Positions 1-64,000 of a stretch of DNA of 64,000 bases are shown here, in pieces; the stretch's first letter is position 1; every line of letters starts with the position of its first letter. Made by a program: the position numbers and the translations under genes. A model generated the notes under the pieces. It ran no database searches and had not been told where the DNA came from. It worked only from the letters and a program-made list of their open reading frames with translations. Origin of the DNA: Campylobacter concisus (GTDB taxonomy: Bacteria; Campylobacterota; Campylobacteria; Campylobacterales; Campylobacteraceae); assembly GCF_003048875.2 (NCBI RefSeq), contig NZ_CP049264.1:682001-746000 (forward strand), given 5' to 3'.

Positions 1-247
1 AATGTATGTCTGCAACGACTGGGATGGGGGAGCTGGCGACGATTTGCTTTAGCGCGCTGGCGTCCTCTTTGTCAAAAACTGCGCAGCGCACGATGTCACA
101 GCCTGCAAAATATAGCCTTTGTATCTGCTCTAGCGTGCCTTTTACGTCCTTTGTCTTTGAAAATGTCATCGACTGCACGGAGATCGGTGCGTCACCGCCT
201 ATTAAAACATCGCGAATTTTTATCTGTTTTGTCGGGTATCGTTGCAA
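1..247 (-). CDS. ispG: 4-hydroxy-3-methylbut-2-enyl diphosphate synthase IspG, N-terminal part (cut by window edge)
   Basis: The reverse strand encodes about 82 residues matching the start of IspG (GcpE), the iron-sulphur enzyme of the non-mevalonate isoprenoid pathway that makes HMBPP. Recognisable segments are [16 protein letters not shown], the tract [19 protein letters not shown], and [10 protein letters not shown] at the window edge, all as in Campylobacter IspG. I chose a TTG start at 247 with an AAAGGC-like ribosome site just upstream; no ATG lies close to the conserved start. The catalytic cysteines lie in the missing C-terminal part. It follows the SGNH/MBOAT pair on the same strand after a 66-base gap, so co-transcription is possible. 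Confidence 0.9.
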
Positions 248-313
248 AATTTTGCCTTTAAATTTTATTGGGGATTATATAAAATCTTGGCTTTTAAATA
301 AATTTGTTTAGCA

Positions 314-1438
314 CTAATCTCCAAAAACTTCGCGTCTATATTCTTGCGTGTTTATAAATTTGCTTCTAAGGTTCTTTTGCTTTTCTATGTGGGCATCAAT
401 GTTTTTACTAGTTATTTCTACGCCAAAATCGTTATCTATATTTTGTTGCATTAAGGTATCTAACATCATATCTGCAAGTTTTGTTTTGTAGTGGCTTGCT
501 TCCCAATAGTATTTAGAGGTTTGATTTATATCTTTTGGTAGTTCTTGTGCTGTTATGTCGTTATATAAACCAAAATCTATTATTCTAAATGGCTTTTTAC
601 CTAGCTTTAAAGCAACCTCTTCGTTTATTGCTACTATTTGTTTTTTCCATTCATACCAAACCACATCAAGTCCAACTCTATAGTCCATAGCTTCAAGCAA
701 TCTAACATGCAATGGGCTTATTGCAATATCTAGTTTGATATTGTTGTCATGGCATTCTTTTAAGATATCTATAAAAACTTTATAAGATAATTTTGATACC
801 TCTTTCTTGTTGTATTTAGCCATGTATCCGTTTTCTAGCGTATTTATGGAGTATTTGTAATATCCTCCATTTTTTTGTACTTCTTCTAGCAAAGAAGCCT
901 CTGTGCGCCTGCCATCAGGCTCAAAAAGTGGAGTTTGTTTTCGTTTTTTAACTGTATCTATAGAGTCTCTAAGCATTTGAAGACTAAATAAAATTTTATA
1001 TTTATACACTTTTGGATTTTTAAAATACTCCTCAAAATCATCCGTCTTATTGCGCATGCCCAGCATAGTTTTATCGTCGAAAATAAGTAGCACTTGTTTT
1101 AAATTTCCTTGTCTTATTGCCCATTTTAGATATGCTTTAGCCTCATTAAGATTGCTTCCAGATATGGCTGCATTAAAGGCCGGTTGTGTAAAATATTTAT
1201 GTGCAGAATCAAATGATCTTTGTGGGCGAGAGTTTCCTAAAAAAATAGATGTAGGCTTTAGTTGTTGAATTCTTAAAACCTTTGCAAAACGCGCTTGTAG
1301 ATCTTCTTTTGGCTTATTTTTAAATATGTTTGTATCATAAATTCTATATGGATCAACTATATAGTTAAAAGTTGCTACAAATAGAATTATAAAAATTGTG
1401 GCGAATAAAAAACTAAACGTCCATTTTTTAAATCCCAT
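314..1438 (-). CDS. SGNH-hydrolase-like exported partner of the MBOAT acyltransferase
   Basis: A 374-residue protein with one N-terminal membrane anchor (about residues 8-27) followed by a soluble domain, presumably periplasmic. The block IFLGNSRPQRSFD (about 65-77) resembles the first SGNH/GDSL block, with Ser70 in the nucleophile place. Families of this type sit beside AlgI-like MBOAT proteins and take part in O-acylation of surface polysaccharide; the exact acceptor cannot be read here. It starts 9 bases after the acyltransferase stop, so the two are one transcription unit. It is more AT-rich and less biased to the local codon style than priA or uvrB, suggesting an acquired cassette. Function is inferred from family context. 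Confidence 0.7.
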   Translation of the reverse strand: MGFKKWTFSFLFATIFIILFVATFNYIVDPYRIYDTNIFKNKPKEDLQARFAKVLRIQQLKPTSIFLGNSRPQRSFDSAHKYFTQPAFNAAISGSNLNEAKAYLKWAIRQGNLKQVLLIFDDKTMLGMRNKTDDFEEYFKNPKVYKYKILFSLQMLRDSIDTVKKRKQTPLFEPDGRRTEASLLEEVQKNGGYYKYSINTLENGYMAKYNKKEVSKLSYKVFIDILKECHDNNIKLDIAISPLHVRLLEAMDYRVGLDVVWYEWKKQIVAINEEVALKLGKKPFRIIDFGLYNDITAQELPKDINQTSKYYWEASHYKTKLADMMLDTLMQQNIDNDFGVEITSKNIDAHIEKQKNLRSKFINTQEYRREVFGD

Positions 1439-1447
1439 GCGATCTTC

Positions 1448-2914
1448 CTAAAAATTAAAATATAAAAATTGAGACATCTTGTACATATTTAAAATAGCTA
1501 GCACAAAACAAAAAACAGCAATAGTTAAATTTTGCCAGCAAAGTTTAAAATATTGTATCTTTTGAGCAGAGTTTTTGCAAAATAGTACAAGTACAAAGCT
1601 GAAAACCATAAAATAAATCAAAGTATTTGTTCCATCTACTTGCAAATTTATATCCCATTTATCAAAACTTACACCATATTCTTTTAAAAATCCTACTTTT
1701 TTTTCTAATCTGGCGTTTAAAACTATGCCGCCACTAAGCCCAAACATCCCTTTTAAAACTTTTAAAGCATCGTCCCAATCTTTTGCTCTAAAAAATACCC
1801 AAGTAATATTTATGAAGTTAAATGTTATGAACCAAGCCAAAATTTTGTTCATCTTAAAGCCAAGTTCGCTCCAAATTCTGTGAATAACCAAGGCAACGCC
1901 ATGCAAAAATCCCCAAAAGACAAATGTCCAGCCAGCCCCGTGCCATATACCACCTATTATAAAGGTTGCCATTAAATTTACGTATGTTCGAAGCCTGCCT
2001 TTGCGGTTACCACCTAGCGGGATATAGATATAGTCTCTTAAAAACCTGCTTAGCGTTATGTGCCATCTGCGCCAAAAGTCTTGAATGTTTAAGGCTTTAT
2101 AGGGTGAGTTAAAATTTATTGGAAGCTTGATATTAAAAAGAAGTGCCGCACCGATAGCCATATCGCAGTATCCGCTAAAGTCAAAGTAGAGCTGAAATGT
2201 ATAGCTTAGGCTAGTCGTCCATGCTTCAAATAAATTTAAGACAGCCGCCTTGTCAAAACCATTTGTTGCCCAAACAGCAAAACTATCAGCGATAACTACC
2301 TTTTTAAAAAGTCCTATCGAAAATATAAATAGACCAAGTGCTATATTTTTATAGTTGATTACTCTATTTTTTAAATTTGCAAACTGCGGCATCATCTCTT
2401 TGTGATGAACGATCGGACCAGCGATTAGTTGCGGAAAAAAGGTAACAAACAAGCAGTAGTTTAAAAAGTCATACTGCTTCGTACCCCCCCCCGTAGCACT
2501 ATCGACCAAATAGGCTATCTGCTGAAAAGTAAAAAATGATATCGCAAGGGGCAATAGTAAATTTAAATGAGGTATGTGGGTATTAAAGATAAAATTTACA
2601 TTGCTTATAAAGAAGTCTGAATATTTAAAATATCCAAGTAGCATTAAATTTGCCACAATTCCTAGTATAAGAATAAATTTTTTAGAAATTTTACTATTTT
2701 CTTTGTTTAGCTCCACCCCAAAGCAGTAGTTAAATACCATTGAGCCTAAGATTAGCGGCAGATAAATGACATTCCACCAGCTGTAAAAAAATAGAGATGA
2801 TAGAACCAAAAAGCCCTTTGCTACTTCTGTGAGGCGATTTTTATTTAGATAAAAATACACAAAAAATGTAAATGGCAAGAATAAAAATATAAATTCGTAA
2901 GAGTTAAAAAGCAT
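1448..2914 (-). CDS. MBOAT family O-acyltransferase (AlgI/PatA-like), probably phase-variable
   Basis: A 488-residue polytopic membrane protein. It carries MBOAT landmarks: DFSGYCDMAIG (245-255), WRRWHITLSRFLRDYIYIP (281-299) and GGIWHGAGW (321-329), with His325 as the expected active-site histidine and His285 also conserved. Members pass acyl groups across the inner membrane to a periplasmic partner that acylates a polysaccharide or peptidoglycan. Codons 142-144 (Gly-Gly-Gly) are made of nine consecutive G; loss or gain of one G would shift the frame before all catalytic motifs. In this sequence the frame is open, the ON state. The neighbour at 314-1438 is the likely partner. Confidence 0.9.
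   Translation of the reverse strand: MLFNSYEFIFLFLPFTFFVYFYLNKNRLTEVAKGFLVLSSLFFYSWWNVIYLPLILGSMVFNYCFGVELNKENSKISKKFILILGIVANLMLLGYFKYSDFFISNVNFIFNTHIPHLNLLLPLAISFFTFQQIAYLVDSATGGGTKQYDFLNYCLFVTFFPQLIAGPIVHHKEMMPQFANLKNRVINYKNIALGLFIFSIGLFKKVVIADSFAVWATNGFDKAAVLNLFEAWTTSLSYTFQLYFDFSGYCDMAIGAALLFNIKLPINFNSPYKALNIQDFWRRWHITLSRFLRDYIYIPLGGNRKGRLRTYVNLMATFIIGGIWHGAGWTFVFWGFLHGVALVIHRIWSELGFKMNKILAWFITFNFINITWVFFRAKDWDDALKVLKGMFGLSGGIVLNARLEKKVGFLKEYGVSFDKWDINLQVDGTNTLIYFMVFSFVLVLFCKNSAQKIQYFKLCWQNLTIAVFCFVLAILNMYKMSQFLYFNF
2484..2492 (-). repeat. Homopolymeric G9 tract in MBOAT gene (contingency tract)
   Basis: Nine consecutive C on the plus strand, i.e. nine G in the coding strand of the acyltransferase, encoding residues 142-144. 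It is by far the longest G/C run in the window; the next is six G in purL. Campylobacter genes with G tracts of about eight or more commonly switch on and off by slipped-strand mispairing. Confidence 0.9.
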
Positions 2915-2941
2915 TGACGCATCCGTTAAATTTTTGGTGAG

Positions 2942-2947
2942 ATTATA
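2942..2947 (-). promoter_or_regulatory. Probable -10 element for MBOAT gene
   Basis: The reverse strand reads TATAAT in a T-rich stretch about 28 bases before the MBOAT start codon. No good -35 is present, which is usual for Campylobacter sigma-70 promoters. Confidence 0.4.
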
Positions 2948-2965
2948 ATAAACATTAGTTAATCA

Positions 2966-4816
2966 CTAGCTAAAATTCACTGGATCTATATCGATATCGC
3001 TAAGTTCGCTTTTGCAGAGGTTTGCCGCCTTTAAAAGCATGGTGTGTGAGTTTGAGCGAAGTAAAATTTCATATCTAAATTTACCCACAAGATACTCGGC
3101 TTGGCACTTGCCGTATCCAACGATCTCTAGCTCATCGCTTTTTAGTGGCTCTAGCCTTTGCACAAATTCGTTCATTGCGCCCTTTGCCGTGCTCTCATCT
3201 TTGTGCGAAACGACCACGCGAAGCAGCCTAGTAAATGGCGGATACAGCCCCTCTCGGTAGCTGATCTCCTCCTTTAAAAACGCGTCGTAGTCGCTGATAT
3301 AACTTTCAAAAAACTCCCTTTGTTTGCTTTGGATGATGACCCTGCCAGCTCCGTTTCTGCCGGCTCTGCCAGCTACTTGCATGGCAAGGGCAAGTGTCCG
3401 CTCTCTAGCTCTAAAATCAGGAAAATTTAAAAGCTCGTCAAAGCCCATGATGACGGCAAGCTCGACGTTGTGATAGTCATGCCCCTTACTTAGCATCTGC
3501 GTACCAAGCAGGATATCTATCTTGCCATCGTTAAATTCCTTCAAGGCCTTTACGAGCTTATTTTGCGTCGTGATCTCGTCTCTATCAAATTTAGCGATCC
3601 TAGCGTTTGCAAACTCAGCTTGCAGCCTCTCTAAAAGCTCGCTCGTGCCGATCTTTTTAGCCTCTATCATCTCGCTGCCGCACTGGTGGCAGGTCTTTGG
3701 CACGGCCATTTTGTGCTCGCAGTATTGGCACTTTAGCAAGTTTTGCTTTTTATAGTAGCTCATGCCGATGCTACAAAATGGACACTTCACCGTCTCTCCG
3801 CAGTTTTTGCAGACAAGATATTTGAAATTTGCCCTTGTTGGCAGGCAGATGACGGCTTGTTTTTTGTTTTCAAGCGTCTTTGCGATCTGCTCTTTTAAAA
3901 CTTCGCTTATGCCAGTCTCGCTCTCGTCAAATATATAGCTCTTTTGCGACGCAAAGTATGTCCCTTTTAGGCGAAAACATTCTTGCTTGTAAAAGCTAGT
4001 GAGGCTTGGCGTGGCACTACCCAGAACTACTTGCAGGTCAAATTTGCTAGTTAAAAAGAGGGCTAGGTCTCTTGCGTTGTAGTGGGGCTTTGAGCCAGTG
4101 TTTTTGTAGCTATCGTCATGCTCTTCGTCGATGATGATTAGTTTTAGCTTCTCAAGTGGCAAAAATAGGGCAGATCTTGCACCTGCAACAAGCCTAGCCT
4201 TGCCGCTTTTGATGTCTTTTAAAATTTGCTCTTTTTTCTTTGGCGTGATCTTTGAGTGCCACACAGCCACAGCCTCGCCAAAGAAGCTCTCTAGGCGCTT
4301 TTGCATCTGCGGTGTTAGTGAAATTTCAGGCATTAAAAATAGCGCTTGGCCGCCTGCGTTTAAAATTTCTCTTATTTTAGCTATGTAAATTTCACTTTTG
4401 CCACTTCCCGTGTCACCAAAGATGAGCGAGCTTTTTTTTGCGTTTATAAAATTTAGCGCTTCAAGCTGCTTTGGGCTTAAATTTGGCGCTTTAAAGTCGG
4501 TTGCGCCACTATAAATTTCATCATCTATAAGGCTTTGTGGCTCAAATAAATTTATAGCAACGCCAAGCTCGCATGTGTAGTAGTAGGCGATAAATTTAGC
4601 CAAAGTTGCTTGGATGTCGTTTAGCTTAATAGGTAAAATTTCATCAATAAAGCTTGTTTTAAAGCTTGGCTCATCCACTTCACGCAGGATAAAGCCAGTT
4701 AGACTTTTACCCCTAAGCTTTGCAGTAATGGCGCGAAATGGCGCAATATCTAGCTCGCTTTTATATGTGAGTGCAGCTAAATTTACCCCGCTAAATACAA
4801 CCTCGTAGTATCTCAT
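2966..4816 (-). CDS. priA: Primosomal helicase PriA (N')
   Basis: Superfamily 2 helicase that restarts stalled replication forks. Numbering from a GTG three bases further upstream gives Walker A GDTGSGKS at about 135-142, DEEH at 231-234, and GSATPS at 268-273. The zinc-binding region holds eight cysteines in four CxxC pairs (about 337/340, 346/349, 364/367, 377/380), typical of PriA. Length, about 616 residues, is that of epsilonproteobacterial PriA, shorter than the E. coli protein. I prefer the ATG at 4816, which overlaps the prepilin stop as TGATG; the GTG at 4819 is the alternative. It appears translationally coupled to the upstream prepilin gene. Confidence 0.97.
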   Translation of the reverse strand: MRYYEVVFSGVNLAALTYKSELDIAPFRAITAKLRGKSLTGFILREVDEPSFKTSFIDEILPIKLNDIQATLAKFIAYYYTCELGVAINLFEPQSLIDDEIYSGATDFKAPNLSPKQLEALNFINAKKSSLIFGDTGSGKSEIYIAKIREILNAGGQALFLMPEISLTPQMQKRLESFFGEAVAVWHSKITPKKKEQILKDIKSGKARLVAGARSALFLPLEKLKLIIIDEEHDDSYKNTGSKPHYNARDLALFLTSKFDLQVVLGSATPSLTSFYKQECFRLKGTYFASQKSYIFDESETGISEVLKEQIAKTLENKKQAVICLPTRANFKYLVCKNCGETVKCPFCSIGMSYYKKQNLLKCQYCEHKMAVPKTCHQCGSEMIEAKKIGTSELLERLQAEFANARIAKFDRDEITTQNKLVKALKEFNDGKIDILLGTQMLSKGHDYHNVELAVIMGFDELLNFPDFRARERTLALAMQVAGRAGRNGAGRVIIQSKQREFFESYISDYDAFLKEEISYREGLYPPFTRLLRVVVSHKDESTAKGAMNEFVQRLEPLKSDELEIVGYGKCQAEYLVGKFRYEILLRSNSHTMLLKAANLCKSELSDIDIDPVNFS

Positions 4817-5226
4817 CACTCAAGGGCGCTGCAAAGTCCGTCGCTGCTCGTGCAGTCAAATTCACCAGTTGCGTTTTTGTAAGTGAAATTTGCTGTTTGT
4901 CCGTCTAGTTTGAAGGTATAAGTTGTCGCTCCAGTTTTGTGCCAGCCGTTTTTTGTGCCGCTGTCTGCGATATTTACGCTTATTACTTTGTTGAAAAGTT
5001 TATTTCCATCATCAAGCGTCTCTGGATATGCTGGAGTGCCTTTTAGGACGCTATCGTTGTATTTTAGTGAGATGCCGCTTTTTATGGCAGCGATTTGCGT
5101 TTTTGCGTTTGCAACTATGGCGTCGCTTCTAGTAAAGAAAAGCTTTGGTATAGCAATAGCGCTTAAGACGCCAAGTATGACGATGACAAATATAATTTCT
5201 ATTAGGGTAAAAGCTCTTTTTTTCAT
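4816..5226 (-). CDS. Type II/IV prepilin-like protein (pseudopilin)
   Basis: A 136-residue protein with a textbook prepilin leader: short basic MKKRA, then FTLIE as the mature N terminus with Glu at position 5, followed by a hydrophobic helix through about residue 27. Cleavage is expected before Phe by a prepilin peptidase. The C-terminal half is small and soluble, with two cysteines (FDCTSSDGLC) that could form a disulphide. In Campylobacter such pseudopilins belong to the Cts transformation/type II secretion apparatus; that role is inferred. It overlaps the next gene upstream by ATGA and touches priA downstream, so it is within one operon. Confidence 0.8.
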   Translation of the reverse strand: MKKRAFTLIEIIFVIVILGVLSAIAIPKLFFTRSDAIVANAKTQIAAIKSGISLKYNDSVLKGTPAYPETLDDGNKLFNKVISVNIADSGTKNGWHKTGATTYTFKLDGQTANFTYKNATGEFDCTSSDGLCSALE

Positions 5227-5459
5227 TTATTTTCCGGTTTTAGTATCTCTTCTATCTCTTTTGTGACGTCCTTTACGACGCGCAAATTTGTGTAGCTCTC
5301 GTAGCTCTTTTCGACAAAGGCGTTTATAAGCTCACGAGGCTCGATAAATTTCTTTCCCCCCATAAATTTCTGCCAGTCACGCTCAAAAACTTCAGCAAAA
5401 TCATCATCAAGCGTTATCGTATAGTCGCGAGATGATACGGTGAGCGTGATCTGTTTCAT
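5223..5459 (-). CDS. Small conserved hypothetical protein
   Basis: A 78-residue acidic, soluble protein without signal peptide or membrane segment. The start LTVSSRDYTITLDDDF looks like a beta hairpin and the rest is helical, loosely reminiscent of ZapA-type cell-division proteins, but the resemblance is too weak for a call. Its stop overlaps the prepilin start (ATGA), implying coupled translation. From memory, C. jejuni has small genes at the same place between priA and uvrB, so it is probably a conserved epsilonproteobacterial gene rather than noise. Function unknown. Confidence 0.65.
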   Translation of the reverse strand: MKQITLTVSSRDYTITLDDDFAEVFERDWQKFMGGKKFIEPRELINAFVEKSYESYTNLRVVKDVTKEIEEILKPENK

Positions 5460-5482
5460 CTTTTATGCCAAAAACGTCTAGC

Positions 5483-5716
5483 TTATCTACCAAGGACGGC
5501 TTCGATCTTTTTCATTACATCATCAGCTTCGCTATTTTTCTTATCTAGATCCTCTTCTAGGCGCATGATCTGGTTGGTTTTTGCCTCATTTTGTGCTTTT
5601 AGTGTTACGATCTCGTTACGTAGCTCTTCATTTACTCTGCAAACTTCATCGTATTTTGTGATGAGGTCATTTACTTTATCGCTTAGTGTGGTTAAGATCG
5701 CATTATCTTCAAACAT
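5483..5716 (-). CDS. Small coiled-coil protein
   Basis: A 77-residue protein that is almost entirely a coiled coil: heptad-like leucines, asparagines and charged residues from LTTLSDKVNDLITKYDEV to the C terminus. Size and composition resemble ZapB-like division proteins, which is only a suggestion. I start it at the ATG at 5716, preceded by AAAGGAA, rather than at the ATG 42 bases upstream, which lacks a ribosome site. It is the first gene of the priA-prepilin operon and lies divergent from uvrB, sharing the intergenic region with its promoter. Confidence 0.65.
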   Translation of the reverse strand: MFEDNAILTTLSDKVNDLITKYDEVCRVNEELRNEIVTLKAQNEAKTNQIMRLEEDLDKKNSEADDVMKKIEAVLGR

Positions 5717-5789
5717 AAAGGTTCCTTTAAAATAATAATTAATGGCGTATTCTAACACGCAGAGGCTAAATTCTTTTTAAAATTCTCAT

Positions 5790-5816
5790 TTGACAAAGCA
5801 CTATCTTTGCTATAAA
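5790..5816 (+). promoter_or_regulatory. uvrB promoter
   Basis: TTGACA at 5790-5795 and TATAAA at 5811-5816, the latter within TTTGCTATAAAAT, which fits the extended -10 of Campylobacter vegetative promoters. The spacer of 15 bases is short, so the extended -10 probably dominates. Confidence 0.6.
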
Positions 5817-5841
5817 ATTCGCCCAAATTTAAAGGCGATCA

Positions 5842-7818
5842 ATGAGTAAATTTGAAATTTCATCTAAATTTAGCCCAAGCAGCGACCAAGCAAGAGCGAT
5901 AAAAGAGATAGTAAAAAGCATAAAATCAGGCAATAAATACCAAACACTTCTAGGCGTGACAGGATCTGGCAAGACCTTTACTATGGCAAATGTCATACGC
6001 GAGCTAAACATGCCAACGCTCATCATGACACATAACAAATCCCTTGCCGCTCAGCTTTACAGCGAATTTAAGGGCTTTTTCCCAAAAAATCATGTCGAGT
6101 ACTTCATAAGCTACTACGACTACTACCAGCCAGAGGCCTACATCCCAAGAAGCGACCTATATATAGAAAAGGATAGCTCGGTAAATGATGAGCTTGAGCG
6201 CCTGCGTCTCTCTGCGACTGCTAGCTTGCTAAGCTTTGATGACGTCGTCTGTGTGGCTTCAGTCTCTGCAAACTACGGCCTTGGTAATCCAAGCGAGTAT
6301 AAAGGCATGGTCGCATACCTAAACGTCGGCGATAAAATCAACCAGCGCACGCTACTGCAAAAGCTAGTGGACATGGGATACAAGCGAAACGACGTTTATT
6401 TCGACCGAGGCGACTTTCGCGTAAACGGCGACGTGGTGGACGTATATCCCGCATATTTTAACGACGAGGCGTTTAGGATCGAGTTTTTCGGCGACGAGAT
6501 CGAGACGATGTATAGCCTGGACGTGCTGGAAAACAAAAAAAGACACGACCTGAAAAAATTTATCCTCTACCCGACCAGCCAGTTTATCGTGGGCGCTGAT
6601 AGGCTAAAGATCGCTATGAAAGAGATCGAAGAGGAGCTTGATGTGCGCTTGAAAGAATTTAACGAGCAGGGCAAGCTAGTTGAGGCGCAGAGACTAAAGC
6701 AGAGAGTGGAGTTTGACCTTGAGATGATGGCGAGTACGGGCATGTGTAAAGGTATCGAAAACTATGCGCGCCACCTAACTGGTCAAAAGGCTGGAGAGAC
6801 GCCGTACTCGATGTTTGACTACTTTGAGATAAGTGGCGAGGACTATCTGGTTATCGTCGATGAAAGCCACGTGAGTTTGCCGCAGTTTAGGGGCATGTAT
6901 GCAGGCGATAGGAGCCGTAAAGAGGTGCTTGTGGAGTATGGATTTCGCTTGCCATCAGCGCTTGATAACAGGCCGCTTAAATTTGACGAGTTTATAAGCA
7001 AAAAGGCGAAATTTCTCTTTGTCTCAGCCACGCCAAACGAGTATGAGCTTGGTATCAGTCAGGGGCATGTCTATGAGCAAATTTTGCGACCTACGGGGCT
7101 ACTTGATCCGATCATCGAGATAAAAGATAGTGACAATCAAGTAGAAGCGCTATTTGACGAGGCAAAGGCGGTCATTGCAAGAGGTGAGCGTGTGCTAGTT
7201 ACGGTGCTAACTAAAAAGATGGCTGAGGAGCTAAGCCGCTACTACATCGAGCTTGGCATAAAGGTCAAGTATATGCACTCAGACATCGACGCGATCGAGC
7301 GAAATGAGATCATTAGAGGGCTTAGAAGTGGCGAGTTTGATATGCTAATAGGCATAAATTTGCTCCGTGAGGGGCTTGACCTGCCTGAAGTGAGCCTAAT
7401 AGCCATAATGGACGCTGATAAAGAGGGCTTTTTGCGCTCGACCACGAGCCTTATACAGACGATGGGGCGTGCGGCTAGAAACGTAAATGGCAAGGTGTTA
7501 ATGTTTGCCAAAAAGATAACAAAATCTATGAAAGAGGCGATCGATACGACGACTGCTAGGCGTAAATTTCAAGATGAATACAACAAAGCTCACGGCATAA
7601 CGCCACACTCTGCCAGCAGAAATATCGAAGAGAGCCTGCACGTCGAGGACGGTACGGAGATTTTAAGAAAAGGCGCAAATCTGGAAAAAATGCCTGCGAG
7701 CGAGCGAGCCGCGATAGTAAAAGAGCTAAGAAAGCAGATGCTTGAAGCGGCTGCGCAGCTGGAGTTTGAGAAGGCGGCGGCGCTACGTGACGAAATAGCG
7801 AAGATGAGAAAATTATAA
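5842..7818 (+). CDS. uvrB: Excinuclease ABC subunit B
   Basis: UvrB, the helicase-like damage-verification subunit of nucleotide excision repair. Walker A GVTGSGKT at 38-45, the beta-hairpin region [13 protein letters not shown] near 90-102, helicase motif SATPNEYEL near residue 395, and MGRAARN near residue 540 are all present. The C-terminal UVR domain, about 620-658 ([24 protein letters not shown]), binds UvrC. At 658 residues it is full length. The ATG start is 26 bases after the -10. It is transcribed alone, divergent from the priA operon. Confidence 0.98.
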
Positions 7819-7840
7819 AAAAGACAAGCCCTTTTTGTTT

Positions 7841-7920
7841 TATACTGCGTTGGATATCGCTTCAAACTTCGGTCACGTATCATATATACGCTCCCTCGTT
7901 TTTGCTCATCCGCCTTGTCT
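7841..7920. repeat. Diverged 80-bp repeat, copy A
   Basis: This stretch aligns from end to end with 8219-8298: both start with TATAC then GTT, share a centre of the form ACTTC-GTCAC-TA-ATAT-TA-GCTCC, and end with CGCC-TTGTCT or CGCC-TCGTCT. Conservation is patchy, so the copies are old. No convincing protein is encoded; a 66-codon open frame over it has no family features. Confidence 0.55.
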
Positions 7921-8218
7921 GAAACAAAAATTTTCTTGTCTTAATTGCTTAAATTTATTTGTTCTATCTTCGGTTGAAAATTTCTTCGTAACATTTAAAA
8001 TCATCACAAGATACTTTGTCTTGATATTTCAGTAGCCAAATTCAAATTTTTATGTGTCTGGTCTGCGCAAATTTTAAACCGCGCAACATTTAAATCTATC
8101 ACAAAATACCGCCGCCTAAACATCATGTTTTGGTTCTTTTATACCTTTAAATTTGCCTTACTGCCTCCTCACAGATAAACAAAAATTTTCTTGTCTTTGG
8201 CGATTTGTCTTTTTCTGC
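7921..8218. other. Gene-free stretch with short repeats
   Basis: No gene is seen. A 20-base word beginning AAACAAAAATTTTCTTG occurs twice (near 7922 and 8177), and an ACATTTAAA-x-ATCACAA-ATAC motif occurs near 7990 and 8087. Together with the 80-bp copies this suggests an old duplicated segment of a few hundred bases. Confidence 0.45.
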
Positions 8219-8298
8219 TATACGTCGTTAAAATCTCACTCTACTTCAGTCACATACTATATGTATGCTCCTTTGTATTGTAAAATTTCGCCTCGTCT
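8219..8298. repeat. Diverged 80-bp repeat, copy B
   Basis: Second copy of the repeat at 7841-7920, in the same orientation about 378 bases downstream. It retains the ATAT-centred core and the terminal CGCCTCGTCT. Confidence 0.55.
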
Positions 8299-8376
8299 CA
8301 TTATAGAGAGAAGCTAAAGACAAAAACCATCTTATCTTTAGCTATTTAAACTATAAATTTATGGCCAAATTCCCTT

Positions 8377-9043
8377 TCATGATCGGTCCTGCTCTGTCAT
8401 GTCTTTTTTCACGCTATACCAAGCAATTAATAAAAAGAAAAACTCTGCTATATTAAAAAGGTTTATGTTTTTAGCTAAAAGGCCTATGGAGTCTGGTCTA
8501 CCTGAAAATAGTAGTATCAAAAGTATGACCTAGCTTACCGCAAACAATATAAAATTTATCCAAAATAGCCTACTTTTAGTTGCACTTACTAATCTTGTTG
8601 TAAATAAAAATAAAAATACCATAGCTAACAAATGAGCAAATACTCCAATGTAGAAGATTATATTGGCACTAGAAGCTAAAGATACAATTAAGGCATCGCG
8701 TATACCAAAGATATTAAAAAAAAGTATAATCGTAAGCATATATAGATGTAGTCAGTTGTTGCTTTTGCTATTGTAAATATCACAAAAAGGATAGAGAAAA
8801 ATAAGAAATTTATAAGCAGTCTTATCTTATTTAATGTATATGCTATCTACTTAATGGCAGAGTAAATAACCGCTAACACTACCGCGTAAGCAAGAGGCTT
8901 TATAAATATTATTGGTCGAAGCGACATTCTTTCTTGATGTGCCAACAAATATTCTAAAAATATATAGTAAAAAAATGTTGCGACAAGGCCAACTAAACAA
9001 GCTGTCGCGGCTAATTGGCTTTAAGATTTGATAGTAGCCACAT
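8377..9043 (-). pseudogene. Decayed multi-pass membrane protein gene
   Basis: On the reverse strand this region reads as hydrophobic protein in more than one frame but is broken. An ATG at 9043 runs only ten codons to a stop. Another frame gives a hydrophobic piece including GLVATFFYYIFLEYLLAHQE, ending in a stop near 8851. A third segment (8530-8739) gives ATKSRLFWINFILFAVS and then a TAG, after which the same frame continues with VILLILLFSGRPD and FFFLLIAWYSV to a final stop at 8377. The end resembles the 232-residue protein upstream (FWAY..., FFLALIAWW). I infer one gene disabled by at least two stops and a frameshift. Confidence 0.65.
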
Positions 9044-9044
9044 T

Positions 9045-9743
9045 TTAAATCTCACCTTCGCTAGTTGCTTGGATTTCGTCACTATTTGCTTGTGTCTTTA
9101 GTCGCCACCATGCGATTAAAGCAAGAAAGAAAACCCCAATATCAATATAATCATAAATTTTGTGGTCAATTTTAATAAAGTAGATTGCTATATGAAATGC
9201 ACCAAATAATGCATAAGCCCAAAACATTTTTTCTTTTGTTATTTTTATTAATTTTGCGATAGATATAAATAAAAATAGTGATGCTATTGTGAATAATACT
9301 CTCAATAAATAACTACGATAAATGAGTATTTGTTTAAACAGGTCATGATTATACATGATCTCTTCGTTGCTATAAAAATAATTCAATATCGTAAAGATAA
9401 AATCATCATAATCAATTTTTCTTTCTCCTAGATACATAACAATTTTAAAAGTCAAAAAAGATAAAATCACATATATTAAAATGAAAATAGTAAAAATTTT
9501 AAAATATTTTCTTAGTTTTGAGGAATTATAAACAGAGCATATCAATGAAATTGCAAAAAACAAAAGTAGCCAACTGATAGAGTCACAGCATACTTTGAAG
9601 ATAAGGCTGAAATTATCATCAAGGATTTTGCGAAGTCCTGAAATGAACACTAGATACTTAAATATCATCACAATACAAGATATAAGTCCCAACTCTCTGG
9701 CATTTTTTAACATATATTGTTTTTCTTGTTGTAGCGGTTCCAA
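9045..9743 (-). CDS. Hypothetical multi-pass membrane protein
   Basis: A 232-residue protein with about six hydrophobic segments and a short charged C-terminal tail. I recognise no family. The segment LFLFISIAKLIKITKEKMFWAYALFG and the later FFLALIAWWRLK correspond to parts of the decayed gene immediately downstream, so the two probably arose by duplication. Base composition is markedly AT-rich, with no link to the flanking uvrB or MFS genes, fitting an accessory patch. A plain ribosome site (AAGGAGT) precedes the ATG. Confidence 0.6.
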   Translation of the reverse strand: MEPLQQEKQYMLKNARELGLISCIVMIFKYLVFISGLRKILDDNFSLIFKVCCDSISWLLLFFAISLICSVYNSSKLRKYFKIFTIFILIYVILSFLTFKIVMYLGERKIDYDDFIFTILNYFYSNEEIMYNHDLFKQILIYRSYLLRVLFTIASLFLFISIAKLIKITKEKMFWAYALFGAFHIAIYFIKIDHKIYDYIDIGVFFLALIAWWRLKTQANSDEIQATSEGEI

Positions 9744-9839
9744 ATTTACTCCTTAAATTAAATTAGTTATTTTATTGTAATTATTTTAAAAAATGTTTAA
9801 ATATTTTAAATCAGGTTAATTTTTTAATTTGGTATTTAT

Positions 9840-10997
9840 TTATCTCGTGACTGGCTTTAAAAAATAGCTTGACACCGCGCAGATAAGCGAAACTGCGGCG
9901 ATAAAGTAAAACGCGTGCGTTAGGCTAAAGATGTCAGCGATCTTGCCGATGACCGTTGCGAATATACCGCCGATTGTGATGCTAAGCCCAAGCGTTACGC
10001 CAGAGGCTAGGCCGATTTGATTTGGCAGATAAAGCTGTGCAAGGGCGATTGAAGGGCTAAAAGATAGGCTGATGCAGGCGCTCACGCACATGGAAGCCGC
10101 GAGAAATAGCGCGTAGCTGTCGATAAAGAGCATTAGCACGACTAGCGGTGCGGCGATGCTTAGGCTTATTTTGATGAGCCTAACTAGGCCATATCTATCA
10201 GCTAGAGCTCCGCCAAATAGCGTAGAGATCGCACCTGCAGCAAAAAACATACTTAAATTTACATTTGCAGCCTCTTTGCTAAGGCCAAAAATTTTGATCA
10301 GATAGATGCTAAAAAATGCCGAAAAGCCAAATGCGACGATCGAGCGTGAAAATATACAGACACAAAGCCTCAAAAATGCGCCCAGATCGTCTTTTAGAGC
10401 GCTTGTTTTTTGTGAAATTTGCTTTTTGTGATTGCCTTCGAGCGCTTTTATAAATTTGCCCTTTTTAAGGTATAAAAGTGTTAGAAAAATTTGAGGGATT
10501 ATAAAGACTAGCGTCCCTTTTAGTCCAAAATTTCCCACAAAAACGGCGACTAAAATGGGTCCAACTGCAAAGCCTACGTTACCTCCAAATGAAAATATAC
10601 TTATACTTTTGGCTCTATTTTTAGCGTTTGAGGCGTAATTTACGATCCTTGCGGCGCTTGGGTGAAAGAGCGCGGCGCCGATACCGCTTATCATCACGCA
10701 AACCAAGATGATGTAGTAGTTTGTGACAAAGCCAGTGAGGCTCATGCCCCCGCCCGCAAACAGCAGCCCAAGCGGGATGACGTAGGGCAGCTCTTTTTTG
10801 TCGCTTAAGCGGCCGATCAGCGGTTGGATGAGCGAGCTTGCTAAATTCGTGGCGGTCACGAGCGAGGCGGCCGTGGCGTAGTCGTAGTGGTAGCTCGCGA
10901 TGAAAAAGGGTAGCATCGCACCAAGCGCACTTTGGTTTATGTCGCTACAAAAGTGCCCAAGCCCCATTAGATACTTTAAATTTTCCGCCTTTTTCAT
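9840..10997 (-). CDS. MFS transporter, fosmidomycin-resistance (Fsr)-like
   Basis: A 385-residue, 12-segment major facilitator. The N-terminal half has GHFCSDINQSALGAMLPFFI, the motif-A-like loop GRLSDKKELPYV and GIGAALFHPSAARIV, a combination typical of the Fsr/COG2223 branch of drug exporters. The C-terminal half repeats a motif-A-like GGALADRYG. It probably exports a small molecule by proton antiport; the substrate is unknown. Its ATG directly abuts the stop of the AsmA-like gene upstream, so they share a transcript. Confidence 0.8.
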   Translation of the reverse strand: MKKAENLKYLMGLGHFCSDINQSALGAMLPFFIASYHYDYATAASLVTATNLASSLIQPLIGRLSDKKELPYVIPLGLLFAGGGMSLTGFVTNYYIILVCVMISGIGAALFHPSAARIVNYASNAKNRAKSISIFSFGGNVGFAVGPILVAVFVGNFGLKGTLVFIIPQIFLTLLYLKKGKFIKALEGNHKKQISQKTSALKDDLGAFLRLCVCIFSRSIVAFGFSAFFSIYLIKIFGLSKEAANVNLSMFFAAGAISTLFGGALADRYGLVRLIKISLSIAAPLVVLMLFIDSYALFLAASMCVSACISLSFSPSIALAQLYLPNQIGLASGVTLGLSITIGGIFATVIGKIADIFSLTHAFYFIAAVSLICAVSSYFLKPVTR

Positions 10998-13541
10998 CTA
11001 AAATAGCCCTTTTAAAAGCCCCTTTAAATTTTGCTTTTCGCCGTTTGCGCCTTCATCATCTTTGCCCAGCTTTTTATCTAAAAATCTACCTATCTCTTTT
11101 TTGACCTTATTTTCAAGATATTGTGATCTGACGTCGTATTTTAGTTTGTCTGTAGTGCCTGAGATTTGCACGTTTAGATCGGTCTTTTCTAGCCTGCAAA
11201 CAAGTGGCGCGTTAAGCATTTTTGTGGCGATATTGTAAGTGCCGTTTGCAACCTTTATATCGCTCTTTGGCGAGCTTAAATTTACGTTAAAGATGACGTT
11301 ATCGCCCTTTATATTGCCGTAAATTTTGCCGTCTTTGTAAATTTCTTTTGTGATGTCCTTGCCGGTGAAGGTTTTTATGTTGTTTGTGAGATTTGTGCTG
11401 GCTAGGTGGCCCTCTTTTAGCAAGATGTCAAATTTGCCGAGCTTTTGCTTTGTCTCGTAGTCAAATTTAGCATCGCCGTTGCCGTCATAGAGATGATCAA
11501 GCGCTAGGGTCTGCGTTAGTCCCTTTACCTCGAAGTTTTTTAGCACCGCATCAAGCACGCCACCTTTGTAGTTTGCCTCGAGTTTGCCCTTAAATAGATC
11601 ATCTGAGGTGACTCTTACGCTTAGATCATCCACTTTGCCCTCTGCCGTTACTAGGGCTGCAAATTTACCGTGAAGCTCGCGGCCAGCTAAAAATGCAAGC
11701 TTATTTAGCTCCGAAACTACCGCTTGAAGCTTTAAGTTTAGCGTGCTTTTGCCCACGTCAAAGCTGCCATCTATGCCCTTTATATCAGCTAGTGAGCTAA
11801 GAAAGTCGCCACTAAATTTCACCATGTCGCCTTTATAGTCTAGGCTCAAATTTGAGCTAAATTTCTCATTTTCAGGGAATTTTTTATCAAGCATTTTGCT
11901 AAGCGCTGCGGCGTTAAATTTACCATCATTTAAAGCGATCGTTGTGGTGATGCTTGGGCTTTTACTAAAGATATTTTGCCCCTTTGCTTGGACATTTGTC
12001 TTAGCGTTTAGCAGCCTATCATTGCCACTAAGTGCTAAAATTTCTCCTAGCTGCGCCTCATTTAGACTAATATCAAGATTTTCATTTTTTATGGTGGCGT
12101 TTAGCTTGCCAGCAAAGGCATCGCCGCCTAAATTTAGCTCATCTATCTTGCTTGCTTTAACCTTCACATCGCCAGCAAGCGCCATCTTTGAGCCAACCTC
12201 AAAGCCGCTAACCGCTTTAAATTTCTCAGGGTCGCTAATGAGCAGGGCAAATTTGCTAAAAATTTGATTGTTTTTTAGGTCATAAACGCCCTTTACATCC
12301 TTTAACTCGCCAAGGTCGCTAAGCACGTTTGCGTCAAAATTTACAAGCTCACCTTTTGCTGTGGCGCCGCCTTTTAGCTCAAATTTCGCCGCATTTTTAA
12401 GCTTTGCAAGACCATTATCTATAAGACCGTTTTTTATCTCAAATTTAGCCTCGCCTGCAAGCTTTTTTAGCTCGTCAAAGCCGCTAAAATTTGCGTTTAA
12501 ATTTATCTGCCCGTCTGCGTAGCTAGGCTGCAAGGCAAGCGCTAGAAGCTCTTTTAGCTTGATGTTAGTTGCATTTAGGGCTAAGTTTTTGCTATCAAAA
12601 TTTGCATTTATCTTGCCACCAAGCCCGTTTATCTCAGCTTTTAGGTTTTGAAGGGCATTTTCTTGCATTGTAATTTCGCCGTTTGCATCCACAGCGCCGC
12701 TTAGTTGCTCGCCTAAGAGCTTGCCCAAAAGGGCAAGATCAGGCACGTTTAGCAAAAAGTCGCTCTTTAAATTTTTGCTAGCTAGATCATAAGTCGTCTC
12801 GTTTGCTTTTAAAGTGGCTTCAGGTGCGATGATGAGGGTTTTTGCACTCACTTTTTCATTTGCAAATTTAGCATTTACGCCACCTTTAAAGTTTATATCT
12901 TTTGCTAAATTTAGCCCAAATTCATTTTTAAGAATTTCTTTGTTTATCGCTGCATCGCTTGCTAAAATTTGAGCGTTAATGATGGGCTCATTTTTCTCAT
13001 CGACCCCTTGCATATTGCTCGTTAGATCAAGCTTGCCGCTAGCTAAATTTGGCTTTTTAGCAAGAGCTGATATCTCAGAAAGTTCGATGTTTTTAGCGTC
13101 AAGATTTAGAGCTTTTGGCAGGTAGTCTTTTAAATTTGCATTTAAATTTACATTTGAGCCAAGTGCCGTGCCAGTTGCCGCTAGCTTGAAGTCGCTAAAT
13201 TTACCAGCCACGTTTGCCTTAAGTGCGACATCCTTTTTTAGCCCAAGCTCGCTAGCCTTTGCCTTGTCGGCGTTTATATCTGTATTTAAGTTCATACTTT
13301 GAGCAAGCAAGGATAGATCGCCATTTACCTTTAAATTTATGGCATTCATCACGGTCGCCTCTAAATTTAAGGTGCTAAGCCCTAAATTAAACTCTTTAAA
13401 TTTGACATCAATACCGCGAGCGAGTGCCTCTTTTTCTATTTTGCTGGCTATAAATTTATTACCAATTGAGCTAAAGATAAAGCCAAAGATGCAAGCTACT
13501 ATGAGCACAAGCGCGCCAACTATGTAAGCTACTTTTTTCAT
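10998..13541 (-). CDS. Large AsmA/TamB-like periplasmic protein
   Basis: An 847-residue protein with one N-terminal membrane helix (about 4-24) and a long, repetitive beta-rich domain full of Asn, Lys, Ala and Leu. Segments such as LNLDAKNIELSEISALAKKP alternate with short strands, as in the AsmA superfamily of bridge-like lipid transport or outer-membrane assembly proteins. The C terminus has GTYNIATKMLNAPLVC and a charged tail. AsmA-like proteins span the periplasm from the inner membrane; the lipid-transfer role is inferred. It lies divergent from groES across a 168-base regulatory region. Confidence 0.65.
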   Translation of the reverse strand: MKKVAYIVGALVLIVACIFGFIFSSIGNKFIASKIEKEALARGIDVKFKEFNLGLSTLNLEATVMNAINLKVNGDLSLLAQSMNLNTDINADKAKASELGLKKDVALKANVAGKFSDFKLAATGTALGSNVNLNANLKDYLPKALNLDAKNIELSEISALAKKPNLASGKLDLTSNMQGVDEKNEPIINAQILASDAAINKEILKNEFGLNLAKDINFKGGVNAKFANEKVSAKTLIIAPEATLKANETTYDLASKNLKSDFLLNVPDLALLGKLLGEQLSGAVDANGEITMQENALQNLKAEINGLGGKINANFDSKNLALNATNIKLKELLALALQPSYADGQINLNANFSGFDELKKLAGEAKFEIKNGLIDNGLAKLKNAAKFELKGGATAKGELVNFDANVLSDLGELKDVKGVYDLKNNQIFSKFALLISDPEKFKAVSGFEVGSKMALAGDVKVKASKIDELNLGGDAFAGKLNATIKNENLDISLNEAQLGEILALSGNDRLLNAKTNVQAKGQNIFSKSPSITTTIALNDGKFNAAALSKMLDKKFPENEKFSSNLSLDYKGDMVKFSGDFLSSLADIKGIDGSFDVGKSTLNLKLQAVVSELNKLAFLAGRELHGKFAALVTAEGKVDDLSVRVTSDDLFKGKLEANYKGGVLDAVLKNFEVKGLTQTLALDHLYDGNGDAKFDYETKQKLGKFDILLKEGHLASTNLTNNIKTFTGKDITKEIYKDGKIYGNIKGDNVIFNVNLSSPKSDIKVANGTYNIATKMLNAPLVCRLEKTDLNVQISGTTDKLKYDVRSQYLENKVKKEIGRFLDKKLGKDDEGANGEKQNLKGLLKGLF

Positions 13542-13572
13542 AAAATTCCTTTATATTAGTTTTACATATCAT

Positions 13573-13601
13573 AAAACTTTAGTCACTTAGACTAAAGTTT
13601 T
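13573..13601. promoter_or_regulatory. HAIR-like inverted repeat, candidate HspR operator
   Basis: Perfect 12-base arms (13573-13584 and 13590-13601). The inner part reads CTTTAGT-N7-ACTAAAG, the same layout as the HspR-binding HAIR element (CTTGAGT-N7-ACTCAAG) with one symmetric substitution per arm. It lies between two divergent genes, not after any gene, so a terminator role is unlikely. It sits upstream of the groES -35. Confidence 0.6.
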
Positions 13602-13623
13602 TAATAAAATTTACTATAAATTA

Positions 13624-13652
13624 TTGACTTTTTCAGAAAAAAATGCTAGGAT
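13624..13652 (+). promoter_or_regulatory. groESL vegetative promoter
   Basis: TTGACT (13624-13629) and TAGGAT (13647-13652) separated by 17 bases. The CIRCE element begins two bases after the -10, so a bound HrcA would cover the transcription start. Confidence 0.7.
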
Positions 13653-13653
13653 T

Positions 13654-13680
13654 TCATCACTCAAAAATAAAGAGTGCTAA
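13654..13680 (+). promoter_or_regulatory. CIRCE operator (HrcA site)
   Basis: Right half GAGTGCTAA is perfect; the left half TCATCACTC matches seven of nine bases of TTAGCACTC; the spacer is exactly nine bases. CIRCE is the binding site of the heat-shock repressor HrcA. Confidence 0.9.
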
Positions 13681-13709
13681 AAAAGACAATTAAACTAAAA
13701 GGATGAACA

Positions 13710-13970
13710 ATGAACTTTCAACCATTAGGCAAGCGTGTCCTAGTCGAACGCGTAGAAGAGACAAAGACGACAGCTTCGGGCATAATTATACCTGATAACG
13801 CAAAAGAAAAACCTTTAAGCGGCGAGGTAAAAGCAGTTGGTGCTGAAGCTGAGGGCGTAAAAGTTGGCGAAAAAGTAGTATTTGCTAAATACGCTGGCAC
13901 TGAGGTGAATTTAGATGATAAGACATATCTTGTTTTAAACATCGACGACATTTTAGGCGTGATTAAATAA
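13710..13970 (+). CDS. groES: Co-chaperonin GroES (Hsp10)
   Basis: An 86-residue protein, the usual short epsilonproteobacterial length. It begins [16 protein letters not shown] and has the mobile loop region [19 protein letters not shown] that docks on GroEL, then [16 protein letters not shown]. It forms the heptameric lid of the GroEL folding chamber in the cytoplasm. A strong AAAAGGAT ribosome site precedes the ATG. It is the first gene of a two-gene operon under CIRCE control. Confidence 0.98.
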
Positions 13971-13975
13971 TTTAA

Positions 13976-15622
<1,647 letters not shown>

Positions 15623-15630
15623 CAGCCCTT

Positions 15631-15656
15631 TTCGAGCTAGAGCTTTCTAGCTCGAA
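15631..15656 (+). terminator. groESL terminator hairpin
   Basis: Perfect 11-base arms TTCGAGCTAGA and TCTAGCTCGAA with a GCTT loop, nine bases after the groEL stop, followed by an A/T-rich stretch but only a weak T run. Confidence 0.75.
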
Positions 15657-15750
15657 TTTAAATTTTAACTTCACTAAATTTATAAAATTATTTACTCCTT
15701 TTTAAATTTATTCTTGTATCATTTTTGCATTCTTTTAGGGAGAATTTACA

Positions 15751-17118
15751 ATGAAATATGATGAAATTTTTAGAGAATACGACATCCGTGGCATTTTTGA
15801 AAAAGATTTGACAGAGGACAGTGTCAAGGCTATAGGGCTTGCTTTGGGTAAGAAATTTAACGAATTTGGCGTGAAAACTTTAAGCGTTGGCTTTGACGCA
15901 AGGCTAAGTGCTAGCACGCTTTTTAGGTATTTGTTAAGTGGTCTAAACAAGGCTGGTGGCTTTAAAATTTATAGCATCGGCTTGCTACCAACTCCTGTTG
16001 GCTACTTTAGCGTTTATGCTGATTATTTTGACGCAAACATCATGATCACGGGCTCTCACAATCCAAAAGACTATAACGGCTTTAAGATCACTATTAAAAA
16101 AGATAGTTTTTTTGGCAAAGATCTGCAAATTTTAAAAGATAAGGTGAATGAGATAATCGCCTCTGGTGAGCAAATAGCAGACGATGAGAGCTGTGAGAAA
16201 TTTAATATCTTAGAAAAATACGTTGAGTTTTTTGTAAAAGAATTTAGCGAGCTTAAAAATTTCAAAAAGCCTTTTGTTATCGACTGCGCAAATGGCGCTG
16301 TTGGCGTGAGCTTGGTGCCTATCGTTAAAGCACTTGGACTAAATGCAAAAATTTTATATGAAGATCCAGACGGAAATTTCCCAAATCACCACCCAGACCC
16401 AAGCGAAAAAGAGAATTTAAAAGAGATATTTTCGCTCATCGAAAAGAAGGAATTTGACCTTGGATTTGGCTTTGACGGAGATGGCGACAGGATCGCGGTT
16501 ATAACGCCAAAAAGAGATATAAAAGGCGATGAGCTAGCATATCTTTATGCGCTAAATATGAAACATCCAAAGGTGCTTGGCGAGGTAAAATGCTCACAAA
16601 ATATGTATGATGAGATTGCAAAAATCGGCGAAGTTTTCATGGGTAAGACGGGACATAGCAACATTAAAAAGATGATGAAAGAGCTAAACGTAGATCTTGC
16701 AGCAGAGGTGAGCGGACATATCTTCTTTAAAGAGCGCTATTTTGGCTTTGATGATGCGCTTTATGCGATGATGAGGGTGCTTGAGCTGGTTCATAAGGGC
16801 TTTGACCTTGACGGCGAGCTTGATAAGATGCCACTTGTCTTTAGCACCGATGAGATCAAGATAAAGACGACTGACGAGGCTAAATTTAAGATAGTTGCCA
16901 AGCTAAAAGAGTGCGTGAAAAACGAGAGTTGCGACCTGCCAAAGATAAAAAATATCATTGATATTGATGGCATTAGAATTCAGTTTGAAAATGGCTGGGC
17001 GCTGGTGCGTGCGTCAAATACAACGCCAGTTATCGTCACTAGATTTGAAGCAAAGAGCAAGGAATTTCTAGAAGAGATCGAGCAAAAAGTGACAAATTTA
17101 CTAAAGAGCTTGATGTAG
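15751..17118 (+). CDS. manB: Phosphomannomutase/phosphoglucomutase (ManB/AlgC type)
   Basis: A 455-residue alpha-D-phosphohexomutase interconverting hexose 6- and 1-phosphates for sugar-nucleotide synthesis. The phosphoserine loop TGSHNP is at 100-105 (Ser102) and the metal loop DGDGD at 242-246; the sugar-binding loop reads AEVSGH. The C-terminal domain contains the phosphate-binding RASNTTP. The product feeds GDP-mannose or glucose-1-phosphate for LOS or other surface glycans; which of these is not decided by sequence. AGGGAGA precedes the ATG. Confidence 0.92.
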   Translation: MKYDEIFREYDIRGIFEKDLTEDSVKAIGLALGKKFNEFGVKTLSVGFDARLSASTLFRYLLSGLNKAGGFKIYSIGLLPTPVGYFSVYADYFDANIMITGSHNPKDYNGFKITIKKDSFFGKDLQILKDKVNEIIASGEQIADDESCEKFNILEKYVEFFVKEFSELKNFKKPFVIDCANGAVGVSLVPIVKALGLNAKILYEDPDGNFPNHHPDPSEKENLKEIFSLIEKKEFDLGFGFDGDGDRIAVITPKRDIKGDELAYLYALNMKHPKVLGEVKCSQNMYDEIAKIGEVFMGKTGHSNIKKMMKELNVDLAAEVSGHIFFKERYFGFDDALYAMMRVLELVHKGFDLDGELDKMPLVFSTDEIKIKTTDEAKFKIVAKLKECVKNESCDLPKIKNIIDIDGIRIQFENGWALVRASNTTPVIVTRFEAKSKEFLEEIEQKVTNLLKSLM

Positions 17119-17150
17119 CCAATAAAAGCATTTTGGGTTAAACATCCAAC

Positions 17151-17474
17151 TTATCTGGCTTTTGCTGGTTTCTTTTCGGGCAGTTCCGCATACATGCCGC
17201 GCAACAATTCTCCAATCAAATTCGCATCCTCAAATTTCTCGAATACATGCATTAACGTCTTTGAGCCATTATAAGGATAACGTAGTTCTGAGTCTGCAAG
17301 AAGTCTGTCCGATGTCGGCGTTCTCTTTAAAAACAGTTCATTATTACAAATGTCACCTATCAGTTTACCGTTAAAATATACAAGGTATCCACCCATCATG
17401 GATTTTATGACAATATCGCCGAATTCAGAAAATCTATCGCGAACATATTCATTAAATTCATTCACTATGATCAC
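17151..17474 (-). CDS. TfoX N-terminal-domain protein
   Basis: A 107-residue protein matching the TfoX/Sxy N-terminal domain: RDRFSEFGDIVIKSMMGGYLVYFNGKLIGDICNNELFLKRT is the family core. In gamma-proteobacteria TfoX proteins activate competence genes, but free-standing N-domain proteins are common and mostly uncharacterised. There is no C-terminal TfoX domain. Base use differs from the neighbours: it lacks the AAATTT-rich style of this genome and uses other codons, suggesting transfer. It lies between manB (convergent) and the amino-acid transporter genes on the same strand. Confidence 0.75.
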   Translation of the reverse strand: MIIVNEFNEYVRDRFSEFGDIVIKSMMGGYLVYFNGKLIGDICNNELFLKRTPTSDRLLADSELRYPYNGSKTLMHVFEKFEDANLIGELLRGMYAELPEKKPAKAR

Positions 17475-17485
17475 TCACTTTGAAT

Positions 17486-18343
17486 TTAGAGTTTGCCGCC
17501 TTCGACGACTAGAGATTCAGGATTTACGCTGTCACCATAGATCGGTTTTAGCGTTGCGTCATAGTCTTTGTGGAAGAAATTTTCTTTTCCAAGCTCGATG
17601 ATCTCGTTGTTTAGCCACTCAAGCAAGGCTTTGTTACCCTTTTTGACAGCTGGAGCTATCACGTCAACATCGCCAAGCGCTTCAACGCCTACGACAAAGC
17701 CAGGAGTCTCTTTCGCCCAGGCAAAAAGTAGGGCGTTATCATGCGCTAGAGCAGCACCCCTTTTATCAACCAAAGCCGCGAAAGTTTCAGTGTTTTGATC
17801 ATACTTTAAAAGCTTGATATCAGGATAATTTTTCGTAAAAAATGCGTCCGCTGTTGTGCCTTTATTGACGATTAAAGTTTTATCTTTTAGCTCATCAACG
17901 CTCTTTATCACAGCGCCCTCAGGGCTAACGATGCCAAGTGAGACCTTCATATATGGAAGCGCAAAATCAACAACTTGCGCGCGCTCAGGCGTCTTTGTGA
18001 AATTTGCAAGCGTGATATCGACCTTGTCAGCTGTAAGCACTTCGACCCTGCCAGCAGCCTCGACTAGTTCAAATTTAACCTTGCTCTCGTCACCAAGCAA
18101 GTCTTTTGCGATGCGTTTTGCAAAATAGATGTCATAGCCTTGGTTTTTGCCGTCTTTATCGACGTAGCCAAATGGCGGTTTGTCGCTGAAAACGCCTATC
18201 CTTATATATCCACGCTCTTTGATCTTTGCGATCGTGTCAGCTTGGTTTGAAGTGGCTGCTTTGTCCGCACCTTTGTCATCACCACAACCCGTTAGAAAGA
18301 CGGTAGCGACTAATGCTAATAAGAAAAATTTAAATTTTCTCAC
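17486..18343 (-). CDS. cjaA: CjaA-like amino-acid-binding lipoprotein of an ABC transporter
   Basis: A 285-residue extracytoplasmic solute-binding protein of family 3. The lipobox LTGC places the lipidated cysteine at residue 20. The mature part follows C. jejuni CjaA closely: IRIGVFSDKPPFGYVD, QGYDIYFAKRIAKDLLG, ILANFTKTPERA-type segment, KGTTADAFFTKNYP, KYDQNTETFAALVDKRG, and the ending VVEGGK. CjaA is a surface-antigenic cysteine-binding protein; cysteine as ligand here is inferred. Last gene of the operon after both permeases and the ATPase, separated by a hairpin that may let it be made in different amount. Confidence 0.85.
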   Translation of the reverse strand: MRKFKFFLLALVATVFLTGCGDDKGADKAATSNQADTIAKIKERGYIRIGVFSDKPPFGYVDKDGKNQGYDIYFAKRIAKDLLGDESKVKFELVEAAGRVEVLTADKVDITLANFTKTPERAQVVDFALPYMKVSLGIVSPEGAVIKSVDELKDKTLIVNKGTTADAFFTKNYPDIKLLKYDQNTETFAALVDKRGAALAHDNALLFAWAKETPGFVVGVEALGDVDVIAPAVKKGNKALLEWLNNEIIELGKENFFHKDYDATLKPIYGDSVNPESLVVEGGKL

Positions 18344-18372
18344 TCTTTCTCCTTTGAAAAATTTAGTAAATA

Positions 18373-18393
18373 AGAGCGACCAAATCTCGCTCT
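18373..18393 (-). terminator. Hairpin between transporter ATPase and binding-protein genes
   Basis: Seven-base arms AGAGCGA and TCGCTCT around a 7-base loop in the 91-base gap. On the minus strand it is followed by only a weak T-rich stretch, so it could be an attenuator or an mRNA-stabilising stem rather than a full terminator. Confidence 0.4.
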
Positions 18394-18434
18394 AAACGCA
18401 TTTTGAAAAAACGGCAAATTATCTCTTATTTTTT

Positions 18435-19172
18435 CTAAAACGAGAATAAATTTAGAAATTTCTTCGCTCGCTCGCTCTTTGGATTAGTAAAAAACTCCTC
18501 TGGCTCACTGATCTCCACGATCGCTCCAGCGTCCATAAATACGATCTTATTTGCAACCGCCCTTGCAAAGCTCATCTCGTGGGTGACTATTAGCATCGTC
18601 ATGCCGTCTTTGGCTAAATTTAGTATCACATCAAGCACTTCTCTAACGATCTCAGGATCAAGCGCAGCCGTAACCTCGTCAAATAGCATGATCTCAGGGT
18701 TTAAGCAAAGGCTTCTAACGATGGCTATACGCTGCTTTTGGCCGCCGCTTAGCTCCTTTGGATAGGCAAATTTCTTATCAAGTAGCCCAACCTTGCTTAG
18801 CCACATATCAGCCGTTTTTTCAGCCTCGGCCCTATCTCTTTTTTGCACCTTCAAAGGCCCAAGAAGGACGTTGTCTATGACGTTCATATGATCAAATAGC
18901 TCGTAGCTTTGAAAGACCATGCCGACTTTTTGGCGGATCCTTTGCCACTCTTTAAATTTAGCATCTATCACTTCGCCGTCTATGATGATCTCGCCGCTTG
19001 CTATGCTCTCAAGGCCGTTTATGCACCTAAGAGTTGTGCTCTTGCCACAGCCTGATGGTCCAAGAAGCACGACCACTTCGCCACTTTTTACCTCTAAATT
19101 TATATCCTTTAAGGCGTGAAGCTCTCCATAAAATTTGTTTATTTTTTTAAGTTCTAAGATATTTTCGCTCAT
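18435..19172 (-). CDS. Polar amino-acid ABC transporter ATPase
   Basis: A 245-residue ABC ATPase of the GlnQ/HisP type that powers uptake. Walker A GPSGCGKST at 38-46, Q-loop VFQSYELFDH near 87-95, signature LSGGQ at 141-145, Walker B IMLFDE at 161-166, and the switch histidine in VTHEMSFA. It follows the second permease gene with a one-base gap, and the binding-protein gene lies 91 bases downstream. Cytoplasmic side of the inner membrane, as a homodimer. Confidence 0.95.
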   Translation of the reverse strand: MSENILELKKINKFYGELHALKDINLEVKSGEVVVLLGPSGCGKSTTLRCINGLESIASGEIIIDGEVIDAKFKEWQRIRQKVGMVFQSYELFDHMNVIDNVLLGPLKVQKRDRAEAEKTADMWLSKVGLLDKKFAYPKELSGGQKQRIAIVRSLCLNPEIMLFDEVTAALDPEIVREVLDVILNLAKDGMTMLIVTHEMSFARAVANKIVFMDAGAIVEISEPEEFFTNPKSERAKKFLNLFSF

Positions 19173-19173
19173 T

Positions 19174-19842
19174 TTAGCTCCATTTTTCTTCTAGTTTTTT
19201 TGATAGTTTTGAGACTGGATAGCAGATCGCAAAATATAAAAAGAATATGAGCGTATATATCCAAAATGGCGCCATAGGATTTGTAAATACATTTCGCTCG
19301 ATGATCTGCTGACCGACTTTGACCACCTCTACGACGCCGATTAACACGACGATAGAGGTCGTTTTTATCATACGGCTTAGTAAATTTACAGCTCCAGGCA
19401 CCAGTCTTCTAGTAGCAAGTGGGATGATGACATAAAAGTAAATTTGAAATTTGCTAAGTCCAAGTGAGGCGGCTGACTCAAACTGGTGCTTTGGTATCGA
19501 GGTGATCGCTCCTCGCACGATATCCATCATCTCAAAAACGCCCCAAAGACTAAAGACGATGAGCGAGGCGGTAAATGCTGAGATATGGATATCAAAAGCC
19601 TTGCTAACGCCAAAATAAAATAAAAATAGCCAGACGATCTGAGGCATGATGCGCACGATCTCGAGGCAAATTTTTAAAATAAGATAGATAAATTTGTTTT
19701 TCATGCTCATCAAAACGCCAAGTATGAGGCCACCGATAACGGAGATGATGATCGAGATAAGTGAAATTTCAGTGCTTACCACAAGACCTTCAAGTAGTCT
19801 TAGCAAATTTTGCGTGTCAAATAATATACTAACTCCTTGCAT
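19174..19842 (-). CDS. Polar amino-acid ABC transporter permease
   Basis: A 222-residue HisM/GlnP-type permease with about five transmembrane helices. The cytoplasmic coupling loop reads SIPKHQFESAASLGLSKFQIYFYVIIPLA, which is the EAA motif of this family. It pairs with the neighbouring permease as a heterodimer. Its start overlaps the end of that gene by 14 bases, indicating coupled translation. Confidence 0.93.
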   Translation of the reverse strand: MQGVSILFDTQNLLRLLEGLVVSTEISLISIIISVIGGLILGVLMSMKNKFIYLILKICLEIVRIMPQIVWLFLFYFGVSKAFDIHISAFTASLIVFSLWGVFEMMDIVRGAITSIPKHQFESAASLGLSKFQIYFYVIIPLATRRLVPGAVNLLSRMIKTTSIVVLIGVVEVVKVGQQIIERNVFTNPMAPFWIYTLIFFLYFAICYPVSKLSKKLEEKWS

Positions 19843-20482
19843 TTCTCACCCTTTTTTCGACGTAGCTAAGCGCCAGCGAGACTGGCAAGATGATGACAAG
19901 ATAGCTAATAACCAACATAAAAAGCGCCTCATCTGTCTTGTAGTAAAGTCCGATGAGATCCTTTGCGACATAGACTAGATCAGCAAGCGCTACGATGCTA
20001 ACGATGCTTGTCTCTTTTAGTAAAAATATGACGTTTGCGCTGATACTTGGAAGCGCCACGCTAAAGGCTTGTGGCAAGATGACGTATCTTAGGAGTTGGT
20101 TTTTACTAAGTGCGATGCTAAGTCCTGCTTCTATCTGTGACCTTCTCACCGCCTCAAAGCCCAGTCTAAAGCTCTCGCTCATGTAGCTGCCACCAAGAAA
20201 ACTAAGCCCCACGACTGCACAGGTAAAACCGCTCATCGACACTCCAAGCTTTGGCAAGCCGTAGTATAAAAAGAATAGCTGGATAAGAAGCGGCGTGTTT
20301 CTTGAAAGCTCAACGTAGCAATCAACTAGTTTTGAGAGAAATTTTAGCTTGTAAAATTTCACAGCCATGCAAAAAATGCCTATCAAAATAGAAAAAACGA
20401 TCCCCAAAAATGCGATCTGGCAGGTGAGAATCCCAGCCTTTACAAAAAGGGGGTAAAATTTCTCGATAAACTCAAAATCCAT
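19829..20482 (-). CDS. Polar amino-acid ABC transporter permease
   Basis: A 217-residue HisM/GlnP-type permease, first gene of the four-gene uptake operon. Features include SRNTPLLIQLFFLYYGLP, typical for the family, and the EAA loop VRRSQIEAGLSIALSKNQLLRYVILPQA. It is the partner of the permease at 19174-19842. A weak -10-like TAAAAT lies on the minus strand about 30 bases before its ATG, in the region shared with the divergent gene at 20592. Confidence 0.93.
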   Translation of the reverse strand: MDFEFIEKFYPLFVKAGILTCQIAFLGIVFSILIGIFCMAVKFYKLKFLSKLVDCYVELSRNTPLLIQLFFLYYGLPKLGVSMSGFTCAVVGLSFLGGSYMSESFRLGFEAVRRSQIEAGLSIALSKNQLLRYVILPQAFSVALPSISANVIFLLKETSIVSIVALADLVYVAKDLIGLYYKTDEALFMLVISYLVIILPVSLALSYVEKRVRNARS

Positions 20483-20591
20483 AAACTTTAATCCAATCTG
20501 AAAAATGGAGTTATTTTATCCCATAATCATAAATTTAAAACTAATTAGATATGATCACGCTTTAAATTTAAGCTTACAAAAAGGATAAAAT

Positions 20592-20837
20592 TTGATCGAT
20601 CTTTTTCAGATCATCGGCTTTTTAGGGATGATTTGCATCGTGATGGGCTACTTTTTACTTCAGATCGGCCACCTAAATAGCCATGATCTAGCCTATCAGA
20701 TAATAAATTTAGCAGGTGCGGTGCTGCTTATAATCTCGCTTTTTGTGCACTTTAACCTCGGCTCATTTTTAATAGAGGTCTTTTGGATAATCATTACGAT
20801 ATATGGAATTTATAAAATTTACAAGGAGAGAGCGTGA
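20592..20837 (+). CDS. Small membrane protein, CBU_0592-like
   Basis: An 81-residue protein with three hydrophobic segments. The pattern IIGFLGMICIVMGYFLLQIG followed by YQIINLAGAVLLIISL is that of the CBU_0592-like family, whose function is unknown. TTG start with AAGGA six bases upstream. It overlaps the agmatine deiminase gene by 4 bases, so it belongs to the same operon. A TATGAT -10 candidate lies at 20550-20555. Confidence 0.7.
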   Translation: MIDLFQIIGFLGMICIVMGYFLLQIGHLNSHDLAYQIINLAGAVLLIISLFVHFNLGSFLIEVFWIIITIYGIYKIYKERA

Positions 20838-21802
20838 GAGCGTATGCAGAGTGGGAAGAGCAGGAGCTTTTGTTTTTATCACTGCCACATAGTAAGAGCG
20901 ACTGGGAGCCTTATTTAGAGGAGATTTTGGCGAGCTATGAGGAGCTTGTGGCTGCTGTTACGCCCTATGAAAAGGTGGTGCTCATCTGCCCTGATGAGGC
21001 AAATTTTGATAGATTTAAGAAATTTAAAAATGTTGAGTTTGTCAAGCTTGAGACTGACGATACTTGGATCAGAGACTACGGCATGATCGACGTTTGCACC
21101 AAGGACGGCATAAAGAGCTACGACTTTAAATTTAACGCTTGGGGCGGTAAATTTAAGAGCTCAAAAGATGATGCGATAAATTTGGAGCTAGCTAAAATTT
21201 ATAGGACCAAGCTTGAGCCGGTTGATATGATACTAGAGGGCGGAAGTGTCGAGTTTAACGGAGATGGCGTGCTTTTAACCACCTCAAAATGCCTGCTAAA
21301 TGAAAATAGAAACAAAGCACTTAGCAAAGAGCAGATCGAAGAAAAACTAAAAAATTTATTTGGCTTAAAGCGTATCATCTGGCTTGAAAATGGCTTTATA
21401 AAAGGCGATGACACAGATAGTCACATCGATACTTTAGCGCGCTTTATCACGCCTGATATGGTAGCCTACGCAGCTTGTGATGACAAGAGCGATGAACACT
21501 TTGATGAGCTTAAAAAGATGGAGGATGAGCTTAAAAAAACTGGCTTTAAGCTACTTGCTCTGCCGCTACCAAAACCTAAATTTTATGATGGCAAAAGGCT
21601 TGGCTGCACCTATGCAAACTTTATCTTTATAAATGGTGCGCTAATCGTGCCAATATATAACGACGAAAACGATGAAAAGGTGCTAAATTTACTAGCCAAG
21701 GCACTGCCAGACAGAAAGATCATCGGTGTAAATTCACTAGTTTTTGTCCGTCAAAATGGCTCGCTTCACTGCTCAAGCCAAAATAGATACAAAAGGGCTT
21801 AG
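20834..21802 (+). CDS. aguA: Agmatine deiminase (agmatine iminohydrolase)
   Basis: A 322-residue member of the peptidyl-arginine deiminase/agmatine deiminase family, which turns agmatine into N-carbamoylputrescine and ammonia. Landmarks are WIRDYGMI, the segment EGGSVEFNGDG, GDDTDSHIDTLARF with the catalytic His/Asp, and the C-terminal NGSLHCSSQN with the probable nucleophile Cys313. GTG start overlapping the previous gene. The next enzyme of the route, N-carbamoylputrescine amidase, is two genes downstream, which strengthens the call. Confidence 0.9.
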   Translation: MRAYAEWEEQELLFLSLPHSKSDWEPYLEEILASYEELVAAVTPYEKVVLICPDEANFDRFKKFKNVEFVKLETDDTWIRDYGMIDVCTKDGIKSYDFKFNAWGGKFKSSKDDAINLELAKIYRTKLEPVDMILEGGSVEFNGDGVLLTTSKCLLNENRNKALSKEQIEEKLKNLFGLKRIIWLENGFIKGDDTDSHIDTLARFITPDMVAYAACDDKSDEHFDELKKMEDELKKTGFKLLALPLPKPKFYDGKRLGCTYANFIFINGALIVPIYNDENDEKVLNLLAKALPDRKIIGVNSLVFVRQNGSLHCSSQNRYKRA

Positions 21803-21804
21803 CC

Positions 21805-22731
21805 TTGTCAAGTCCGTTTGATTATGAGTTTAACAGCATAAATAAGCAGGAGTGCACGCAGGGCGAAAATAAGGCTGTTATCGCAGCTGGAGCATGCGCT
21901 TTTTTGCTCGCACTTGTGAAATTTGCAGCTGGACTTTTTAGCGGCTCAGTTGCTGTGCTTGGCTCTGCGATTGATTCAATGCTTGATTTTATCGTTTCGC
22001 TTTTAAATTTATTTGCGCTTAGAAAGTCAAGAAAGCAAGCCGATGAGAGATTTAACTTTGGCTACACAAAGCTAGAGGCGTTAGCAGCGCTATTTGAGTG
22101 TGTCATCATCGTGCTGGCTGCTGGATATATATTTTATGAGAGCGTTAAGAAATTTAGCGAGCCAAATTTAGAGATAGACCTTGGCTTAAGCCTTGGTGTG
22201 ATGGTCTTTTCGGTAGTTGTGACGCTATGTTTGGTGCTATTTTTAAACCAAATTTCTAAAAAAAGTGGCAACCTTATCATAAAAGCAGACGCACTGCACT
22301 ACAAGATCGACCTTTTTAGCAACCTTGCTGTCATTATTTCTCTTCTTATCATTAAATTTAGCGGATTTGTGATGATAGATGCGATCTTTGGTATCGTGAT
22401 AAGCGGCTACATCGCTCAAAGCGCCATAAGCCTTGGCAAAGACGCCCTTGGTGTCTTGCTAGATCACGCGGCAAGCCCTGAGATCACGGACGAGATCATC
22501 AAGATGATAAAGGCAAAGCAGAGGATTTCAGACTTTCACTACCTAAATACAAGACAGAGCGCAAATACCATATTTTTAACGCTGCATTTAGTTTTTGACA
22601 AAGATATCTCGCTTTACGACGCGCACGAGGTGGCTGACTCGCTTGAAGCTGAGATAAGAGAGAAATTTAAGGAATTTTCGTGGCAGATAACCACGCATTT
22701 AGACCCATACAACGACAAAGAAGGGAGATGA
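21805..22731 (+). CDS. Cation diffusion facilitator (CDF) family metal exporter
   Basis: A 308-residue inner-membrane protein with the CDF six-helix core. Motifs: SVAVLGSAIDSMLDFIVS with the helix-2 metal-binding Asp residues, NFGYTKLEALAALFE, ADALHYKIDLFSNLAV with the helix-5 His and Asp, and a C-terminal cytoplasmic domain from about 215. CDF proteins expel Zn, Fe, Mn or similar by proton antiport; the metal is not clear. TTG start two bases after the aguA stop. Its position between two polyamine genes is notable. Confidence 0.85.
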   Translation: MSSPFDYEFNSINKQECTQGENKAVIAAGACAFLLALVKFAAGLFSGSVAVLGSAIDSMLDFIVSLLNLFALRKSRKQADERFNFGYTKLEALAALFECVIIVLAAGYIFYESVKKFSEPNLEIDLGLSLGVMVFSVVVTLCLVLFLNQISKKSGNLIIKADALHYKIDLFSNLAVIISLLIIKFSGFVMIDAIFGIVISGYIAQSAISLGKDALGVLLDHAASPEITDEIIKMIKAKQRISDFHYLNTRQSANTIFLTLHLVFDKDISLYDAHEVADSLEAEIREKFKEFSWQITTHLDPYNDKEGR

Positions 22732-22732
22732 G

Positions 22733-23605
22733 ATGAAAGTAGCACTACTTCAACAAGAATTTAAAGGGACAAAAGAGGCGACCATCGCAAAGACACTTGA
22801 GCTAATCGCCGAGGCAAAAAAAGGTGGCGCTGATCTAGTTGTCTGCCAAGAGCTGCACCAGACGCAGTACTTTTGCCAAAGCGAGGATACAAATTTCTTT
22901 GATCACGCAAACGACTGGCAAGAGGACGTCGCTTTTTGGGGTAGGGTGGCAAAAGAAAATGGCGTGGTTTTGGTTACTTCACTATTTGAAAAGAGAGCTG
23001 ACGGACTTTATCACAACACTGCTTTTGTCTTAGAGCGCGACGGCAGTGTGGCCGGCAAATACCGCAAAATGCACATCCCTGATGACCCTGGATTTTACGA
23101 GAAATTTTACTTCACGCCTGGTGATATCGGCTTTGAGCCAGTTGAAACTAGCCTTGGCAAGCTTGGCGTTTTGGTGTGTTGGGATCAGTGGTATCCAGAG
23201 GCAGCAAGGCTAATGGCGCTAAAAGGGGCGAAAATTCTTATCTATCCAACGGCTATTGGCTGGTTTGAGGGCGACAACGACGATGAAAAGTCAAGACAGC
23301 TTGAAGCGTGGGTGGCAGTGCAAAGAGGCCATAGCGTGGCAAATGGCCTGCCAGTTGTTGCAGTAAATCGCGTGGGCTTTGAAAAAGATGATAGCGGCGT
23401 GATGGATGGGATTAAATTTTGGGGAAATAGCTTTGTTTTTGGGCCACAAGGCGAGCAGCTTTTCCGTGCAAACAGCACAGATGAGCTTTGCAAGATCGTT
23501 GAGATAGATATGAAAAGAAGCGAAGAAGTGCGCAGAATTTGGCCATTTTTAAGAGACCGCAGGATCGACGCCTACGCAAATATCACAAAGAGGTTTATCG
23601 ATTAA
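22733..23605 (+). CDS. aguB: N-carbamoylputrescine amidase
   Basis: A 290-residue nitrilase-superfamily amidase that hydrolyses N-carbamoylputrescine to putrescine, CO2 and ammonia. The catalytic triad is visible: Glu40 in VCQELHQTQYFCQ, Lys112 in GKYRKMHIPDDPG and Cys149 in LVCWDQWYPEAAR. The flanking sequences (EKFYFTPGD, IYPTAIGW) are those of AguB rather than other nitrilases. With aguA it completes arginine-derived putrescine synthesis, which feeds spermidine formation in Campylobacter. A hairpin follows the gene. Confidence 0.93.
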   Translation: MKVALLQQEFKGTKEATIAKTLELIAEAKKGGADLVVCQELHQTQYFCQSEDTNFFDHANDWQEDVAFWGRVAKENGVVLVTSLFEKRADGLYHNTAFVLERDGSVAGKYRKMHIPDDPGFYEKFYFTPGDIGFEPVETSLGKLGVLVCWDQWYPEAARLMALKGAKILIYPTAIGWFEGDNDDEKSRQLEAWVAVQRGHSVANGLPVVAVNRVGFEKDDSGVMDGIKFWGNSFVFGPQGEQLFRANSTDELCKIVEIDMKRSEEVRRIWPFLRDRRIDAYANITKRFID

Positions 23606-23609
23606 ATTT

Positions 23610-23630
23610 AGAGCTAGAAATTCTAGCTCT
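23610..23630 (+). terminator. Hairpin after aguB
   Basis: AGAGCTAGAA and TTCTAGCTCT pair almost perfectly five bases after the aguB stop. The stem core is the same GAGCTAGA word as in the groEL terminator. The following sequence is A/T-rich without a clean T run. Confidence 0.6.
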
Positions 23631-23702
23631 TAAAATTTAGAATGCTCGTAAAAGAAATATAAATTTATTCTTAAGAAAATATTTTTTTAAGCCTTGATTG
23701 TG

Positions 23703-23708
23703 TAGAAT
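23703..23708 (+). promoter_or_regulatory. Possible -10 of TAXI-TRAP operon
   Basis: TGTGTAGAAT, an extended -10 form, about 100 bases before the binding-protein gene and the best match in the 204-base gap. The untranslated leader would be long, so this is tentative. Confidence 0.3.
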
Positions 23709-23809
23709 AGTTGCAACTTTACCAAAATGGCATAAAAATATCATATCAAAAAGATACAAAGCTAAATTTATAGAATAAAATAGCCTTAAATTTTTTGAAA
23801 GGATTTTAG

Positions 23810-24751
23810 ATGAAAACTACTTCTTTGGCACTTGCTGGATTGCTTTTGGCAACAACACTTTCAGCAAAAGAATTTATAAGTATCGGCACTGGCGGCATGA
23901 CAGGTACATACTATCCGATAGGTGGAGCAATCTGCCGTTTGGCAAACAAAAACACCGATGTAAAATGCTCAGTCCAATCAACTGGCGGCTCTGTTTATAA
24001 CGTAAATAACGTCCTTAAAAAAGAGCTTACATTTGGCTTTGTTCAAAGTGACGTCGTCTATGATAAATTTAACGGCACTGGCAAATTTGACGGAGCAAAA
24101 GATGAAAATTTACGCTCAGTAGTTGCGATCTATCCAGAGCTTCTTGCATTTGTTGTAGCAAAAGATAGCGGTCTAACAAGCGATCTCTCTTCATTTGCAG
24201 GTAAAAAATACAACGTCGGAAACCCAGGCAGCGGCAACGAAGTGAGCACGCTTGAAGTCTTTAAAGCAAAGGGCTTTGACGTTTCAAAACTAGGATATCG
24301 CGGCGTTTTAACAGTTGGCGAATGCCCACATGCACTAAAAGATAAAAAGATAGACGGATATAGCTTTGTCGTTGGTCACCCAACTGCAAACATCACTGAT
24401 GCAGCGACATCTTTGCCTATTGATATCCTAAACATCGAAGGCAGCGAGATCGATAGCCTTCTTAAAGAAAAACCATACTTTGCAAAAGGTGTGATCCCAA
24501 AAGGCTCTTATGACGGCGTCGATCACGATGTAAATACTATAGGCGTAAAAGCTGTTTTAGTAACTAGCAAAGATACAAAAGATGAGGCTGTAAAAGCTGT
24601 GATAAAAGCTATCTTAGATAACTTTGATGAGTATAAAACTCTTCACCCAGCGCTAAAATCAGTTAAAAAAGAGGATCTTGTTCAAGGTCTTTCAGCTCCG
24701 CTTCACCCAGCTGCAGAGGCTGCATTTAAAGAGGCAGGTATCTTAAAATAA
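23810..24751 (+). CDS. TAXI-family TRAP transporter solute-binding protein
   Basis: A 313-residue periplasmic protein with a clear signal peptide (MKTTSLALAGLLLATTLSAKE, cleavage near residue 20). The TAXI signature is present: ISIGTGGMTGTYYPIGGAICRL, SVQSTGGSVYNVNN and FAGKKYNVGNPGSGNE. These proteins deliver organic acids or amino acids such as glutamate to a TRAP permease; the ligand is unknown. Downstream is the matching fused permease, with a hairpin between. Confidence 0.93.
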   Translation: MKTTSLALAGLLLATTLSAKEFISIGTGGMTGTYYPIGGAICRLANKNTDVKCSVQSTGGSVYNVNNVLKKELTFGFVQSDVVYDKFNGTGKFDGAKDENLRSVVAIYPELLAFVVAKDSGLTSDLSSFAGKKYNVGNPGSGNEVSTLEVFKAKGFDVSKLGYRGVLTVGECPHALKDKKIDGYSFVVGHPTANITDAATSLPIDILNIEGSEIDSLLKEKPYFAKGVIPKGSYDGVDHDVNTIGVKAVLVTSKDTKDEAVKAVIKAILDNFDEYKTLHPALKSVKKEDLVQGLSAPLHPAAEAAFKEAGILK

Positions 24752-24760
24752 CTCAAATTT

Positions 24761-24780
24761 CCAGGGGCTTTTGCCTCTGG
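24761..24780 (+). terminator. Hairpin between TAXI binding protein and permease
   Basis: CCAGGGGC-TTTT-GCCTCTGG, eight pairs with one G-T wobble, nine bases after the binding-protein stop. No strong T run follows, so it probably reduces or protects transcripts rather than fully ending them, giving more binding protein than permease. Confidence 0.5.
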
Positions 24781-24840
24781 ATAAAATTTAAATATGCAAA
24801 TTTCTTCTAAATTTATATATTTAAATTTTAAAGGAGAAAG

Positions 24841-26907
24841 ATGAACGAAGTTAATGACAACGAAGAACAATTTGTCGAAGTAAAGACAAGAGAGATAAAT
24901 AGCAATATTTACAACTATTTTATCGCATTTGCGTGTTTCTCTTGGTCAGTTTTTCAGCTTTATATAGCGTATTTCCCACTAAATACTAACATTTCGCGCT
25001 CAGTGCACCTAGCTTTTGCGGTTGGGCTTGTATTTTTGCTCTATCCAGTCACTTTTCATAAAAAGGCTCACTCAAGTTTGCCATTTTACGACCTAGTTTT
25101 TTGCGTGGTAGGCGTTGTTGCCGTGCTTTATCCAGCGGTTTATTTTTACGAGCTAGCTGATAGGACAGGGGATTATATCACTCAAGATATCGTAATATCG
25201 TTTTTAGCGATCATTGTCTTGCTTGAAGCCGGCAGGCGTGTCATGGGACCAGCGCTTCCTATCATTTGTATATTATTTTTGATATATGATCACTTTGGTC
25301 CTTATATGCCAGACATCATCGCTCATCAAGGCGCTAGCTTTGAAAAGATCGCAGGACACATGTTTTTGACAACCGAGGGCATCTTTGGCGTGCCTATCGG
25401 CGTTAGCGTTAGTTTTATCTATCTTTTTGTTCTTTTTGGCTCATTGTTAGAGCGAGCAGGTGCTGGACAATACTTTATAAATTTAGCCTTCTCACTTCTT
25501 GGCAAATATAGAGGTGGTCCAGCTAAAGCTTCAGTCATCGCAAGTGGCCTAACTGGCATGGTTTCAGGCAGCTCCACAGCAAACGTCGTAACCGTTGGTA
25601 CATTTACCATTCCGCTTATGAAAAAAGCTGGTCTTTCACGCACAAAAGCTGGTGCTATCGAGGTTGCAGCTGGCGTAAATGGACAGCTCATGCCTCCTAT
25701 CATGGGTGCGGCTGCTTTTATCATAGCTGAGTTTTTAGGTATGACATATACAAATGTTATGATGGCAGCGGTCATTCCAGCATTTGCTTGTTATTTATCG
25801 CTATTTTTTATCGTGCATTTAGAGAGCGTCAAGCTTGGACTAAAAGGCATAAATCAGAGCGAATTTCACTCAAGATTTAAAATTTTTGTAAGCGGACTTC
25901 ACTATATAACGCCTATTTTGATCCTGCTTTATACGCTTTTAATCGCAAAAGAGTCAGCCATAGCTGCAGCGTTTAATGCGATTGGATTTTTATTTTTGAT
26001 AATGATCTTTCAAGAGCCAACTAAAAAGCTAGCTTCAGGCGAAAAAGTAGGGCTAAGCGACGTGCTTCTTGGCTTTGAGGATATATTTTGGGCGATGGTC
26101 GCAGCTGCAAAGAGCATGACTACAATAGCCATCGCAACCGCGCTTGCAGGCATCATCGTGGGCTCTATCTCGCTTACCGGCCTTGGTCAGGTACTTTCTG
26201 ATCTAGTTGAGCTTTTAGCAGGCGATAACATCATGATGATCCTAGTTTTAACAGCTCTTATGTCGCTTATCCTTGGCATGGGTCTTCCAACGACAGCAAA
26301 CTATATCGTCGTCTCAAGCCTTGTTGCACCAGTTATCTTGTTTTTAGCGCATAAAAATGGCTTTTTGATCCCTGCCATTGCCGTGCATCTTTTTGTATTT
26401 TACTTTGGAATTTTAGCCGATGACACGCCACCAGTTGGCATCGCAGCCTACGCAGCAGCGGGCATCGCTAAAGCAAATCCAATAACCGTTGGCGTGCAAG
26501 GGTTCTTTTACGATCTAAGAACAGCGATCTTACCATTTGCCTTTTTCTTTAACAACAAACTTATGTTAATTGAGAGCATAAACACGAGCGATCCACTTGA
26601 TTCAAAAGGGATAGTCTGGATGAGCAACCCACTTGAAATTTTGCTCGTCTTTGGCATGGCGATCGTGGGTATGTTTGCCTTTTCAAGCTTGCTTCAAGGC
26701 TACTACGTCACAAAGCTTAGGATTTGGGAGAGGGTGCTACTTATCCCAGTCGTGCCTCTAGCACTTGTGCCAAACATCTGCGTGAAATTTGGTCTAATGC
26801 CAAACGAATACACAGCCTACATCGTAGCAGCAGCTCTTTATGGATTTATCTTTATGACCCAGTGGGGCATAAAAGATAAACCGCTTGATCAAATAAGAGC
26901 GATTTAA
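24841..26907 (+). CDS. TRAP transporter permease, fused small and large subunits
   Basis: A 688-residue protein combining the four-helix DctQ-like and the large DctM-like subunits, the normal form in TAXI-TRAP systems. The large domain shows GSLLERAGAGQYF, SGLTGMVSGSSTANVVTVGTFTIPLMKKAG and LILGMGLPTTANYIVVSSLVAP, the helical-hairpin motifs of the transport core. It is a sodium-coupled secondary importer in the inner membrane that depends on the periplasmic protein encoded upstream. ATG preceded by AAAGGAGAAAG. Confidence 0.95.
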   Translation: MNEVNDNEEQFVEVKTREINSNIYNYFIAFACFSWSVFQLYIAYFPLNTNISRSVHLAFAVGLVFLLYPVTFHKKAHSSLPFYDLVFCVVGVVAVLYPAVYFYELADRTGDYITQDIVISFLAIIVLLEAGRRVMGPALPIICILFLIYDHFGPYMPDIIAHQGASFEKIAGHMFLTTEGIFGVPIGVSVSFIYLFVLFGSLLERAGAGQYFINLAFSLLGKYRGGPAKASVIASGLTGMVSGSSTANVVTVGTFTIPLMKKAGLSRTKAGAIEVAAGVNGQLMPPIMGAAAFIIAEFLGMTYTNVMMAAVIPAFACYLSLFFIVHLESVKLGLKGINQSEFHSRFKIFVSGLHYITPILILLYTLLIAKESAIAAAFNAIGFLFLIMIFQEPTKKLASGEKVGLSDVLLGFEDIFWAMVAAAKSMTTIAIATALAGIIVGSISLTGLGQVLSDLVELLAGDNIMMILVLTALMSLILGMGLPTTANYIVVSSLVAPVILFLAHKNGFLIPAIAVHLFVFYFGILADDTPPVGIAAYAAAGIAKANPITVGVQGFFYDLRTAILPFAFFFNNKLMLIESINTSDPLDSKGIVWMSNPLEILLVFGMAIVGMFAFSSLLQGYYVTKLRIWERVLLIPVVPLALVPNICVKFGLMPNEYTAYIVAAALYGFIFMTQWGIKDKPLDQIRAI

Positions 26908-26911
26908 CATC

Positions 26912-26931
26912 AGGCAAGAGCTCTCTTGCCT
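26912..26931 (+). terminator. TRAP operon terminator hairpin
   Basis: AGGCAAGAG and CTCTTGCCT pair around a two-base centre just after the permease stop, followed by an A/T-rich tract. Confidence 0.65.
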
Positions 26932-26977
26932 AAACTTTTAAATTTATTTATTTCTATTGATTTTATAAAAAGTGAGA

Positions 26978-27000
26978 ATTTAGGCTTTTAAAGCCTAAAT
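26978..27000 (-). terminator. Terminator of Sel1-repeat gene
   Basis: Perfect 11-base arms ATTTAGGCTTT and AAAGCCTAAAT around one base, immediately after the stop of the minus-strand gene. The convergent TRAP operon hairpin lies 47 bases away, so each strand seems to have its own hairpin. Confidence 0.65.
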
Positions 27001-27001
27001 A

Positions 27002-27487
27002 TCAAAGTTGTTTTGAGCGTTTTAGATCGCCTGCAAACTCGCAAGACATCTTATCGCTTAGTTTGCAGCCTTTTTCTAAGAAGGTGTAAGCCTCTTTAAA
27101 TTTCTTAGCTTCTATTAGTATCGAGCCTATCATGCCGCAAGAGTAGCCGTCGTTTTGCTCGCAAGCTTTGTTAAAAAGCTCTCTTGCCTTTTGTGGATCG
27201 CTGTTTAGATAAATTCCACCAGCTGCTGAGCAACCCTCTTTTTCGCCACCTTGGCAAGCTTTGTTGTAAAACTCTAACGCTTTGTTGCTATCTGGCACAT
27301 CAGTTTTGCCAAGCTGGTAGATCGCACCTGCTTTTGCGCACGATCTTGCGTCATTTGCCGCGCAACCTGCTTCAAATTTAGACAAAGCCTCAGTGAAATT
27401 TGAGTCAGCATAAGCTTTCAAGCCATCTTCAAAGTCGCCTGCTAGAGCGCAAGCTGCGAGAAGCGAGATAAAAATCATTTTTTTCAT
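27002..27487 (-). CDS. Secreted Sel1-like repeat, cysteine-rich protein (Hcp-like)
   Basis: A 161-residue protein with signal peptide MKKMIFISLLAACALAGD and then Sel1/TPR-type helical pairs of about 36 residues. Cysteines recur at fixed places in the repeats (KFEAGCAANDARSCAKAG, KACQGGEKEGCSAAGG, KACEQNDGYSCGMIG), the arrangement of Helicobacter cysteine-rich (Hcp) proteins, where each pair is bridged by a disulphide. Such proteins are periplasmic or released. I start at the ATG at 27487, with AAAGGAAAA upstream; a longer frame begins 39 bases earlier but would bury the signal peptide. Confidence 0.85.
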   Translation of the reverse strand: MKKMIFISLLAACALAGDFEDGLKAYADSNFTEALSKFEAGCAANDARSCAKAGAIYQLGKTDVPDSNKALEFYNKACQGGEKEGCSAAGGIYLNSDPQKARELFNKACEQNDGYSCGMIGSILIEAKKFKEAYTFLEKGCKLSDKMSCEFAGDLKRSKQL

Positions 27488-27557
27488 TAAATTTTCCTTT
27501 TGTAAAGTAATGTGCAATTTTAACATATTAAATTTACACTTACTTGATGAAAAATAA

Positions 27558-28199
27558 TTATGATTTTAAAATTTGCTCTTGCTCTTTGTAGTCAGGCATG
27601 ATGGCTTCTATAAATTTATAAAAGCTGCTTTGATGATGCGGATAGAGCAGGTGAGTAAGCTCGTGAAGCACGACGTATCGCACGGCTGAGAGCGGTTTTT
27701 CGATGAGCCTTAGGCTTAAGTTTATATAGCCTTTTTTGTGGTTGCAGCTGCCCCAGCGAGTTTTGCTATCTCTTATGACGATGCGACTAACTGGTTTATT
27801 GATATGAGGCTGATAGTAGCTTACAAGCTCTAAAAATAGCTCTTTTGCTCTTGCTTTTTTAAAGCGCTCAAGTGCCTTTAAATTTGGCGTTATGATAAAT
27901 TTATCTTCAAAAAATGGCATCTTTACGCTCTCATCAAATTTGATCTTATAAATTTGCCCAAGAAATTTCATCTCATCATCTTTTGGCAAATTTAAAAGAG
28001 CTTTTTTATATGAGTTTTCAAGCCAAATTCTGTGCGTCTCTAGAAAACTAAGAGCCATCTTTTGCGTGCTGTAAAATGGCATAGAAAGCGTGATCTTAGC
28101 GTCCTTGCCAACTCTTAATCGCATAGCCTTTACATTTGTTTTAAAATTTATTAAAACGCTTAAGCCATAAAAGTCTAAATTTAGGCTCTTTTGCCTCAA
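27558..28199 (-). CDS. YgjP-like (DUF45) zinc metalloprotease
   Basis: About 213 residues with the YgjP/DUF45 pattern: a variable N-terminal half, SKTRWGSCNHKKGYINLSLRLIEKP, then the zinc motif HELTH in RYVVLHELTHLLYPHHQSSFYKFI. The glutamate of HExxH would be catalytic and a later histidine the third ligand. Substrate unknown. The start is uncertain: I prefer TTG at 28199, which overlaps the stop of the MATE gene as TTGA; a GTG at 28265 would overlap that gene by 70 bases. Transcribed with the MATE gene. Confidence 0.8.
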   Translation of the reverse strand: MRQKSLNLDFYGLSVLINFKTNVKAMRLRVGKDAKITLSMPFYSTQKMALSFLETHRIWLENSYKKALLNLPKDDEMKFLGQIYKIKFDESVKMPFFEDKFIITPNLKALERFKKARAKELFLELVSYYQPHINKPVSRIVIRDSKTRWGSCNHKKGYINLSLRLIEKPLSAVRYVVLHELTHLLYPHHQSSFYKFIEAIMPDYKEQEQILKS

Positions 28200-29515
28200 A
28201 CTAGGCGTTTTTCTTGCCACTTTTTGCTTCTCCAACGCCAAGTATTTGCAAGGCCTCTTAGCCACTCATCAGCGCAAAATCCTATCCAAACGCCAACGAT
28301 GCCCCAGCCAAGGTGTATGCCTAAGAAATATCCAAGCGGCAGCGAAAGCCCCCACATAAAGATAAGCCCAGTCGCTAGCGGGAATTTCGCGTCGCCACTT
28401 GCACGAAGGGCATTTACGATGACGATGTTAAAGGTTCTGCCAGCTTCTAACACGATCGAGAGGGTAAAGAGCGGTAGCATTATCTTGCGCAAGCTCTCAT
28501 CTAAATTTAGCGCGTCCATGATCTTATACTTTAAGGCGTAGGCGATCAAAACGACGACGAGCGTGATAGAAATTCCAAGCCACAAGGCTTTAAAAGTTCT
28601 TGTGTAAGCCTCGTTAAACTCGCTAGCTCCCACTAAATGCCCAACGATGACCTCGTTTGCCACGCTGATACTTGCTCCACAAAGCAAGACTAGAAGTGTA
28701 ATCTGAAAGTAGATAGTCTGCACGCTAAGAGTTGCCTCGCCCATGCTCGCGATAAAGCCAAATGCGACCATGTATTGCGCCATCCAGAGTAAATTTTCGC
28801 CAGCGCTTGGCAAGCCAACTGAGAGTATTTTCTTTAAAATTCCAAACGGCACAACAAGCAGCTTTTTAAGATAAATTTGAACTTTTGCTACGCGAGTGAG
28901 CATGTAAAGTAGGACAAAAACGCCTATTAGTCTACCTACAAGTGTTGAGAGAGCGACCCCTTGCAAGCCTAAATTTGGCAGGTTAAACCAGCCAAAAAGG
29001 GCGATGGCGTTGCCAAAAATGGTGATGACGTTCATTAAAACTGAGGTTAGCATTACGCCGGTTGCGAAGTTGTAGACGCGAAGCACCGCAGCTAGCACCA
29101 TGCCGATGCCATCAAATAGCAATGCAAAGCCAAGGATGTGCAGGTATGAAAAGCTCTCATTGATGAGCTCTTTTGGTACGTTTAGTAAATTTAAGATGTT
29201 GTAGCCAAAGACGTAGATGATGATGGCTGAGAATATACCAAAGACCGTATTTGACGTGATGCTTGCGTGTATGACGCTTGAGGCTAGCTCGTTTTGCTTT
29301 GCTCCAAGTGCTTGTGCGACGACGACTGAGCAGCCCATGCTTAAAAAGTTAAAAATGGTCATAAAAAGATCCATCACTTGATTGCCAGCACCCATGGCGC
29401 CAACTAGATGCACGCTCACTTTTGTCACCATGTAGGTGTTGATGATGAGCGTTATAAAGTGCAAAAACATATCTAAAAATATAGGTACGACCAGTTTTTT
29501 CATAGAAAGATTCAT
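28196..29515 (-). CDS. MATE family multidrug exporter
   Basis: A 440-residue protein with 12 predicted membrane segments and two related halves, as in MATE sodium- or proton-coupled exporters. Segments such as FFLHFITLIINTYMVTKV-like helix 1, AMGAGNQVMDLF, and VGLPSAGENLLWMAQYM support the family. I start at ATG 29515, preceded by AAAGGGAGAAA; a longer frame exists to 29656 but would overlap the divergent ABC-F gene and lacks homology. Substrate unknown. Confidence 0.87.
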   Translation of the reverse strand: MNLSMKKLVVPIFLDMFLHFITLIINTYMVTKVSVHLVGAMGAGNQVMDLFMTIFNFLSMGCSVVVAQALGAKQNELASSVIHASITSNTVFGIFSAIIIYVFGYNILNLLNVPKELINESFSYLHILGFALLFDGIGMVLAAVLRVYNFATGVMLTSVLMNVITIFGNAIALFGWFNLPNLGLQGVALSTLVGRLIGVFVLLYMLTRVAKVQIYLKKLLVVPFGILKKILSVGLPSAGENLLWMAQYMVAFGFIASMGEATLSVQTIYFQITLLVLLCGASISVANEVIVGHLVGASEFNEAYTRTFKALWLGISITLVVVLIAYALKYKIMDALNLDESLRKIMLPLFTLSIVLEAGRTFNIVIVNALRASGDAKFPLATGLIFMWGLSLPLGYFLGIHLGWGIVGVWIGFCADEWLRGLANTWRWRSKKWQEKRLV

Positions 29516-29572
29516 AAATTTCTCCCTTTTTAAATTTTGGGCGATTATAGCCAAATTAGGTTTTAGCTCCCT

Positions 29573-29583
29573 TTTGATATAAT
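29573..29583 (+). promoter_or_regulatory. ABC-F gene promoter (extended -10)
   Basis: TTTGATATAAT, a near-perfect Campylobacter extended -10, 27 bases before the ATG. Confidence 0.65.
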
Positions 29584-29610
29584 CCAAAAAATTTAAAATT
29601 TGAGAGAAAA

Positions 29611-31542
29611 ATGGCATTAATCGACCTAATAGACGTAAGTAAAAAATTTGGCGCAAATGAAATTTTAAACAGCGTAAGCCTTAGCGTAAATGAAAATGAA
29701 AAGATAGCAATCATCGGCAAAAATGGCAGTGGCAAGAGCACGCTTATGAAGATCATCTCTGGCGAGGTGACAGCTGATAGTGGCAGACGCATAGTGCAGA
29801 GCTTAATAAGCGTCGAGATGCTAGCGCAAAATCCAAATTTTAACGCCACATTTAGCGTAAGAGATGCGCTAAATAACGAGCTAAAAGAGATATTTGACGC
29901 GATAAGCGAGTATGAAAAGAGTGGCGTTTTACTAGCAAATGAGCCTGAAAACAAAGAAATTTTAAAAGAGCAAGAGAGGCTTTTAAAATTTATAGAGGCA
30001 AAAGATGGCTGGAATATCGAGCATAAGATCGAGCGAATTTTGCAAGAATTTAAGCTAAAAGAGTATGAAAACAGGCCCATTTGCTCGCTAAGTGGCGGCG
30101 AGATCAGGCGCGTGGCACTGGGTGCGCTCATCCTTAAAAAGCCAGATGTGCTGCTGCTTGATGAGCCTACAAACCACCTTGATGTCTATATGGTCAAATT
30201 TCTTGAAGATATGCTTAAAAGCTCAAATCAAAGCATAGTTTTCATAAGCCACGATAGGTATTTTATCGATGCGCTCGCTACTAGGTGCGTTGAGGTCGAG
30301 GATGCAAGCTTAAAAAATTTCGAGGGCGGATATGCAAACTATCTAACCAAAAAAGAGGAAATTTTAGCAAGCCTTGCAAAGTCGCATGAGACGCTGCTAA
30401 AACAGCTAAAGGCTGAAGAGGAGTGGCTAAGGCGCGGCGTAAAAGCTAGACTAAAGCGAAATGAGGGCAGAAAAGAGCGAGTGCTAGCCATGCGCGAGGA
30501 GGCCAAGAAAAACCCAGGCGTGATAAGGCGCGTGAGGCTAGAGCTGGAGCGTGCGAGTAAAAATTTCAACCAAGTTCAGAGCCAAAACCGCAAAAAAATG
30601 CTCTTTGAGTTTAAAAATTTAAGCAAAAGCATAGACGGCAAGGTGCTTTTTGAAAAATTTGACGCAAGAATCTTGCAGGGCGAGAGGATCGCCATAGTTG
30701 GACGAAACGGCAGTGGCAAAAGCACGCTACTTAAAATTTTGCTAGGACTTGAAAAGCCAAGTAGCGGCGAGATAAAAAGAGGCGAGGTGAGTATCGGTTA
30801 CTTTGACCAAGCTAGAAATGTCCTTGATGATGAGAAGAGCCTTATAGAGACATTTTGCCCAAATGGCGGCGATCACGTGCTGGTGCGTGGGCGAAATATG
30901 CACGTTTATGGCTATCTTAAAAATTTCCTCTTTCCAAAGGAATTTCTAGATAAAAAGATAGGCGTTTTAAGTGGCGGCGAGAAAAACCGCGTCGCGCTTG
31001 CGATGCTTTTTACCAAAACTTACGATGTGCTGGTGCTTGACGAGCCGACAAACGACCTTGATATCGCAACTATCAACATCTTAGAAGACTACTTGCAAAG
31101 CTTTGAAGGGGCTATCTTGCTAGTTAGCCACGATAGATATTTTGTCGATAAGATGGCAAATAAGCTTTGGGCGTTTGAGGGGACAAAGATAAATGTCTTG
31201 CACGAGGAGTATAGCGTCTATTTGGAGCTTGAAGATGAGATGAAAGAGCTTGATAAATTTGAAAAAGAGCTAGCAAATAGCCAAAATGAAGCCAAGCAAA
31301 AGAGTAAATCTGGCGCAAAACTAAGCTACAAACAAACGCAAATTTTAAACACATATCCAGATAAAATTTCAGCCCTTGAGGCAAGAGTGGCTGAGCTAAA
31401 TGAGGGGCTTAGCGATCCAAAAATTTATCAAGAAGTGGGGCTAACCAAGCTTTATGAAGAGCTAGAAAGTGCAAAAGCTGAGCTTGAAAGCCTAGAAAAT
31501 GAGTATTTTGAAGTGCTTGAGATCGCCGAGGAGCTAGAGTAG
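29611..31542 (+). CDS. ABC-F family ATPase (Uup-like)
   Basis: A 643-residue soluble protein with two ABC domains in tandem and no membrane part. First domain: GKNGSGKST at 36-44, LSGGEIRR and DEPTNHLD. Second domain: GRNGSGKST, LSGGEKNR and DEPTNDLD. The linker between them is the charged helical arm typical of ABC-F, and the C-terminal 90 residues form a coiled coil as in Uup. ABC-F proteins act on ribosomes or, for Uup, on DNA intermediates. Because it has the C-terminal coiled coil, Uup is the closest match. Confidence 0.9.
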   Translation: MALIDLIDVSKKFGANEILNSVSLSVNENEKIAIIGKNGSGKSTLMKIISGEVTADSGRRIVQSLISVEMLAQNPNFNATFSVRDALNNELKEIFDAISEYEKSGVLLANEPENKEILKEQERLLKFIEAKDGWNIEHKIERILQEFKLKEYENRPICSLSGGEIRRVALGALILKKPDVLLLDEPTNHLDVYMVKFLEDMLKSSNQSIVFISHDRYFIDALATRCVEVEDASLKNFEGGYANYLTKKEEILASLAKSHETLLKQLKAEEEWLRRGVKARLKRNEGRKERVLAMREEAKKNPGVIRRVRLELERASKNFNQVQSQNRKKMLFEFKNLSKSIDGKVLFEKFDARILQGERIAIVGRNGSGKSTLLKILLGLEKPSSGEIKRGEVSIGYFDQARNVLDDEKSLIETFCPNGGDHVLVRGRNMHVYGYLKNFLFPKEFLDKKIGVLSGGEKNRVALAMLFTKTYDVLVLDEPTNDLDIATINILEDYLQSFEGAILLVSHDRYFVDKMANKLWAFEGTKINVLHEEYSVYLELEDEMKELDKFEKELANSQNEAKQKSKSGAKLSYKQTQILNTYPDKISALEARVAELNEGLSDPKIYQEVGLTKLYEELESAKAELESLENEYFEVLEIAEELE

Positions 31543-31543
31543 C

Positions 31544-31978
31544 TTGAAAAAGATCGGTAGGATAAGCGCGCTAAATACGAGAGTTGTTAGGCAAAATTCC
31601 GTTGTAAGCCTTAGCATTATCGTTGATAAGATGAGGTTTAGTGAGACATTTTCGCCTAAAATATATAAATATGAAGTAGGCGATCTAGTCCAGATAAAAT
31701 ATAAAAAGGTTGGATTTTTAAATAAGATAGAGACAATTAGACTAATAGCAAAAAACAGCGAAGAGTCAGGGCTTTTGGCAAGGATAGAAAATTTATTCTT
31801 TTTGCTTGTTGCCTTGTATCTTTGTTTTATTTCTTTGTGGGTTATTTATTATGGGATCACGTTGGAATTTAGCATTTATAGGCTTTTTGTTACATTAGCA
31901 GCCGCTTGTTTTCTATTTTGGATGGGTAAATCTGCATATTATAGGTTTTTGATTTTTAGATATTTTATATTTGGATAG
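31544..31978 (+). CDS. Hypothetical membrane protein
   Basis: A 144-residue protein: an N-terminal half of about 70 residues rich in beta strands (VVSLSIIVDKMRF..., YEVGDLVQIKYKKVGF), then two membrane helices near 85-130. I do not recognise a family. TTG start directly after the ABC-F stop, with GAGGAGCTAGAG upstream as ribosome site, so it may be translated from the same transcript. The two DKNYY genes follow after a 75-base gap holding a small GCGAC/GTCGC hairpin. Confidence 0.6.
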   Translation: MKKIGRISALNTRVVRQNSVVSLSIIVDKMRFSETFSPKIYKYEVGDLVQIKYKKVGFLNKIETIRLIAKNSEESGLLARIENLFFLLVALYLCFISLWVIYYGITLEFSIYRLFVTLAAACFLFWMGKSAYYRFLIFRYFIFG

Positions 31979-32053
31979 AACTTTGAAATTTAAATGTATG
32001 AAAGGTTTTTGCGACTTGATGAGGTCGCTAAATTTGTTTGAAACGAGGCTAAA

Positions 32054-33565
32054 ATGCTAAAAAAACATCCGCTAATCTCTGTAATAATCGCCATTGTTGT
32101 GATATTTTTTGCTACCTACTTTTTTATCTTTGGGTTAGTTTCTATTTTAGATGACGACATTGGCGATAGTAAAGAGCTAAATAATAGCTTTTTTTACGTC
32201 AAAGACGACAAGGTCTATGCCTTGGTGCCAAGTGGCGGTAAATTTGAGTTAATAGGCGTGAAAGCCAGTAAATTTAGATACATTGACACCGGCAAATACG
32301 ACAACAGAAATGTTGGCGCTAGCGATAAGGCGGTATATTGTGGCAATCTCGTGATGAGCGGGCTTGATCCAAATGGCGTTAGAGCGCTTGGCAATGGCTA
32401 TTTTGGCGATGGCAAGATAACATATTTTTGCGATAGCGAAAGCGAGACGAACCTTGAAATATCCGCACTTAAAGAGTTTTGGGACATATTCTCACATAAA
32501 ATGTTTAATACCCCTAAAGCGCAAACTCATATCTATAAATTTAGGCAGGTTGATAACGCTAATTTAGCTGCGATCTTGGGCTTTGGCTATGCAAGCGACG
32601 GAGTAAAGGTCTATCATGAGGGCAAAGAGCTAGAGGGCGCAAATGCCAGCAAAATGCGATATATCGAGCAGGCATCTGGCAGAAAGAGCGTGCATTTTAC
32701 GACTGACGGAGAAAATGTCTATTATGACAGCACAAAACTAGGGATCAAATTTAGCCCACAAATGCGTGATATCGGCGAGATATGGCGCATTCACTATCTT
32801 TATGAGCCAAATTCTGGCATGGTCTATGCAAACAACCATGAATTTGACCCAAAATTTGCCCCATACGAGCCACTTTTTAACCTAAAAGATGAGCACTCCT
32901 ATCACGCTCTTTTTCGCGGTAAAGGCGGTATCTATCACTGGGAGCGAAAGTGGCAGTGGTATAACAGCATAGATGAGGGCGAGTTTGTAAGGGACGGAGA
33001 TGATCCATTTAAAGGCGAGATAACGCCGCTATATGGCGACGTGGTGATAAGTGATGGCAAGACATATTTTTTAAAAACCTATGAAATTTGGCACAACACA
33101 AAACAAAACCACAGCCTAAGCTCACGCCACACGTGTATCGTAAGGCTTGATACAAAAGAGCAGTGGCGAAAGATCGGCTTTGTAAGAAACGATGGCTACG
33201 GAGCGGTCTATGCAAATGGCGATAAGACATATTATTTTGATAACGTCGGCTACGGCTGGCGTTTTAACAGCAGCATTTATGATATAAACGACCTTGGCGT
33301 GGTTGAAATCCTCACTCGTCCTTATGACTCAAATGTTGAGAATTTAAAACTTGATGAGATAGTAAAAATGGTAGATCAAGGCGCTATGGTGCCAGCTGAG
33401 GGCGAGGTGATGATCGATGCGATAAGCGACTTTGATGATTACTCACAAAAATATGCCTACTGGATATTTTTAGCCATCGCATTTGTGCTCTCGGTGGTTG
33501 GCGCTATTTTTAAAAACAAAAATCAAAAAAGCGAGCTTAAAAAAAGGGTGGATGATTATAGATAA
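32054..33565 (+). CDS. DKNYY-family membrane-anchored protein
   Basis: A 503-residue protein with an N-terminal membrane helix (about 8-31) and another near the C terminus (about 468-487), holding a large extracytoplasmic domain. That domain carries DKNYY-type repeats, each about a beta hairpin where an ionic residue precedes VYY or YYF: KDDKVYALV, DKAVYCGNL, GDGKITYFCD, TDGENVYYDS, GDKTYYFDNV. DKNYY proteins are common surface or periplasmic proteins of unknown function. A tandem paralogue follows with a one-base overlap. Confidence 0.75.
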   Translation: MLKKHPLISVIIAIVVIFFATYFFIFGLVSILDDDIGDSKELNNSFFYVKDDKVYALVPSGGKFELIGVKASKFRYIDTGKYDNRNVGASDKAVYCGNLVMSGLDPNGVRALGNGYFGDGKITYFCDSESETNLEISALKEFWDIFSHKMFNTPKAQTHIYKFRQVDNANLAAILGFGYASDGVKVYHEGKELEGANASKMRYIEQASGRKSVHFTTDGENVYYDSTKLGIKFSPQMRDIGEIWRIHYLYEPNSGMVYANNHEFDPKFAPYEPLFNLKDEHSYHALFRGKGGIYHWERKWQWYNSIDEGEFVRDGDDPFKGEITPLYGDVVISDGKTYFLKTYEIWHNTKQNHSLSSRHTCIVRLDTKEQWRKIGFVRNDGYGAVYANGDKTYYFDNVGYGWRFNSSIYDINDLGVVEILTRPYDSNVENLKLDEIVKMVDQGAMVPAEGEVMIDAISDFDDYSQKYAYWIFLAIAFVLSVVGAIFKNKNQKSELKKRVDDYR

Positions 33566-35010
33566 TGAGAAAAATTGCGACTAAGATCCTTTATCTTTTT
33601 GTCATTTTGACGCTATTTTTTGTTTTGGCGATGCTTTATCTATGGCATGAGGGCGAGTATCAAAGAAGCTTTGCAAACATTGATAATAGCGAGTTTTACC
33701 GCTCGCCTGAGGGTAAAATTTACGTTCAAATTTCAGGCAGTGGCAAGTATGAGCTAAAAGGCGTCGATGAGGCTAGTTTTAGGGTCTTGAAGCTAAAACA
33801 CGCGTATGATTATTCAAACGTAGCGGCTGATAAAAATCATGTCTATTGCGCTAGAGAAATTTTACCTGATCTTGATCCAAAAAGTGCCAAAGTGCTTGGC
33901 AATGGCTATATAAGTGATGGCAAGATAAGCTATTATTGTGGCACTAGAAGCGAGAAAGAGGCGGGATTTAGCGAATTTGGCGCCATTATGAAAAACCTTG
34001 TTCACGTTTTTATAAAAAGCTACGATGATAGCCCTTATTTTTATAGGACAAAAAGGGTTGAAAGCACAAATTTAGAGCCTATATTTGACGCTGGCTTTGC
34101 AAGAGACGGCGGCACGCTTTACTACAAGGGCGAAAAGCTTGACGCGCAGCCTAGCGAGCTAAGATACATCACGACAGAAAATGGCGCTGCTAGCGGATAT
34201 TATACAGACGGCAAAAGCTTGTTTATGGGCTTTTATAAGCTTGATACAAGCTACACAGATGAGGTGCGCCGGATATGCTATGACCCAAAGCACGATATAG
34301 AATATCTTTTTGAGCCAAAAAGTGGGGCGGCGTTTGCAAATGAGCATAAATTTAGCGCTCAAAATATGCCTTATAGCGCCATTTATAGCGTGGATAACGT
34401 GCACTCGTTTTGGCCTCTTTTTGCCAGCAAAGATGGAATTTACTTTTGGGATAGCAGCAAAAACGAACAGGCTAAAATTTCAGACTACCAGCTAAAAGGC
34501 GAGCTAAAAAGGCTCTATGCTGACGTTTTTGTAGATGAGAGCTCAGCGTATTTCTTACAACAAGGCGAAGAGTGGCGGCGCTCAAAGCATGGCAGACACT
34601 TAGAGGCGCAAACAGTCTCTTTATATAAATTTGCCCCAAGCTCATCTTGGCGTGAGATAGGGCTGGTAAAAGATGGCGAATACGGCGCGGTCTATGCAAA
34701 TGGCGATAAGCACTATTTTTTTAGTAAGATAAAGCCATTTTATGGCATTAGACATAGCGTTTATGAGGTGGCGGACCTTGGCGTCATAGAAATTTTAACA
34801 AGAGCGTCTAAAGAGCTTAGCGCAAAAGATATCAGCGATATGATAAAACGCGGCGAGCTAGTGGAGGTAAGCGGCGAAGAGGTCGCAAGGTCGAGGATAG
34901 AGTATGACTCGCCAAAGATCATTTTGTATATCACATTTGGCATCGCTTTTGTCGTCATAGTGCTAACAACCCTTGCAAAACCAAAGAGAGATGAAAGAGA
35001 CTTGAGATAA
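33565..35010 (+). CDS. DKNYY-family membrane-anchored protein, tandem paralogue
   Basis: A 481-residue paralogue of the previous gene: same anchor-domain-anchor plan and matching blocks such as DKNHVYCAREI, GNGYISDGKISYYCG, GAVYANGDKHYFFS and DLGVIEIL. The ATG overlaps the previous stop (TAATG), so the pair is coupled. The extracytoplasmic part has conserved cysteines in the two copies (YCA/YCG positions). Duplicate arose locally; function unknown. Confidence 0.75.
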   Translation: MRKIATKILYLFVILTLFFVLAMLYLWHEGEYQRSFANIDNSEFYRSPEGKIYVQISGSGKYELKGVDEASFRVLKLKHAYDYSNVAADKNHVYCAREILPDLDPKSAKVLGNGYISDGKISYYCGTRSEKEAGFSEFGAIMKNLVHVFIKSYDDSPYFYRTKRVESTNLEPIFDAGFARDGGTLYYKGEKLDAQPSELRYITTENGAASGYYTDGKSLFMGFYKLDTSYTDEVRRICYDPKHDIEYLFEPKSGAAFANEHKFSAQNMPYSAIYSVDNVHSFWPLFASKDGIYFWDSSKNEQAKISDYQLKGELKRLYADVFVDESSAYFLQQGEEWRRSKHGRHLEAQTVSLYKFAPSSSWREIGLVKDGEYGAVYANGDKHYFFSKIKPFYGIRHSVYEVADLGVIEILTRASKELSAKDISDMIKRGELVEVSGEEVARSRIEYDSPKIILYITFGIAFVVIVLTTLAKPKRDERDLR

Positions 35011-35073
35011 ATTTCAAAGTGGCTATTTTTGGTGGCTAGAGCTTAAAATTTCATAAAAATTTAAAGAGAAAAT

Positions 35074-35102
35074 TTGACATATTTACTCTTTTTTGTTATT
35101 TT
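35074..35102 (+). promoter_or_regulatory. BCCT transporter promoter
   Basis: TTGACA at 35074-35079 and TATTTT at 35097-35102, 17 bases apart, the latter within TTTTGTTATTTT, an extended -10. It lies 33 bases before the transporter ATG. Confidence 0.6.
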
Positions 35103-35135
35103 AAAGGGAAGCTGAAATTTACAAAAAGGAGAAAA

Positions 35136-37076
35136 ATGTTTAAATTTCAAAGGTCAAAATTTAATAATTCAGTATTTATCCCATCGCTTATTGTCATATT
35201 TTTAATAGCGGCATTTGCAGCGATATTTCCAAATTTCTCAAATGAGTTTTTTAAGGGTATGCAAAACTACATCGCAGCCAAATTTGGCTGGTTTTATATC
35301 CTAGTCGTTGCCGTCATACTGCTAAGCGTCATCATTCTTGGCTTTAGTAAGCTTGGCGAGATCAAGCTTGGAGCTGATCACGTAAAGCCAGAGCACAAAA
35401 ATATCTCGTGGTTTTCTATGCTTTTTGCCGCTGGCATGGGCATAGGTCTAGTATTTTTTGGTGTGGCCGAGCCGCTCATGCACTATCTAAACCCACCAGT
35501 TGGCGACGCGCAAACTATCGCAGCGCAAAAGCTTGCGTTGAATATCACATTTTTTCACTGGGGCATGAGCGCATGGTCGGTTTATGCCATTGTGGCGCTA
35601 ATTCTAGCCTTTTTCTCGTATAGACACGGCTTGCCACTAACGCTTAGATCGGCGTTTTATCCGATCATCGGAGATAAAATTTACGGCAAGATAGGTAGTG
35701 CCATCGATACATTTGCCGTCGTAGCGACCCTTTTTGGCGTGGCGACATCGCTAGGATACGGCGTGCTTCAGGTAAATGCTGGCCTTACGCACGTTTTTGG
35801 CCTGCCAACCATGCACATCACGCTTCTAATAGTGCTTTGTTTTGCAGCTACCATCTCAGCGGCAAGTGGCGTGGATAAGGGCATTAAGATCTTATCAAAC
35901 GCAAACATCGCGCTAGCTATATGTTTTATGTTTTTGATACTATTTTTAGGCGATACGACGCAGCTTTTAAAGTCGTTTGTGCAAAACAGCGGCGACTACA
36001 TCTCTACGCTCATCTCAAACACCTTTAACCTCTACGCCTATGAGAGGCAAAACGAGAGCTGGCTTGGTGGCTGGACGCTGCTATACTGGGCTTGGTGGCT
36101 ATCTTGGTCGCCGTTTGTGGGGCTTTTTATAGCTAAAATTTCAAAGGGCAGAACGATCAGAGAATTTGTCATAGGCGTGCTTCTCGTGCCAACTGGCTTT
36201 ACTTTTGCTTGGATGAGCTTTTTTGGTAACTCGGCGATTGCGCTTGTTCAAAGTGGCTTTAGCGAGCTAGCGACCACGGTAAATTCCGACTCAGCCTCAG
36301 CACTTTTTATGTTTTTAGAAAAATTTAGCTTCTCAGGCGTGCTAAGCGTGATCGCAGTCTTTATGATCGTAATATTTTTCGTAACTTCCGCCGACTCTGC
36401 GGCGATCGTTATGAACATGCTTTGCTCAAACGGCAAGGATGATACACCAGTTTGGCAAAAGGTCTTTTGGGGCGTTACGGTGGGCGTCGTGGCGGCATTT
36501 TTGATGCTAGCTGGTGGTCTTGGCTCGCTTCAAGCACTTACGATCACGACAGCACTGCCATTTTCCATAGTGCTACTTGGCGCCATTTATGGGCTATTTA
36601 AGGCGTTACGTGTGGATCTAACCAAAAAAGAGACAAATAACTTTAGTAACATGCCTATTAGTGATCTTTCAAAGCCGTGGCAAGAACGTCTAAGTGCGAT
36701 CATCACGCTGCCAGGCAAGAAAGATGGCAAGAAATTTTTAAACGAGGTTGCACTAAAAGCTTTTAACGAGCTAAAAGAGGAATTTGCCAAAAACGGACTT
36801 GAAGCAAAGGTCACAAATGGCGAGAATTTTGTAAATTTAAACGTTGGTCTTGGCGATGAGATGGACTTTAGATATGGCGTTTATCTCACCAAAAGCCAGA
36901 GTCCAGACTACACCAGAGAGCTTGACGGCGATGATCTTTACTATAGAGCTGAGGTCTATCTAAAAGAGGGCGGTCAGGACTACGACGTGCTTGGATGGAG
37001 CGAGGCTACGCTGATAAACGACGTCATCGAACAATACCGCAAACACATGCAGTTTTTACACGTCGTTAGAGAGTAA
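35136..37076 (+). CDS. BCCT family betaine/choline/carnitine transporter
   Basis: A 646-residue sodium- or proton-coupled transporter with 12 helices and a long cytoplasmic tail of about 130 residues. The family motif region GWTLLYWAWWLSWSPFVGLFIAKISKGRTIREF is intact, with the aromatic residues that cage the trimethylammonium group, and helix 3 reads AAGMGIGLVFFGVAEPL. Such proteins import osmoprotectants; the long C-terminal tail fits the BetT/BetP type that senses osmolarity. The substrate is not fixed by sequence. Monocistronic with a good promoter. Confidence 0.93.
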   Translation: MFKFQRSKFNNSVFIPSLIVIFLIAAFAAIFPNFSNEFFKGMQNYIAAKFGWFYILVVAVILLSVIILGFSKLGEIKLGADHVKPEHKNISWFSMLFAAGMGIGLVFFGVAEPLMHYLNPPVGDAQTIAAQKLALNITFFHWGMSAWSVYAIVALILAFFSYRHGLPLTLRSAFYPIIGDKIYGKIGSAIDTFAVVATLFGVATSLGYGVLQVNAGLTHVFGLPTMHITLLIVLCFAATISAASGVDKGIKILSNANIALAICFMFLILFLGDTTQLLKSFVQNSGDYISTLISNTFNLYAYERQNESWLGGWTLLYWAWWLSWSPFVGLFIAKISKGRTIREFVIGVLLVPTGFTFAWMSFFGNSAIALVQSGFSELATTVNSDSASALFMFLEKFSFSGVLSVIAVFMIVIFFVTSADSAAIVMNMLCSNGKDDTPVWQKVFWGVTVGVVAAFLMLAGGLGSLQALTITTALPFSIVLLGAIYGLFKALRVDLTKKETNNFSNMPISDLSKPWQERLSAIITLPGKKDGKKFLNEVALKAFNELKEEFAKNGLEAKVTNGENFVNLNVGLGDEMDFRYGVYLTKSQSPDYTRELDGDDLYYRAEVYLKEGGQDYDVLGWSEATLINDVIEQYRKHMQFLHVVRE

Positions 37077-37115
37077 ATTTGAGTGAAATTTGCCTAGATT
37101 TTTAAAATTCTGGGC

Positions 37116-37397
37116 AAATTTACAAATTTAATCTAGTTATTTCATAAATTTTAAAATTCCATTCACTCGCTTTAGCAGTTTACTAAATTTAGGGCTCATA
37201 GCCATTCACAACTAAATTTAGAAGCGTGATATGCTCGCTCATAAATTTTAAAATTTGCTCAAATTTAACAAAACTGCATGCAGTGCGCCAGCACCTTCGC
37301 ATGCCCCTCTAACGTGCGAGGGGATTGAGGGATCTAAAGGGAGATAAGGGGACGGCTTCGTAATTCAAGTCCCCTTGTCTCCCTTTTGAATAAAAAG
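37116..37397. repeat. Structured tandem repeat, copy 1 (about 282 bp)
   Basis: First of two direct copies in the 760-base gap between two transporter genes. It contains, in order, GCATGC-AGTGC...GCAC...GCATGC nested arms (37276-37304), CCCCTC-N8-GAGGGG (37304-37323), and an 18-base stem (37336-37353 with 37369-37386, one G-T wobble) around a 15-base loop with GGCTTCGTAATT. No protein is encoded. Confidence 0.75.
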
Positions 37398-37695
37398 AAA
37401 TTTACAAATTTAATCAAGCTATTTTACAAATTTTAAAATCCCATTCACTCGTAAGAATTGACTACTAAAATTTGGCTTCGCTTACCACTTAGCTCAAATT
37501 TTAGATCCGAAATTACTCGTTCATGAAATTTTAAAATTTGCGTTACACTTGCCTGATGATAAAACGCATGCAGTGCGAAGCACTGAAGCATGCACCTCTA
37601 ACGTGCGAGGGGATTGTGGGATATAAAGGGAGATAATGGGACGGCTTCGTAATTAAAGTCCCCTTGTTTCCCTTTTGAATAAAAAGAAATTTACC
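37398..37695. repeat. Structured tandem repeat, copy 2 (about 298 bp)
   Basis: Second copy in the same orientation. The nested GCATGC/AGTGC hairpin is perfect here (37566-37593). The 18-base stem (37625-37642 with 37658-37675) keeps pairing with two wobbles and one mismatch. The loop is nearly unchanged. The flanking region about 200 bases upstream of the hairpins is more diverged, so the hairpin part is the conserved core. Both copies begin with AAATTTACAAATTTAAT. Confidence 0.75.
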
Positions 37696-37804
37696 CACAA
37701 AAATAAAAATAAATTCCGTCCATAAAAGTCCTAAAATTTAGCAAAAAAGCCAAATTTACACGCAAGCATCGCCTTTTGCTAGCAAAATTTAATCATTTTT
37801 TTTA

Positions 37805-37810
37805 TATAAT
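37805..37810 (+). promoter_or_regulatory. NSS symporter -10 element
   Basis: TATAAT after a T-rich run, 26 bases before the ATG. Confidence 0.55.
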
Positions 37811-37836
37811 CCAAGTTTTTCACAAAGGTAGATAAT

Positions 37837-39210
37837 ATGGATAGAAAATCGTGGAGTTCAAGACTTACATATATTTTAGCTGTTGCAGGGGCTACGGTCG
37901 GCTTTGGCGCGACGTGGCGTTTTCCTTACTTGGTCGGTCAAAACGGCGGTGGGGCCTATGTTTTGGTATTTTGCATAGCGATGATAGTCATTGGTATTCC
38001 TATGATTTTAGTTGAAAACGCCATTGGCAGGCGTCTAAAATGTAACGCCGTTGATGCATTTGGTGGCACAGTAAATGGCAAAAAGATCAGCAAAAAGTGG
38101 CAGATAGTGGGCTGGATGGGGCTTGTTGGCGCATTTGGCATCATGGCTTATTATATGGTTATCGGCGGCTGGGTCTTAAACTATATCGCTCAAATTTCAT
38201 TTGGCCTGCTTGATCTCTCGCAAATCGTGAGCTTTGAGCAAACGAGCGCATTTTATGAGCAAAATATCGTTAGCAACCCGCTAGCCATCAGCTTTGCGAC
38301 TCTTGTTTTTGTTCTGGTTAATTACGCTATCTTGGTGCAAGGCGCAGTTGGCGGCATCGAGCGCTCAGCAAAATATCTAATGCCACTTCTTTTTATATTG
38401 ATGCTCGTCATGATCGCTAAAAACATCACGCTTGGGGGTGCGATGGAGGGTGTGAAATTTTATTTAACGCCTGATTTTTCAAAGATAAATTTAAAGCTTT
38501 TTGTTGAGGTTTTGGGGCAGGTTTTCTTTGCGCTTTCGCTTGGATTTGGCGTGATGATAACGCTCTCAAGCTTTGTTAAAAAAGACGAAGGCTTAGTTAA
38601 AATTTCTATCATCACAGGCATCTTAAACACCGTCATAGCCGTGCTTGCTGGCTTTATGATATTTCCGTCGCTCTTTAGCTACGGCGTCTCACCAGATAGT
38701 GGTCCTAGCCTAGTTTTCAAGTCGCTTCCGATCGTCTTTTCGCACATGCCTTTTGGCGGATTTTTCGCGGTTGCGTTTTTTGCGCTTCTTATGATCGCTG
38801 CGCTTACGACGTCGCTGCCGATATATGAAGTGATCATTACCACACTGCAAGAGAAATTTAAGATAAAACGCAAAAAAGCGATATTTTTAGTGCTTAGCGT
38901 CATTTTCGTGCTTGGGAATTTGCCCTCACTTATGGCTACAAATTTACTAAGTCATGTGAGCATTTTTGGTAAAAATATCTTTGACGCATACGACGCGATA
39001 AGTGCAACGATATTTTTCGTGCTGACCTCGCTTGGATGTGCGATATTTGTCGGCTGGGTACTAAAAGATGAAGCGAAAAAAGAGATCTTGCAAGGCAGCG
39101 AAAAATACGCAAAGCTTATAAATATTTGGTTTTTCTATATCAAATTTATCGTGCCTTTTGTCATTTTGGTGCTATTTATCAGTAGTTTTTACGACAACTT
39201 TTTGAAGTGA
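37837..39210 (+). CDS. Neurotransmitter:sodium symporter (NSS/SNF) family transporter
   Basis: A 457-residue LeuT-fold transporter with 11-12 helices. The helix-1 signature AGATVGFGATWRFPYLVGQNGGGAYVLVF carries the sodium and substrate site. Bacterial members import amino acids such as tyrosine, tryptophan or leucine; the substrate is unknown. It starts an apparently long operon with gaps of 3-11 bases that runs to the methyltransferase and beyond. It lies directly after the tandem structured repeats. Confidence 0.93.
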   Translation: MDRKSWSSRLTYILAVAGATVGFGATWRFPYLVGQNGGGAYVLVFCIAMIVIGIPMILVENAIGRRLKCNAVDAFGGTVNGKKISKKWQIVGWMGLVGAFGIMAYYMVIGGWVLNYIAQISFGLLDLSQIVSFEQTSAFYEQNIVSNPLAISFATLVFVLVNYAILVQGAVGGIERSAKYLMPLLFILMLVMIAKNITLGGAMEGVKFYLTPDFSKINLKLFVEVLGQVFFALSLGFGVMITLSSFVKKDEGLVKISIITGILNTVIAVLAGFMIFPSLFSYGVSPDSGPSLVFKSLPIVFSHMPFGGFFAVAFFALLMIAALTTSLPIYEVIITTLQEKFKIKRKKAIFLVLSVIFVLGNLPSLMATNLLSHVSIFGKNIFDAYDAISATIFFVLTSLGCAIFVGWVLKDEAKKEILQGSEKYAKLINIWFFYIKFIVPFVILVLFISSFYDNFLK

Positions 39211-39213
39211 AAT

Positions 39214-40326
39214 ATGCGTGAGCTTGTAAATTTTAGTAGCGGTGAGCGCCTAAGACTTAGCGTAGAGGGTAATGCTTTAGCGAGCGTGAGCCAAAAAGGC
39301 GGCAAAACAAAGCAGAGCAAGAAAGAATTTGCAAGCGATACGGAGGCTAAAAAAGCCTGCGTCAAAAAGGAGTGGGAGAGCTTAAAAAAGGGCTTTGTTC
39401 TGCAAGATAGCGAGGCAAAGACCGGTAAAGCGAGCTTGCATGTCTATATCGGTGGCGGATACACTGGAGCGCTCTCGTTTGCAGGCTTAAGAGATGAAAT
39501 TTACGTTTATAAAAGTGGCGGTCAAAAGGATGGTGGCATGCCTAGTGATCTTTTGGTGAGGCTTGATCGAAGCGGCGCTATAAAAGAGCAGATCGCCTTG
39601 CCAAAGCCGCTTGCATGGGACGTCCAGTGTGCAAGCGAAAATTTACTTTTAGATCTTGATCATGAAATTTACATTTTTGAGCCAAAAGAGGCTAAATTTC
39701 GTGAAATTTTAGCCGAGCAAAATGTCAAGAAAAGTAGTGAGATAGCGAGCTTTATCTGTGCTTCAAATGATGTAGCCGTCTTTGGTATGTTTGGGCAGAT
39801 TTTTACTTTTTGCGAGGGTAAAATTTCAAAGCTTGTCGAATATAAATGCAGCACAAAAAGCCACGTGCCGATACTTTGCACAGCTCTTAGTGCGGATGCT
39901 AGCATGCTTGCACTTTGTACCAAAGAAAATGAGCTGCAAATTTTAAATGCAAAAAATGGCGAAATTTTAAGCGAGCTAAGAGCAGAATTTGGCGTGCTAG
40001 ATAAAATTTGCTTTTTGGACGAAAATACGCTTTTGCTTAGGCAATATCTTGAAAACAAGCTATTTTGCCTTGATATCAAGAGCGCAAAAGTCTCAAAGCA
40101 GCCTTGGATAAAGGACGAGTATCTAAGAGCGAGCGAGTTTTGCGTGGAGGCTGGCAAGCTTGTGGTGATAGATCAAAGCAGAGCCTACGCTATCAATTTA
40201 AAAAGTGGCAACGCGATGGCGGAATTTACGCTAGATCATGTCGTGAAAAACTGCGAGGCTAAATTTATAGATGGCAAGCTCGCAGTTAGAACAGACTATG
40301 GTTGCTTTAGTCTTTATGAAATTTAA
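39214..40326 (+). CDS. WGR-like domain plus beta-propeller protein
   Basis: A 370-residue soluble protein. Residues about 15-65 (from EGNALASVSQKGGKTKQSKKE to WESLKKGFV) resemble a WGR-type domain, where a GGK/WGR core is followed by a lysine-rich helix and KKGFV. From about 75 onward short repeated strands (LLLDLDHEIYIFEP, DVAVFGMFGQIFTF, SMLALCTKENELQIL, NTLLLRQYLENKLFCLD) indicate a WD40/YVTN-like beta propeller. No signal peptide. Function unknown; it is encoded right after the NSS symporter, 3 bases apart. Confidence 0.6.
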   Translation: MRELVNFSSGERLRLSVEGNALASVSQKGGKTKQSKKEFASDTEAKKACVKKEWESLKKGFVLQDSEAKTGKASLHVYIGGGYTGALSFAGLRDEIYVYKSGGQKDGGMPSDLLVRLDRSGAIKEQIALPKPLAWDVQCASENLLLDLDHEIYIFEPKEAKFREILAEQNVKKSSEIASFICASNDVAVFGMFGQIFTFCEGKISKLVEYKCSTKSHVPILCTALSADASMLALCTKENELQILNAKNGEILSELRAEFGVLDKICFLDENTLLLRQYLENKLFCLDIKSAKVSKQPWIKDEYLRASEFCVEAGKLVVIDQSRAYAINLKSGNAMAEFTLDHVVKNCEAKFIDGKLAVRTDYGCFSLYEI

Positions 40327-40334
40327 GGAAGGAT

Positions 40335-41537
40335 ATGTTTTATACACTTTTATTTATCTATATTTTTTATGTGCTTTTTAAGCTTTTTTTGGCGAATTTG
40401 CAGATCGGCTTTGTAAGGGCTGAGGCCAAAAAAGAGCCAGTTGTGCTTGAAGAGAGCGAATACAAAAACGCCGCAGTTGCCGCCGTGACAAACCTAAAAT
40501 TTGAAATTTTTAGCCTCGTCTATCACGCCGTTATCTTCTTTGCGTGGATAAGCTTTGGGCTAAAAATGCTCTCAAACGCTTGCATAAAAGAGGGCACTAC
40601 GCTTGAAAATATCCTTTTTGTGATGAGCTTTTTGCTGATCTCGTCGCTGCTTGATCTGCCGCTAAATATCTACGAGAGCTTTGTAAAAGACAAAAAACTT
40701 GGCTTTTCAAACATGAGCGCAAAGATATTTTTGGTTGATACTATAAAGTCGCTAGCGCTAATGCTCATTTTTGGCTCGGCATTTGTTTGGCTCGTGCTTT
40801 TATGTATAAATTTTATTGGGGAATTTTGGTGGTTTTGGGTATTTTTGCTAAGTTTTGGCATCGCTTTAATTATAAATTTAATATATCCAACGCTCATCGC
40901 GCCTATCTTTAACAAGATGTCGCCGCTTGAAGATGGCGAGCTAAAGGGCAAGATAGAGGGCTTACTTACAAAATGTGGCTTTAAAAGTAGCGGCGTTTTT
41001 ACGATAGACGCTAGCAAGCGCGACAACCGCTTAAATGCCTATTTTGGTGGGCTTGGAGCGACAAAGCGAGTTGTGCTTTTTGACACGCTGATAAAAAAGC
41101 TAAGCACCGCGGAGATCGTGGCGGTTTTGGGGCACGAGCTTGGGCACTTTAAGCATAAAGATATCCTAAAAATGATAGCACTAAGTGCGGTCATGCTATT
41201 TTGTCTATTTTTTATCTTTGGAAACGTTGGCGCAAGTGCTTATGAGGCGATAGGACTAGGGCAAAATGGCGCTAGCACCATCATCTTTTTGGTGCTTTTC
41301 TCGCCTATTTTTAGCTTTCTTTTCTCGCCGATCATCTCGCACTTTAGCCGCAAAAATGAATTTGGCGCAGATAGATTTTCAAAAGAAATTTCAAACAAAA
41401 CCGACATGATAAACGCCCTAACCAAGCTTGGCAGCGAAAACAAAGCATTTCCAAAGTCGCACTGGCTTTACTCATTTGTCTATCACTCGCACCCAAGCCT
41501 TTTTGAGCGGATAAATGAGCTAGAAAATGAGAGTTGA
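40335..41537 (+). CDS. M48-family membrane zinc metalloprotease (CAAX protease/Ste24-like)
   Basis: A 400-residue protein with about six membrane segments and a catalytic motif HELGH in VAVLGHELGHFKHKD, the HExxH of peptidase M48. Downstream ENEFGADRFS provides the third zinc ligand (Glu). The length and the long N-terminal membrane part match Ste24-like proteins, rather than HtpX. It probably takes part in membrane-protein quality control; the substrate is unknown. Its end overlaps the prmC start by 11 bases. Confidence 0.9.
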   Translation: MFYTLLFIYIFYVLFKLFLANLQIGFVRAEAKKEPVVLEESEYKNAAVAAVTNLKFEIFSLVYHAVIFFAWISFGLKMLSNACIKEGTTLENILFVMSFLLISSLLDLPLNIYESFVKDKKLGFSNMSAKIFLVDTIKSLALMLIFGSAFVWLVLLCINFIGEFWWFWVFLLSFGIALIINLIYPTLIAPIFNKMSPLEDGELKGKIEGLLTKCGFKSSGVFTIDASKRDNRLNAYFGGLGATKRVVLFDTLIKKLSTAEIVAVLGHELGHFKHKDILKMIALSAVMLFCLFFIFGNVGASAYEAIGLGQNGASTIIFLVLFSPIFSFLFSPIISHFSRKNEFGADRFSKEISNKTDMINALTKLGSENKAFPKSHWLYSFVYHSHPSLFERINELENES

Positions 41538-42339
41538 AGAGGCTCTAAAAGAGGCAAATTTAAGGCTAAAGCCGCTTTGTGAGAACCCAAGTAGGGTGGC
41601 TAAAATTTTGCTCATGAGCTACCTTGATGTGAGCGTTGAGTGGATATTTTTAAACCAAAAGAGCGAATTTGACGATGTCGGCTACTTTGCCCTTGTAAAG
41701 CGCTTTGAAAACTACGAGCCACTTGAGTACATTACCGGCAAGGCTGGCTTTTATGGCTTGGAGTTTGAGGTAGAAAGTGGCGTTTTGATACCGCGCCCTG
41801 AGACTGAAATTTTGGTTGATAAAGTGCTAGAGATAGCAAGCGGCTACAAAGCGCCAAAGATCGCTGAGATCGGCACTGGTAGCGGGATAATAAGCGTCAT
41901 GCTAGCTCTAAAAACAAACGCTAAAATAGTAGCCACCGATATAAACGAAAAGGCTCTAAATTTAGCTAAAAAAAATGCGCTTAAATTTAATGTAAGTGAT
42001 AAAATCAACTTTGTAAAATGCTCATATATCGATGAAATTTCAGGTGATATCGACATCTTGGTCTCAAACCCGCCATATATCGCGCGAGGCTATAAACTTG
42101 ATAAATTTGTGATAAACGAACCGCATGAGGCGCTATTTGGCGGAGAGGTCGGAGATGAAATTTTAAAAAATATCATCCTTATCGCTAGAAATCGCAGCAT
42201 AAAAAATATCGCCTGCGAGATGGGCTATGATCAAAGAGCAAGCATGGAGATGGCGCTAAAATTTAATGGCTTTAAAAGCACGTTTTACAAGGACTTAGCA
42301 GGCTTTGACAGGGGCTTTTGCGCGAGATTAAAACTATAA
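41527..42339 (+). CDS. prmC: Release-factor glutamine methyltransferase PrmC
   Basis: A 270-residue SAM-dependent methyltransferase that methylates the GGQ glutamine of peptide release factors. The N-terminal helical domain is followed by IPRPETEILVDKVL, the SAM-binding AEIGTGSGIISVMLAL, and the catalytic NPPY in ILVSNPPYIARGYK. PRPET is characteristic of PrmC. Overlap with the M48 gene indicates coupled translation. Confidence 0.95.
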   Translation: MRVEEALKEANLRLKPLCENPSRVAKILLMSYLDVSVEWIFLNQKSEFDDVGYFALVKRFENYEPLEYITGKAGFYGLEFEVESGVLIPRPETEILVDKVLEIASGYKAPKIAEIGTGSGIISVMLALKTNAKIVATDINEKALNLAKKNALKFNVSDKINFVKCSYIDEISGDIDILVSNPPYIARGYKLDKFVINEPHEALFGGEVGDEILKNIILIARNRSIKNIACEMGYDQRASMEMALKFNGFKSTFYKDLAGFDRGFCARLKL

Positions 42340-42349
42340 AGGAGAGAGA

Positions 42350-42829
42350 TTGAGAAGTATCTATTTTTTACTATTAGCAGCGGTGATCGGCACTGAGCTA
42401 ACGCTTGGAATTTTGGTCGCACCAGTCATTTTTTTCCCACAAAGCATCATAGGCGAGGGGGTGCTTACGCATTTTATGAGCGGACAGATGATGACAAAGA
42501 TATTTTTAAAATTTAACTATGTTTTGCTCTTTGTAAGCGCATTTGTAGCAGTTAGCGAGCTCTTTGATCTAAGAAAAAAGCTTGCATTTTCACTAAAATT
42601 TAGCACATTTATGCTCTCGTTTTTAAACTTGGCCCTAGCGCTAAGCTTTGTATTTATCTTTACGCCTTTTATCGTGCAGGCTCAAAGTCTTGGCGCAGAG
42701 GCGACGCAGACAGCAGAGTTTGCCAAGATGCATAGCGCAAGCGAATATGTGATGAAAGTGATGCTTGTTTTGCAGCTCATTTTGTTTTTTGTGAAATTTA
42801 AGATCAGCCAAAATGAACGCCAAGCCTGA
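42350..42829 (+). CDS. DUF4149-type membrane protein
   Basis: A 159-residue protein with four membrane helices: segments such as AAVIGTELTLGILVAPVIF and the later ALSFVFIFTPFIV match the DUF4149 (TMEM205-like) group, of unknown function. TTG start with GGAGAGAG upstream. Its end overlaps the next gene by 17 bases, so it is in the same operon. Confidence 0.65.
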   Translation: MRSIYFLLLAAVIGTELTLGILVAPVIFFPQSIIGEGVLTHFMSGQMMTKIFLKFNYVLLFVSAFVAVSELFDLRKKLAFSLKFSTFMLSFLNLALALSFVFIFTPFIVQAQSLGAEATQTAEFAKMHSASEYVMKVMLVLQLILFFVKFKISQNERQA

Positions 42830-43595
42830 TATCCAAATCTTAACGAATTTTTTAGCCGAATACACGACAGCTATGGTAAGCGCTGGCACATATACAGCGC
42901 GCGTAGAAAAGTGCGTCGACCGCATAGCTAAGCACTACGGATACGACGTTAGCGTGACCATTTTTGTGAAGTATTTTACCATTAGCGTGATGGACTCTCA
43001 GGACAACTCCTTGCGCCGAACCTACGTGAGAAAGATCCCGCTAGGACAGGTTAGCTTTAATAGAATTTCTGAGCTATCCTCACTTAGCTGGCAAATTTTA
43101 GATGAGGGTTTAAGTTTAGATGAAGCTAAAGAGAGCTTTGAGGGTGTGATGAGTGTCAGTGCAAATAAATTTGCTAGCTCGCTTATCTTGATAAGCCTTG
43201 CAAATGCGGCATTTTGCAGACTTTTTGGAGGCGATGCTGGTTCAGTTGTTTGCATATTTTTTGCAACGCTTGTTGGCTACACTCTTAAATTTGCCCTTGC
43301 GAAAATGGGCGTAAATTTAAAAATTCAATACGTCCTGACATCCTTTGTCGTCTCATTTATCGCCTATCTTGGCGTATCTTACGGACTTACGCACACAAGC
43401 GACGTGGCGATAGGCTCGTCTGTGCTCTTTATGATGCCTGGCGTTTTTCTCATAAATTCAGTCTTTGACATCCTAAATGACAACACCCTTGTTGGCATCA
43501 GTAGAGCCATAAGCACGGGCATCCTCATACTTTGCATGGCTGTTGGCGTCTATATCACGCTTACACTTAGCAGCGCGGAGATATTAAATGTTTGA
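42813..43595 (+). CDS. Threonine/serine exporter ThrE, N-terminal subunit (DUF1212)
   Basis: A 260-residue protein corresponding to the first half of ThrE-type exporters: a soluble first part (VEKCVDRIAKHYGYDVSVTIF, the DUF1212 start) and then five membrane helices from about 135. In many bacteria the exporter is split into a DUF1212 and a DUF3815 protein, as here. Exports threonine or serine in studied members; the substrate here is inferred. Overlaps the next gene by 8 bases. Confidence 0.85.
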   Translation: MNAKPDIQILTNFLAEYTTAMVSAGTYTARVEKCVDRIAKHYGYDVSVTIFVKYFTISVMDSQDNSLRRTYVRKIPLGQVSFNRISELSSLSWQILDEGLSLDEAKESFEGVMSVSANKFASSLILISLANAAFCRLFGGDAGSVVCIFFATLVGYTLKFALAKMGVNLKIQYVLTSFVVSFIAYLGVSYGLTHTSDVAIGSSVLFMMPGVFLINSVFDILNDNTLVGISRAISTGILILCMAVGVYITLTLSSAEILNV

Positions 43596-44103
43596 GCTTT
43601 TTAGTGAAACGCTTGTAGATGCTGGCTTTGCTGCGGTGGCTGGACTTGGCTTTGCCTATGCTAGCTCGCCTCCAAAAAGAACTCTCATCTTTTGCGCCTT
43701 ACTCGCTGCATTTGCGCATGCTAGCCGCTTTTGGATCATGCAGATGGGATTTTTTAACATCAGTGTCGCAACGCTCATCGTCTCTTTTATGAGCGGAATC
43801 TTAGGCATGCTCTTTGCCAAACGGCTAAAGGTGCCAGCTGAGATCATCGCATTTCCAGCACTTTTGCCGATGGTGCCAGGAGTTTTTGCGTATAAAGGCA
43901 TTTTGGCGCTTTTTTCATTTTTAAATGAGACAAGCATCGCTAAGAAAAATGAGTATTTGATCATATTTTTTGATAATGCTATCACGACCACGACGGTCTC
44001 ACTAGCGCTTGGCGTGGGCGTTTCGGTGGTGCTTATTTTATTTTATGATCAGTCGCTTACGATAACTAGAGGCGCTAAAGGCAAGCCTAGTAAGAGCAAA
44101 TGA
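43588..44103 (+). CDS. Threonine/serine exporter, C-terminal subunit (DUF3815)
   Basis: A 171-residue membrane protein with about five helices, the DUF3815/ThrE_2 half. The segment KVPAEIIAFPALLPMVPGVFAYKGILALF is typical. It is the partner of the DUF1212 gene just upstream, with which it overlaps by 8 bases. The two together form a complete exporter. Confidence 0.85.
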   Translation: MFELFSETLVDAGFAAVAGLGFAYASSPPKRTLIFCALLAAFAHASRFWIMQMGFFNISVATLIVSFMSGILGMLFAKRLKVPAEIIAFPALLPMVPGVFAYKGILALFSFLNETSIAKKNEYLIIFFDNAITTTTVSLALGVGVSVVLILFYDQSLTITRGAKGKPSKSK

Positions 44104-44123
44104 AAATTTAAAGGAGCTTTGCT

Positions 44124-44513
44124 GTGAAGATAAGAATTTATTACGAAGATACCGATGCAGGCGGCATCGTCTATCATACAAACTATATTAAATATTGCGA
44201 GCGAGCCAGAAGCGAAGCTTTTTTTGAGGCTGGGCTAAATTTCACAAAAGAGGGCGGATACTTTGTCGTTTCAGCTCTTGAGGCTAAATTTCTCGCTTCA
44301 GCCGTGCTTGGCGACGAGGTTTTTGTGAGAACAAAGCTCATAGAGCTTAAAAAGGCAAGCCTTGTTTTAGAGCAAGAAATTTATAAATTTGATGAAAAAG
44401 ATGCCGAAAAAGTGCTCTTTAAAGCGACTATCACGCTAGCTTTTATGAAAGAGGGCAGGCTAGCAAAGATAGATGAGAGCATGAAAACTTTTATAAATGG
44501 GGTTAAATTTTAG
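44124..44513 (+). CDS. ybgC: YbgC-like acyl-CoA thioesterase
   Basis: A 129-residue hot-dog fold thioesterase. The active-site stretch YYEDTDAGGIVYHTNYIKYCERARSE with the catalytic aspartate is diagnostic for the YbgC/FadM group. It cleaves short or medium acyl-CoA and in Helicobacter acts on lipid turnover; the native substrate is not known. GTG start with AAAGGAGC upstream. It ends convergent to the next gene with only 12 bases between. Confidence 0.9.
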   Translation: MKIRIYYEDTDAGGIVYHTNYIKYCERARSEAFFEAGLNFTKEGGYFVVSALEAKFLASAVLGDEVFVRTKLIELKKASLVLEQEIYKFDEKDAEKVLFKATITLAFMKEGRLAKIDESMKTFINGVKF

Positions 44514-44530
44514 CAAGCAAAACTGCTAAA
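44509..44530. terminator. Small bidirectional hairpin at convergent gene ends
   Basis: TTTAGCA (44509-44515) and TGCTAAA (44524-44530) pair around 8 bases, and the stem covers both stop codons. Short and AT-rich, so weak. Confidence 0.35.
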
Positions 44531-45806
44531 TCCCGCTTGTGCTGTTTTGCTCCTGCGAATTTACCTCATTAAAGTGATCGCTTTTTGTATCATAAATTTT
44601 CACATCATATAAAACTTGCGAGCCCTCAACTCTCTCTGTAAAAATTTTGCTGGCACTTTTGTTTATGAAATTTGTATAGATATACTCCACTCCCAAGGCA
44701 CTTGAGTAGCCGATCTGTGAGTATCTAAAATCAACTCCAAAAAGATCTCCAAGTCCTAGAAAACTCTCATCAAGCGAATTTAGCGAATTTGCCACAAAGA
44801 GGTTTTGTCTATCTCTTTGCGTGATGGCGCTAAAGATATTTGGCAAGAAATTTATCTGCGTGCTTAAAAGCGCGTAAGGTTTTATCTCAAAGCCTCTCAT
44901 CTGCGTTGCCACAAGAGAAGCTTTAACTATAGGGATGTTTAAAAAGACGCTTGCGTTATCAAATTTAGACTTTTTGCTTAAAGTGTTGTTTAAATTTATA
45001 TCTTTGCCAGTGATCGAGCTTTCGTAGTAGTCGCTACTTTGCATGCGTACATACTCACTTAGCTTTTGTGCTAGCGCGCTGCCATCGTCAAAGGCGACTA
45101 TTTTTTCGTTGGAAAAAGCTAGCAGGGCTGAAATTTGCGCTTTATAATCAACTCCGCCAAAGATCAAATTTGGCTTTGGAGCTACCACGAAAGAGCTATG
45201 AACGCTTGGGATGTAGATGAGTTCGTTTGGCAAGATGAGAGAATTTACTGTGTTTGCGCCATTTTGAGTAAGGGCTGCTATGAAGTAGATAAAGCCCTCG
45301 TTTCTAGCGTTTTGAAGCGCGTTTTGAAGGCTAGGCAAACTCTCGTCGCTACTATTTATAAATTTCACTTCGACATTTGCATCTTGCTTTAAGATGTAGC
45401 TTAGAATCGCGTTTGATACGACATTTGCGTATGATTTTATAACCTTTTGAGGGATGATGACTGCTATCTTGTCGCTTTGTGCAAGTTTTAAAACCATCTC
45501 TCCACCAAGCGAAGTGTAAAGGTCCAAAAGTGCCCTATCATCTATCTTTGCTGGCTCAAATCTCGCCATAAAGCTAGCTAACATATCGCTCTTAATAAGC
45601 TCATTTAGGCAAGAGATATCACAAAATTCTGGCTCTAAATTTATGTAAGTGATCTTTGCTGGCGGTATGCTTGAGAGGCTTTGATTTTTAGTGATGTTGC
45701 TTTCAAATTTTGCCTCAGTGATCTCGTCTTGCATCTCGCTTAAGGCTTCATTTTGTGCTGCAAAAAGGCTTACAAATATAACTAAAAAAAGAAAAATTCT
45801 TTTCAT
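44526..45806 (-). CDS. Periplasmic protein of unknown function, binding-protein-like fold
   Basis: A 426-residue protein with signal peptide MKRIFLFLVIFVSLFAAQ. The arrangement of alternating strands and helices (DKIAVIIPQKVIKSYANVV, FIYFIAALTQNGA, NEKIVAFDD) resembles a type I periplasmic-binding or LpoA/LppC-like fold, which is a guess only. From memory C. jejuni has an equivalent gene at the same place beside the UDG-like gene. Overlaps the upstream gene by 4 bases (ATGA), so the two are coupled. Confidence 0.7.
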   Translation of the reverse strand: MKRIFLFLVIFVSLFAAQNEALSEMQDEITEAKFESNITKNQSLSSIPPAKITYINLEPEFCDISCLNELIKSDMLASFMARFEPAKIDDRALLDLYTSLGGEMVLKLAQSDKIAVIIPQKVIKSYANVVSNAILSYILKQDANVEVKFINSSDESLPSLQNALQNARNEGFIYFIAALTQNGANTVNSLILPNELIYIPSVHSSFVVAPKPNLIFGGVDYKAQISALLAFSNEKIVAFDDGSALAQKLSEYVRMQSSDYYESSITGKDINLNNTLSKKSKFDNASVFLNIPIVKASLVATQMRGFEIKPYALLSTQINFLPNIFSAITQRDRQNLFVANSLNSLDESFLGLGDLFGVDFRYSQIGYSSALGVEYIYTNFINKSASKIFTERVEGSQVLYDVKIYDTKSDHFNEVNSQEQNSTSGI

Positions 45807-46456
45807 ATCACTCCCTTGATTTTTTTCAAATCATCTATAAAATTTTCTTCAAAACTTGGATTTTTGCTGATCCACTCTGGTGAAAAAGTTGGCATTATAA
45901 ACCTATTATCATCTTTTAAAATGCTCCCTCTTATGCTTGAAAATCCGCCCTTTGAGAGCAAATTTGGATAAAGATGCATGAAAGCTTCCTCTCCTAAAGT
46001 GATGATAATTTTTGGCTTAATAAGTCTTATCTCTTCTAAAAGATATGGCCTACAAAGCTCAAATGAGCTCTTTAACGCTGGATTTTTCGCGTCACTATTT
46101 GAAATTTCACAGCGCAAAAGCAAGCTTATATAAACTCTATCTTTTTCTAAATTTAAGCCATTGTTTATAGCATTTTCTAAAATTTTGCCACTTGCGCCTT
46201 CAAAATAATCATCTTTTTTGCAAAGCGAGATAAACATTATCTTGCTATTTTTATCACCAAAGCCAGTAAAAACGCACTTTGAGCTATTTCTCAAAAAGCA
46301 AAGAGAGCACTTTTTTATCTCGCTATTTAGCTCGTCTATGCTGTTATAATCTTGATATTTACTTAAATTAAGAAAATTTTCATCTATAAAATTGTAACCG
46401 ATCGCTTTTAAAAAAAGTAATTTTTCTAAGAGATCTTTATTCTTATGAAATTTCAT
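45803..46456 (-). CDS. Divergent uracil-DNA-glycosylase superfamily (family 4-like) protein
   Basis: A 217-residue protein with the fold marks of the iron-sulphur UDG family: cysteines at 50, 53, 116 and 135, with LLLRCEISNSDAKNPALKSSFELC as in family 4. KPKIIITLGEEAFMHL is also typical. However, the usual glycosylase motif GEAPG is replaced by ISLCKKDD, and the C-terminal histidine motif is replaced by PTFSPEW. So the active site is altered. In C. jejuni the gene is generally annotated as a UDG-family protein. Whether it excises uracil is open. Confidence 0.75.
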   Translation of the reverse strand: MKFHKNKDLLEKLLFLKAIGYNFIDENFLNLSKYQDYNSIDELNSEIKKCSLCFLRNSSKCVFTGFGDKNSKIMFISLCKKDDYFEGASGKILENAINNGLNLEKDRVYISLLLRCEISNSDAKNPALKSSFELCRPYLLEEIRLIKPKIIITLGEEAFMHLYPNLLSKGGFSSIRGSILKDDNRFIMPTFSPEWISKNPSFEENFIDDLKKIKGVI

Positions 46457-46537
46457 TTTTGGATTATAACTTGATTTACTTAAAGTTTAAATTATAGTTT
46501 TGTCGGGCTGATTTATTCAAAGGAATTTAAGTATTGC

Positions 46538-46548
46538 TTTGATAAAAT
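46538..46548 (+). promoter_or_regulatory. rpmH operon promoter (extended -10)
   Basis: TTTGATAAAAT, close to the Campylobacter extended -10, 31 bases before rpmH. Confidence 0.6.
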
Positions 46549-46579
46549 CCCACTTTTTATATTAACTTTAAGGATAGAA

Positions 46580-46714
46580 ATGAAAAGGACTTATCAACCT
46601 CATAAAACCCCTAAAAAACGCACTCACGGCTTTCGTTTAAGAATGAAAACTAAAAATGGCCGCAAGGTTATCAACGCTAGACGTGCTAAAGGTAGAAAAA
46701 GATTGGCTGCTTAG
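46580..46714 (+). CDS. rpmH: 50S ribosomal protein L34
   Basis: A 44-residue basic protein beginning [22 protein letters not shown] and ending GRKRLAA, the complete L34 sequence. AAGGAT precedes the ATG. It is the first gene of the conserved rpmH-rnpA-yidD-yidC-jag-mnmE cluster found near many bacterial origins; here it is not next to dnaA. Confidence 0.98.
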
Positions 46715-47037
46715 CTGGTTTTGAGTCACTAAGTGACTCGAGAGAATTTTCTCAGGTTTATAAAGAGGCCAGTAAATGGCACTGCGACGCTTGCGTAGTT
46801 TTTTATAAACCTACAATTGAAAAAAAATTAGCAGTTGTTGCTAGCAAAAAAGTGGGGAAAGCAGTAGTTAGAAATAGAGCAAAGAGACTTTTAAGAGCTG
46901 CTTTTTTTTCTATTTCTAACGAGCTAAAAGATGGCACTTACATTATGGTCGCAAAAAATGGAATTACAGAAATTTCATTTGACAAAATTTGTAAAAATTT
47001 GAGCTGGTCTACAAAAAAAATGGGATGTCTAAAATGA
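46702..47037 (+). CDS. rnpA: Ribonuclease P protein component, apparent ATT start
   Basis: The open frame encodes a complete Rnp[42 protein letters not shown] with the RNR motif, and a C-terminal [11 protein letters not shown]. It binds the catalytic RNA and helps process tRNA 5' ends. No ATG, GTG or TTG in frame lies before the conserved N-terminal part; a GTG at 46852 would remove about half the protein. A tag at 46693 bounds the frame. ATT at 46702 is the only accepted start, with AAAGG nine bases upstream, and it overlaps rpmH by 13 bases. Confidence 0.8.
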
Positions 47038-47375
47038 AAAAATTTGCGATTAAATTTATCGCTTTTTATCAAAAATATATTTCCATACTTCTGCCAAAAA
47101 GCTGTCGCTACTATCCGACTTGCTCACAATACGCCATTTGGGAATTTCAAACAAACAGCTTTTTCTCTGCTTTTTTTGCAACATTCATGCGAATTTTAAG
47201 ATGCAATCAACTTTTCAAAGGCGGTATCAACTACCCAATCATCCGCAAAAAATTTAACTCATGTTTTATATTTCAAAAAAGCGATACCAAAAATGTAAAT
47301 TTCTGGTTTATCCCTTGTCAAAATAGTAAATTTTATGTCGTAAAAGTATTAGATAAATTAAAGGAAAAAAATTAA
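47034..47375 (+). CDS. yidD: Membrane protein insertion efficiency factor YidD
   Basis: A 113-residue protein. The start [37 protein letters not shown] matches YidD, with the conserved cysteines of CRYYPTCSQYA. YidD assists insertion of inner-membrane proteins by YidC. ATG overlaps the rnpA stop as ATGA; another ATG at 47025 is possible. The extension after about residue 75 is longer than usual and little conserved. Confidence 0.92.
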   Translation: MKKFAIKFIAFYQKYISILLPKSCRYYPTCSQYAIWEFQTNSFFSAFFATFMRILRCNQLFKGGINYPIIRKKFNSCFIFQKSDTKNVNFWFIPCQNSKFYVVKVLDKLKEKN

Positions 47376-48932
47376 ATGGAACAGATGTCTATGCAAAAAA
47401 GGTTGCTTCTTGCAGCACTTTTGTCTATCGTATTTTTCATAGTATATGACTTTTTTATGCCAAAAAGAGCTCCACTAGAGCAAAACCAGACAACGATCTC
47501 TCAAACAATGGATCAAAGCAAAGCTCCAGCCTCTACTAACGATACTCCAAAATCAAATCAAAATTTAGCTTCAAACGAGATAATCGCTACCATCAAAGGT
47601 CAAAGCTACGAAGCAAAGATAGATAAGCTAGGTAGGATTGCGAAGTTTTATCTCACTGAAGATAAGTACAAAACAGAAGATGGCAACAAAATCGAGCTTG
47701 TTTCACAAAATCCACTGCCGCTTGAGCTTAGATTTAACGATAGCGCTTTAAATACTGATGCTTTTAAGGTTGCATATAGCAGTGACGCTAGCGAGGTAGA
47801 TGCTAGTAGCGAGCCTAAAACTATAAAACTCACTCAAAATTTAAACGGCGTTACAGTCACAAAAAATATCAAATTTTACCCAAATGGTCGTTATGAGGTT
47901 GAAGTAAATTTAAGTAAAAGTGTTGATTATTTCATCACTCCTGGCTTTAGACCAAATATCGCGATAGATAGCTACACAGTTCATGGTGTCATGCTTAGAA
48001 ATACAGACGATAGTCTAAATATCATAGAAGATGGCGATGCAAAAGAGGTTAAAAACTATGCAAACACAACTATAGCGGCCGCATCTGATAGATACTACAC
48101 AGCACTATTTTACTCATTTAACAAGCCATTTGAAGCTGTTGTAGATAAAGATGCAAATAACAATCCTATCGTCTTTGTAAAGGCAAACGATAGTCTAAAA
48201 TTAGGCGCTTACATCGGACCAAAAGAGCATAAAATTTTAAGCTCGATGGATGAGAGGCTAAATGACGTTATCGAGTATGGTTGGTTTACATTTATAGCAA
48301 AGCCGATGTTTGCATTCTTAAATTTCTTACATAACTACATCGGCAACTGGGGTTGGGCGATAGTCGTTCTAACGCTAGTTATAAGGATAGTTTTATTCCC
48401 GCTTACGTATAAGGGCATGTTATCTATGAATAAGCTAAAAGAGCTTGCTCCAAAGGTGAAAGAGCTTCAGGCAAAGTACGCTGATGACAAACAAAAACTG
48501 CAAGTTCATATGATGGAGCTATACAAAAAACATGGTGCAAATCCGATGGGTGGCTGCTTGCCGATCTTACTTCAAATTCCGGTATTTTTTGCGATCTACC
48601 GCGTTTTACTAAATGCGATCGAGCTAAAAGGTGCTCCTTGGATACTTTGGATACATGATCTTTCAGTGATGGATCCATACTTTGTGCTACCTATCTTGAT
48701 GGGTCTAACGATGTTTTTACAACAAAAACTTACACCAACGACATTTACTGATCCTATGCAAGAAAAGGTTATGAAATTCTTGCCTTTGATCTTCACATTT
48801 TTCTTTGTGACATTCCCAGCAGGTCTTACGCTTTACTGGTTTGTAAATAACGTTTGTTCAGTCGTTCAACAAGTCTTTGTAAATAAACTTTTTGAAAAAC
48901 ATAAAAAAGCTGCGGAGGTAAAAGCTCAATGA
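47376..48932 (+). CDS. yidC: Membrane protein insertase YidC
   Basis: A 518-residue insertase with N-terminal anchor (RLLLAALLSIVFFIVYDFFM), a long periplasmic beta domain (about 60-310), and the conserved insertase core with five helices. Core motifs include GWAIVVLTLVIRIVLFPLTYKGM with the substrate-groove arginine and NPMGGCLPILLQIPVFFAIYRVL. It inserts small membrane proteins and respiratory subunits. It begins directly after the yidD stop. Confidence 0.97.
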   Translation: MEQMSMQKRLLLAALLSIVFFIVYDFFMPKRAPLEQNQTTISQTMDQSKAPASTNDTPKSNQNLASNEIIATIKGQSYEAKIDKLGRIAKFYLTEDKYKTEDGNKIELVSQNPLPLELRFNDSALNTDAFKVAYSSDASEVDASSEPKTIKLTQNLNGVTVTKNIKFYPNGRYEVEVNLSKSVDYFITPGFRPNIAIDSYTVHGVMLRNTDDSLNIIEDGDAKEVKNYANTTIAAASDRYYTALFYSFNKPFEAVVDKDANNNPIVFVKANDSLKLGAYIGPKEHKILSSMDERLNDVIEYGWFTFIAKPMFAFLNFLHNYIGNWGWAIVVLTLVIRIVLFPLTYKGMLSMNKLKELAPKVKELQAKYADDKQKLQVHMMELYKKHGANPMGGCLPILLQIPVFFAIYRVLLNAIELKGAPWILWIHDLSVMDPYFVLPILMGLTMFLQQKLTPTTFTDPMQEKVMKFLPLIFTFFFVTFPAGLTLYWFVNNVCSVVQQVFVNKLFEKHKKAAEVKAQ

Positions 48933-50011
48933 AGATAGAAGCAAATACCCTCCAAGAGGCATTTCAAAAGGCAGCCGAGCAGCTTAACTGCTCTGTTACA
49001 CAGCTTGATATCAAGGTTTTACAGCATCCAAGTGGTGGAATTTTTGGATTTTTTAAAAAGACAGCGATCATTGAGGCAAATTTAGAAAATCAGCCAAAAC
49101 CACAGCACAAACCAAAAAATGATAGAAATTTTGCTAAAAAAAGCGATGAAAACGAGCCTGCAAAAGAAGAGAAAAAACAGAGCAAAAAACACGATCATAA
49201 TGATAAAAAGCGAAATCCTAAAAAGCATAAAGATGAGAAAAATGAGGCTAAGTCTGAGCAAAAAGAGCATAAAAATGAAAAGCCAAATTTAAGCGAAAAA
49301 AACTCAGCTCTTGCAAAAGATGCTTTTGCTGAAAAGGGCGAAAAAGAGGCAGATGAGCCAGGATATGTGATAAAAAGACTTGATGAGCCAAAAGAGCAAA
49401 AAGAGACTAAAGAAGCAAAAGAGCCACAAGCTAGCAAAGCTGCTCCTAAAAATATCCTAGATACATCAATCATCGAAAATTTTAATCAAACAGATGAAGA
49501 GAGCTCGGTGCAAAATTTACCAAAAGAGAAAAAAGAGAAAGTTGTAATTGACTTTGATAAAATTTTGCCTGAGATAAAAGAGGGTGTGACACGTCTTTTT
49601 AAGGCAAGCTGCTTTGAGATAGATAAGATAGAAGTTAGTAAATTTAATGATGAGACTGTGCTTATCGAGCTTGACGGCGCTGATGCGGCGCTACTTATCG
49701 GCAAAGAGGGCTATAGATATAAAGCGATATCTTATATGCTTTACAACTGGTTAAATTCAAAATACAACCTCGCCATCCGCCTTGAAATCGCACAGTTTTT
49801 GCAAAATCAAGAAGCGATGATGGATCAATATCTAAATGGCGTGATCGAGCGCATACAAAATAGCGGTAGAGCCCAAACGAAGCCACTTGATGGGGTTTTG
49901 GTTAAGATCGCGCTTGAGAAACTTCGTGAGAAATTCCCAGATAAATATGTCGGCATAAAAAGTGGCAATGACGGCAAATTTGTCGTCGTAAATGACTTTT
50001 TCAAAAAATGA
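48929..50011 (+). CDS. jag: Jag/KhpB-type RNA-binding protein
   Basis: A 360-residue protein. Residues 1-55 form the Jag N-domain ([19 protein letters not shown]... [11 protein letters not shown]). A highly charged Lys/Glu-rich disordered linker runs from about 56 to 205, far longer than usual. Then a KH domain ([21 protein letters not shown] with GKEG loop) and an R3H-like C-terminal part follow. In other bacteria Jag (KhpB) binds many RNAs and affects division. ATG overlaps yidC by 4 bases. Confidence 0.9.
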
Positions 50012-51333
50012 GTGAAACTATCGCAGCCCTTGCCACAGCTTATGGCATCGGCTCAGTTTCTATCGTAAGGCTTAGTGGCAAGGATGCCCTGACCATCTCC
50101 TTAAAACTTCTAAAACTTTCAAATTTAGAGCCAAGATACGCAAAACTAGCCAAAATTTACTCCCTTGACGATGAAATTTTAGACGAGGGTATCGTTATAT
50201 ATTTTAAAGCCCCAGCAAGCTTTACTGGCGAGGATATCGTCGAGTTTCAAACTCATGGCGGCGTGATGGTTAGCGAGAGAATTTTAAATGAGCTAATAAG
50301 AGCTGGCTCAAGGCTTGCTATGCCTGGCGAGTTTAGCAAGCGAGCATTTTTAAATGGCAAGATGGATCTAGCTAAGGCTGAGGCGATGCAAGGGCTCATC
50401 ACTTCAAAAAGCGAGATCGCTGCTAAAATTTTGACCCGTCAAATGCAAGGCGATCTTAGTAAATTTGTAGGTGAGATCAGGGGCGAAGTGGTCAAAACTC
50501 TTGCCTTTGTTGAGACGATGATCGACTATGCTGATGATGATCTGCCTACAAATTTGCTAGAGCAGACTAAGCAGATGCTTTTAAAAAATAGTGAGAAGCT
50601 AGAGCGCATAGCAACTCTTAGCGAGCAAAGAAGGGGGCTAATAGATGGCTTTAAGATCGCAATCGTTGGCAAGCCAAATGTGGGCAAAAGCTCTATCTTA
50701 AACTCATTTTTGGCATACGAAAGAGCGATCGTTAGCGACGAAGCGGGCACAACTAGAGATAGGATAGAAGAAAATTTCAAGATCGGCTCGCACTTAGTTC
50801 GCATAATAGACACCGCAGGCATCAGAAAAGATGCTGGGAAGATCGAGCAAATCGGCATAAACTACTCAATCTCAGCCATAAACGAGGCCGACATCATCCT
50901 AGCTGTCTTTGATGGCTCATCTTTAAGCGACGAGCAAGATAAAGAGATAATAAAGCTCGTTTCTAACTCGAACAAAAAAGCCTTTTTTATCCTAAACAAA
51001 AGCGATCTTGCGTTTAAATTTGACATAAATTTGGACGGCGCTATCAAAATTTCTGCAAAAACTGATACGAGCGTAGTTTTAAAAGAGCTTGAGGGTTATC
51101 TCAAGACGCAAGACACCGACGAGATCATGCTAAGCTCAAACCGCCAAATTTTAAGCTGTAAAGAGGCGAGTGAGGCTTTAAAAAGAGCGTTTTTAAGGCT
51201 AAATGAAGAGGAGCTAGAAATTTTCGCTTACGAGCTAAATACCGCGATAAAGGCGCTTGCTAGTATCACAAAGCCATTTGAGAGAAGCGAAATTTTAGAC
51301 GAGATGTTTAGCCATTTTTGTTTAGGAAAATGA
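50008..51333 (+). CDS. mnmE: tRNA modification GTPase MnmE
   Basis: A 441-residue GTPase that, with MnmG, installs carboxymethylaminomethyl at U34 of certain tRNAs. An N-terminal tetrahydrofolate-binding domain is followed by an inserted Ras-like G domain: GKPNVGKSS (P-loop), DTAGI and NKSDL. The C-terminal helical domain ends in HFCLGK, the CxGK motif with the catalytic cysteine. It overlaps jag by 4 bases. Confidence 0.97.
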
Positions 51334-51375
51334 TACTTTTTTTGGTTAAAATTTTCGCTTTTTAAAGGAGAGAAT

Positions 51376-51957
51376 ATGAAAATTTTACTTTTAAATGGCG
51401 GCAAAAAATTTGGCCATTCAGATGGCAGGCTCAATCAAACACTTCATGATCTTGCGTGCGAAAAACTAGCAAAAATGGGTCACGAGGTAAAGCAAACCGT
51501 GATAGATCAAGGCTATGATATCGAGGCTGAAGTTGAGAAATTTCTCTGGATGGACGCGGTAGTTTGGCAGATGCCAGCTTGGTGGATGGGCGAGCCTTGG
51601 ATAGTGAAAAAGTATATCGACGAGGTCTTTACAGCAGGACACGGCAAGCTTTATACGAGTGATGGCAGGCATAGGGTTGATCCAACTAAAAACTACGGCA
51701 AAGGCGGCTTGCTAAATGGCAAGAAATTTATGCTAAGCCTTACTTGGAATGCCCCAGCCGAGGCATTTAGCGATCCAAATGAGTTTTTTGAGGCGCGCGG
51801 CGTTGATGGGGTTTATTTTCATTTTAGAAAGGCAAATGAATTTTTGGGCATGAAGCCTCTTCCATATTTTATCTGCTGCGATGTTATCAAGATGCCAGAC
51901 GTGCCAAGATACCTAAAAGAGTATGAGGCGCATCTTGAAAAAGTTTTCAAAGCGTAA
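51376..51957 (+). CDS. mdaB: MdaB-like NAD(P)H quinone oxidoreductase (flavodoxin-like)
   Basis: A 193-residue flavodoxin-fold oxidoreductase of the MdaB/modulator-of-drug-activity B type. LLLNGGKKFGHSDGRLNQTL is the FMN/FAD-binding start and WQMPAWWMGEPWIVKKYIDEVF the family core; KGGLLNGKKFMLSLTWNAP follows. MdaB reduces quinones in two-electron steps and protects against oxidative stress. A good AAAGGAG site precedes the ATG and a hairpin follows the stop. Confidence 0.9.
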   Translation: MKILLLNGGKKFGHSDGRLNQTLHDLACEKLAKMGHEVKQTVIDQGYDIEAEVEKFLWMDAVVWQMPAWWMGEPWIVKKYIDEVFTAGHGKLYTSDGRHRVDPTKNYGKGGLLNGKKFMLSLTWNAPAEAFSDPNEFFEARGVDGVYFHFRKANEFLGMKPLPYFICCDVIKMPDVPRYLKEYEAHLEKVFKA

Positions 51958-51970
51958 AACATTTCTACCG

Positions 51971-51995
51971 CTCTCTAGCCACTTGCGCTAGAGGG
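51971..51995 (+). terminator. Hairpin after mdaB
   Basis: CTCTAGC and GCTAGAG pair around a 7-base loop, extended to nine pairs with one wobble; followed by an A/T-rich stretch and TTTT at 52012. Confidence 0.55.
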
Positions 51996-52026
51996 CATCT
52001 AAATTTATATCTTTTGTGTGGGGAAA

Positions 52027-52746
52027 ATGAGGACAAAATTTCTATTTTTAGCTGCAGTTATATTTTTTGCTGGGTGCGCTGGCAAGCAAATTTTAAAGCC
52101 AAGCGATGAGGCAAATTTACTCTACCTTGAAAATAACGAAACCTTGCACGAGATGAAAATTTATAAGCTTCAAAATAGCCTAAATGACTTTAATAAATTT
52201 GCAAACATTATTGGTAAGGCTGAGATAAAAGCAGACGGAGTAAATGCAGAATTTAGCGCTCTTGGCGATCTCATGCAAGGCAGCGCGGCAGACAAAATGG
52301 TGCTTGTTAAAAATTTGGGCACAAACCATGAGCTCATCTTGTCAAATGCTAGTGACATAGAGGAGCTCGTAAATGCAAAAAATATCAAATTTTATGAAAT
52401 TTCAAATGGCGCTATCAAAAGCATAGTTTATAGCACAAAGAGCATGCCAGTTTGCGAAGCTTTTGCAGGTGGCAAAGAGGTGATAAAAGTAAAAAGCGTG
52501 ACAAATCACCCTTTGAAAAATGGCTTTTTTGCGGTAATCTTAAACTCAGATATATCTAATGATCAAGGCTTTTTTCTAAGAGAGACGAGCTATTATTTCA
52601 ACCTTTCAAGCGAAGATGAAGAGAAGATTAAGGCTGAGACGCTAACGCAAAATTTTTATAAAACATTTATCGAAAGGGACCTTGTAAATCAAGGCAAAAT
52701 TCTCTCAAATGTGCTTTGTTTTAGTAAATTCCAAAAGGCTTTTTAG
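52027..52746 (+). CDS. Hypothetical lipoprotein
   Basis: A 239-residue protein with signal peptide MRTKFLFLAAVIFFAGC, lipobox FAGC, so lipidated Cys at residue 17, and then a soluble domain with a pair of cysteines further on. I recognise no family. It shares with the secreted protein at 56782 a block of the type SKMPVCEA...K and an ending LxNxLCFSK versus LLLVKGMCLTK, so the two may be distant paralogues. The preferred start is ATG 52027; a GTG at 52018 is possible but has no ribosome site. Confidence 0.65.
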   Translation: MRTKFLFLAAVIFFAGCAGKQILKPSDEANLLYLENNETLHEMKIYKLQNSLNDFNKFANIIGKAEIKADGVNAEFSALGDLMQGSAADKMVLVKNLGTNHELILSNASDIEELVNAKNIKFYEISNGAIKSIVYSTKSMPVCEAFAGGKEVIKVKSVTNHPLKNGFFAVILNSDISNDQGFFLRETSYYFNLSSEDEEKIKAETLTQNFYKTFIERDLVNQGKILSNVLCFSKFQKAF

Positions 52747-52802
52747 TAACTTTTTATAAGCAAGGTTGTAAAATAGCTTAAAATTCTTAAAAGGTTACAT
52801 CA

Positions 52803-54992
52803 ATGGATAAAGCTACCATACAAGCACATAAAATCAGCGACGAAGAGTATGAGGAGATCTTAAAAATTTTAGGCCGTGAGCCAAATTTACTAGAGCTTGG
52901 CATATTTTCGGCGATGTGGAGCGAGCACTGCAGCTACAAATCAAGCAAAAAATACCTAAACGGCTTTCCGACAAAGGCACCTTGGGTCATTCAAGGACCT
53001 GGTGAAAATGCTGGCGTCATCGACGTTGGCGATGGGGTTGCCGCTGTGTTTAAGATGGAGAGTCACAACCACCCAAGCTTTATCGAGCCGTTTCAGGGCG
53101 CTGCAACTGGCGTTGGTGGAATTTTAAGAGACGTCTTTACGATGGGCGCAAGAGTCGTTGCGAATATGAACTCGCTTCGTTTTGGTGAGATAAGAGGCGA
53201 GGGCGAGCTAGCTAAAAAGCATAGATATCTGCTAAAAGGAAGCGTGGCTGGCATCGGACATTACGGCAACTGCATGGGTATCCCAACGATCGGTGGTGAG
53301 ACTACATTCGATCCTAGCTTTAATGGCAATATCCTAATCAACGCTTTCGCGCTTGGACTTTGCAAAAGTGATGAAATTTTCTACGGCAAGGCTGAAGGTG
53401 TGGGCAACCCAGTTATTTACGTGGGCTCAAAGACCGGCAGGGACGGGCTTGGCGGCGCTGTAATGGCGAGCGATAGCTTTAACGACGAAAATAAATCACT
53501 CCGTCCAACGGTGCAAGTGGGCGACCCATTTGCCGAGAAACTGCTTATGGAAGCGTGCTTGGAGCTTTTCAAAAAAGACTACATCATCGGCATCCAAGAC
53601 ATGGGCGCAGCAGGGCTTACTAGCTCTAGCTTTGAGATGGCAGGCAGAAGCGGCAGCGGCATGAAGATCTATCTAGACCGCGTGCCGATGCGTGAAGTTG
53701 GCATGACGCCTTATGAGCTAATGCTAAGCGAGTCTCAAGAGCGTATGCTAATATGCGCGAAAAAAGGCTTTGAGCAAAAGGTGCTTGAAATTTTTAGAAA
53801 GTGGGACCTTGACGCTGAGATCATCGGCGAGGTCACAAGTAGCGGAGTGATGCAGCTTTACTGGCATGGTGAGCTAGCAGGCGAAATCCCTATCGGCCCA
53901 CTTAGCGAGGCAGCTCCGGTACTTGATCGCCCTGTTGCACGTCCAAAATACCTTGATGAGATAGCAAATTTAGAAATTCCAAATAACGTTGATAACAAAA
54001 CGGCATTTTTTAAACTTTTAAAAGAGCCAGAAGTGCTAAATAAAAGCTTTATCTACGATCAATACGACGCAAATATCCAGACAAATACCATTAAACAGCC
54101 TGGCCACTTGGGCGCTGCAACTATCCGTATAAAAGAGAGCGGTAGGGGGGTCGCTATGGCTGCGCAGTGCGACCCTAGAGCAAATTTTGTTGATCCAAAG
54201 ATCGGTGCTGCAAGAGCCGTTGCTGCTGCTGGTAGAAAGGTAGCTATGAGCGGTGCTGTCCCACTTGCGATCACCGACTGCCTAAACTATGGCAACCCAC
54301 AAAATCTAGAGGTGATGTGGCAGTTTAAAGAGGGCTGCGAAGGGATAAAAGAGGCTTGCCGTGAGCTAAATACACCAGTTGTTAGTGGTAACGTGAGCCT
54401 TTATAACGATACTGACGGCGTTAGTGTCTATCCAACGCCGGCCATCGTCACGGTTGGTGTAAATGAAGATGCAAATTTAAACCTAAAAAGCACATTTTTA
54501 AGCGAGGGCAGGGCGATTTACTTGCTTGGCGAGACAAGTGGGGAGTTTGCAGCTTCTCTTTACGCAAAGGCGCTATTTAACGTGGTTGGCGGCAAGCTAA
54601 AAGAGGTTGATTATAAAGCTGAGCGAGCCCTTTGGGACCTAGTAATCGAAGCAAATAAAGAGCAAATTTTAGAGTTTGCAAATAGCGTAGGCGTAGGCGG
54701 TCTTGCTATCACGCTGGCAAAAATGGCTAGCATCTCAAACATCGGCGTAAAATGTGAAGTGAAATTTAAAGAGCCAAATTTTATCTTTGATGAGAGCTTT
54801 TCAAGAGCGGTTGTGGGTGTGAAAGACGAGGCTAAATTTGAAGCGCTTGCGGCTAAATTTGGAGTGAAATTTGAAAAGATCGGCGTTAGTGGAGGCAAGA
54901 GATTTAAGCTAAATGAGATAGATGAGAGTTTAGAGGACGTAAGAGAAATTTATCTAAATGAGTTTGCGAAAATCGTAAAAAAGGAGGACTAA
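52803..54992 (+). CDS. purL: Phosphoribosylformylglycinamidine synthase subunit PurL (small type)
   Basis: A 729-residue PurL of the small type, which works with PurS and PurQ to turn FGAR into FGAM in purine synthesis. Conserved blocks are [42 protein letters not shown], and [20 protein letters not shown] repeated half from about 400 carries the second site ([10 protein letters not shown]). PurH is 2.4 kb downstream, with three unrelated genes between. Confidence 0.97.
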
Positions 54993-54995
54993 GAG

Positions 54996-56045
54996 ATGTT
55001 TTCTAAAAAGGAAAAAGCAAGCGGAGAAAAGGAAGTAGAGCAAAACGAGAAAAAGGGCGTGGCAAAGCCACCAGTGCTCTTTAGCGATACTCAAAATTTG
55101 ATAAGTACGATCGAAAAAAGGCTAAATGCCCCTTTGATAACCTACTACAACTCAAACGCTGGTAATGTCTGCGGAAACGATGCAAGTGCTATGTATGAAA
55201 TTTTAAAGGGTAAAAAGATAGACACTGCCTATCTTTTCATAAAAAGTGATGGCGGAAGCGGTATAGCTGCGCTTAGGATCATTAGCACCCTTAGAAACTA
55301 CTGCAAAAATTTAATAGCACTGATCCCGTCAAACTGCGCTTCAGCAGCTACGATGATGGCGCTTGGTGCTAATGAGATCGTCATGGGTCCGCTTGCCTAT
55401 CTAACGCCAGTTGATACATCGCTCAAGCACGAGCTAAGCCCTACAAACAAGGGCAACGAGCTAGTTAGTGTCTCTATGGACGAGCTTAGCCGTGTAGTGA
55501 AGCTTTGGAAAGAGCAGGACAAGGATAGACCAAACGACACAAACCCCTATAACTCGCTATATGAGTATATCCATCCGCTAGTTTTTGGTGCGGTTGATCG
55601 TGCTAGCTCGCTTTCGCTTAAAATTTGCTCTGAGCTACTTAGATATCACATAGATGATGATAAAAAGATCGTTGAAATTTCAGAGCGACTAAACGCAGAT
55701 TACCCAGCACATGAGTATCCGATACTCTTTCGTGAGGCGCAGGAGATCGGTCTGCATGTCAAGAAAATGGACGATGATCTAAACGAGATGCTTCAGGAGC
55801 TAACGCTGCTTTACTCGGAGATGGGGCAGCGAGCCTTTACCGACTACGATGAGAACAGCTATCACGATAACAACATCGCAAACATCATCGAAACAAACGG
55901 CAAGCAAATTTACTATCAGATTGATAAAGACTGGTTTTATCGCCCTGAGGAGCGCCGCTGGAACGTGATGAATGACGAGAGCTCATGGCGCAAAAATGAG
56001 CTAGTAAATGGCAAGATAAAAAATACGATCTATCACTTGTGGTAA
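54996..56045 (+). CDS. Clp-fold serine protease homologue (SDH_sah family)
   Basis: A 349-residue soluble protein of the ClpP/crotonase-like fold related to the serine dehydrogenase proteinase family. AYLFIKSDGGSGIAALRI contains the oxyanion glycine motif, IPSNCASAATMMALGANEIVMGP has the candidate nucleophile serine, and a following YPAHEYPI supplies a possible catalytic histidine. No signal peptide. It lies 3 bases after purL and immediately before the DjlA-like gene, suggesting an operon. Whether it is an active protease is not settled by sequence. Confidence 0.75.
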   Translation: MFSKKEKASGEKEVEQNEKKGVAKPPVLFSDTQNLISTIEKRLNAPLITYYNSNAGNVCGNDASAMYEILKGKKIDTAYLFIKSDGGSGIAALRIISTLRNYCKNLIALIPSNCASAATMMALGANEIVMGPLAYLTPVDTSLKHELSPTNKGNELVSVSMDELSRVVKLWKEQDKDRPNDTNPYNSLYEYIHPLVFGAVDRASSLSLKICSELLRYHIDDDKKIVEISERLNADYPAHEYPILFREAQEIGLHVKKMDDDLNEMLQELTLLYSEMGQRAFTDYDENSYHDNNIANIIETNGKQIYYQIDKDWFYRPEERRWNVMNDESSWRKNELVNGKIKNTIYHLW

Positions 56046-56046
56046 T

Positions 56047-56781
56047 ATGTCTGGAGTCCTGTTTTTACTGATATTAGGCGGTGCGATATTTTTATTTATG
56101 AATGTCCAAATAGGTAGTAACCGCAAGAAACAAGCAAATGTAGATGAGGCTAAATTTCTAGTCTCACTGCTTGCAAAAGTCGCTAAAAGTGACGGCAGGG
56201 TTAGCGAGCTAGAGGCTAGACTGATCACTCAGGTGCTTGATGATCTAAGTCAAAAGGTTAGCGGTGTTAGCGGCGTGCGTGAGTATCTAAAAGAGGTCTA
56301 TAACAGCCAAAAAGAAAATGTAGATAACGCCTATGAAACCGCTAGAAACTACAAGCGCGCGTTTAATCTAAACTACGATACCTGCGTGGCTAGGCTCACT
56401 TTTTTTCTAAATTTAGCCTATATAGACGGAGAGTTTAACAAAAGCGAGCAAGATGTTATAAGAAATATCGCTTATGGATTTGGCATCGACAAGGAGACGC
56501 TTGATGAGATAATCTATAAATTTGATAGCTTTTATGGCTCGAGGTTTGGGGCAGATCACGATGAGATAAGCCAAGAAAACGATGCGTTTGAGGTTTTAGG
56601 ACTTAGTAAAAATGCAAGCCTTGATGAGGTAAAGGCTCGTTATAAAGAGCTTGTGAGGCAGTATCACCCTGATATTTTGATGGGCAGGGGCGAGAGCAAA
56701 GAGGTGATAGAGCGCTCGACTAAGAAGCTTCAGGAGATAAACGAGGCTTATGGGCGATTAAAAGAGAAATTTGGAGTTTAG
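56047..56781 (+). CDS. djlA: DjlA-like co-chaperone (TerB plus J domain)
   Basis: A 244-residue protein: N-terminal membrane anchor (about 3-20), a TerB-like helical domain (about 34-150) and a C-terminal J domain (about 178-244) with the essential HPD in QYHPDILMGRG. This order is that of DjlA, a membrane-anchored partner that stimulates DnaK. Encoded one base after the Clp-fold gene. A DnaJ-like gene occupies this place in C. jejuni, as I recall. Confidence 0.85.
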   Translation: MSGVLFLLILGGAIFLFMNVQIGSNRKKQANVDEAKFLVSLLAKVAKSDGRVSELEARLITQVLDDLSQKVSGVSGVREYLKEVYNSQKENVDNAYETARNYKRAFNLNYDTCVARLTFFLNLAYIDGEFNKSEQDVIRNIAYGFGIDKETLDEIIYKFDSFYGSRFGADHDEISQENDAFEVLGLSKNASLDEVKARYKELVRQYHPDILMGRGESKEVIERSTKKLQEINEAYGRLKEKFGV

Positions 56782-57354
56782 ATGAAGAAATTTGTGATTT
56801 TGCTGCTAGCGGTGGCTGGCTTTTGTAATGATTTTAAAGTGGTAAATATAGACGGAAAAGAGATAAAATTTAAGCTTACGCAAAGCGAGCTTTATCAAGA
56901 TCAAAGGTTAGTCGTCAGCAACTACGATGTTAAAGATAGCAATGTGAGCATAATATTTGTCGATAAAGATGGCAACAAGAGCGACATTATGTCAGTTCAA
57001 GCAAAAAAATTAAACGAAATTAGTGAGTATATCTTTTCGTATGATCGCGGCATAAAGGTGATGAAATTTAGCTCGAAAAAGCCGATATGCGAGGCGCTTG
57101 AGAAAGAGGAACCTGTAAATTTAAGCGTATTAGATGCGAGTTATTTTGATGGCAATCAAATTTCAAGCTATGCTTTTAGCGTTGATATTATTGGTCAAGA
57201 GCGTGAAAATTTTGTAGAGAGAAAAGACTATTATATAGATGCAGCTGCAAATGTTATGGTTACGTTAGAAGCCTTATCGATAAAGAATATCGCAAAGGAT
57301 ATAAAAATGGGGCAGCTTCTGCTTGTAAAAGGTATGTGTTTAACAAAAAGATAA
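56782..57354 (+). CDS. Secreted hypothetical protein
   Basis: A 190-residue protein with a signal peptide MKKFVILLLAVAGFCND and a soluble domain probably in the periplasm. Two later cysteines (PICEAL and KGMCLT) could pair. It shares sequence traits with the lipoprotein at 52027, so both may belong to a family unknown to me. The ATG abuts the DjlA-like stop, and purH follows 21 bases later, so it is a purL-purH operon member. Confidence 0.6.
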   Translation: MKKFVILLLAVAGFCNDFKVVNIDGKEIKFKLTQSELYQDQRLVVSNYDVKDSNVSIIFVDKDGNKSDIMSVQAKKLNEISEYIFSYDRGIKVMKFSSKKPICEALEKEEPVNLSVLDASYFDGNQISSYAFSVDIIGQERENFVERKDYYIDAAANVMVTLEALSIKNIAKDIKMGQLLLVKGMCLTKR

Positions 57355-57375
57355 AAATTTAATAAAGGAGAAAAA

Positions 57376-58908
57376 ATGAGAGCGTTGCTTAGCGTTAGCG
57401 ATAAAGAGGGCATTGTAGAGTTTGCAAAGGGGCTAGAAGAGCTTGGCTGGCAGATACTTTCAACTGGTGGCACCTACAAACTTTTAAAGGCTGAGGGCGT
57501 CAAAGCCACTGAGGTTAGCGAATTTACGGGCTCACCTGAGATGTTTGAGGGCAGGGTAAAGACCCTTCATCCAAAGATACATGGTGGCATCTTGCACAAA
57601 CGCGATGACGCTACACACGTGGCTCAGGCAAAGGAGTATGGCATCGAGGGCATCGACCTAGTTTGCGTAAATTTATATCCTTTTAAAGAGACTACGATTA
57701 GGACTGATGACTTTGGCGAAATCATCGAAAATATCGACATCGGCGGCCCAGCAATGGTAAGAAGCGCTGCTAAAAACTTTAAAGACGTGCTTATAGTCAC
57801 AAGCGTGCTTGACTACGACGAAATTTTAAAGCGCCTAAGAGAAAAAAGCGATGATTACGAGTTTAGAAGATCGCTGATGATAAAGGCGTTCGAGCATACA
57901 GCAGCTTATGATAGCATGATCGCAAACTATATGAATGATAGATTTAACGGCGGTTTTGGTGATGCTAGATTTATCGTGGGAAGCAAGGTTTTTGACACCA
58001 GATACGGCGAAAATCCACACCAAAAAGGCGCACTTTATGAGTTTGATTATTTCTTCACAAACAACTTTAGAGCCCTAAAAGGCGAGGCAAGTTTCAATAA
58101 TATGACCGATATAAATGGCGCTTTAATGCTTGCAACTAGCTTTGATGATGCACCAGCAGTGGCTATCATCAAGCACGCTAACCCTTGCGGCTTTGCGGTA
58201 AAAGATACATTGCTAGAGAGCTACGTGGCAGCGCTTAAGTGCGACCCGATCTCGGCATACGGCGGCGTGGTGGCGATAAATGGCACACTTGATGAGGAGC
58301 TTGCTAAAAAGATAAATGAAATTTACGTTGAAGTAATCATCGCTGCAAATGTCGATGATGCCGCGCTTAAAGTGTTTGAGAGCAAAAAACGCATCAAAAT
58401 TTTCACTCAGGATAATAAATTTTTAGTCCGCGCAAATGATAAATTTGACTTTAAACACATCGATGGTGGATTTGTATTTCAAGAAAGAGACTTCGTAAAA
58501 GACGAAGAGCTTGAAAATATGAAACAAATGAGCAAGAAATTTGCAACTGGTAGCGAGCTAAAAGACGCTCAGATAGCGTGGAAAGTAGCTGCGCTAACGA
58601 AGAGCAACTGCGTAGTTTATGTAAAAGATGGCGCGATGGTGGCTATTGGCATGGGTATGACTAGCCGTGTGGATGCTGCACGTGCGGCCGTGGCAAAGGC
58701 AAAAGAGCTAAAGATCGATCTAAGTGGCTGCGTGCTTGCAAGCGAGGCGTTCTTTCCGTTTAGAGATAGCATCGACATCGCTAGTAAAGTGGGCGTAAAA
58801 TGCGTCATCGAGCCAGGGGGTAGCATCAGAGATGATGAGGTGATAGAGGCTGCTGACGAGCACGGCATGTCGCTATATTTCACCGGCGTTAGACACTTTT
58901 TACACTAA
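57376..58908 (+). CDS. purH: Bifunctional AICAR formyltransferase/IMP cyclohydrolase
   Basis: A 510-residue PurH performing the last two steps of IMP synthesis. The N-terminal IMP cyclohydrolase domain shows [14 protein letters not shown] and [15 protein letters not shown]; the transformylase domain contains [10 protein letters not shown] with the catalytic Lys-His and the ending [15 protein letters not shown]. Ribosome site AAAGGAG. It closes the operon begun by purL and is followed by a hairpin. Confidence 0.98.
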
Positions 58909-58913
58909 AATTT

Positions 58914-58930
58914 AGGGGCGCTTTGCCCCT
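58914..58930 (+). terminator. purH terminator hairpin
   Basis: AGGGGC and GCCCCT around a five-base loop shortly after the stop. The T run is poor. Confidence 0.5.
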
Positions 58931-58959
58931 TGCTTCACACTTTATAACTTTAAATTTTA

Positions 58960-58965
58960 TATAAT
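58960..58965 (+). promoter_or_regulatory. msrAB -10 element
   Basis: TATAAT following a T-rich tract, 20 bases before the msrAB ATG. Confidence 0.5.
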
Positions 58966-58985
58966 CCTTCAAAAAAGGAGCTCAC

Positions 58986-60026
58986 ATGAAAAAGATATTA
59001 AATTTTCTCTTGGTTTTTATTGTATTTTTGGGTGTAAATTTGATGGCAAAAGATGAGTTTTTAAAGGAGCGGACAATGGCAGGGCAAAATTTGAAAGAAA
59101 TTTATTTAGCAGGTGGCTGCTTTTGGGGCATACAGGGATATTTTAAAAAGATATTTGGTGTGGTGGATACGAAGGTGGGCTACGCAAATGGCAAGAGCGA
59201 GAGCACGAGCTACCAGGGGCTTCATGAGAGCGATCACGCCGAGACACTTTATGTGAAATTTGACGAAAACAGGGTCGCTTTAGCTGAAATTTTGGCTCAT
59301 TTTTTTAGAGTAATCGACCCAACCTCGCTAAATAAACAGGGCAATGACGTCGGCAGGCAGTATAGAAGCGGGATTTACTATGTAAGCAAGGACGATCTGC
59401 CAGTCATTGAGAGCTTTATAAAGATCGAGCAAAAGAAATTTAAAGATAAGATCGTGGTTGAGGTAGCACCACTTAAGAATTTCGTCATTGCCGAGGAGTA
59501 TCACCAGGACTATCTTGACAAAAACCCTTTTGGATACTGCCATATCGATCTAAATTTGGCGAGCAAGCCACTCTATGACGAGGCTAAATTTAAGCCGCTT
59601 AGCAAAGAGGAGCTAAAGAGAAATTTAAGCAGCGAGCAGTATGCCGTGACGCAGGAGGCGGCGACTGAGAGGCCATTTAGCAGCGAGTATGATAAATTTG
59701 ACAAAAAGGGCATCTATGTCGATATCACCAGTGGCAAGCCGCTCTTTTCAAGCGCTGATAAATTTGACGCAGGGTGTGGCTGGCCAAGCTTTACAAAGCC
59801 TATCACGACAACGGCGCTTTCATATAGCGAGGACAACTCATTTATGATGAAAAGGGTTGAGGTGAGGTCTCAAAACAGCGACGCGCACCTTGGGCATGTC
59901 TTTGAAGATGGACCAAGTGATAGGGGTGGGCTAAGGTACTGCATAAATGGAGCTAGCCTTAAATTTATACCGCTTGAGGATATGGCTAGGCTTGGATACG
60001 AGGAGTTTATCCCATACGTCAAGTAG
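58986..60026 (+). CDS. msrAB: Secreted MsrA-MsrB fusion, methionine sulphoxide reductase
   Basis: A 346-residue fusion with an N-terminal hydrophobic signal ([21 protein letters not shown]), so it acts in the periplasm. MsrA domain: GCFWG with catalytic Cys45, and NPFGYCHID with Cys185 as a likely resolving residue. MsrB domain from about 205: [23 protein letters not shown] and [12 protein letters not shown] with catalytic Cys319. It repairs both methionine sulphoxide isomers. There is no thioredoxin domain in front, so an external reductant partner is needed. Confidence 0.93.
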
Positions 60027-60069
60027 CTTTTGTTGAAGCAAATCAATGGTTTGAAAAGTTTAATCAGAG

Positions 60070-60075
60070 TATAAT
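60070..60075 (+). promoter_or_regulatory. -10 element of the DUF2249 operon
   Basis: TATAAT, 25 bases before the ATG of the DUF2249-like gene. Confidence 0.5.
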
Positions 60076-60099
60076 TCTCCAAAATCAAAAGGAGAAAAA

Positions 60100-60438
60100 A
60101 TGAGTGAATTTTTCAAAAATGCAGAGCAGTTTAATGTAGAGGGTGCTACGGTGCCGTTTTATAAATTTAGTGAAAATGGTGTAAGCTTTGTTGGCTTTGA
60201 CTCACGTCCTTGCGTTCCGCCAGAGCCTATGATAAACGCGCTTTTGGCTATAAAATTTGCTGATAAAAACACAAAGATCGTGATGGTAAATCACAAATTT
60301 CCAGCTGGACTCATCCCAAAGATAGAAAAGAGCTTTGACGTGGAGCGAGAGGACCTTGAGGGCGGGGCTGTGAAGATGACTTTTAGCCTAAAAGAGGGTG
60401 CGAGCATAGAAAACATAGACACCAGCCTTTGCCACTAA
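60100..60438 (+). CDS. DUF2249-like protein
   Basis: A 112-residue soluble protein. GFDSRPCVPPEPMINALLAI and the later NHKFPAGLIPKIEKSF follow the DUF2249 pattern (D-R-pppEP, then h-x-P-xxL). Such proteins occur next to NnrS-like membrane proteins and DUF59 proteins in respiratory and nitric-oxide related clusters. Function is unknown. Ribosome site AAAAGGAG. The next gene starts 1 base after the stop. Confidence 0.7.
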   Translation: MSEFFKNAEQFNVEGATVPFYKFSENGVSFVGFDSRPCVPPEPMINALLAIKFADKNTKIVMVNHKFPAGLIPKIEKSFDVEREDLEGGAVKMTFSLKEGASIENIDTSLCH

Positions 60439-60439
60439 G

Positions 60440-61630
60440 ATGCTTCTAAACACTTATGCGCCGCCATTTAAGCTAGTTGGCGGCTACTTTATCGCTGGCA
60501 TTTTTTTCTTAGCGCTAAGCGTCCCGGCCTTTTTTTACGCTGATTTTGAGGCGATTAGCTCGCTAAATACGGCTGGCTTTTTGCATATATTTTTTGTTGG
60601 CTTTGCGATAAGCATCATCATCGGAGCGCTCTATCAGCTAACCTCAGTCATCTTAGAAAAACCATTTTTCACGGTAAAAGGGGCTATTTTAAATTTAGTC
60701 ATCTTTTGTCTGTCGCTGCTTGCTATGAGCTATGCGATGATATTTGGCGAGGCTAGGATTTTGCAAATCAGCGGAGTTTTTCTCTTTGGCACGCTTCTCT
60801 TTTTTGGCTCGACCTATGCGCTAAGCTTTATGGATAATCAAAAAAGAAGCTTTGCGGCCTTTGCACTCTTTGCCTCGGCGATATTTTTGTTAGTTGGCAT
60901 AACGCTTGGATTTTGCCTAGTGATGATACTTGGCGGCACACTTATGCTTGATTTTACTATGACGCTAAAATTTCACGTATATTTCGTGCTTGGCTTTGTT
61001 TTTTTTGTAATACTTGGAGCTGCAAGCGTGCTTTTACCGATGTTTGCTTTGGCGCATGATCTTAAATTTACACTTAGCAAGGCTTCGCTTGTCTCTTATA
61101 TTTTGGCTGGGGTTTTGCTGGCGGTTGATGAAAATTTAGCCATTTTTGCAGTGGTTGTGGCAGCTTTGCTTTTTATAGCTCAGGCGTTTTATATCTTAAA
61201 AAAGCGCGTGAGAAAGGCGTATGACTACTGGAATGTAAATATCGCTCTTTCGCTGCTTGCCTTGCTTTGTGCTGCTATTTTTATGGTTTTTGAAAAGCTA
61301 AATTTGGCTGCATTTTTTATGATATATGGCTTTTTGTTTGCCTTTATCGTGGCTCATCTTTATAAGATCGCGCCATTTCTTATCTGGTATCACTACGTGG
61401 CACCCTTTGTTGGCAAGGTAAAAGTGCCGCTGCTCGATGCGATGATACTAAAAAAGGCCGCATATTTTGCTATAGCATTTAATGCCATTTCGCTTGTGTG
61501 CTACCCTTTGGCGGTTAGCTTTGAGATGAGAAATTTGGTCTATGCAAGTATGATTTTTATGGCTTTAAGCATCATTTTGCTTGCTATAAATATGATAAAT
61601 GTTTTTAAATTTACTGGTTTTAAAGGATAA
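60440..61630 (+). CDS. Polytopic membrane protein with conserved histidines (NnrS/heme-copper-like, tentative)
   Basis: A 396-residue protein with about 12 membrane helices. Histidines lie in or next to helices: His49 in GFLHIFFVGFAI, His179 in LKFHVYFVLGF, His206, His306 in VAHLYKI and His318 in WYHYVAP. The pattern and the position between DUF2249 and DUF59 genes resemble NnrS-type or heme-copper-like membrane proteins of nitrogen-oxide metabolism. The family call is an inference; there is no single decisive motif. Confidence 0.6.
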   Translation: MLLNTYAPPFKLVGGYFIAGIFFLALSVPAFFYADFEAISSLNTAGFLHIFFVGFAISIIIGALYQLTSVILEKPFFTVKGAILNLVIFCLSLLAMSYAMIFGEARILQISGVFLFGTLLFFGSTYALSFMDNQKRSFAAFALFASAIFLLVGITLGFCLVMILGGTLMLDFTMTLKFHVYFVLGFVFFVILGAASVLLPMFALAHDLKFTLSKASLVSYILAGVLLAVDENLAIFAVVVAALLFIAQAFYILKKRVRKAYDYWNVNIALSLLALLCAAIFMVFEKLNLAAFFMIYGFLFAFIVAHLYKIAPFLIWYHYVAPFVGKVKVPLLDAMILKKAAYFAIAFNAISLVCYPLAVSFEMRNLVYASMIFMALSIILLAINMINVFKFTGFKG

Positions 61631-61633
61631 AAA

Positions 61634-61930
61634 ATGAAAGAAAAAATTTATGATGCTCTGTCAAATATCGTCGATCCCGAGGTTGGCTTTGACATCGTTT
61701 CGCTTGGACTGATATATGATGCGAGCTGCGATGAAAACGGCAAAGCAAAGGTGACGATGACGCTTTCAACTAAGTCATGCCCGCTTCATGAGATGATACT
61801 TGGCTGGGTTGAAACGGCTGTGCTTGGCGTGGAGGGTGTGAAAGAGTGTGAGATCGACCTAGTTTGGGAGCCTGAGTGGAATATCCAAATGGCAAGCGAC
61901 TTTGTAAAAGCACAACTTGGAGTGAATTAA
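61634..61930 (+). CDS. DUF59/MIP18-family iron-sulphur assembly factor (SufT/PaaD-like)
   Basis: A 98-residue protein. KIYDALSNIVDPEVGFDIVSLGLIYDAS is the family core, and TKSCPLHEMILGWVE holds the conserved cysteine. DUF59 proteins help insert or transfer iron-sulphur clusters. It lies 3 bases after the membrane protein gene and ends the operon, which is followed by a strong hairpin. Confidence 0.9.
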   Translation: MKEKIYDALSNIVDPEVGFDIVSLGLIYDASCDENGKAKVTMTLSTKSCPLHEMILGWVETAVLGVEGVKECEIDLVWEPEWNIQMASDFVKAQLGVN

Positions 61931-61939
61931 AATTTATTG

Positions 61940-61972
61940 GCTAGAAATTTACTTGGCTAATAAATTTCTAGC
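61940..61972 (+). terminator. DUF2249-DUF59 operon terminator
   Basis: Perfect 12-base arms GCTAGAAATTTA and TAAATTTCTAGC around 9 bases, then TTTTCT. The 190 bases between this and the ftsZ hairpin hold no gene that I can see. Confidence 0.8.
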
Positions 61973-62162
61973 TTTTCTACTTAAATTTCTACTTTAAATT
62001 TTAAAAATATCATAAAAGCGTAGTTAAATTTGTTTGGGAGTGCTTAAACTCTTTAATAAATTTACAAATAAATTTATGCAAGTAAAAACTAAAAATGCGA
62101 GCTATAGAAGATAATTTTAGGCGTTTGCTAGGTAATGGTTAAAATTTGAATATATAAAAAGG

Positions 62163-62189
62163 TAAATTGCAAGATGAACTTGCAATTTA
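62163..62189 (-). terminator. ftsZ terminator
   Basis: On the minus strand TAAATTGCAAG (plus coordinates 62163-62173) and its mate pair perfectly over 11 bases around a 5-base loop, followed by CCTTTTTA. It lies 24 bases beyond the ftsZ stop. Confidence 0.85.
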
Positions 62190-62212
62190 ACAGGAGAATT
62201 TTTAGTTAGGAC

Positions 62213-63352
62213 TTAGTCCATTTGGTGACGAAGATATGATGGGATATCTAGCTGAGAGATATACTCATCACTGTTATATCCACCGCTTACTCTTCTTTTT
62301 AAAACGATATTTTTATTTAGAAGATCGTTTTCAGGCTCTTGGGCTATTTTTTTTTCTTCGCTTTCTTTTTCAGTACCTTTAAATCCAGTTGCGATGATAG
62401 TAACTTCTACTTTATTGTCTTCTATGTTTTCATCGGTTGTTGTACCAAAGATCACATCAGCATCATCATCAGATGCCTCCTCGATCATTGACATCGCGCT
62501 ATGAAGATCATCAAGTGAGCAGTTTGGATGCATTTTAAAATGAACTAAAACGCCAAGCGCTCCGTTTATATTCATGTTATCAAGTAGTGGTGATTGGATA
62601 GCATTTTTGATAGCTTCTTGAGCTGCACCCTCGCCATAAGCCTCGCCAACACCCATCAAAGCATGACCTCTATGGCTCATAACTGTTTTTACGTCAGCAA
62701 AGTCGAGGTTGATATCGCTAACACCAGAGTCAAGCACGATAGAGCACATACCATTTACCGCTCTTGCAAGCACTTCATCAACCATTTTAAAGCTCTCTTT
62801 GATGCCTGATTTTTTATCTATCAAAGTTAAAAGTCTGTCGTTTGGTATGATAACGATAGAGTCGCTCTCTTTTCTAAGCTCACTTAGACCGATGTCAGCT
62901 AGCTTGCTGCGCTTTTTACCCTCAAATGAAAAAGGCATAGTCACAACAGCAACTGTTAGCGCACCTATCTCTTTTGCAGCTTGTGCAACAACTGGAGCAG
63001 CGCCTGTGCCTGTACCACCACCAAGACCTGAAGCGATAAACACAACATCAGAAGTCTCAAGAGCACTTTTTATTTCTTCGTAGCTCTCTTGTGCGGCTTC
63101 TTTGCCAACTTCTGGTCTCATACCAGCGCCAAGACCTTTTGTCTTTTTCTCACCAAGCTGTATCTTTGTGTGTGCAGGAGAATTGTCAAGTGCCTTAGCG
63201 TCCGTATTTGCTATCATTAGATCGATGTCTAAATTTGGATTCTCTCTTATGATGTGGTTTATCATATTACCACCACCACCACCTACGCCTACTACCTTTA
63301 TCTTTGCGCTATATAGGCTCTTGTTCTCTTCGATTGTGAAACTGTTGCTCAT
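62213..63352 (-). CDS. ftsZ: Cell-division GTPase FtsZ
   Basis: A 379-residue tubulin homologue that forms the division ring. The tubulin signature GGGTGTGAAPVVAQ, the glycine loop VVGVGGGGGNMINHI and the T7 region NLDFADVKTVM are intact. The C terminus ends in LDIPSYLRHQMD, the conserved peptide that binds FtsA. I start at ATG 63352, with AGGAGAA upstream; an upstream ATG 42 bases earlier would overlap ftsA and has no ribosome site. Second gene of ftsA-ftsZ. Confidence 0.98.
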   Translation of the reverse strand: MSNSFTIEENKSLYSAKIKVVGVGGGGGNMINHIIRENPNLDIDLMIANTDAKALDNSPAHTKIQLGEKKTKGLGAGMRPEVGKEAAQESYEEIKSALETSDVVFIASGLGGGTGTGAAPVVAQAAKEIGALTVAVVTMPFSFEGKKRSKLADIGLSELRKESDSIVIIPNDRLLTLIDKKSGIKESFKMVDEVLARAVNGMCSIVLDSGVSDINLDFADVKTVMSHRGHALMGVGEAYGEGAAQEAIKNAIQSPLLDNMNINGALGVLVHFKMHPNCSLDDLHSAMSMIEEASDDDADVIFGTTTDENIEDNKVEVTIIATGFKGTEKESEEKKIAQEPENDLLNKNIVLKRRVSGGYNSDEYISQLDIPSYLRHQMD

Positions 63353-63366
63353 AGTAAAAATTCTCC

Positions 63367-64000
63367 TCAAAATAGTTGTGTCATGCTGTGCCAAAATTTC
63401 TTTAAAGCACTTGGTTTTTTTTCTTGCTTGCTTATATCAGCGATATTTGCAAGCTCGTTTTTGTTGTTTGTTTGCTCTAAATTTATATCCATATTTACAA
63501 GCTCAATGCCCTCTTCAAAATCATCTTTATCCTGTTTTTTTATTTCAAATTTCTCTTTTTTCTCTTCTTCAAAAATATTGAAATTTGCTTTTGGCTTTGA
63601 TCTTAACTCACCTTTATATCTCATCTTTTTTTCTGAGTCTATCTCATAAGGTGTAAATTCACCAGCACCATACATACAAAGTCCTATCGCACAAGAATTT
63701 GCTGGATCTCTTAAAATTTCATATAAACCATCCATCTCTTTTGGTCTAGCGATCCTAACTGGCATGTTGTCAAATATCGCAGAAGCTAGGTCTTTTAACC
63801 CATCAAGCTTTGTCATGCCGCCAGTTAGTACTATACCAGCACCAACAAGATCTTTATATCCACTATCTTCAAGCATATTTGCAAGTACCATCACAGTCTC
63901 TTCTGCTCTAGCTGAGATGACATTTGATATAACATCAAGTGAAACTTCGTGAGTTTTTTGCTCATCGCCAAGTCTTGGAAGCTCGATAAGATCAACTGAT
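63367..64000 (-). CDS. ftsA: Cell-division protein FtsA, C-terminal part (cut by window edge)
   Basis: About 210 C-terminal residues of FtsA, the actin-like membrane tether for FtsZ. GIVLTGGMTKLDGLKDLASAIF is the conserved adenosine motif, and ALKKFWHSMTQLF at the end is the amphipathic membrane-targeting helix. The frame continues without a stop to the window edge. A long charged linker between them is usual in epsilonproteobacteria. It is followed 14 bases later by ftsZ. Confidence 0.95.
   Translation of the reverse strand, partial: SVDLIELPRLGDEQKTHEVSLDVISNVISARAEETVMVLANMLEDSGYKDLVGAGIVLTGGMTKLDGLKDLASAIFDNMPVRIARPKEMDGLYEILRDPANSCAIGLCMYGAGEFTPYEIDSEKKMRYKGELRSKPKANFNIFEEEKKEKFEIKKQDKDDFEEGIELVNMDINLEQTNNKNELANIADISKQEKKPSALKKFWHSMTQLF

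What the first reader, a model, noticed from the sequence alone, without database searches (positions are those of the whole stretch)
37116..37695. Tandem, strongly structured 285-bp element between two transporter genes
Two direct copies contain the same three hairpins in order. The longest stem keeps its pairing in the second copy mostly through G-T wobbles, and the loop is nearly identical while the flanks differ. That pattern fits selection on RNA or DNA structure. It could be a non-autonomous element, a structured RNA, or a protein-binding array. It is not a CRISPR.
Basis: seen in the sequence. Interest (0 to 1): 0.65.

Follow-up and report, generated by a model that had tools for sequence, protein, structure and literature searches.

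The report
Folding mosaic repeats in Campylobacter genomes
The double hairpin block between two transporter genes is one of about 20 arrays, in this Campylobacter concisus-group genome, of an apparently undescribed family of small dispersed repeats whose folded shape, rather than its sequence, is conserved across Campylobacter, Helicobacter-family and related bacteria; it behaves like a mobile mosaic element whose carrier enzyme is unknown.

Summary
Window 37145-37684 holds two units of two modules: A (~115 bp, nested palindrome) and B (~125 nt, three hairpins). A covariance model of B hits 39 of 48 genomes of the genus (27 hits here), and a broader model finds it in 8 genera of Campylobacterales, including Helicobacteraceae, with no Rfam match. 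Helix sequences are swapped wholesale while pairing, a 3-nt bulge and loop motifs persist: B's long stem is 95% paired against 68% when arms are shuffled. Arrays sit at the same loci in close relatives but differ in module number. In three Helicobacteraceae genomes a lone B lies inside an hsdS reading frame. No Y1 transposase was found in the genus members tested, no correlated reverse transcriptase, and no hit in phage, plasmid or viral-contig searches. Arrays avoid divergent gaps and, in the concisus group, are co-oriented with replication (17 of 19 here). Best reading: a non-autonomous, BOX/BIME-like mosaic repeat that depends on one strand folding as a single strand (RNA or lagging-template DNA). 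Family and fold are well supported; the mobilising mechanism is inferred. It is a new family of a known kind.

The parts
37086..37121 (+). Short hairpin just after the BCCT stop codon (AAATTTGCCTAGA..TTCTGGGCAAATTT), outside the repeat; conserved in relatives that lack a full array
37145..37259 (+). Module A, first copy (A2 type): outer AAATTTTAAAATT stem, inner 10-bp hairpin at 37183-37221
37269..37395 (+). Module B, first copy (whole)
37276..37304 (+). B hairpin H1 (GCATGC outer stem, inner stem, unpaired bases on the 3' side)
37304..37323 (+). B hairpin H2 with conserved AACGTGC loop
37333..37389 (+). B hairpin H3: purine-rich 5' arm, pyrimidine-rich 3' arm, conserved loop CTTCGTAATTCAAG
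37425..37542 (+). Module A, second copy (A1 type); inner hairpin at 37465-37504
37559..37684 (+). Module B, second copy (H1 37566-37593, H2 37595-37612, H3 37622-37678)
35136..37076 (+). Flanking BCCT-family transporter gene (array lies downstream of its stop codon, same strand); not part of the element
37837..39210 (+). Flanking SNF-family (sodium:neurotransmitter symporter) gene; not part of the element

Best explanation
The feature is a two-unit array (A-B-A-B) of a composite, non-autonomous interspersed repeat. Module B is an old three-hairpin core shared across Campylobacterales. Module A is a lineage-specific palindromic companion; other lineages put unrelated palindromes beside B, or none. 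Shown: dispersed multi-copy family, conservation of fold by compensatory change, solo B copies inside genes and intergenic gaps, array length differing between orthologous loci, avoidance of divergent gaps, and co-orientation with replication in the concisus group. Inferred: the + strand works by folding as a single strand, either as RNA or as lagging-strand template DNA exposed at the fork; an unidentified trans-acting enzyme moves B occasionally; arrays then grow, shrink and homogenise by recombination between copies. Location near gene ends is probably what the host tolerates; a domesticated effect on mRNA ends is possible but not required.
For: Copies: 22 matches to the B region in this genome and 14 of 41 genomes hit, all in the genus; model R1 hits 39 of 48 genus genomes, 27 here; model R2 hits 8 genera including Helicobacteraceae. 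Fold: B H3 stems 95.2% paired against 68.2% shuffled, maximum 73.0%; B alignment 19 double-change cells against 4.9 shuffled, 0 of 500; A inner helix 98.7% paired with 6 of 10 pairs doubly changed, covariation 0.179 against 0.071 for the whole structure; H1 keeps a 3-nt 3' bulge with unrelated stem sequences. Strand: symmetric scoring gives G.U 126 against A.C 32 on the + strand, 51 against 21 in distinct stems. Mobility: lone B in frame in hsdS genes of three Helicobacteraceae genomes, homologues without it, an empty counterpart in this window for the G004 copy, an M15-peptidase neighbour consistent with a prophage in G006. Array turnover: all 19 loci here have an orthologous array in at least one of G011, G016, G012, mostly with differing module strings. 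Placement: divergent gaps 0 of 19 against 33 of 141 baseline (p 0.014), convergent 10 of 19 against 25 of 141 (p 0.0017). Replication: 17 of 19 co-oriented (p 0.0007), 9 of 10 in convergent gaps.
Against: No mobilising gene was found. No target duplication was seen in two empty-site comparisons, and exact ends were not fixed. Orthologous arrays in close relatives mean recent transposition was not observed directly. The replication bias is absent in G005 (8 of 17) and, after correcting for the dnaA position (my arithmetic), in G168 (7 of 14) and G252 (3 of 13), so it is not a property of B as such. The concisus bias is partly explained by genes being co-oriented with replication (p 0.011 against a 0.63 baseline).
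Confidence: 0.6

Rival explanations
1. A structured noncoding RNA or 3' UTR element with a host function (mRNA 3'-end protection, termination or an RNA sponge), spread by recombination and kept by selection on expression.
For: Fold conserved with G.U tolerance on one strand. In this genome 7 of 9 codirectional arrays are sense to the upstream gene and no array lies in a divergent gap. Some showae-like copies are followed by a hairpin and T-run that look like an intrinsic terminator.
Against: In other genera sense and antisense are equal, 13 to 13. H3 of the b type has no U-run, and no sense-strand terminator is predicted in the array. No Rfam match. Copies occur in frame inside hsdS. Copy number varies from 0 to 31 hits between species of the genus.
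Confidence: 0.2
2. A DNA-level protein-binding array (for gyrase, a nucleoid protein or a replication/recombination factor), analogous to BIME-2 gyrase sites, working as double-stranded or cruciform DNA.
For: Modular arrays, gene-end location, co-orientation with replication in the concisus group.
Against: G.U far exceeds A.C on one strand, unexpected for a strand-symmetric cruciform. Stem sequences are swapped wholesale, so little double-stranded recognition sequence survives apart from loops. The replication bias is missing in G005, G168 and G252 (with dnaA positions).
Confidence: 0.13
3. REP/BIME elements moved by a RAYT (Y1) transposase.
For: Palindromic, intergenic, mosaic, multi-copy.
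Against: PF01797 absent from this genome and all 15 other genus genomes tested, while control genomes ring as they should.
Confidence: 0.02
4. A chance duplication plus AT-rich palindromes or ordinary terminators.
For: AAATTT words are common in this genome.
Against: Dispersed genus-wide copies with E-values to 1e-42 for other copies, z = -5.7 fold, covariation above all shuffles.
Confidence: 0.01

Closest known systems
BOX elements of Streptococcus pneumoniae (PMC3049150)
   Same: Composite modules in variable number, predicted RNA folding, small interspersed repeats, length varying between strains at one locus, wider families in related species.
   Different: Here the core shows extensive compensatory change across two bacterial families, and the neighbouring module is replaced by unrelated palindromes between lineages. 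Sequences were not compared directly.
BIME/REP (REPIN) with RAYT (general knowledge)
   Same: Mosaic palindromic repeats in non-divergent gaps.
   Different: No Y1 transposase in the genus members tested; units are larger and B has three distinct hairpins.
Rickettsia palindromic elements (general knowledge)
   Same: Palindromic repeat inserted in frame inside protein genes (here hsdS).
   Different: Mostly intergenic here; different host order; sequences not compared.
IS200/IS605-type single-strand transposition (general knowledge)
   Same: Strand-specific hairpins and a lagging-strand bias would be expected.
   Different: No HUH/Y1 transposase found; the bias is present in only some lineages.
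dif/XerH sites of epsilonproteobacteria (PMC2731167)
   Same: AT-rich palindrome in Campylobacter.
   Different: Published difH sequences do not match either module by eye, and difH is a single site near the terminus.

Membership tests
REP/BIME-RAYT | Y1 (RAYT) transposase in the genome or lineage | tested here: not met
REP/BIME-RAYT | Multi-copy intergenic palindromes in mosaic arrays | tested here: met
MITE | Terminal inverted repeats matching a resident IS | not tested
   no IS comparison was run; only the Y1 family was excluded
MITE | Target-site duplication | tested here: inconclusive
   none visible in two empty-site alignments, but the flanks are diverged
BOX-type composite repeat | Modules in variable number between orthologous loci | tested here: met
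BOX-type composite repeat | Sequence homology to boxA/B/C | not tested
   pneumococcal sequences were not compared directly
Known Rfam structured RNA family | Match at a family's gathering score | tested here: not met
   permissive search
Structured noncoding RNA (general) | Covariation-supported helices | tested here: met
Structured noncoding RNA (general) | Transcription | not testable with these tools
   no RNA-seq held
Reverse-transcriptase-linked element (retron, group II) | RT gene tracks the copies | tested here: not met
   G011 has the most hits (31) and no RVT_1 match
CRISPR | Short identical repeats with regular unique spacers | tested here: not met
   two 91% units of ~285 bp with modular structure

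The most novel reading that the evidence does not exclude
B is an ancient selfish structured nucleic acid that moves as a folded single strand (lagging-template DNA or RNA) using an as yet unrecognised host or mobile enzyme, recruiting different palindromic partners in different lineages.
Probability: 0.25. Interest if true: 0.8.

Novelty: new variant of a known kind. Interest (0 to 1): 0.6.

Why it matters
It gives Campylobacter and Helicobacter relatives their own family of small structured repeats, which systematic stem-loop clustering of C. jejuni and H. pylori did not detect (PMC2267715 reports no clusters for either). It shows a repeat core conserved in fold across two bacterial families while its companion module is exchanged. 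The arrays coincide with at least one chromosomal rearrangement, they vary between strains and so could serve as typing markers, and the in-frame hsdS insertions add sequence to the linker of a restriction specificity subunit. The strand bias makes a concrete prediction about how such repeats fold or move.

Tried and rejected
RAYT/Y1 transposase and reverse transcriptase as mobilisers: no correlation. Rfam, gathering and permissive thresholds: nothing but chance matches and a tRNA in a flank. difH/Xer site: published sequence differs. Plasmid, phage and viral collections: no match. rRNA or tRNA next to the exceptional antisense arrays: not found. Strict sense orientation to genes was my early idea; it failed in other genera, 13 to 13. 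Intrinsic terminator as the general role: no sense-strand terminator predicted in the array. Literature searches found no description of the family.

Full report
WHAT IS THERE. The window is from a genome of the Campylobacter concisus group: the closest named matches to the repeat are C. concisus strains. Between a BCCT transporter gene (35136-37076) and an SNF-family symporter gene (37837-39210) lie two ~285-bp units. Each unit is module A (37145-37259 and 37425-37542) followed by module B (37269-37395 and 37559-37684). A is a nested palindrome. B has three hairpins: H1, H2 and the long H3 with loop CTTCGTAATTCAAG. The unit folds far better than shuffles (z = -5.7).

A LARGE FAMILY. The B region matches 22 places in this genome and occurs in 14 of 41 genomes, all in the genus. 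A covariance model from 34 copies finds B in 39 of 48 genus genomes, with 27 hits here and up to 31 elsewhere. A second model from 28 diverse copies searched over 249 genomes of the order hits 21 genomes in 8 genera, including Helicobacteraceae; 228 genomes have none, which speaks for its specificity. Arrays are strings of A and B such as ABA, AABA or BABABAA. In showae-like genomes B sits inside a longer element with a different large 5' hairpin and a long-range stem. In a Campylobacteraceae MAG it is flanked by unrelated GTCATTGCGAG-type palindromes. In low-copy species B stands alone.

STRUCTURE IS WHAT IS CONSERVED. H3 occurs as many different stem sequences; 53 distinct stems are 95.2% paired, against 68.2% (maximum 73.0%) when 3' arms are exchanged. 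H1 keeps an outer stem, a 3-nt bulge on the 3' side and an inner stem, with unrelated sequences in concisus (GCATGC..) and showae-like (GCGAC..) genomes. Formal counts give 19 double-change cells against 4.9 in shuffles for B and 38 against 10.8 for A, whose inner helix has 6 of 10 pairs doubly changed. Related sequences can inflate such shuffle tests, but wholesale helix swaps between lineages and slid-register controls argue against that as the explanation. G.U pairs far outnumber A.C mismatches on the + strand under symmetric scoring (126 to 32; distinct stems 88 to 29; 51 to 21 by another alignment). That points to the + strand folding as a single strand. A few old G.U fixations contribute strongly, and G.T is also the better tolerated mismatch in single-stranded DNA (general knowledge), so RNA and DNA are not separated.

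MOBILITY AND TURNOVER. All 19 array loci of this genome have an array at the orthologous place in at least one of three relatives, usually with a different module string. At the locus itself, BCCT and SNF are neighbours in this genome, G016 and G011 among those examined. In G012, G001, G008, G002 and G014 the two genes are far apart or on different contigs, and BCCT is followed by a truncated A, so the array coincides with a rearrangement. Elsewhere B behaves as an insertion. In three Helicobacteraceae genomes it lies in frame within hsdS genes, whose homologues lack it. The G004 copy has an empty counterpart in this very window at 20788-20837. The G006 copy is beside an M15 peptidase gene in what looks like a phage lysis region. 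No target duplication was visible and no mobilising gene was found: no Y1 transposase in the 16 genus genomes tested and no tracking reverse transcriptase.

PLACEMENT. In this genome arrays avoid divergent gaps (0 of 19; baseline 33 of 141, p 0.014) and are enriched in convergent gaps (10 of 19; baseline 25 of 141, p 0.0017). dnaA is at the start of the contig and GC skew changes sign near 1.0 Mb. Relative to that, 17 of 19 arrays are co-oriented with replication (p 0.0007; p 0.011 against a gene baseline of about 0.63), including 9 of 10 in convergent gaps, where gene direction cannot explain it. G011 has 16 of 19, G016 10 of 10, G012 9 of 11, G047 9 of 9 and G020 12 of 15; the concisus genomes share loci with one another and are not independent. 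G005 shows none (8 of 17). For G168 and G252 the figures printed assume an origin at base 1, which one search shows is wrong; recomputed by hand they are 7 of 14 and 3 of 13. Sense orientation to the upstream gene is suggestive in this genome (7 to 2) but absent in other genera (13 to 13).

INTERPRETATION. The evidence best fits a composite non-autonomous interspersed repeat. The closest described analogue is the pneumococcal BOX element (PMC3049150), with BIMEs and Rickettsia palindromic elements as partial parallels. It is not a member of REP/RAYT, of any Rfam family, or of CRISPR by the tests run. The fold-dependence and family status are strongly supported. Movement by an unidentified enzyme, and folding as lagging-template DNA rather than RNA, are inference.

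LIMITS. Gene calls used a simple ORF procedure; some flanks may be wrong. Genome handles in the genome tool are unnamed, so 'showae-like' is a working label from memory and not a tool result. Exact element ends were not established. Literature searches cover open-licence papers only.

Noticed in passing
L232 787-2127; L233 1294-2991; L236 616-2478: hsdS (Methylase_S) genes of Helicobacteraceae carry B, and in L236 also a GTCATTCTGAG-type repeat, as in-frame peptide inserts in the linker region, so this linker seems to collect repeats.
   Followed up: partly
L193, L195, L201, L205, L206 (MAG JAAYPR01): Palindromes of the type GATTGCCACGATTTACTTCGTAAATCTCGCAATGAC flank B; the GTCATTGCGAG word is, from memory, common in many bacteria and I found no paper on it.
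   Followed up: partly
L193, L195, L205: Some MAG copies of B carry an extra hairpin (CAAAATGTGCC..CGGCACTTTTG) between H2 and H3; some concisus copies carry a different ~30-nt insert in the H3 loop.
   Followed up: no
window 37070-37840 with L043-L048: BCCT/SNF adjacency is a rearrangement found in G000, G011 and G016; in G011 the junction falls in a TTTTAAAATTT stretch shared by module A and a truncated neighbour gene.
   Followed up: partly
L153, L157, L158, L163: Several showae-like copies are followed by AACAACC..GGTTGTTTTTT, a terminator-like hairpin and T-run.
   Followed up: no
L150 2074-2424: In G022 a B copy sits antisense between two adjacent tryptophan-pathway-like genes (TrpE-like and TrpG-like by eye).
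   Followed up: no
G000:C1:1628793-1629224: A second weak Bac_DnaA match with an internal stop in this genome, also seen in several relatives.
   Followed up: no
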